Origin: a virus
Length of the DNA: 20,925 nt
Strand: one strand, 5' to 3'
IMG/VR virus record: IMGVR_UViG_3300044980_000105
Span: 1-20,925 of that record
The stretch's first letter is position 1, and the number at the start of each line of letters is the position of its first letter. A program made the translations under genes and the position numbers. The notes beneath the pieces were generated by a model. It worked only from the letters and a program-made list of their open reading frames with translations, was not told the DNA's origin and did no database searches. Of the stretch, positions 1 through 20,925 are shown in pieces.

Positions 1-26
1 CCGCCGGCGCCCCCCCCCCTATGCAG

Positions 27-59
27 GAGCCGGCTCGGTCACACCGCGTCGCCACGCGG
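27..59. other. Inverted repeats just beyond the leftward operon
   Basis: Two palindromic elements follow the stop codon of the leftmost leftward gene. One is a perfect stem CCGCGT / ACGCGG with a four-base loop at 44-59. The other is the ten-base palindrome GAGCCGGCTC at 27-36. They sit where a terminator would be expected for leftward transcription, but no T-run follows on the minus strand, so an intrinsic terminator is not proven. A run of ten C lies at 10-19, close to the window edge, and may be unreliable sequence. Confidence 0.3.
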
Positions 60-60
60 A

Positions 61-483
61 TCAAAATGGGACCTGGTCATTCATATCATCAGCTTGATCA
101 AATTCAGCAGGCGGGGGATCGACGGCCTTCGGCTTGGCAGCCGCCGGCACAGTAGCCTTCGAAATTTTGACCCGGATTGCTTCCACCATGTCAGAACCGA
201 ACTGGACCATGGCCGGATAGAGCACGATGATTTTGTTCTCCCAGCCATCGCTGTCGTCGCCGTATGCGGCTGAGATCACCTTGGCGTTGGTGACGTTCAG
301 CACCATGCTGTCGGCCGGCATTTCGCGGTCGAACTTCTTGAAATAGAGGATCGGCTTTTTGGCGGCATCTTTGCCGCTGCCGACGAGCTCGAGGTCGACA
401 CGCTCGATCATGGCCCGGACTTCACGATCTTCCAGATGCGAAGCCTTGAGATATTTGGACGGAAATGCGTCAAGCACTTTCAT
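61..483 (-). CDS. Small phage protein with SSB-like acidic C-terminal tip
   Basis: The product has 140 residues. It opens with FPSKYLKA and contains the pattern LVLN-x-TNA, then YGDD and a segment around WENKIIVLYP. I recall this pattern from a widespread small phage protein family of unknown function; that is memory, not a search. The last 15 residues are acidic and end DMNDQVPF, much like the C-terminal tip of bacterial single-stranded DNA-binding proteins, which end DDDIPF and recruit repair and replication partners. A proline/alanine/lysine-rich linker at about 112-125 precedes the tip, as in SSB. The ATG at 483 is preceded by GGAG, and the gene overlaps the upstream one by ATGA. It is the last gene of a leftward operon. 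A role on DNA during early infection is inference; no OB-fold was demonstrated. Confidence 0.75.
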   Translation of the reverse strand: MKVLDAFPSKYLKASHLEDREVRAMIERVDLELVGSGKDAAKKPILYFKKFDREMPADSMVLNVTNAKVISAAYGDDSDGWENKIIVLYPAMVQFGSDMVEAIRVKISKATVPAAAKPKAVDPPPAEFDQADDMNDQVPF

Positions 484-710
484 GTCAGCTCCGTTTGTTT
501 GGTCAGTTCGTTTCGTTGCGCATCGATCGCGTCGGCCAATACTCGCAACGCGCGGCTATCGGCGTGCATCTGCAGCATCGGCAGCGTGCCGATCTCAAAA
601 CCGAATTGCTTGAGTTCGGCCAGTTTCCACAAATAATGCTTTGCATCCGCCTCGAACATGTTGGTGCGCGAGTGCAGATCGGCGCAGATATGGTGTACGG
701 CGAAGGTCAT
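480..710 (-). CDS. Hypothetical early phage protein
   Basis: The product has 76 residues and I do not recognise it. It looks soluble and mostly helical, with several His and Cys residues in the first third (AVHHICADLH) that could bind a metal, though no canonical zinc-finger spacing is seen. It is translationally coupled on both sides: its start overlaps the stop of the upstream gene and its stop overlaps the start of the SSB-tip protein, each by four bases. That coupling is the main reason to accept it as real. Confidence 0.65.
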   Translation of the reverse strand: MTFAVHHICADLHSRTNMFEADAKHYLWKLAELKQFGFEIGTLPMLQMHADSRALRVLADAIDAQRNELTKQTELT

Positions 711-880
711 CCGTAAATTCCGTTTTCAGAGTGGTCTTTCTGGAATTCCTCGTCCGTGTATTCATGCGAAGGCCAATGCGAGCACACGATTGCGATGGCG
801 TGCAGCCGCGCGGCTTTCAGATCCAAGCCTTCGTCGATCAGCCGGGCGATCGTAGCAGTCATGAATTCATCTCGCGTCAC
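707..880 (-). CDS. Hypothetical early phage protein (GTG start)
   Basis: The product has 57 residues with no recognised domain; it has a helical first half and an acidic, Tyr/Glu-rich C-terminal end. I chose the GTG at 880 because it is preceded by AGAGG at five bases and forms a GTGA overlap with the stop of the membrane microprotein, the same coupling used across this operon. An in-frame ATG at 913 would give 68 residues but has no ribosome binding site and would lie deep inside the microprotein gene. The gene belongs to the leftward early operon. Confidence 0.6.
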   Translation of the reverse strand: MTRDEFMTATIARLIDEGLDLKAARLHAIAIVCSHWPSHEYTDEEFQKDHSENGIYG

Positions 881-969
881 GGCAGCCTCTTTTGCTGTTG
901 CCGCAGGCACCATGCGGTGTAGAGCAGCAGTGTGATGAAGATCAGTGCCAGCATGATATTACCGTTCAT
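877..969 (-). CDS. 30-residue single-pass membrane microprotein
   Basis: The reading frame encodes 30 residues: a short polar N-terminus (MNGN), about 17 hydrophobic residues (IMLALIFITLLLYTAWC), and a basic C-terminus (RQQQKRLP). This is the pattern of a single transmembrane helix with the positive end in the cytoplasm. AGGA lies about eight bases before the ATG. The gene overlaps the 3' end of the HNH-like gene by 11 bases and the next gene by GTGA, so it fills an otherwise empty gap in the operon. The function is unknown; small membrane proteins in phages act in lysis, superinfection exclusion or host takeover. It is below the size limit of most gene callers. Confidence 0.55.
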   Translation of the reverse strand: MNGNIMLALIFITLLLYTAWCLRQQQKRLP

Positions 970-1276
970 TGATAATCCTAGCTAGAAAGTTTGCGCGCTC
1001 CTTTGCGTGACGCAGACGATGGTGTTTTTTGCACAGCCACATAATATGTAAAGGTCGCGAGTAATTTTCATGGTGTGCGTCGATGTGGCGGTTTGTTCCG
1101 CAAACTTGACATCTATAATCACGCCACGTTCTTAGTCCCTCACGCTGCGCCCAACCCTTCATTTTCTGTACAAGAAAATGGGCCACTGCACGCTCTTTAG
1201 CGCGTTTCTTTTTACAAAAACCGCACCGCCAATTGCGCCCTTTGATCTTTCCACCGCAGTCCATGCAAATGCTCAT
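959..1276 (-). CDS. HNH-like zinc protein
   Basis: The product has 105 residues and two metal-binding parts. The N-terminus holds CxxC pairs (CMDCGG at 4-9, CGFCKKK at 18-24). The second half has CQVCGTNRHIDAHHENY, then PLHIMWLCKKHHRLRH. The pattern CxxC-x-DAHHxxY-x-PL-x-WLC-x2-HH is that of small phage HNH-family proteins, usually annotated as HNH endonucleases, in which the HH and downstream Cys/His residues bind the metal. It is short for an active HNH nuclease, and binding without cleavage is possible. It is the first gene of the leftward operon and starts at an ATG without a clear ribosome binding site, 19 bases from the operator-like dyad. Confidence 0.75.
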   Translation of the reverse strand: MSICMDCGGKIKGRNWRCGFCKKKRAKERAVAHFLVQKMKGWAQREGLRTWRDYRCQVCGTNRHIDAHHENYSRPLHIMWLCKKHHRLRHAKERANFLARIINER

Positions 1277-1294
1277 AAATGGAGTGTGCCATAC

Positions 1295-1320
1295 CTTGAC
1301 AGGTCATGTCAAGCCTTGAC
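1295..1320. promoter_or_regulatory. Operator-like alternating half-sites between divergent operons
   Basis: Three half-sites in alternating orientation lie in the gap between the divergent operons. CTTGACA at 1295-1301 and TGTCAAG at 1307-1313 form a perfect 7-5-7 dyad. TGTCAAG then forms a second dyad with CTTGAC at 1315-1320, one base away. The spacing suits dimers of a small HTH repressor such as the product of the gene starting at 1350. The half-site also matches the sigma-70 -35 consensus, so repressor and RNA polymerase would compete. The binding partner is inferred. Confidence 0.6.
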
Positions 1321-1344
1321 GTGGCCCCAAAATTAAATTATGGG
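1316..1344 (+). promoter_or_regulatory. Candidate promoter of the rightward early operon
   Basis: TTGACG at 1316-1321 is followed after 17 bases by TATGGG at 1339-1344, a fair -35 and a weak -10. Initiation here would fall almost on the ATG at 1350, giving a leaderless message, which agrees with the poor ribosome binding site of that gene. The -35 overlaps the third half-site of the operator, so autoregulation would be expected. No convincing leftward promoter could be picked out in the same gap. Confidence 0.35.
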
Positions 1345-1349
1345 GAACT

Positions 1350-1553
1350 ATGGTCACAGCAAAACAAATTCGCATCACCCGCGAGCGCCTGGGCGAAAGC
1401 CACGGCAAATTCGCAAAACGGTTTGGCGTTGCCCGCACCACAATCCTCAATTGGGAAAAGTCAGGGCCGCCTCGGACAAGTTATGCACAGCATTTCATTA
1501 CTGAGAAACTGGCTACCATGGGATTTGAGTATGCCAAACGGAGCCGCCGATGA
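1350..1553 (+). CDS. Small HTH regulator, Cro/XRE-like
   Basis: The product has 67 residues and is almost entirely one helix-turn-helix domain. Residues 5-38 read as IRITRERLG, then GKFAKRFGVARTTILNWEKSG, matching the XRE/Cro pattern with recognition helix ARTTILNWE. The C-terminus is basic (AKRSRR). No oligomerisation or peptidase domain is present, so it resembles Cro more than CI. It is the first rightward gene opposite the leftward operon and directly downstream of the TTGAC dyads. Its stop overlaps the gcrA start by ATGA. Probable role: repressor of one or both divergent promoters, including its own. Confidence 0.8.
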   Translation: MVTAKQIRITRERLGESHGKFAKRFGVARTTILNWEKSGPPRTSYAQHFITEKLATMGFEYAKRSRR

Positions 1554-2053
1554 CCCGCGGCGACCACACCGGCAACGGCAAGGACTGGCCGCTCGAGCGC
1601 ATCGAGGAATTGCAGGCATTGGCGGCCGAGGGGCTGTCCGCCCGCGACATGGCCGACAAGATGCACATGAGCCGGAATGCAATCCTGGGTATGTGCTACC
1701 GGCGCGACATCAAGATCAAGCGCCAATTCAAGGCGAAAAACAGATTAAAGCGGCCCAATGGCGGCCACAGAGTACGTTTGTACGAAGGTTGGAAGCCGCC
1801 CAGGCAAACGCCGAGCCGCGGTCTGGGAATGGCCGTCCGTGAGGCCGCTGTCCACCTGCCGCCCGGCATGACCGACTTACCAGCGACAGCGCCAGAGGGC
1901 TTGGGCGTTACTTTCTTCGATCTTGCCCCGGAACATTGCCGGTACGTCTGCTCTGGCGAGGGTCTTGGTATTGTATACTGCGGTGCAACATCGGAACCGG
2001 ACTGCTCGTGGTGCGCGCGGCACCGGCGCGTGGTCTACCGGCCGAGGGGATAA
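1550..2053 (+). CDS. gcrA: GcrA-family transcriptional regulator
   Basis: The product has 167 residues with the two-part GcrA architecture. The N-terminal HTH spans about 12-52 (LERIEELQALAAEGLSARDMA, then SRNAILGMCYR), matching the family signature GLS-x2-IA and RNAVIGK-x-HR. A basic linker follows. The C-terminal part from about 119 has FFDL, CRYVC, VYCGA and CSWCARH followed by VVYRP, corresponding to the family's Cys/His block. GcrA in Caulobacter binds RNA polymerase sigma-70 and activates promoters with N6-methyladenine in GANTC, coupling transcription to CcrM methylation and the cell cycle. A phage copy could redirect host sigma-70 or read host methylation state. It is coupled by ATGA to the HTH gene. 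Recognition of the family is firm; its effect here is inference. Confidence 0.85.
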   Translation: MTRGDHTGNGKDWPLERIEELQALAAEGLSARDMADKMHMSRNAILGMCYRRDIKIKRQFKAKNRLKRPNGGHRVRLYEGWKPPRQTPSRGLGMAVREAAVHLPPGMTDLPATAPEGLGVTFFDLAPEHCRYVCSGEGLGIVYCGATSEPDCSWCARHRRVVYRPRG

Positions 2054-2058
2054 ACAGA

Positions 2059-2439
2059 ATGATCGGCACCAGACTCCCCGACGATTGGGCCCCATCCGAA
2101 GCTGACACAATCTACGGTATCGGCCTCGGGTTCACCACGACACAAGTTATTGATATTGCAGAGGATTTACGGCTTTGGGCCGGGGCCAATGCGAACCGGC
2201 AAATCGCCCGAAAACTAAACTGGTCGATGGCGTTCAAGTCCTGGATGAGACGCGAAGCAGCAAAAAGAGGAACCCGCTATGGCACAGCAAATCCAATCGG
2301 CGCAGCCTTCGACAAGATCGCAGATTATTCAACAGGCGGCCACAGCCAAGTCGATTCTGGAAACCCCGACCTCGGCGAAGCAAGCGGCGGAAGCGGGCAA
2401 GAGACTTTTGGGTTCATTTCCCCACGCAAAGCCGGCTGA
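2059..2439 (+). CDS. DnaT-like C-terminal domain, probable phage replication protein
   Basis: The product has 126 residues. Residues 5-70 read as LPDDWAPSEAD, a helix with GLGFTTTQV, AEDLRLWAGANANRQIARKLNW, and AFKSWMRREAAKR. This W-P-S...W...W...F-x2-WMRR pattern matches the C-terminal DnaT-like domain found on phage and alphaproteobacterial replication initiator proteins, which binds ssDNA in DnaT. Here the domain stands alone without the usual N-terminal HTH. The ATG at 2059 has GAGGGG upstream and lies five bases after the gcrA stop. The last third overlaps the next gene for 161 bases in another frame. Function is moderately supported; the helicase or loader partner is not evident. Confidence 0.65.
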   Translation: MIGTRLPDDWAPSEADTIYGIGLGFTTTQVIDIAEDLRLWAGANANRQIARKLNWSMAFKSWMRREAAKRGTRYGTANPIGAAFDKIADYSTGGHSQVDSGNPDLGEASGGSGQETFGFISPRKAG

Positions 2440-2728
2440 TCCTGAGGGCTATGCGCTGTCGATCGCCATGGTTTTGCAGCAATATCCGCTCGGGGTCGTG
2501 CAGAATTGCTGCGATCCGCGCACTGGATTAGCTCGCGAGCGAGAGTTTCCGCCGACAGTGGCCAGTATCGTCGACTGGTGCGAATTGCGCGTCAAGCGCC
2601 ACCAGGGCGCGGTGATCCACGCCCGTCAGATCGAGGCCGAGAAGGAATTTACCGAGCACCACCGCAAAACCATGCTGGGGCGGCTGGCCGAGCTGTGGAA
2701 GGGGCTGCTCAAGCCGGTGGCGCCATGA
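2279..2728 (+). CDS. Conserved phage replication-region protein
   Basis: The product has 149 residues. After a low-complexity Q/A-rich start (1-45), the core reads LLGSFPHAKPADPEGY, VLQQYPLGVVQNCCDPRTG and FPPTVASIVDWCE, followed by a charged helix. I recall similar sequences beside replication genes in rhizobial and other alphaproteobacterial phages; the function is unknown. AGAGGA lies six bases before the ATG, a strong signal that makes the start credible even though it is 161 bases inside the preceding gene. It ends with an ATGA overlap to the next gene. Confidence 0.7.
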   Translation: MAQQIQSAQPSTRSQIIQQAATAKSILETPTSAKQAAEAGKRLLGSFPHAKPADPEGYALSIAMVLQQYPLGVVQNCCDPRTGLAREREFPPTVASIVDWCELRVKRHQGAVIHARQIEAEKEFTEHHRKTMLGRLAELWKGLLKPVAP

Positions 2729-2901
2729 GTTTTCCGCAAGCACCGGTCGACAGCGAGCAAAGATATTTGGCGGCCTGTTTCCAATATCTGCGGTTTGTAT
2801 TCAACGGGGCGCCGCGGGATTACATTCGCGATGCCGCCCGAGAGATCTACCGCTGGTCGCCTTATCCGTGGCCGCCCAAGAACAAAGATACGGTCCACTG
2901 A
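2725..2901 (+). CDS. Small hypothetical phage protein
   Basis: The product has 58 residues. It is aromatic-rich (RYLAACFQYLRFVF, YRWSPYPWPPK), with no recognised domain, signal or membrane segment. It is coupled at both ends: ATGA with the gene before it and a one-base TGATG overlap with the gene after it. Position and coupling support expression; nothing supports a function. Confidence 0.6.
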   Translation: MSFPQAPVDSEQRYLAACFQYLRFVFNGAPRDYIRDAAREIYRWSPYPWPPKNKDTVH

Positions 2902-3365
2902 TGACGCCAATCCCCACCTACGCCGCGCTGCTGGCGTTCATGCGGGCGCAGCTCGACCGGCTGCAGATGTCGACGGAGGTCTACGACCATCATGCCGGGT
3001 GGGCTGACGGCTCGGCGGCAACCGTATTGAACGGCCACAAGCATTTTTCCGGGCCGTCGCTGTTCCTGGCATTGAACGCGCTGGGCTGCACGCTCCTGGT
3101 GGTAGAGGATCCGGGATTGGTGGCACGGATCAAGAAATCATCGAAGTACAAGCTTCGGGCTGACAATGTTGTCATGGGGATGCGTCAAAGCCCGGTAGTA
3201 CGTAGACGTATACGTAAGTTCACGATGCTGCTGGACGACACCCGGGTAAACGGCCGCAATGGCGGTCTGGCGCGTGCGAAGTTAGGGCCTAAAAAGCTGT
3301 CTAAAATCAACCGCAAGGCCGCTTTGACCCGCTGGCGGCAGGCCAGGAAGGTGATGGTCACATGA
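2901..3365 (+). CDS. HTH-like regulator with basic C-terminal motif
   Basis: The product has 154 residues. Residues 9-62 resemble an alphaproteobacterial family of small HTH-like proteins: FMRAQLDRLQMSTEVYDHHAG, GSAATVLNG and LFLALNALGCTLLVVEDP. After a charged middle, residues 120-154 form a basic motif with GRNGGLARAKLGPKKLSK and then RKAALTRWRQARK, the RKAA-x-ARW pattern common at the ends of DNA-binding phage proteins. The ATG at 2901 shares its first base with the previous stop. The last 27 residues resemble most of the 37-residue product at 3816. DNA binding is likely; the target is unknown. Confidence 0.6.
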   Translation: MTPIPTYAALLAFMRAQLDRLQMSTEVYDHHAGWADGSAATVLNGHKHFSGPSLFLALNALGCTLLVVEDPGLVARIKKSSKYKLRADNVVMGMRQSPVVRRRIRKFTMLLDDTRVNGRNGGLARAKLGPKKLSKINRKAALTRWRQARKVMVT

Positions 3366-3535
3366 GCTTAAAGTTTTTGCCGGTGGAGCTAAGAGATAGC
3401 CACGTCGCCCTGAGAATGGAAGGCAGTATGAAAAAGCGTATTGAAACTCTTGCGCGGCAAGAGAAAAGAACAACAAGCGACGTTATGCGGCTTCTTTTGG
3501 AAGAAGCGTTGAAGGCGAGGAAGGCAAAATGTTGA
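3362..3535 (+). CDS. Ribbon-helix-helix protein, Arc/CopG-like
   Basis: The product has 57 residues and fits the ribbon-helix-helix fold. A strand at about 14-19 (HVALRM) is followed by helix A (MKKRIETLARQEK), a turn with TTSD, and helix B (VMRLLLEEALKARK). RHH proteins dimerise through the strand and insert it into the major groove. This is the size of phage Arc. The start ATG overlaps the previous stop (ATGA), and the stop lies seven bases inside the next gene. A transcriptional regulator is the best call; an antitoxin is possible, but the next gene does not look like a known toxin. Confidence 0.7.
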   Translation: MSLKFLPVELRDSHVALRMEGSMKKRIETLARQEKRTTSDVMRLLLEEALKARKAKC

Positions 3536-3819
3536 CACGTCGCTCGCTATTCGGTGCAATTTTCTTGCCTGTTTCTCCTGCGCAGGCAACCAAATCCCGT
3601 ATTGATTTTCCTGCGGAAACTTGGAAGCGCTGGTACTATCAATATCATGCCTTGTGGCAGGAACTTGTGTGGAAAACGAGAGGATTGCCAGACCCAAAAA
3701 GGGTGGATTTACGGATTTTATATCAGCGTGCAAAGCAAGAAGGCTACGAATCCGCCAGAGCGTGGTTGCAGTATCTTGAAAGTTGCCGCAAAAACCCCAA
3801 TGCGGCGGACAAGATATGA
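3529..3819 (+). CDS. Hypothetical protein with candidate Tat signal peptide
   Basis: The product has 96 residues. The N-terminus has a twin-arginine pattern: TRRSLFG, a mildly hydrophobic stretch (AIFLPVS) and an AxA-type cleavage site (PAQA before TKS) at about residue 20. The remaining 75 residues are Trp/Tyr-rich and look helical (WYYQYHALWQELVW, ARAWLQYLESCRK). I do not recognise the mature domain. GAGGAAGG lies just before the ATG. If the signal works, the protein would be exported folded by the host Tat system, rare for a phage early gene. A cytoplasmic protein with a chance RR motif cannot be excluded. Confidence 0.6.
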   Translation: MLTRRSLFGAIFLPVSPAQATKSRIDFPAETWKRWYYQYHALWQELVWKTRGLPDPKRVDLRILYQRAKQEGYESARAWLQYLESCRKNPNAADKI

Positions 3820-3929
3820 TCCCGCTCACCCCGCGGGCCGCAAAGCTGACGCCGAAGCAACTGAGCCGCGCTGCCAAACGCGCCAATTTTGTGCGGTGGC
3901 GCGAGGCCAGAAAGGCGGTGGTGACATGA
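3816..3929 (+). CDS. 37-residue basic protein, duplicate of a regulator tail
   Basis: The frame encodes 37 residues, strongly basic (AKLTPKQLSRAAKRA, RWREARKAVVT). It aligns without gaps to the last 27 residues of the product of the 2901 gene, including the terminal V-x-VT. The final 34 bases, through the stop codon and ATGA junction, match 27 of 34 bases in the other copy (3896-3929 against 3332-3365). It is coupled by ATGA at both ends. It may be a free-standing copy of a nucleic-acid-binding tail, or the remnant of a duplicated larger gene. Confidence 0.5.
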   Translation: MIPLTPRAAKLTPKQLSRAAKRANFVRWREARKAVVT

Positions 3930-4363
3930 ACCGCCCCACACCAAAACAATGGCTGCAATGGGATGGATTTGAACGCACTTGCAGTCCGCCAGCAATGTAC
4001 GGAACGATTATTGGGCATTACATCGGACGTTTTAAGAATGGTAAGCCGCGCTATGGACCGTGGATTTTTCCAAGCACACAACTTCTAACGTGCCAACAGT
4101 GTGGCACGATCGGCGGCCCAAAACTTGTGCGGGCCAGATTCTATTATGCGAGTTCAAATCCGTCAGGACGAGGAAAGACGGTTTGGTGGCCGACAGCACC
4201 TCGTTTGGATGCCTGCAATAGGTGTCATCGAAAAAATCAAAGGGATTTTCTTAGGTTTTTAGAGTGCAAACGAACCTTCTACCAACTCAACAAGCTAAAG
4301 GAGCTAATAAATGTCAAACGTAAAGATCAAGAAAACCGGAGACCTGCGGAAGTTTCTGGTTGA
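3926..4363 (+). CDS. Zinc-ribbon-like hypothetical protein
   Basis: The product has 145 residues. Two CxxC pairs, CQQC at about 55-58 and CNRC at about 96-99, sit some 40 residues apart, the spacing of a zinc ribbon with an insertion, and aromatic and basic residues lie between them. The C-terminus is lysine/arginine-rich. The ATG at 3926 overlaps the previous stop by ATGA, and the 3' end overlaps the next gene by 53 bases in another frame. Nucleic-acid binding is plausible; no catalytic motif is seen. This stretch is lower in GC than the later modules, consistent with separate origin. Confidence 0.6.
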   Translation: MNRPTPKQWLQWDGFERTCSPPAMYGTIIGHYIGRFKNGKPRYGPWIFPSTQLLTCQQCGTIGGPKLVRARFYYASSNPSGRGKTVWWPTAPRLDACNRCHRKNQRDFLRFLECKRTFYQLNKLKELINVKRKDQENRRPAEVSG

Positions 4364-4538
4364 GGCGATGGAAAAACTGGAATCCGGAAACATTTCCGTC
4401 GATATCGGCAGCGGATTAGCCAAGCTAGGCCGTGAAGTAAATAACAGCTTCTATGCCGAGATTGAAGCTATGCGCATCAAAAAAGAGCTTGGTCAGACCG
4501 CCGAGAAAATGGGCCAGTTGCCGGTGTCTTATGACTAG
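4311..4538 (+). CDS. Small conserved phage protein
   Basis: The product has 75 residues, starting MSNVKIKKTGDLRKFLVEAMEKLESGNIS and ending in a short acidic and hydrophobic tail. It looks mostly helical. I recall similar short proteins (a TGDLR start, a G-x-I segment, then helices with EIEAMR) from many phages, where the function is not known. It has the strongest ribosome binding site of the region, AAGGAG eight bases before the ATG, suggesting high expression. It overlaps the genes on both sides. Confidence 0.7.
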   Translation: MSNVKIKKTGDLRKFLVEAMEKLESGNISVDIGSGLAKLGREVNNSFYAEIEAMRIKKELGQTAEKMGQLPVSYD

Positions 4539-4707
4539 AAGTCGGGCTTCTAAGCGAAGAAATTCGCGTCTCAGGCATTATCAGGAGAGGGCCTCCCCGC
4601 ACTTAAAAGAAATTAGAAAGGCGGAACTGAGACTACGGATGCGCCGCCTCAGAATAGCGCGGGATATCGCAAAACAGCTAGCGTTGCAGGAGGCCGCAAA
4701 ATGCTGA
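4531..4707 (+). CDS. Small arginine-rich helical protein
   Basis: The product has 58 residues, of which about a third are Arg or Lys. From about residue 25 it forms a continuous charged helix or short coiled coil (EIRKAELRLRMRRLRIARDIA). The basic N-terminus (MTRSRASKRRN) could contact nucleic acid. It overlaps the previous gene by eight bases and the next by seven. No family was recognised. Confidence 0.5.
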   Translation: MTRSRASKRRNSRLRHYQERASPHLKEIRKAELRLRMRRLRIARDIAKQLALQEAAKC

Positions 4708-5012
4708 AAAAAGGCCATAGAATAACAGAGCCGCGTAGACTGGTTGAGCAGATGGTCGAGCAGGAAGAATTCGTCGAATGGCTGCGCGAGGCTACCCACA
4801 ATCCGCGATTATATCTGGAACTCATGGCTCCCGATATCCTGGCAAAATGGGCGACCTATTACGATGTCGGAATGACAGCATACCAAGCACGGGAGGGAAT
4901 GCAGCAATGGCTGAACGGCCCGCAACTGCTCGTATCAAGAATTTCGAGCAAAACCGAACAGAATTCGCTGACGCGCCCGCGGAAGAAGTCTGGCGGCCGG
5001 AACCGCACATGA
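4701..5012 (+). CDS. Hypothetical early phage protein
   Basis: The product has 103 residues. The first 70 residues are helical and acidic, with EEFVEWLREATHNP and a YLELMAPDILAKW segment. The tail is basic (TRPRKKSGGRNRT). GGAGG lies nine bases before the ATG. The stop makes an ATGA overlap with the WbuC-like gene, placing the sugar cassette in the same transcript. The function is unknown; the architecture (helical domain plus basic tail) gives no firm clue. Confidence 0.6.
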   Translation: MLKKGHRITEPRRLVEQMVEQEEFVEWLREATHNPRLYLELMAPDILAKWATYYDVGMTAYQAREGMQQWLNGPQLLVSRISSKTEQNSLTRPRKKSGGRNRT

Positions 5013-5533
5013 TTCCGCTCACCCGCCAATCGGCCGAGGTGTATTTTGCCGCGCAGCCGATTGCGCCGATCGGGCACGCGGAGATCAAATTCCTCAAGGA
5101 CGCGGCCATGCGCTCGCTGCGGCAACGCTGCCGCATCTGCCTGCACGCGGGCGAGCAGGCGCTGCTGCACGAAACCGTGCTTTGCTACACCAGCGACACG
5201 TTCAACCGGCCGAACCGGCATCCGATGGCGGAGAGCTTCCATGTGCTGGAAGGCGCCTGCGACGTGATCTTTTTCACCGAAGATGGCCGCCCCGACAAGG
5301 TATTGCGCATGGAGGCGGCGGTGCGCGGCAACGGCCGGCCGTTCATCGTGCAGTTCCCGGTGATGGTTTACCACACCATGATCGTGCGCTCGCAGTGGCT
5401 GGTGATTCACGAGACCTGCCGCGGGCCGTTCGTGCGCGGCACCACCACGCAATACGCGCCGTGGGCTCCGCGGGAAACCGATGCGACGGATATCGAGGAT
5501 TTCCTGGCCAAGTTGGAGGGATATTGCAAATGA
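5009..5533 (+). CDS. wbuC: WbuC-like cupin metalloprotein
   Basis: The product has 174 residues, close to the usual length of the WbuC family of O-antigen gene clusters. A single cupin fold is recognisable: NRPNRHP with His71, Glu75 in AESFHVLEG, then VIFFTEDG, and YHT with His122. The last block, ETCRGPF...YAPWAPRE, matches the family's E-x-x-GP-x-x and FAPWAPEE signature. WbuC proteins accompany deoxysugar and surface polysaccharide genes; their exact reaction is unsettled. I chose the ATG at 5009 because it gives the ATGA overlap and the family length; an upstream in-frame ATG at 4907, after GGGAGGG, would add 34 residues overlapping the previous gene. Neighbouring SDR and C-methyltransferase genes support a sugar role. 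Confidence 0.75.
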   Translation: MIPLTRQSAEVYFAAQPIAPIGHAEIKFLKDAAMRSLRQRCRICLHAGEQALLHETVLCYTSDTFNRPNRHPMAESFHVLEGACDVIFFTEDGRPDKVLRMEAAVRGNGRPFIVQFPVMVYHTMIVRSQWLVIHETCRGPFVRGTTTQYAPWAPRETDATDIEDFLAKLEGYCK

Positions 5534-5718
5534 AACATGCTGCACCTGCACGTCGAGCGGTACGCACCAGAATGTGGGCCGCGATTAGTGAAGATGCGCC
5601 GCCACAGATTTATGAAGTGGCGTGGCATCGGATAAACCTTGATCGTCAAGATTTGCGCCATATTCGAGTTAGCGTAGTTCCTGACGTAAAAAAACCTAAA
5701 GCGCCCAAGCCCAAATGA
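5530..5718 (+). CDS. Small hypothetical protein
   Basis: The product has 62 residues, with a basic N-terminus, a central strand-like stretch (YEVAWHRINL, IRVSVVPDV) and a lysine/proline tail (KKPKAPKPK). No family was recognised. It is linked by ATGA to the WbuC-like gene and to the dehydrogenase gene, so it is part of the cassette transcript. It may be a small accessory protein or a neutral linker. Confidence 0.5.
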   Translation: MKHAAPARRAVRTRMWAAISEDAPPQIYEVAWHRINLDRQDLRHIRVSVVPDVKKPKAPKPK

Positions 5719-6347
5719 CCCGCAGCCTGATCATCGGCGCCACGGGCGGCATCGGCCGTGAGGTCGTGGTGGCATTAGCAGCGCGGGGCGATCAAGTTGT
5801 GCCGTTCGGCCGTGAGATGACCAAATGGGGCAGATATCCGGACGAGATCGATTATTTGGTATTTCTGCAACGCAGCCGCGAATCGGAAAACCAATGGCAG
5901 CACGAGTTTAATATCAGCCTGACTGTCACCAAGGAGATCGTGGAATTGATGGCTGATCGCTTTACCGGCAATGACCGCGCGATCGTCATTGTATCCTCGG
6001 TCAACTCGTTGCTGGTAAACAATAAATTGCCAATCGGCTATCATGCTTGCAAAGCCGCACTGGAATCCATGTGCCGGTATTGGGCAGTGGAGTTGGGGCC
6101 GAAGGGCATCCGCTGCAACTGCGTGGCGCCGGGCACGATTCACAAAGGCGGCGCGGAATGGCCGAACAAGGCGTTCCATGAGCGCATCACGCCGCTGCGG
6201 CGCATGGGCAGTGCCGGCGAGGTTGCCGCCGTAATCGCGTTCCTGGCCTCGCCCATGAGTTCTTTCGTGACCGGGCAGACCCTCACGGTCGACGGCGGCG
6301 TGTCGCTGCAATGGCAGGAGAGCTTGGCTGCGGGGGTTCAGAGTTAA
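5715..6347 (+). CDS. Short-chain dehydrogenase/reductase
   Basis: The product has 210 residues, somewhat short for classical SDRs (about 250), with a compact region after the cofactor site. The Rossmann motif GATGGIG is at 8-14. The catalytic set is visible: Asn66, a serine in VSSVNS at 94-98, and Tyr109 and Lys113 in YHACK. NCVAPG at 135-140 and the C-terminal LTVDGG are standard SDR blocks. FGR after the second strand hints at NADP(H) preference. The substrate cannot be read from the sequence; between a WbuC-like cupin and a sugar C-methyltransferase, reduction of a keto-sugar is the natural inference. It is coupled to the preceding gene by ATGA. Confidence 0.85.
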   Translation: MTRSLIIGATGGIGREVVVALAARGDQVVPFGREMTKWGRYPDEIDYLVFLQRSRESENQWQHEFNISLTVTKEIVELMADRFTGNDRAIVIVSSVNSLLVNNKLPIGYHACKAALESMCRYWAVELGPKGIRCNCVAPGTIHKGGAEWPNKAFHERITPLRRMGSAGEVAAVIAFLASPMSSFVTGQTLTVDGGVSLQWQESLAAGVQS

Positions 6348-6422
6348 TGCGTCGTTACTCGCCAACTGTTGAGCGGGCAAAACCTTGAATGAAATCGAAG
6401 CATGTCCGAGGAAAGGTACGCG

Positions 6423-6857
6423 ATGCCCGACTATCTATTAACGAAAGCCACTGAGCACTATGGCTATTTCGGCTTCCCAGACGGCGACGAAATGCCCTTG
6501 GATGACAAAGGAGCAGTTTTCATAACGCACGACAAGGATGGCGATACAGCCACCGTGACCGTCCGCGCACCCCGTTCGACCTATGAAGCAAAAATCTCAC
6601 TTCCCATTTTGGAGTGGATGGCAATGACCGAAGGCAGTTGGGTTATGGGGCAGCGCCAGGCGTGGATTTTGGAAGTCGTTCAAATCTACGGGTATATCAA
6701 TCGGGAGCACGTCATGCGGAAGTTTGGTGTTTCGACACCGCAGGCGTCCATCATTTTACGGCAGTTCCAAGAGCACCACCCGAATGCGATTGTCTATAAC
6801 AAGACCACAAAGAGGTACGAGCTTGCCGATTGCGATAGACGACATACACGGGGTTAA
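6423..6857 (+). CDS. Winged-helix regulator-like protein
   Basis: The product has 144 residues in two parts. The first 65 residues look like strands (YGYFGFPDGDEM, TATVTVRAPRS) and contain no known fold I can name. The C-terminal 70 form a winged HTH: WILEVVQIYGYINREHVMRK, FGVSTPQASIILRQF and a wing ending KRYEL. This matches the DeoR/WYL-regulator type of HTH, although no WYL domain follows. I chose the ATG at 6423 because AAAGG lies six bases upstream; an in-frame ATG at 6402 lacks such a signal. It could control the sugar cassette or host genes. Confidence 0.65.
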   Translation: MPDYLLTKATEHYGYFGFPDGDEMPLDDKGAVFITHDKDGDTATVTVRAPRSTYEAKISLPILEWMAMTEGSWVMGQRQAWILEVVQIYGYINREHVMRKFGVSTPQASIILRQFQEHHPNAIVYNKTTKRYELADCDRRHTRG

Positions 6858-6864
6858 TCGGCAA

Positions 6865-8142
6865 ATGACCTATCGCAAGCGCACCACATGCCGGCTGTGT
6901 GACAGTACGCAGCTTATTATTGCACTGCACTATCCGCCGCAGCCATTGGCGGATGCGTATCTTAAGAAACTTACGGGTCAAACTGATAAGATTTATCCCC
7001 TCGACCTGTACTTATGCGAGGAATGCGGCTGTGCGCAGCTACTGGATGTGGTGAGCGGCGACGAGATTTATCCGCAATACACCTACGAGACCGGTTCAAG
7101 TCCGGCATTGGTGGAGCATTTTCAGCAGTACGCGCTTGATGTTTATGAGAAAATTCAGCCGAACCCAAGCGGGCTGATCGTCGATATTGGCGGCAACGAC
7201 GGCACGCTGCTCGACTGGTTTCGGATGTTCGGGATGCGAGCAATAAATATCGATCCTGCGCCGGTCAATTCGAATATCGAAGATATGGTGCGGATTTACC
7301 GCTTCTTCGATGCCGCCAATGCTGAGTTCATCCAATCGAAATGGGGTCACGCCTCGATCGTCACGGCCAACAACGTCTACGCCAACATCGACGATCTGCG
7401 CAGCTTTACCGAGGCGGTGCGCAACTTGCTTGCACCGGATGGGGTATTCGTATTCGAGACGTTCTATCTGGCTGATTTCATTGACAATATGGTGTTCGAT
7501 TTCATCTATCACGAGCATCTGACGGCATTCAGCCTGGCGCCATTAATTGGGTTTTTTCAGCGGCTTGGGATGCAGATATTCGACGTGCAGCGCGTGCCGA
7601 CCAAGGGCGGCAGCATCCGCGTCTATGTGCAGCACGAAGGCGGCAGGCGGCCTGTCACGCCGGATGTGCCGGCATTGGTGGAATGGGAGTATTTGCGGGG
7701 GTTGCATAAGTTGCAAACGTATTACGAGTTTGCTCACAAAATTTCTTTAGCTCAAGAAACATTTTGGCATTGGCTCTTGTCGTCTACGCCACAAAAGGCA
7801 ATAATTGCTGGCTATGGAGCTTCTCCAACATCTACTACCTTGATTTATAATTGGAGCTTAGGTGCGCATATTGATTATCTGATCGATGATTGGCCGGCCA
7901 AACAAGGCACATTCAGCCCTGGTTTGCATTTACCGGTGTATGAAAGCGATCAATCGCTGAATGGCTTTGAAATGGGCAGGCATCCCGATTACGTCATCAT
8001 CCTGGCCTGGCGCTATGCCGAGCAGATCATGGCCCGCAATCCGGGCTACCGCGGGACGTGGATCGTGCCGTTGCCGGAATTGAGGGTCATCAAGGCCAAT
8101 AGCTTGGCGATCGGCTCTGGAATCGGCGAGCCGGCGGCGTAG
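6865..8142 (+). CDS. Sugar C-methyltransferase, NovU/TylC3-like
   Basis: The product has 425 residues with the full three-part architecture of SAM-dependent sugar C-methyltransferases. A zinc-binding N-terminus has C9xxC12 and C51xxC54. The SAM domain has VDIGGNDGTLL at 106-116 and an acidic residue ending the second strand (NID at 128-130). The catalytic region has YHEHLTAFS at 215-223, equivalent to the Tyr/His/Glu/His set studied in TcaB9. The C-terminal domain begins with GYGASPTSTTL, the GYGA motif. Known members methylate C3 of TDP-4-keto-2,6-dideoxy sugars for branched deoxysugars in O-antigens or antibiotics. All key residues are present, so activity is expected. The last 97 bases run through a leftward gene on the opposite strand. 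Confidence 0.88.
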   Translation: MTYRKRTTCRLCDSTQLIIALHYPPQPLADAYLKKLTGQTDKIYPLDLYLCEECGCAQLLDVVSGDEIYPQYTYETGSSPALVEHFQQYALDVYEKIQPNPSGLIVDIGGNDGTLLDWFRMFGMRAINIDPAPVNSNIEDMVRIYRFFDAANAEFIQSKWGHASIVTANNVYANIDDLRSFTEAVRNLLAPDGVFVFETFYLADFIDNMVFDFIYHEHLTAFSLAPLIGFFQRLGMQIFDVQRVPTKGGSIRVYVQHEGGRRPVTPDVPALVEWEYLRGLHKLQTYYEFAHKISLAQETFWHWLLSSTPQKAIIAGYGASPTSTTLIYNWSLGAHIDYLIDDWPAKQGTFSPGLHLPVYESDQSLNGFEMGRHPDYVIILAWRYAEQIMARNPGYRGTWIVPLPELRVIKANSLAIGSGIGEPAA

Positions 8143-8246
8143 TTTTGCGCGGTGCGCAGCGTCACGCCGAGCATGGATGCGGTTGCCTTGGCATGTGGGG
8201 TCAGGCCTAGCGTTTTGAGCGTGGCGAGATAATCTTCCGTCGTCAT
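8046..8246 (-). CDS. Small HTH DNA-binding protein
   Basis: The product has 66 residues. Residues 3-52 resemble a small alphaproteobacterial and phage HTH family: YLATLKTLGLTPHAKATA, LGVTLRTAQNYAAGSPIP and PIAKLLALM. The recognition helix would be LRTAQNYAAG. The start overlaps the preceding leftward gene by ATGA, making a two-gene leftward operon. Its final 97 bases lie antisense to the 3' end of the C-methyltransferase, so transcription of the two operons should interfere. It probably acts as a local regulator. Confidence 0.7.
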   Translation of the reverse strand: MTTEDYLATLKTLGLTPHAKATASMLGVTLRTAQNYAAGSPIPEPIAKLLALMTLNSGNGTIHVPR

Positions 8247-8482
8247 TGCGGATGCTCCATGGTGCAGCCTTTACTGCAGCGGAATCGCTTGTGCCGAATG
8301 TTGTTTATGCGGCCAAAGTGACCGCAGCGGCACGTCAGCCACACCAATCCGCGGGGCACCAGTTCGGCTTTGCCGAGCTCGGCCAGATAAGCGTTGCGAT
8401 CGATTTCATCGCGCAACACCGCATTTGATTGGCGTCGACTGCGATCTTTGGCCCAATTCAGTGCCATTGCGCAGATTATCAT
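8243..8482 (-). CDS. Small zinc-ribbon protein
   Basis: The product has 79 residues from the ATG at 8482, or 74 from the ATG at 8467; neither has a clear ribosome binding site. The C-terminal half has TCRCGHFG and RFRCSKGC, four cysteines in a short CxC...C-x3-C arrangement typical of a zinc ribbon. The N-terminal half is charged and helical. It is the upstream gene of a two-gene leftward operon with the small HTH protein. A perfect terminator hairpin for leftward transcription lies immediately upstream, so its own promoter must lie between that hairpin and the gene, or transcription must read through. Confidence 0.55.
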   Translation of the reverse strand: MIICAMALNWAKDRSRRQSNAVLRDEIDRNAYLAELGKAELVPRGLVWLTCRCGHFGRINNIRHKRFRCSKGCTMEHPQ

Positions 8483-8490
8483 ACTGCGCT

Positions 8491-8531
8491 ACAAAAAGAA
8501 GCCCGGATCGGCGGTGAGCTCGATCCGGGCT
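8491..8531 (-). terminator. Rho-independent terminator for leftward transcription
   Basis: AGCCCGGATCG at 8500-8510 and CGATCCGGGCT at 8521-8531 form a perfect 11-base-pair stem with a ten-base loop. Read on the minus strand, the stem is followed by TTCTTTTTG. On the plus strand no T-run follows, so the element is directional. It lies upstream of the leftward zinc-ribbon gene, so it either ends a leftward transcript born in the noncoding region or works as an attenuator. Confidence 0.75.
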
Positions 8532-8609
8532 AAACTGCACTGTGCTTCGACGGCTGGTGCAGCGACAAGGGCTAAACATACAAGCCCTAGTCAGTCAAAT
8601 CAAGCCGTC
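8491..8609 (-). ncRNA. Candidate structured leftward RNA ending at the terminator
   Basis: Before the terminator, on the minus strand, several stems can form. GACGGCT (8549-8555) pairs with AGCCGTC (8603-8609) and encloses AGGGCT (8568-8573) pairing with AGCCCT (8583-8588). A competing stem, CTGCAC (8535-8540) with GTGCAG (8557-8562), encloses the GACGGCT arm, so the two folds may exclude each other. Nested stems plus a strong terminator and no credible reading frame suggest a small RNA or an attenuator leader. No convincing promoter was found upstream, so the 5' end is unknown. Confidence 0.4.
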
Positions 8610-9007
8610 AGCCCGGCCAAGTGCCGATCGAGCCGCACACAATAGGTTGCTCATCAGCGGGCATTGGCGCGCGTCCAATGGCAGACGACGGCGGGAACTT
8701 ACCGTGACAGAGCACGGCCTTCCGACCGCAGCAAATGCCGTGACGGGCTATGCTGGCATCTGTGGGCATTAATGGCGCTGTAGAGTGCGATGGCAGCTAA
8801 TAGCTGTGGTCAGGGGATTGGCCCTCCATATCGGGCATCCACAGGTATACCGTCTATCGTCACGCCAGTACCGCACGGCCCAAGCGCACAAGGCTATGGG
8901 CCAGGCTTGCGGAAGCGGAGCTATGGCTGATTAGCTCATTATCCACCCAATGGGCATAACGGTTACATGTGCAACTAATTAAATAGTTACCAACGCAACA
9001 GATATGA

Positions 9008-9109
9008 CTAAGCTATTGATGTAGCGTCTGAATATGTCAATATTGGGCAAAATGTTCCGTAATACATGTTATGCGAATTGCAATCGGCCGCACCAGCTAA
9101 GCCATTGAT
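9008..9109. repeat. Direct repeat pair CTAAGCYATTGAT
   Basis: CTAAGCTATTGAT at 9008-9020 recurs as CTAAGCCATTGAT at 9097-9109, twelve of thirteen bases, 89 bases apart. Both copies are followed by related bases (GTAGCG and ATTGCTACG). They flank an AT-rich segment in the noncoding region. Binding sites for a replication or packaging protein are possible; two copies alone are weak evidence. Confidence 0.4.
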
Positions 9110-9172
9110 ATTGCTACGCCAGGCGCGGGTTGCGCAGCGATGGGCTGGCAGCTGGGATGAAATAGACCGGAC

Positions 9173-9191
9173 GGGAGGGGGTGGGGGGAGG
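9173..9191 (+). other. G-rich tract with quadruplex potential
   Basis: A 19-base purine run contains G-tracts of 3, 5, 6 and 2, interrupted by single A, T and A. Together with GG just upstream it could form a two-layer, perhaps three-layer, G-quadruplex on the plus strand. It is unlike anything nearby and lies about 180 bases before the terminase genes. Its function is unknown. Confidence 0.4.
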
Positions 9192-9304
9192 ACTTTCCGG
9201 CTCGGCCAAAACTCGACCTATCCTTGATTTCACGCGCCGGTTTGGAAAAGCATGTGACATTTCAGCCACATACGGTGAACTGCCGGTCATTGTACAATTC
9301 AGCA

Positions 9305-9366
9305 CAGTGGCAATGTGTTGCATAAATACCACTGGACTACATAACGGCGTTATGCCAATTGTGGCA
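9305..9366. promoter_or_regulatory. Cluster of three dyads before the small terminase gene
   Basis: Three symmetrical elements lie end to end. CAGTGG/CCACTG at 9305-9310 and 9329-9334 encloses GCAA-TGTG-TTGC. CATAACG-G-CGTTATG at 9340-9354 is a perfect 7-1-7 palindrome. TGCCA-ATTG-TGGCA at 9353-9366 ends two bases before the first ATG of the packaging operon. CATAACGG also occurs at 8955-8962. The cluster could be operators for late-gene control or a structured leader; no clean -35/-10 pair was found. Confidence 0.5.
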
Positions 9367-9368
9367 AA

Positions 9369-9923
9369 ATGGTCGATAGCATAGCCGAAACCGAATTTGG
9401 CTGGGGTCCAGCGATGGCAGCGCTGACCGACAAGCAGCGTTTGTACGTTCTGGCCATGGCGGCAGACCCTTTTGGAAACCCCAGCCAGTGGGCCCGGGAG
9501 GCCGGCTACAGCACCCATATGGGGCAGGACCGGATACGCGGGCATGAGCTCTCCCATAATCCGGCAATTGAGCGGGCGGTACGGGAATATGCGGGGACGG
9601 CGCTTGGAACGCTTGGCCCAATGTTGGCCGCGGCTGGGCTGTTGCGGATTGCGCGTAAGCCTGACCATCCCGATCATCTCAAAGCGCTGACTGCGATCGC
9701 CAACCGGGTGGGCATGAACGAGACTACGGAGCACAAGGTCCGGGTGGAGCATACCGATTTGACCGGTCAGGCATTGCTGAACCGCATTGCAGCTTTGGCC
9801 AATAAGCACGGATTGGATGCTGCAAAGCTGCTCGGGGCCAATGTTCCACATGAAACACCAGAAATAACTGTTGAATATCAAGAGGTTACACCAGATGTAC
9901 AGCCACAGCAAAGATCTGAATGA
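9369..9923 (+). CDS. terS: Terminase small subunit
   Basis: The product has 184 residues. Residues 16-70 carry the small-terminase HTH pattern: ALTDKQRLYVLAMAAD, NPSQWAREAGYST and SHNPAIERAVREY, the 'LT-x-KQ ... A-x-x-AGYS ... NP-x-I-x-x-AI' arrangement of DNA-recognition subunits. A helical oligomerisation part follows, then a hydrophilic tail with VTPDVQPQQRSE. It would bind the packaging site and hand DNA to the large subunit encoded two genes downstream. The start is uncertain: the ATG at 9369 follows the dyad cluster with no ribosome site, while the in-frame ATG at 9414 has GGGG upstream and would start right at the conserved domain (169 residues). Confidence 0.75.
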   Translation: MVDSIAETEFGWGPAMAALTDKQRLYVLAMAADPFGNPSQWAREAGYSTHMGQDRIRGHELSHNPAIERAVREYAGTALGTLGPMLAAAGLLRIARKPDHPDHLKALTAIANRVGMNETTEHKVRVEHTDLTGQALLNRIAALANKHGLDAAKLLGANVPHETPEITVEYQEVTPDVQPQQRSE

Positions 9924-10203
9924 CCCTTCATTCTTTCGCAAGGGCGGCCTGCTCATGCCGCTTGGGCCGGACCAGGTGCATATCCAGGTCGGCAAGAACG
10001 GCGACGGCTCGTGGTATATTCAGCTCGACGGCAAGCCGAACCGGGACAAGCCGGGGCTGATGCGCAGCCATATGACGCCGCGGCAGATGTTCGAATTGTG
10101 CGCGGGCACGCTGTCGGCCATGGGATATACCAACCTGGATATCAAGCCGCCGGACGAGGATGCGAGCTACCAGCAGATGATGGATGAGGCGAACCGGGCG
10201 TGA
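9895..10203 (+). CDS. Small phage protein between terminase genes
   Basis: The product has 102 residues. The middle reads as alternating strands (VHIQVGKNGDGSWYIQLDG), then a helix with TPRQMFELCAGTLSAMGY and an acidic C-terminus. I do not recognise the function, but genes of this size often lie between the terminase subunits. The ATG at 9895 follows AGAGG at nine bases; an upstream TTG is less likely. The start lies 29 bases inside the small terminase gene, and the stop overlaps the large terminase start. Confidence 0.65.
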   Translation: MYSHSKDLNDPSFFRKGGLLMPLGPDQVHIQVGKNGDGSWYIQLDGKPNRDKPGLMRSHMTPRQMFELCAGTLSAMGYTNLDIKPPDEDASYQQMMDEANRA

Positions 10204-11663
10204 CCCAGCCGTCGCAGGCTGAGCTGCGGGAAATCCTCACAACTCTCGAGGCGATCGATCATCGCAAGACCTATCAGCGGGCGTATTACTTCGAGCCGTA
10301 TGAGAAGCAAAAGCAGTTCTTCAATCTCGGGAATATCAAACGCGAGCGGCTGCTGACGGCCGGCAACCAGCAGGGCAAGACGGAAGCCGGCGCGTTCGAG
10401 GCTTATGTTCATTTGACTGGCGACTATCCTTCTTGGTGGAAAGGGCGGCGTTTTGCGAATGCCACCAAAGGCTGGTTGGTTGGCAAGACATCGGTAGTCA
10501 CGCGCGATACCATACAGAAAAAGTTGTGCGGCGAACCGGGCGTCGACTCTCTGTTTGGTACGGGGATGATCCCGAAGGACAGCTTTGTTGACAAACCATC
10601 CTTGGCGCGCGGTGTTACTAATGCCTATGACAGTATTCATGTTCGACATAAATCAGGCGGCATCAGCATCGCTCGTTTCAAGTCATATGACCAGGGCCGT
10701 GAAGTGTTCCAAGGTGAGACTTTGGACTGGTTCTGGAATGATGAGGAATGCCCGATTGAAATTTATATGGAAGAATTGGCGCGCATTACCGCCACTAACG
10801 GGATTGGTTTCACGACTTTTACATCCATGCTGGGCGATACCAAGCTGACCGAGCGATTTCTAAGCGACAAGGGCGTCGATCGCGATGTGGTTCAGATGGG
10901 GATCATCGATGCCTTGCACATTCCAAAGGAACAACACGCAGCTCTTATTGCGCAATATCTTCCGCACCAGCGCATTGCCCGCATTTACGGCGGCATCATG
11001 CGTGGTGAAGGTCTTATCTTCACGACGCCGGAGGAAAGCCTGAAAGAACCCCCGATCACCCAGATCCCGCCGTTCTGGGTGAAAATCTGGGGCATCGACT
11101 TCGGCATCGGCCACCCGTTCGCGGCTGCATTGCTGCTGTGGGACAGAGACGAGGATGTAATCCATGTCCACACCACGATACGAATGGCTGATGCTTTATC
11201 CATCGTTCACGCCGACAGCATCAAACGAATTGGAGCCGACGTTCCCGTGGCTTGGCCTCGGGATGGGACGGAAAGGGATTCTCATTCAGGCGAGCCTCTG
11301 GCCTCGATCTACAAGAAGCACGGACTCGCCATGCTCGGCGAGCACGCCACCTGGTCGGAAGGCGGATTGAGCACCTATGCGGGCGTCAAGGAGATGGACG
11401 AGCGCATGAAAACCGGCCGCTTCAAGGTGGCCAATCATCTGGAAGAATTCTTCCAGGAATACCGCAACTATCACTACAAGGACGGCAAGATCGTCAAGAT
11501 CAAGGACGACATACTCAGTGCCGTGCGTATCGGCATCATGATGAAGCGCCATGCCCGTTCGGTGGCATTGGGCGGCCAGCGCGCCAAGCGCAACGACCCG
11601 CGGCTCAAGTTCGCGGTTGGGTCGCCGCTGCACCCCGATGGGGACATTAATATCTTTGGCTAG
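10200..11663 (+). CDS. terL: Terminase large subunit
   Basis: The product has 487 residues, the normal size for the packaging motor. The ATPase domain has Walker A GNQQGKT at 55-61, Walker B around LDWFWNDEE at 175-183 with the catalytic Glu, and a coupling motif TTFTSMLG at 205-212. The RNase H-like nuclease domain has Asp300 in GIDFGIGHP, Asp355 in PRDG, and Asp436/437 in KDD at the third acidic position. The start is a GTG at 10200, overlapping the previous stop by GTGA; no ATG fits the conserved N-terminus. It pumps DNA into the prohead through the portal and cuts concatemers. All motifs appear intact. A weak stem (11658-11675) spans the stop codon. Confidence 0.92.
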   Translation: MTQPSQAELREILTTLEAIDHRKTYQRAYYFEPYEKQKQFFNLGNIKRERLLTAGNQQGKTEAGAFEAYVHLTGDYPSWWKGRRFANATKGWLVGKTSVVTRDTIQKKLCGEPGVDSLFGTGMIPKDSFVDKPSLARGVTNAYDSIHVRHKSGGISIARFKSYDQGREVFQGETLDWFWNDEECPIEIYMEELARITATNGIGFTTFTSMLGDTKLTERFLSDKGVDRDVVQMGIIDALHIPKEQHAALIAQYLPHQRIARIYGGIMRGEGLIFTTPEESLKEPPITQIPPFWVKIWGIDFGIGHPFAAALLLWDRDEDVIHVHTTIRMADALSIVHADSIKRIGADVPVAWPRDGTERDSHSGEPLASIYKKHGLAMLGEHATWSEGGLSTYAGVKEMDERMKTGRFKVANHLEEFFQEYRNYHYKDGKIVKIKDDILSAVRIGIMMKRHARSVALGGQRAKRNDPRLKFAVGSPLHPDGDINIFG

Positions 11664-11675
11664 TGGTACATAGCC
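11658..11675 (+). other. Short stem-loop over the terL stop codon
   Basis: GGCTA at 11658-11662 and TAGCC at 11671-11675 form a perfect five-base stem with an eight-base loop; the terL stop codon lies in the left arm and loop. No T-run follows, so it is not a convincing terminator. It overlaps the 18-base repeat shared with 17318-17335. Confidence 0.3.
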
Positions 11676-11679
11676 TTGG
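11662..11679 (+). repeat. 18-base repeat, copy 1 (after terL)
   Basis: AGTGGTACATAGCCTTGG recurs at 17318-17335 as AGTGGTACATAGCCTCGG, 17 of 18 bases. Copy 1 is in the noncoding gap after the large terminase and copy 2 is within the 3' part of the glycosyltransferase-like gene. In one frame both read V-V-H-S-L-G. It could be a relic of recombination between the two places, or a recognition site. Confidence 0.5.
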
Positions 11680-11698
11680 TTGCTGCGGCGGCGGATTG

Positions 11699-11717
11699 TC
11701 CCTGAAATTGCAGGGAG
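11699..11717 (+). promoter_or_regulatory. Hairpin that can hide a ribosome binding site
   Basis: TCCCTG at 11699-11704 and CAGGGA at 11711-11716 form a perfect six-base stem with a six-base loop. The right arm contains the Shine-Dalgarno sequence (GGGAG) of the gene that starts at the GTG at 11724. When folded, the hairpin would block ribosome access, so translation may depend on upstream ribosomes or on a factor. This is inferred from sequence only. Confidence 0.45.
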
Positions 11718-11723
11718 TTCCTT

Positions 11724-11966
11724 GTGGCCGACCTATCTCCAGCGGAAAAGAAGGTCTTTGGCGAGGAAGCGTATATCCATCCGATCACCAACGGCATCAT
11801 CGAGGTTGGATCTGGTGCGTTTCCAGCTTGGCGGCAGGCTTTGATCCATTGCGATAAGATCGAAGCCGAATCCGGCGATGAATTGGCCAACGATCTCCGG
11901 CGCAGGCTACTCCCTGAAATGCCAAAACAAGTGGCTGCGCAAGTCCGCGCCAAGCTAGGAGAATAG
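11724..11966 (+). CDS. Small conserved phage head-region protein
   Basis: The product has 80 residues from a GTG start, with GGGAG seven bases upstream. It starts MADLSPAEKKVFGEEAY, has a short strand region (GIIEVGSGAF), then helices rich in charged residues (RRRLLPEMPKQVAAQVRAKLGE). I do not recognise a function. It lies between the large terminase and portal genes, where small assembly or connector-related proteins are often found. Confidence 0.65.
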   Translation: MADLSPAEKKVFGEEAYIHPITNGIIEVGSGAFPAWRQALIHCDKIEAESGDELANDLRRRLLPEMPKQVAAQVRAKLGE

Positions 11967-11968
11967 TC

Positions 11969-12343
11969 ATGCCCGCCATGTTCACCGGTTCGGTCCACAA
12001 GACGCCAAAAGAACTCGCCGAAATGCAGATGCTGATCGACCAGGGCAAGCTGCCACGGGACGCCATCGAGCAGTATTACGAAAACGAGTTCATGGCAGTC
12101 TACGGCGAGAACTACAAGACCGACAAGAACGGTGAGCCGATCGAGCAGGGCATTGGTTCGAAATCCCAGCCTTCGCCGAATTCCATTGCGGCCTACATCA
12201 AGACCCAGACCCAATACCGCAAGAACGGCCCCGAACCCGGCTACGATGAACATCTGGCCCGAATGGAAGCCGAGCTCGCCGCCTTCAACGCCGGCCGTGG
12301 TCGCAAGAAGCCCGGCCCGAAACCGCGTCCACGGGCCGCATAA
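11969..12343 (+). CDS. Head-region protein with AT-hook-like tail
   Basis: The product has 124 residues. The body is helical and charged (TPKELAEMQMLIDQGKLP, EQYYENEFMAVYG). The last 16 residues, GRGRKKPGPKPRPRAA, resemble an AT-hook or other DNA minor-groove binding tail (GRGRK-PG-KP). AGGAGA lies seven bases before the ATG. It is followed with no gap by the next gene. DNA contact during packaging or injection is a reasonable inference, not shown. Confidence 0.65.
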   Translation: MPAMFTGSVHKTPKELAEMQMLIDQGKLPRDAIEQYYENEFMAVYGENYKTDKNGEPIEQGIGSKSQPSPNSIAAYIKTQTQYRKNGPEPGYDEHLARMEAELAAFNAGRGRKKPGPKPRPRAA

Positions 12344-12562
12344 ATGGCCGACATGTTTTCTTCGCCCGGCGCGTCAAATCTGTTCTCGGGCGGCGCACTG
12401 ACCGATCAGGTCGCCAACGAGACCGACGAGGAACGGCGCAAGCGATTGCTGGCCCAGCAGCAGCAACGGTTGCTGCCGTCCACTGCAGGCACGCCGGGGG
12501 CCTCGTCGCTAGGTCTGTCGCTCACCGGCTATGGCGCGGGAGCGGGACCAGGTGGCAGATAA
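12344..12562 (+). CDS. Small protein upstream of the portal
   Basis: The product has 72 residues. It has a Ser/Gly-rich start, a charged helix (ETDEERRKRLLAQQQQRLLP), and a Gly-rich end. The pattern E-x-EEERKKRL-x-x-QQQ with a Gly-rich tail is familiar from small genes just before portal genes in podoviruses; the function is unknown. The start codon follows the previous stop directly, and the 3' end overlaps the portal gene by 32 bases. Confidence 0.65.
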   Translation: MADMFSSPGASNLFSGGALTDQVANETDEERRKRLLAQQQQRLLPSTAGTPGASSLGLSLTGYGAGAGPGGR

Positions 12563-14294
12563 GGACACCAGCCGTGGCTACGTTCCGACCGAGGCCGAGC
12601 GCGGCATGTATCAGGCCGACTATCGGCTGTTCACGCAACTGCAAATCTACCGCAACGTGTTTGCCGCGCAGTGGGAGGAAGCCGCCCGGCTGATCCTGCC
12701 CACCTCGCTCAACACCTTCATGTACGGCAGCTATAATTTTCCGGGGCAGAAGAAAACCGAGCAGCAGGTTGATGCCTCTGGAATGCTGGCGCTGACGCAA
12801 TTTGTTGCCATCGCCGACTCGCTGGTCACGCCGAAAAATCAGTTCTGGCACGGCTTCAAGGTCTCACCGGACCTGATGCGCGATCGTGCTGTGCGGGTGT
12901 TCCTCGGCCAGTTGCGCGATATCGTGTTCGATTTCCGCTATCGCACCATCGGCAATTTCGAGGCGCAGAAAACCAACAACTACCAATCTCTTGGCGCGTT
13001 CGGCAATTCGATCATGTTCGTCGACGCCTTCGATAATCGCTGGAACCGCGGCTCGTATGGCCTGCGCTACAAGGCGGTGCCGCTTGGCGAGTGCTTCTTC
13101 GGTGAGAACCATCAGGGCGTGGTCAATACCATCGTGCGCTGGTTCCGCCGTACCGCCGATCAGGCGCGCGAAGCGTTCGGCGAGGAACGCTTGCCGGGCG
13201 CGCTATGCACTGCGCTCGACCAGAACTCGCAGACGCCGTTCGATTTTCTGCATGTGGTGCGGCCGCGCGATGCCGACGATTATGATCCGCAGCGGCTCGA
13301 CTATAAGGGAATGCCGTTCACGTCGCGATATTATTGCATTCAGGGCGAGACCCTGATGGCGCCTGAAAGCGGCTTTAGAAAGTTTCCCTATGCGGTGTCG
13401 CGCTACGACCAGACGCCGGGCGAAGTCTACGGCCGCGGTCCGGCGCAGATGGTGCTGCCGTCGCTCAAGACGCTGAACGCCCAGAAGCGCACCTTCCTCA
13501 AGACCGGCCATCGCGCCGCCGATCCGGTCTATCTGATCGGCGACGACGGCTTGATGTCGCTCGACCAGCGGCCGGGCGCGATCAATCCGGGCGGCGTTAG
13601 TTCGGACGGCAAGGAACTGGTCAAGACATTGCCCGTAGGAAATGTGCAGTTCACGCTCGAGATGATGCAGGAAGAACGCTCCATCATCGACAACATGTTC
13701 TTCACACCGCTGTTCAAGACGCTTACCGACCATCCCGACATGACCGCAACGCAGGTGATTGAGCTGTTGAACGAGCGTGGCATGTTGGTGGCGCCGACGC
13801 TCGGCCGCCAGCATTCCGAGAACATCGGCAACATGGTGCCGCGCGAGGTCGATATATTGCAGCAGATGCGGCTGTTGCCGCAGGTGCCGCCGGCACTGCG
13901 CGAGGCTGGTGGGCTCGATCTGTTGCAGGTCGAGGATACGTCCCCGCTCGCCATGGCTGCCAAGGGCAATCAGTTGGCCGGCTTCAACCGATGGGTCTCG
14001 CAGTTGCACGAATGGGCCAGCGTCACCGGCGACATGTCCGTGCTGGACCCGGTGAACTTCACAACCGCAGTGCCGGATTCCGGCCGCATCCAATCCGTCA
14101 AGGAGGATTGGATCTCAACGCCGCAGGAGATTGCCGCCAAGCAGAAGAACCGTGCTGCAGCCGCACAACGGCAGGCGGCTAACGAGGCGGCGCCAGGGCA
14201 AGCGGCGCTGATGAACGCCCAGGCCAAGATTCAGAAGCTCAATCCCGGTATGCAGCAAGGAGCGCAGCCGCAACCGCAGCCAACGCTACAATGA
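12531..14294 (+). CDS. Portal (head-tail connector) protein
   Basis: The product has 587 residues, within the normal range for podovirus connectors (500-700). It opens with a helical region including TQLQIYRNVFAAQWEEAARLI, followed by a conserved mid part (GRGPAQMVLPSLKTLNAQKR at about 303-322) and NMFFTPLF then DHPDMTATQVIELLNERG at about 385-415, the stem and helical segments characteristic of the head-tail connector family. A Q/A-rich tail follows. It forms the dodecameric ring through which DNA enters and to which the tail attaches. The ATG at 12531 is 32 bases inside the preceding gene. Identification rests on these blocks and on gene order. Confidence 0.88.
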   Translation: MARERDQVADKDTSRGYVPTEAERGMYQADYRLFTQLQIYRNVFAAQWEEAARLILPTSLNTFMYGSYNFPGQKKTEQQVDASGMLALTQFVAIADSLVTPKNQFWHGFKVSPDLMRDRAVRVFLGQLRDIVFDFRYRTIGNFEAQKTNNYQSLGAFGNSIMFVDAFDNRWNRGSYGLRYKAVPLGECFFGENHQGVVNTIVRWFRRTADQAREAFGEERLPGALCTALDQNSQTPFDFLHVVRPRDADDYDPQRLDYKGMPFTSRYYCIQGETLMAPESGFRKFPYAVSRYDQTPGEVYGRGPAQMVLPSLKTLNAQKRTFLKTGHRAADPVYLIGDDGLMSLDQRPGAINPGGVSSDGKELVKTLPVGNVQFTLEMMQEERSIIDNMFFTPLFKTLTDHPDMTATQVIELLNERGMLVAPTLGRQHSENIGNMVPREVDILQQMRLLPQVPPALREAGGLDLLQVEDTSPLAMAAKGNQLAGFNRWVSQLHEWASVTGDMSVLDPVNFTTAVPDSGRIQSVKEDWISTPQEIAAKQKNRAAAAQRQAANEAAPGQAALMNAQAKIQKLNPGMQQGAQPQPQPTLQ

Positions 14295-14307
14295 GAAGCG
14301 CACGCCA

Positions 14308-14751
14308 GTGAGCAACTTCGCGCGCATGGACAAGCATGAGCTCGCCGCTACCTGGCAGGTCCGCTGCCTGAGAGCGGCACAGGGCAAGTTTGCCTCGGTG
14401 CTGCTGACGATATTCTTCTTCAACTATTATGAGCAGGCGCAATATCTGATGTGGTCTGCCTATGGCCGCAACAGGGACATTGCGTTTCCGTTCCATACCG
14501 GCGGGGCGACTATCGTTAATTCAGGCCAGGTGGTGTGCGATCTGAACGTGGGCCGCCTCGGCGATCGGCTCAAGGTGCGGCGCAATGTCAAGGTATTCGA
14601 TACCGAGGGTGAGCTGATCCGCGAGTTTCGCGGCTTGGCTGACAAGCTGAAACTCGACGATGCCGATCGTACCGCCATGACCGACACGATCAAGAACTGG
14701 ATCGTGTGCGATCTGCGTATCAACTATCTGGGACAAAGAGTTGTCGCGTGA
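14308..14751 (+). CDS. Hypothetical structural-module protein
   Basis: The product has 147 residues from a GTG at 14308; an in-frame ATG at 14326 would give 141. It has a hydrophobic helix-like stretch (FASVLLTIFFFNYYE) at about 28-42 and later strands (ATIVNSGQVVCDLNVG, LKVRRNVKVFD). No family was recognised. It is coupled to the Bbp19-like gene by GTGA. Its place between portal and scaffold genes suggests a virion or assembly role. Confidence 0.6.
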   Translation: MSNFARMDKHELAATWQVRCLRAAQGKFASVLLTIFFFNYYEQAQYLMWSAYGRNRDIAFPFHTGGATIVNSGQVVCDLNVGRLGDRLKVRRNVKVFDTEGELIREFRGLADKLKLDDADRTAMTDTIKNWIVCDLRINYLGQRVVA

Positions 14752-15047
14752 AAGCGCCACAAAGCATCATCGAACTGGTACGCCGGCTTGGCTTTCGCAA
14801 GCGGGGCTATCAGGTGGTGTTCGGTGTGCCCGGTACGGCTGGCCACGCGGCGTTTTCCGATCTGGCGCGGTACTGTTGTTTCTTCGAGGGCGAGGTTGCC
14901 AAGAGCCATGATGAGACATTGATCCGCATTGGCCGCCGCGAGGCGTTTCTGTATATTTGGAAGCATCTTAATCTCACGACCGAGGAACTGGCGGCGCTGT
15001 ACCGCTCGGCCTATCCGACTTTGATCAGTCAACAGGGAGAAGAATAA
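14748..15047 (+). CDS. Bbp19-like phage protein
   Basis: The product has 99 residues from a GTG that overlaps the previous stop. The core, FSDLARYCCFFEG followed by H-x-E...RIGRREAFLYIWKHLNL and TTEELAALY, matches the small protein named after Bbp19 of Bordetella phage BPP-1, which has the same place before scaffold and capsid genes. The function is not established. The resemblance supports assigning this phage to the BPP-1-like group. The stop shares a base with the scaffold start. Confidence 0.75.
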   Translation: MKAPQSIIELVRRLGFRKRGYQVVFGVPGTAGHAAFSDLARYCCFFEGEVAKSHDETLIRIGRREAFLYIWKHLNLTTEELAALYRSAYPTLISQQGEE

Positions 15048-16009
15048 TGCTGTGGCACGCAAAAGCTGGAATGTTCTATTCACCCGAAGGCGACGCTCCT
15101 GGCGCCGCACCCGCACCCGCGGCTCCCGCCGCGCCCGGTGGGGCCGTGCCTCCTCCCGCTGGTGGCGCAGGCGGGGCAACGACTTGGTATCAGGGGATCG
15201 ACGCTGACCTGTTGGGTCACGCCAATAATAAAGGCTGGAAGATTGATGATCCCAAGACCGCGTTCGAGACCGCGGCCAAGGCGCACCGTGAGGCACAATC
15301 AAAGCTCGGTGTTCCGGCGGAAGAACTTTTGCGACTGCCGCGCGCAAATGCTTCCGAGGGCGATATAAAATCTTTTCGTTCTAAGCTCGGTGTTCCAGCA
15401 GAACCAAAGGATTATGATCTCTCGGGGATCAAATTTGCTGGTTCCGACTTGGATCAAGGGTTTGCCGATTCTCTGCGTAGAGGCCTGTATGAGGCCGGTG
15501 TCCCAAAGGACAATGCGCAGGCAGCAATCAAGCCCGTTCTTAAATATTTGGAAGATCAGGAGGTCGAGGAAAACGCCGTTATGACGGCGAAGGTGTCCAA
15601 AGAAATGGAGGATTTAAACCGTTCCTGGGGTGTCAATAAGGATAGAAACGAGTTTATCGCCAAATCTTTTCTATCAAAACTTGCGCTTGCCGCCGGTGTG
15701 GACGCGACAACTGCGACTACAGCTTGGGATGCGTTGTCCAAGGTTGGTGGTGTCGGCGCTGCCGCGGCCATGAAGATGCTGCTCGAAGGGGGTATCCGCA
15801 CTGGCGAGGATCGTTATGTGTCCGGCGGTGCGCCGGGTAGCAACATGCCGTTATCGCGTGAGGGCGCATTGGCCAGACTACAAGCCATCAAAGGTAATGA
15901 TATCAATACCGGAGATGTTGATTTCAAAAAGAGGCTGGCCGCAGGAAATCAGGCAGCCAAGGATGAATGGAAGGCACTTCATCAAGTTGCTTTTGGCAAG
16001 GTAGCTTAA
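15047..16009 (+). CDS. Scaffold (capsid assembly) protein
   Basis: The product has 320 residues. Residues 17-45 are Ala/Pro/Gly-rich; the rest is helical and charged. An eight-residue unit, SKLGVPAE, occurs twice (about 84-91 and 111-118), with the second followed by PKDYDLSG, a pattern typical of podovirus scaffolding proteins. AGGGAG lies upstream of the ATG. A mid-part coiled segment (about 165-190) and a hydrophilic C-terminus (MPLSREGALARLQAIKG, DEWKALHQVAFG) fit a protein that guides coat assembly and leaves the head. Position between Bbp19-like and capsid genes supports the call. Confidence 0.75.
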   Translation: MLWHAKAGMFYSPEGDAPGAAPAPAAPAAPGGAVPPPAGGAGGATTWYQGIDADLLGHANNKGWKIDDPKTAFETAAKAHREAQSKLGVPAEELLRLPRANASEGDIKSFRSKLGVPAEPKDYDLSGIKFAGSDLDQGFADSLRRGLYEAGVPKDNAQAAIKPVLKYLEDQEVEENAVMTAKVSKEMEDLNRSWGVNKDRNEFIAKSFLSKLALAAGVDATTATTAWDALSKVGGVGAAAAMKMLLEGGIRTGEDRYVSGGAPGSNMPLSREGALARLQAIKGNDINTGDVDFKKRLAAGNQAAKDEWKALHQVAFGKVA

Positions 16010-16021
16010 AGGAGAAATCAA

Positions 16022-16183
16022 GTGCCCCCGGTGAGCGAGAAACAAAGACGTTTGTTTCGCTGGGCCGCGGCACATCCCGGTGCGGCTGCCAAGCGCGGCA
16101 TCAAGCAGTCGGTAGCCAAGGAGTTCAACGCGGCCGATCCTGGCGGCAAGCTGCCCAAGACCAAGCACATCAAGAAGAAATAG
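16022..16183 (+). CDS. 53-residue basic phage protein (SEKQRRLF motif)
   Basis: The frame encodes 53 residues from a GTG preceded by AAAGGAG, an excellent ribosome site. The sequence, VSEKQRRLFRWAAAHPG, then KRGIKQSVAKEFNAADPGG and KLPKTKH, matches a very common short phage protein of pattern SEKQRR-x-M-x-AA ... IP-x-x-V-x-EF-x-x-AD-x-GGKLP, whose function is not known. It is lysine-rich at the end. It lies between scaffold and the GT-like gene. Confidence 0.7.
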   Translation: MPPVSEKQRRLFRWAAAHPGAAAKRGIKQSVAKEFNAADPGGKLPKTKHIKKK

Positions 16184-16184
16184 C

Positions 16185-17408
16185 ATGTCCGATTCACGCG
16201 AAGATGTGCCGGCGCTCGGCAACAAGGCCGTGGTCGACATGCTCGAGCAGGTTCTGGCCGAGGCCAGGAAGGGCAAGATGTGCCATATTGGCGTCATCAT
16301 GTCCCAGCATCCGGCCAGTCACGGCATCGGCATTGCCGGTGAGGTCGCGCTGGGCGAGGTGTGCAAGGCCGGTATTGTCGACCTGATCAATCAGATCGAC
16401 GCTCGCAACAAGAACGGCATCATGCCGCCGCGTGACGAAAGCCTTGGCGAGAACTACGTCACCTACAACATGGTGGTCTGCCCGGTCAGCTTCGACTATC
16501 TGTTCTGGCTGGTCGACGCGCTTATGCGGATGAAAGCTGCCGGGCTGCCGGGGCCGCTCAAGGTGGCGTTCTGGAAAGGCCAGGACGGCATCGGCCGGCT
16601 CAATGAGCCGATCATCCGGCAGTTCTTCGACGGCGTGCTGCGACCGTTGCTGCCGCTGTTCGGGGCCGTCGAGGTCAGTCCGGCCAAGTTCATGGGCCGC
16701 TGCAAGAACCTCTATGTGCCGCGCGATATCGTCGATTATGTCAAGGAAGGCCAGAAAGTGCCGATGGCCAAGGCACCGGGCGGCGCCAAGCTGGAAGTGG
16801 CGTTGTGGCTCAAGAAACGCGGTATCTCCAATCCGGTGGTGATCACATTGCGCGAGGCACAGCATTGGGATCATCGCAACAGCAATATCGACGCGTGGTT
16901 GAGGTTCGCACAGGATCTGGAACGCCAAGACGAGCAAGTCGTGATCGTGCGCGATACAAGACGTGCCATGGATGGACTGCCGGGTTGGAACACATATCCC
17001 GAAGCCGCGCTAGACCTGCACATCCGTACCGCACTTTATGAGGCCGCCAAGGCCAATCTGTTCGTCGCCAACGGCCCGGCCGCGCTGGCCATGTTTGTCG
17101 ATCGGTCGACATTCTCGTTCACGCCGCTCGAGCCGGACGGCCACACCTACTTTCCCAACACGCCGCAGTTCTGGCAGGCCAATATGGGCATCTCGCCGCC
17201 GGACGAGGACAGGTTTCCATGGTTTCGGCCGGATCAGTTCCTGGTCTACGGCCACGATACTTATGAGAATATCTGCGCAGCATGGGAGCGGCTAAGGCCC
17301 ATGTTGCAAGGGAATGGAGTGGTACATAGCCTCGGCCATGCCTCTCATGAAACAAATCCCACCGTTGGCCTGAGTGTTGCCGAAACCCGCAAGGACACCT
17401 TCGGCTAG
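16185..17408 (+). CDS. Fusion of small phage domain and glycosyltransferase-like domain
   Basis: The product has 407 residues. Residues 10-70 (AVVDMLEQVLAEARKGKMCH, VALGEVCKAGIVDLINQ) resemble a free-standing small phage protein. From about 90, the sequence follows a GT-B-like pattern: VVCPVSFDYLFWLVDALMR, VVITLREAQHWDHRNSN at 218-234, QVVIVRDTRR at 251-260, and RTALYEAAKANLFVANGP at 281-298, the sugar-nucleotide-binding end. I recall this arrangement from surface-polysaccharide enzymes related to heptosyl- and sialyltransferases; the donor is unknown. It sits between scaffold and capsid genes, where most podoviruses have nothing comparable. No upstream ribosome site is clear. Confidence 0.6.
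   Translation: MSDSREDVPALGNKAVVDMLEQVLAEARKGKMCHIGVIMSQHPASHGIGIAGEVALGEVCKAGIVDLINQIDARNKNGIMPPRDESLGENYVTYNMVVCPVSFDYLFWLVDALMRMKAAGLPGPLKVAFWKGQDGIGRLNEPIIRQFFDGVLRPLLPLFGAVEVSPAKFMGRCKNLYVPRDIVDYVKEGQKVPMAKAPGGAKLEVALWLKKRGISNPVVITLREAQHWDHRNSNIDAWLRFAQDLERQDEQVVIVRDTRRAMDGLPGWNTYPEAALDLHIRTALYEAAKANLFVANGPAALAMFVDRSTFSFTPLEPDGHTYFPNTPQFWQANMGISPPDEDRFPWFRPDQFLVYGHDTYENICAAWERLRPMLQGNGVVHSLGHASHETNPTVGLSVAETRKDTFG
17318..17335 (+). repeat. 18-base repeat, copy 2 (in the GT-like gene)
   Basis: This is the second copy of the sequence at 11662-11679, with one base changed. In the reading frame of the GT-like gene it encodes V-V-H-S-L-G near residue 379. See copy 1. Confidence 0.5.
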
Positions 17409-17477
17409 GCAGTGACAGCCCCGGTAGCCCGGCACGGCTGACTATCTGATCCGCGGCCCGCGTTAGCGCGCGACACG

Positions 17478-17503
17478 CCGAAAGCTGCAACGTGCAACTT
17501 CGG
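17478..17503 (+). promoter_or_regulatory. Hairpin in the leader of the capsid gene
   Basis: CCGAA at 17478-17482 pairs with TTCGG at 17499-17503; an inner TGCA/TGCA pair (17486-17489 and 17493-17496) can extend the fold. It ends eight bases before the capsid ATG and includes part of the only purine-rich stretch there (CGGGG). It may influence capsid translation or stabilise the capsid message. The rest of the 103-base gap (17409-17511) shows no convincing promoter. Confidence 0.3.
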
Positions 17504-17511
17504 GGTTTACG

Positions 17512-18441
17512 ATGGCCGCGCAGACCGAATTCCAAGGTCTATCCTCAGTATTTACGCAGGAGTTCTCGAGCAACGTCGAATTGCTCCTGCAACAGATGAC
17601 TTCCAAGATTCGCGGCAAGACCCGCGAAGGCAGTCATACCGGCAAGGCGGCGTCGCCGATCAATCAGTTCGGTGAAGTCGCGGCCCGTGCGCCCACCGGC
17701 CGCTTCGCTCCGCTGCAAATCCAGCAGCCGGACGCGATTCGCCCCTGGGTGTTTCCGCAGCCGGTCGAAATCCCGCAACTGATCGATAGCTTCGATACCG
17801 AGGAAACCATCGTCTCGGTGCAGGGACCGTATACGCAAGCCGCCGCCGCGGCGCTCGGCCGCGCCTATGACGACGCGCTGATCGCGGCTTCGACCGCATC
17901 CCGCCAGTTGGGCACCGATACCGGCACGCTGACGGCAACCAGCTATTCCACCACCAATTTCCAGGTGGCTTCCACCTTCGGCTCATCGTCAGCGTCGGGG
18001 CTGTCGGTCGCCAAGATGATCGAGGCGCGGCGTATTCTCGAGCATTACCACAACGACCTCGAGATGGACCCGCCGTTCATGGTCATCGGCAGCCAGCAAC
18101 ACGCCGACTTGCTCAACCAGGTTCAGGTGGTGTCGACGGAATTCAATGAGCAGCCGGTGCTGGTCAACGGCCGCGTCCGGCGCTTCCTCGGCTTTGAGCT
18201 CATCGTGTCCGAGCGTCTGTCGCAGGCGGCGTCCGTCCGCACCGTGTTCTGCTCGGTCAAGTCGGGGATGTATCTCGGTATCTGGAAAGACATGGTGAAC
18301 TTCGCCGACTATCGCTACGACCTGTCCGGCCGGCCGCTGCAGTTGCTCACGCAAGCCATGTACGGCGCGGTGCGGCTGCAGGACGGCAAGGTGGTCTCCA
18401 TCCTGTGCTCGGACTCCACCGGCGCAGACATTACGCCTTGA
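17512..18441 (+). CDS. Major capsid protein
   Basis: The product has 309 residues. It opens with a helical N-arm, FTQEFSSNVELLLQQMTSKIR, followed by a loop with RFAPLQIQQPDAIRPWVFPQ, and a spine-like helix (QAAAAALGRAYDDALIAAST). MIEARRILEHYHND at about 170-183, VIGSQQHADLLNQVQ and FLGFELIVSERL are the P- and A-domain-like blocks of HK97-fold coat proteins of the BPP-1 type. The late strand region (KSGMYLGIWKDMVNFADYRYDL) fits the same fold. It would form the icosahedral shell. A GGGG element eight bases upstream may serve as ribosome site. Confidence 0.85.
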   Translation: MAAQTEFQGLSSVFTQEFSSNVELLLQQMTSKIRGKTREGSHTGKAASPINQFGEVAARAPTGRFAPLQIQQPDAIRPWVFPQPVEIPQLIDSFDTEETIVSVQGPYTQAAAAALGRAYDDALIAASTASRQLGTDTGTLTATSYSTTNFQVASTFGSSSASGLSVAKMIEARRILEHYHNDLEMDPPFMVIGSQQHADLLNQVQVVSTEFNEQPVLVNGRVRRFLGFELIVSERLSQAASVRTVFCSVKSGMYLGIWKDMVNFADYRYDLSGRPLQLLTQAMYGAVRLQDGKVVSILCSDSTGADITP

Positions 18442-18451
18442 GGAGCCAACC

Positions 18452-19087
18452 ATGGCCGTCGATTCACTAAAGTCACAGTCGATCACCAACCTGGACGCTA
18501 CGCCGTATGTCTACAACTCGGCAGGTCAGGGCGCACCGGCGCGGTTCAATACGGTGGACGATCTGGTCGGTCTGACCACCAATGGTCTGGCCTCGACCGG
18601 CTCGACCTATCGCATCATCCGGTTTCCGACCGGCGCCATCCCGAAGTCGCTGACGGTCTATATCGACAGCTACGCGGATTCGCATTCGACGCCGGCCGTG
18701 GTGTTCGACCTCAACGTGGTGTTCTCGGATTCGACCATCGACGGTACGCAGCCGGCGCTGCAGGGCCTGATCCCACAGACCAGCAACAACGGCAACACCA
18801 CCACGTTCACATCGTACTCGTCGCCGAACTTGCTGTTCGGGCAGCTCACCCCGACCTCGGCCACGGCTGCCTATGGACCGACCGATCTGATCTTCAACGG
18901 TGTCGGTACGACCTATACGGCGCTGAACCTGATCATGCAGCCGATCTGGCAGACCTTTGGCTTTGTTGACAAGCGTAGTAATCCGGCCGATCCCGGCGGC
19001 TACTTCGATCTGGTGGCCTATATCTCGACGGCGGCCACCACGCCGCACGCCGCGAACTTCTACGCCCGAATGAGTTACGCGAAGTAG
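18452..19087 (+). CDS. Probable capsid decoration or cementing protein
   Basis: The product has 211 residues, rich in Ser, Thr, Asn and short strands (STYRIIRFPTG, KSLTVYIDSYADS, VVFDLNVVFSDS), with few charges; this is the composition of beta-sandwich virion proteins. In BPP-1 the gene after the capsid encodes a cementing protein with a jelly-roll fold, so position and composition together suggest the same role; sequence homology was not established. GAGGAG lies seven bases before the ATG, consistent with high expression alongside the coat protein. Confidence 0.55.
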   Translation: MAVDSLKSQSITNLDATPYVYNSAGQGAPARFNTVDDLVGLTTNGLASTGSTYRIIRFPTGAIPKSLTVYIDSYADSHSTPAVVFDLNVVFSDSTIDGTQPALQGLIPQTSNNGNTTTFTSYSSPNLLFGQLTPTSATAAYGPTDLIFNGVGTTYTALNLIMQPIWQTFGFVDKRSNPADPGGYFDLVAYISTAATTPHAANFYARMSYAK

Positions 19088-19093
19088 GAAGCA

Positions 19094-19345
19094 ATGACGG
19101 CAGTATCGATCGCCATCAACCGCGGCCAATCGGGGTTTGCGCTGTCCGACTTCGTGGTCGCGGCGTCGGCGCCGACCGGCTCGGCGGATATCGAGTTTCG
19201 GTTTCAGATACTGGATGCCAACTCGAAGGCGTTGACGCGCGAGGACTTGCATCTGGCGTTGGATGCGTTTCAGCGGTGGCTCAAGCAGACCGGCTTTCAG
19301 TCGCCGGCGGGAACCTTCCCGTACACTTCATCCCTGGGGATTTAG
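19094..19345 (+). CDS. Small structural-module protein
   Basis: The product has 83 residues, with two strand-like segments (SIAINRGQSGFALSDFVV, DIEFRFQILD) followed by a helix (REDLHLALDAFQRWLKQ). I do not recognise the family. AGGAAGC precedes the ATG. It lies between two likely virion proteins, with three bases separating it from the next gene. Confidence 0.65.
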   Translation: MTAVSIAINRGQSGFALSDFVVAASAPTGSADIEFRFQILDANSKALTREDLHLALDAFQRWLKQTGFQSPAGTFPYTSSLGI

Positions 19346-19348
19346 GCC

Positions 19349-20011
19349 ATGCCGTCAGAGAACACCAATATCCTCAATCTGGTCGGCAATGTCGGCGATC
19401 CGACACAGACCTCGCAGCCGGACGGTTCGACGCCGCCGTTTACCGTTGGCCGCCAGGGCGACAATCTCGCGTCCGACCTGCACGGCAAGTTCTGGACCGC
19501 CAACTATCGCAACAAGGTGTTCTCGGCCCAGGCGCTTGGCACCACCACCACCGGCATTACCATTCCGGTCGTTACCGCAACATTGGCCTCGGTGTTCACG
19601 CTGTACAATCCGCCGACATCGGGCGTGATTGCGGAAATCATCGATACGACGTTGCTCAACGTGTCCGCGACCACCGTTGTCGACATCTTCGGCTGGTACG
19701 CTTCCCCGCAACCGCAATCGGCCGCTGGCACGTTCACCACCAAGGGTACGGTCAATTCCGGCAAGGTCGAGGCGCCGAGCGCCAACCAGGTGTCGTTTTA
19801 TTCTTCGTACACCCATTCCGGAACGCCGACGATCTTTGCCGTGATCGGTGGCTATGGCGCCGTGAGCAATGCCTTCGGCCCGGTCTACAAGTTCTTCGAC
19901 GGCAGCCTGACATTGCCGCCCGGCATTGCGATGTCGCTTGCCGGCAACGTCGCTGCCGGCACCACAACTGGCATGGCCGCCGAAGTCCGCTGGGTCGAGT
20001 GGCCGTTATAA
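19349..20011 (+). CDS. Probable virion structural protein
   Basis: The product has 220 residues. It contains the segment GRQGDNLASDLHGKFWTANYRNKVFSA at about 34-60, a block (RQG-x-x-x-SDLHG-x-(Y/F)) that I recall from phage structural proteins. The remainder is strand-rich with Ser/Thr/Gly and a closing SLTLPPGIAMSL motif like the edge of a beta-sandwich. It may be a head fibre, decoration or minor head protein. TAGG lies a few bases before the ATG. Confidence 0.6.
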   Translation: MPSENTNILNLVGNVGDPTQTSQPDGSTPPFTVGRQGDNLASDLHGKFWTANYRNKVFSAQALGTTTTGITIPVVTATLASVFTLYNPPTSGVIAEIIDTTLLNVSATTVVDIFGWYASPQPQSAAGTFTTKGTVNSGKVEAPSANQVSFYSSYTHSGTPTIFAVIGGYGAVSNAFGPVYKFFDGSLTLPPGIAMSLAGNVAAGTTTGMAAEVRWVEWPL

Positions 20012-20027
20012 GAAATGAGCGGCCAGC

Positions 20028-20213
20028 ATGACACGATCCGCCAATGATTGGGCCGCACTGAAAAAGGCCGAGCGGGAAGGCCGGGAAGCGCCTGGAACCT
20101 ATGACCGGCTGTGGGCCGAGCATGAAGAACAGCTTGCGGCCAAGGAAAAAAAGCGGCTTGAGGACGAATTCGCCGAGGCCGTAAGTCTGCACAAGAAAGC
20201 CACGGGGTCTTAA
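20028..20213 (+). CDS. Small charged helical protein
   Basis: The product has 61 residues, almost all charged and helical (AALKKAEREGREAP, EEQLAAKEKKRLEDEFAEAV), likely a short coiled coil. No family was recognised. It precedes a larger coiled-coil protein, and the two may interact. No strong ribosome site is seen. Confidence 0.5.
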   Translation: MTRSANDWAALKKAEREGREAPGTYDRLWAEHEEQLAAKEKKRLEDEFAEAVSLHKKATGS

Positions 20214-20218
20214 AGACA

Positions 20219-20716
20219 ATGGCGATCAACCTGACCCCGAATTCCACCGCCGACGATATTCCGGGCGTGGTCGAGATCATCAAGCTATTGTCGGACTCCG
20301 AAGCCTATACTTCGCGGCTTGCGGAACTGCGTGGATTGGCGGCTACGGCTGACAGCAAGATGGCCGACGCCAAGGCCATGGCGGACAAGTATGCCGCGGC
20401 GACCGGCATGGTTGCCGATGCGACAAAGCTGCTTAACGAGCACAAGCGCCGCAACGACGAGCTGTCCGAACGCACCAATACCGTCAATGCGCGCGAGCGG
20501 GAAATTGCCAAGGCGGCATCCGAGCATGACCGGCATGTGAGTGCGGCTACGGCTGCACATGACAGCCGCGAGCAGGCGCTCAACGTCAGGGAAAACGAGG
20601 CCGACAGCAAGGCTGCCGAGCTGGCGGTTTTGGAACAATCCCTCAATGAACGCGAGGCTGCCATCGCGGCGCGCGAAGCGAAGATGAGGGAGATCGCCCG
20701 CTCCTTCGCGGAGTAG
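20219..20716 (+). CDS. Coiled-coil structural-module protein
   Basis: The product has 165 residues. From about 35 to the end it is a long amphipathic coiled coil made of repeated NAREREI/REQALNVRENE/NEREAAIAARE-type units, rich in Ala, Glu and Arg. The first 30 residues are more varied (LTPNSTADDIPGVVEIIKLL). Coiled-coil proteins downstream of head genes may act as tail-related, internal or assembly proteins; none of these is specifically supported. Confidence 0.65.
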   Translation: MAINLTPNSTADDIPGVVEIIKLLSDSEAYTSRLAELRGLAATADSKMADAKAMADKYAAATGMVADATKLLNEHKRRNDELSERTNTVNAREREIAKAASEHDRHVSAATAAHDSREQALNVRENEADSKAAELAVLEQSLNEREAAIAAREAKMREIARSFAE

Positions 20717-20719
20717 GCG

Positions 20720-20925
20720 ATGAGCGGCAAGGCATTCATTCAGGCCAAGGTCTATTGGGCGCCGCTTGGCTATGTCCAGCTTACCAGCGTCAACTCGCCT
20801 ACTGGATTGAGTGTGCCATCAGACGCCACCATTGCCGAGATCACCGTTGAGGCACAAGCCATTCGCTATCGTGACGACGGCGTCAATCCTACTGCCAGCG
20901 TGGGGATGCCCGTGGCCGCGGGGAA
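20720..20925 (+). CDS. Virion-associated protein, truncated by window end
   Basis: The visible 68 residues start four bases after the preceding stop and continue past the window. The sequence alternates strands and ends with the block AIRYRDDGVNPTASVGMPVAAG, which I recall from a common small phage structural family (R-x-RDDG-x-x-PTASVGMP). In that family the protein is often around 100 residues and found among head genes. The missing 3' end prevents further judgement. Confidence 0.6.
   Translation, partial: MSGKAFIQAKVYWAPLGYVQLTSVNSPTGLSVPSDATIAEITVEAQAIRYRDDGVNPTASVGMPVAAG

Follow-up and report, generated by a model that had tools for sequence, protein, structure and literature searches.

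A predicted GT9-like glycosyltransferase with an N-terminal phage domain encoded among phage head genes

We have analysed a virus record 20,925 bases in length (hereafter the window) that carries, between a scaffold-like gene and the major capsid gene, a gene whose product is modelled as a GT-B glycosyltransferase with a GT9-like (heptosyltransferase) fold. The catalytic region is preceded by a small domain homologous to the phage family phrog_796. Judging from its conserved residues, the enzyme is probably active. Our leading interpretation, to which we give about even chances, is that an active GT9-like enzyme with a phrog_796-like domain is made together with the head proteins and glycosylates a virion protein.

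Domain architecture and fold

The gene occupies positions 16185-17408 of the window (+ strand, as do all window features given below), exactly where the first-pass annotation had placed an ORF, and codes for 407 aa. The ORF, the structure model and the relatives divide the product into a phrog_796-like N-domain, a GT-B (GT9-like) glycosyltransferase region and a disordered tail. Its start lies 1 nt past the stop of a 53-aa ORF (16022-16183; phrog_16759, E 3.6e-11). This small ORF, directly coupled to the glycosyltransferase gene, has similarity to the initial part of larger structural proteins of virions (phrog_25121 and phrog_22033).

In direct HMM scans, none of the Pfam, NCBIfam and PHROG models claimed the gene at cut-off, and single-sequence searches with the protein against phages, plasmids and the PDB returned nothing significant. 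A first structure model, built from 5 sequences only, was useless (pLDDT 37). The AlphaFold2 model obtained from 44 sequences reached a pLDDT of 90.1 and a pTM of 0.87. In this model, residues 88-378 (16446-17318) form two Rossmann-like domains facing each other across a cleft, the arrangement by which the GT-B superfamily is recognized. When the model was compared with the PDB (Foldseek and VIA-align), GT9 enzymes ranked first, matching over residues 87-376, with many GT-B structures among the top matches. The Z scores were 15.9 for 3tov, 15.7 for WaaF (3.5 Å over 236 residues), 14.1 for WaaC and 12.4 for TibC.

Profile-profile comparison with E. coli WaaF/WaaC/WaaQ/WaaU gave a probability of 80%, and the negative controls, seven further proteins from the same locus, did not exceed 0.5%. 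By sequence, GT9 membership (Pfam Glyco_transf_9) was not detected, with no Pfam family matching any of the five clade members at E values up to 10, and the A2 profile yielded only chance matches against PDB sequences. The GT-B-like domain proposed by the first-pass annotation was thus borne out by a model of high pLDDT whose closest PDB structures are GT9 glycosyltransferases.

The N-terminal domain (residues 12-77, 16218-16415) has a helix-strand-strand-helix layout. Compared by hhalign with seven proteins that are members of phrog_796 or close to it, it gave 97.1% across 63 columns; the catalytic half, as control, gave 0.2%. Direct matches to the phrog_796 HMM were weak in all five clade members (E 0.01-0.09), and searching the virus records one at a time gave E values of 4e-5 to 6e-4. 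A structural search of viral models retrieved phage proteins of 77-82 aa, including one of PMBT14 that is a phrog_796 member by sequence. The phrog_796-like proteins of the Pseudomonas phages PMBT14 (L074:2465-2698) and ZQG1 (L076:2462-2698) carry the deposited annotation pyridoxamine 5'-phosphate oxidase, which is probably mistaken.

Standalone phrog_796 genes are often found just before the terminase gene. The fusion to a phage domain foreseen from the sequence stood, but calling its partner a structural-region protein was too strong, since one phrog_796 gene lies among DNA-metabolism genes and no virion role is known for any of them. That the N-domain might bring the enzyme to heads is, at this point, a bare idea.

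Relatives and conserved residues

A direct search for relatives recovered four close viral ones, about 70% identical, and no others; 53 candidate stretches from bacterial genomes yielded none. A consensus glycosyltransferase sequence had no matches as a query, and a phrog_796 consensus recovered true members. The degenerate DNA pattern R-N-S-x4-W-x2-F-x13-V-x-D-T matched 54 viral stretches, most of which were full or partial relatives according to profile searches. Matches to a second pattern (TLRE-x6-RNS-x4-W-x2-F) were obtained in 71 viral and 26 bacterial-genome stretches, among which relatives were likewise confirmed by profile search.

In the resulting tree, the bacterial sequences formed one group (support 100/96). 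The N-domain was present in 46 of the 64 viral rows and in 0 of the 17 bacterial rows, and none was found in the bacterial loci. The bacterial homologues apparently reside in polysaccharide, ABC-export or nonulosonate clusters, their neighbours having been read by eye. For one of them (L096, a Dehalococcoidia MAG), the neighbours read in this way were sialic-acid-type synthase, CMP-sugar synthetase and MptE-like genes, suggestive of a nonulosonate cluster.

Several variant architectures were observed among the phages. In a sister subgroup, an MptE-like domain (PF01973) takes the place of the phrog_796-like N-domain ahead of the same glycosyltransferase (L026, L028, L042, L060, L061, L063 and L069). 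This subgroup has a phrog_20268 gene nearby, and its capsid gene is mostly of the phrog_9953 type. The neighbour family seen most often, phrog_20268, was set aside as a feature of the MptE-fused subgroup rather than of the window gene's clade. Two paralogous copies occur in each of four phage contigs (L048:1638-2852 and 7503-8516; L058 with L126; L112 with L124; L131:1885-2616 and 3056-4090), some of the pairs being near each other. In L118:1427-3010, a 528-aa ORF combines an N-terminal glycosyltransferase with about 250 more residues of unknown kind. An endonuclease V-like protein with an extra C-terminal region (L031:8794-9732) adjoins another relative.

The 44-sequence alignment was gathered with the first pattern only. 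Within it, G297, P345, W346 and Q351 were invariant and F129, P154, G189, P193, L222, R223 and E224 nearly or fully so, all of them positions that this pattern did not require. The invariance of residues contained in the search patterns (R-N-S-x4-W-x2-F) was partly imposed by the search itself, and the patterns likewise demanded the donor-side motif R231-N232-S233 (16875-16883; TLRE-x6-RNS).

The candidate catalytic base is D104 (16494-16496), located where the first helix beyond strand 1 begins; 37 of 38 relatives have Asp at this position and the remaining one has Glu. The catalytic base is D13 in WaaC (PMC5713226) and D110 in TibC (PMC4358343). D104 would be their equivalent, the match being one of position rather than of residue-level structural alignment. 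WaaC D261, the other important acid of that enzyme, has no acidic counterpart: it aligns with A295 or N296, and Asn or Ala/Ser is found there. Alignment and profile comparison showed that N296-G297-P298 (17070-17078) replaces the GT9 D-[ST]-G motif.

Head-gene context and sugar cassette

Upstream of the glycosyltransferase gene lie the genes for the terminase large subunit (10200-11663) and the portal, a head-tail connecting protein (12531-14294; PF12236, E 4e-80). They are followed by a phrog_3742 gene (15047-16009; E 1.1e-19), whose "scaffold" label is based on its position alone, between the portal and capsid genes. The major capsid protein is encoded downstream (17512-18441; PF19821, E 5.3e-49), so the glycosyltransferase gene is flanked by scaffold-like and capsid genes, in agreement with the initial annotation. 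Based on this position, the enzyme is probably made together with the scaffold and capsid proteins.

Two further head-module proteins are rich in Ser and Thr. The product of 18452-19087 (22.7%) is kept beside the capsid gene in relatives, and that of 19349-20011 (22.3%) has a homologue in L072 that directly precedes the glycosyltransferase. The corresponding content is 17.2% in the capsid protein and 8-11% in the terminase, portal and scaffold proteins. Both products, together with the capsid protein, are candidate acceptors.

The order terminase-portal-scaffold-glycosyltransferase-capsid is conserved in the clade, the L001 record stopping before the capsid gene. It is likewise scaffold-glycosyltransferase-capsid in G033, whose enzyme is about 46% identical, and the gene is farther downstream in the same head module in L071 and L072. 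Other relatives are near phrog_371-type capsid genes (L024, L025, L050 and L064; somewhat farther in L058 and L037) or phrog_9953-type ones (L026, L036, L041, L042, L060, L063, L069 and L118), and some adjoin terminase or portal genes. Taken together, glycosyltransferase genes lie a few kb or less from capsid genes of three families (the PF19821, phrog_371 and phrog_9953 types), a pattern that supports a virion glycosylation system but does not on its own define one.

A sugar cassette is located farther upstream. It comprises a WbuC-family cupin (5009-5533; TIGR04366, 98.5 bits for a cut-off of 42; start set at an internal ATG), a short-chain dehydrogenase (SDR; 5715-6347; PF13561, E 9e-35) and a sugar C-methyltransferase-like protein (6865-8142; Methyltransf_13/23/14; PF08484, E 6e-35; G000-G003 only). 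The three genes are present in all four clade records that reach the region (G004 being too short to cover it), with the same order upstream of the terminase gene in G001, G002 and G003. Outside the clade, the PF08484 methyltransferase domain was found in none of the 47 other records searched. Among the 23 other long records, an epimerase match was found in one and a GT2 match in four, two of these above cut-off. The predicted co-occurrence of the enzyme with the cassette therefore held in the clade but not in the wider family. With the cassette missing there, these relatives would mostly rely on host sugar nucleotides.

Proposed function and comparison with known systems

We propose that the enzyme would use a nucleotide sugar, supplied by the host or, for this clade, altered by the WbuC-SDR-C-methyltransferase cassette. 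The sugar may be transferred to a virion protein, the candidates being the major capsid protein and the Ser/Thr-rich products of the head genes that come next, and the benefit could be shielding or an altered particle surface. Most simply, a glycosyltransferase encoded with head proteins would act on head proteins, although gene position by itself leaves the acceptor unfixed. The capsid glycosylation first raised for this locus gains partial support from a GT-B enzyme found beside head genes in phages of three capsid families; the accompanying link with sugar genes fails outside the clade. A bolder version is possible, and we hold it only tentatively: that a widespread phage glycosyltransferase family, equipped with a docking domain confined to phages, puts a sugar coat on capsid or head-decoration proteins while heads are being assembled, and that some phages provide a C-methylated sugar for this from their own cassette.

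Action on a host surface glycan is a serious rival, since both the nearest folds and the apparent bacterial context point to surface polysaccharides. The enzyme would then modify LPS core, capsule or O-antigen late in infection, blocking superinfection or the re-binding of progeny to debris, and its site among head genes would only set late expression. WaaF and WaaC, the nearest folds, act on LPS, and the polysaccharide-cluster context of the bacterial homologues, as read by eye, would fit a glycan acceptor rather than a protein. The sugar cassette near the gene in this clade is compatible with the same reading. Against it, the gene recurs within head modules across different phages, in some cases with a scaffold gene on one side and a capsid gene on the other, whereas genes of the superinfection type more often occur as morons away from the head module. 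On balance, we regard this rival as somewhat unlikely.

Glycosylation of a modified base in phage DNA, as performed by the T4 glucosyltransferases, would also suit a GT-B enzyme, those of T4 being of this fold. Phage DNA glycosyltransferases are described as widespread in work cited in PMC12619734. However, candidates for a thymidylate-synthase-like hydroxymethylase, a marker of base hypermodification, were present in only 2 of 50 gene-carrying records, and the gene sits with head genes and not with replication genes, making this role improbable.

We consider it just as improbable that the enzyme performs one step in the synthesis of a multi-sugar glycan, alongside a second glycosyltransferase, instead of the protein-linking step. 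The paralogous pairs in four phage contigs would agree with such a division of labour, as would the sister subgroup fused to an MptE-like domain, a superfamily that includes the Maf flagellin glycosyltransferases. Most records, however, have a single copy, and few have a GT2 gene. Finally, a catalytically dead GT-B fold serving as a head or assembly protein would be in keeping with the head-gene location and with the replaced second GT9 acid, but is similarly improbable in view of D104 and of the TLRE, NGP and PW-Q motifs, all of which persist, as an active site would, in relatives at about 30-40% identity.

Glycosylation of a virion protein by the phage enzyme is the reading we carry forward. 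Phage virion glycosylation is known from few cases, and a glycosyltransferase family encoded in head modules across different capsid-protein families, with phage-specific fusions, offers a sequence signature to predict and test it in uncultured phages. If true, it bears on particle recognition, stability and host interaction. We found no publication describing this glycosyltransferase family or the fusion in the libraries searched, which leave out most subscription journals; within them, both appear undescribed.

The closest structural counterparts are E. coli WaaF and WaaC and Veillonella 3tov. The phage enzyme resembles them in its GT-B fold over residues 87-376 (Z 14-16), in the position of an Asp that opens the first helix after strand 1 and in a remote similarity of donor-domain profiles. 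It differs in being only 9-13% identical, without a Pfam GT9 match, in having N-G-P where GT9 has D-[ST]-G, and in carrying an N-terminal phage domain and being encoded in a phage head module.

With the autotransporter heptosyltransferases Aah/TibC (TIGR04414), it shares the GT-B fold and an extra N-terminal domain before the catalytic core. These enzymes perform protein O-glycosylation. The TibC N-domain is a beta-barrel, and TibC has a hairpin thumb and an iron finger in addition (PMC4358343); the helix-strand-strand-helix N-domain of the phage protein is a different fold. HMM matches to this protein heptosyltransferase family were weak and below the curated NCBIfam cut-off in 5 of 44 relatives (best E 0.0094), and the window protein had none. 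Weak HMM similarity to the TIGR04372 glycosyltransferase family was seen for 16 of the 44 relatives, with a best E of 4e-4. Membership was rejected, the clade scoring about 16 bits, at most about 17, against a cut-off of 45 bits; no TIGR04372 match was found in 12 genomes holding bacterial homologues of the gene.

The phrog_796 proteins are homologous to the N-domain, standing alone there and being fused to an enzyme here. As to virion glycosylation itself, the account consulted for the mycobacteriophage Maravista places the glycosyltransferase genes near the 3' end of the genome, not among the capsid genes, and reports no such fusion. Virion glycosylation by phage enzymes is established in mycobacteriophages: in Che8 and others, phage glycosyltransferases have been tied to the glycans that capsid and tail-tube proteins carry (Freeman et al. 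2023, as summarized in PMC11256854 and PMC12619734), and phage-encoded glycosyltransferases are what those systems and the present one have in common.
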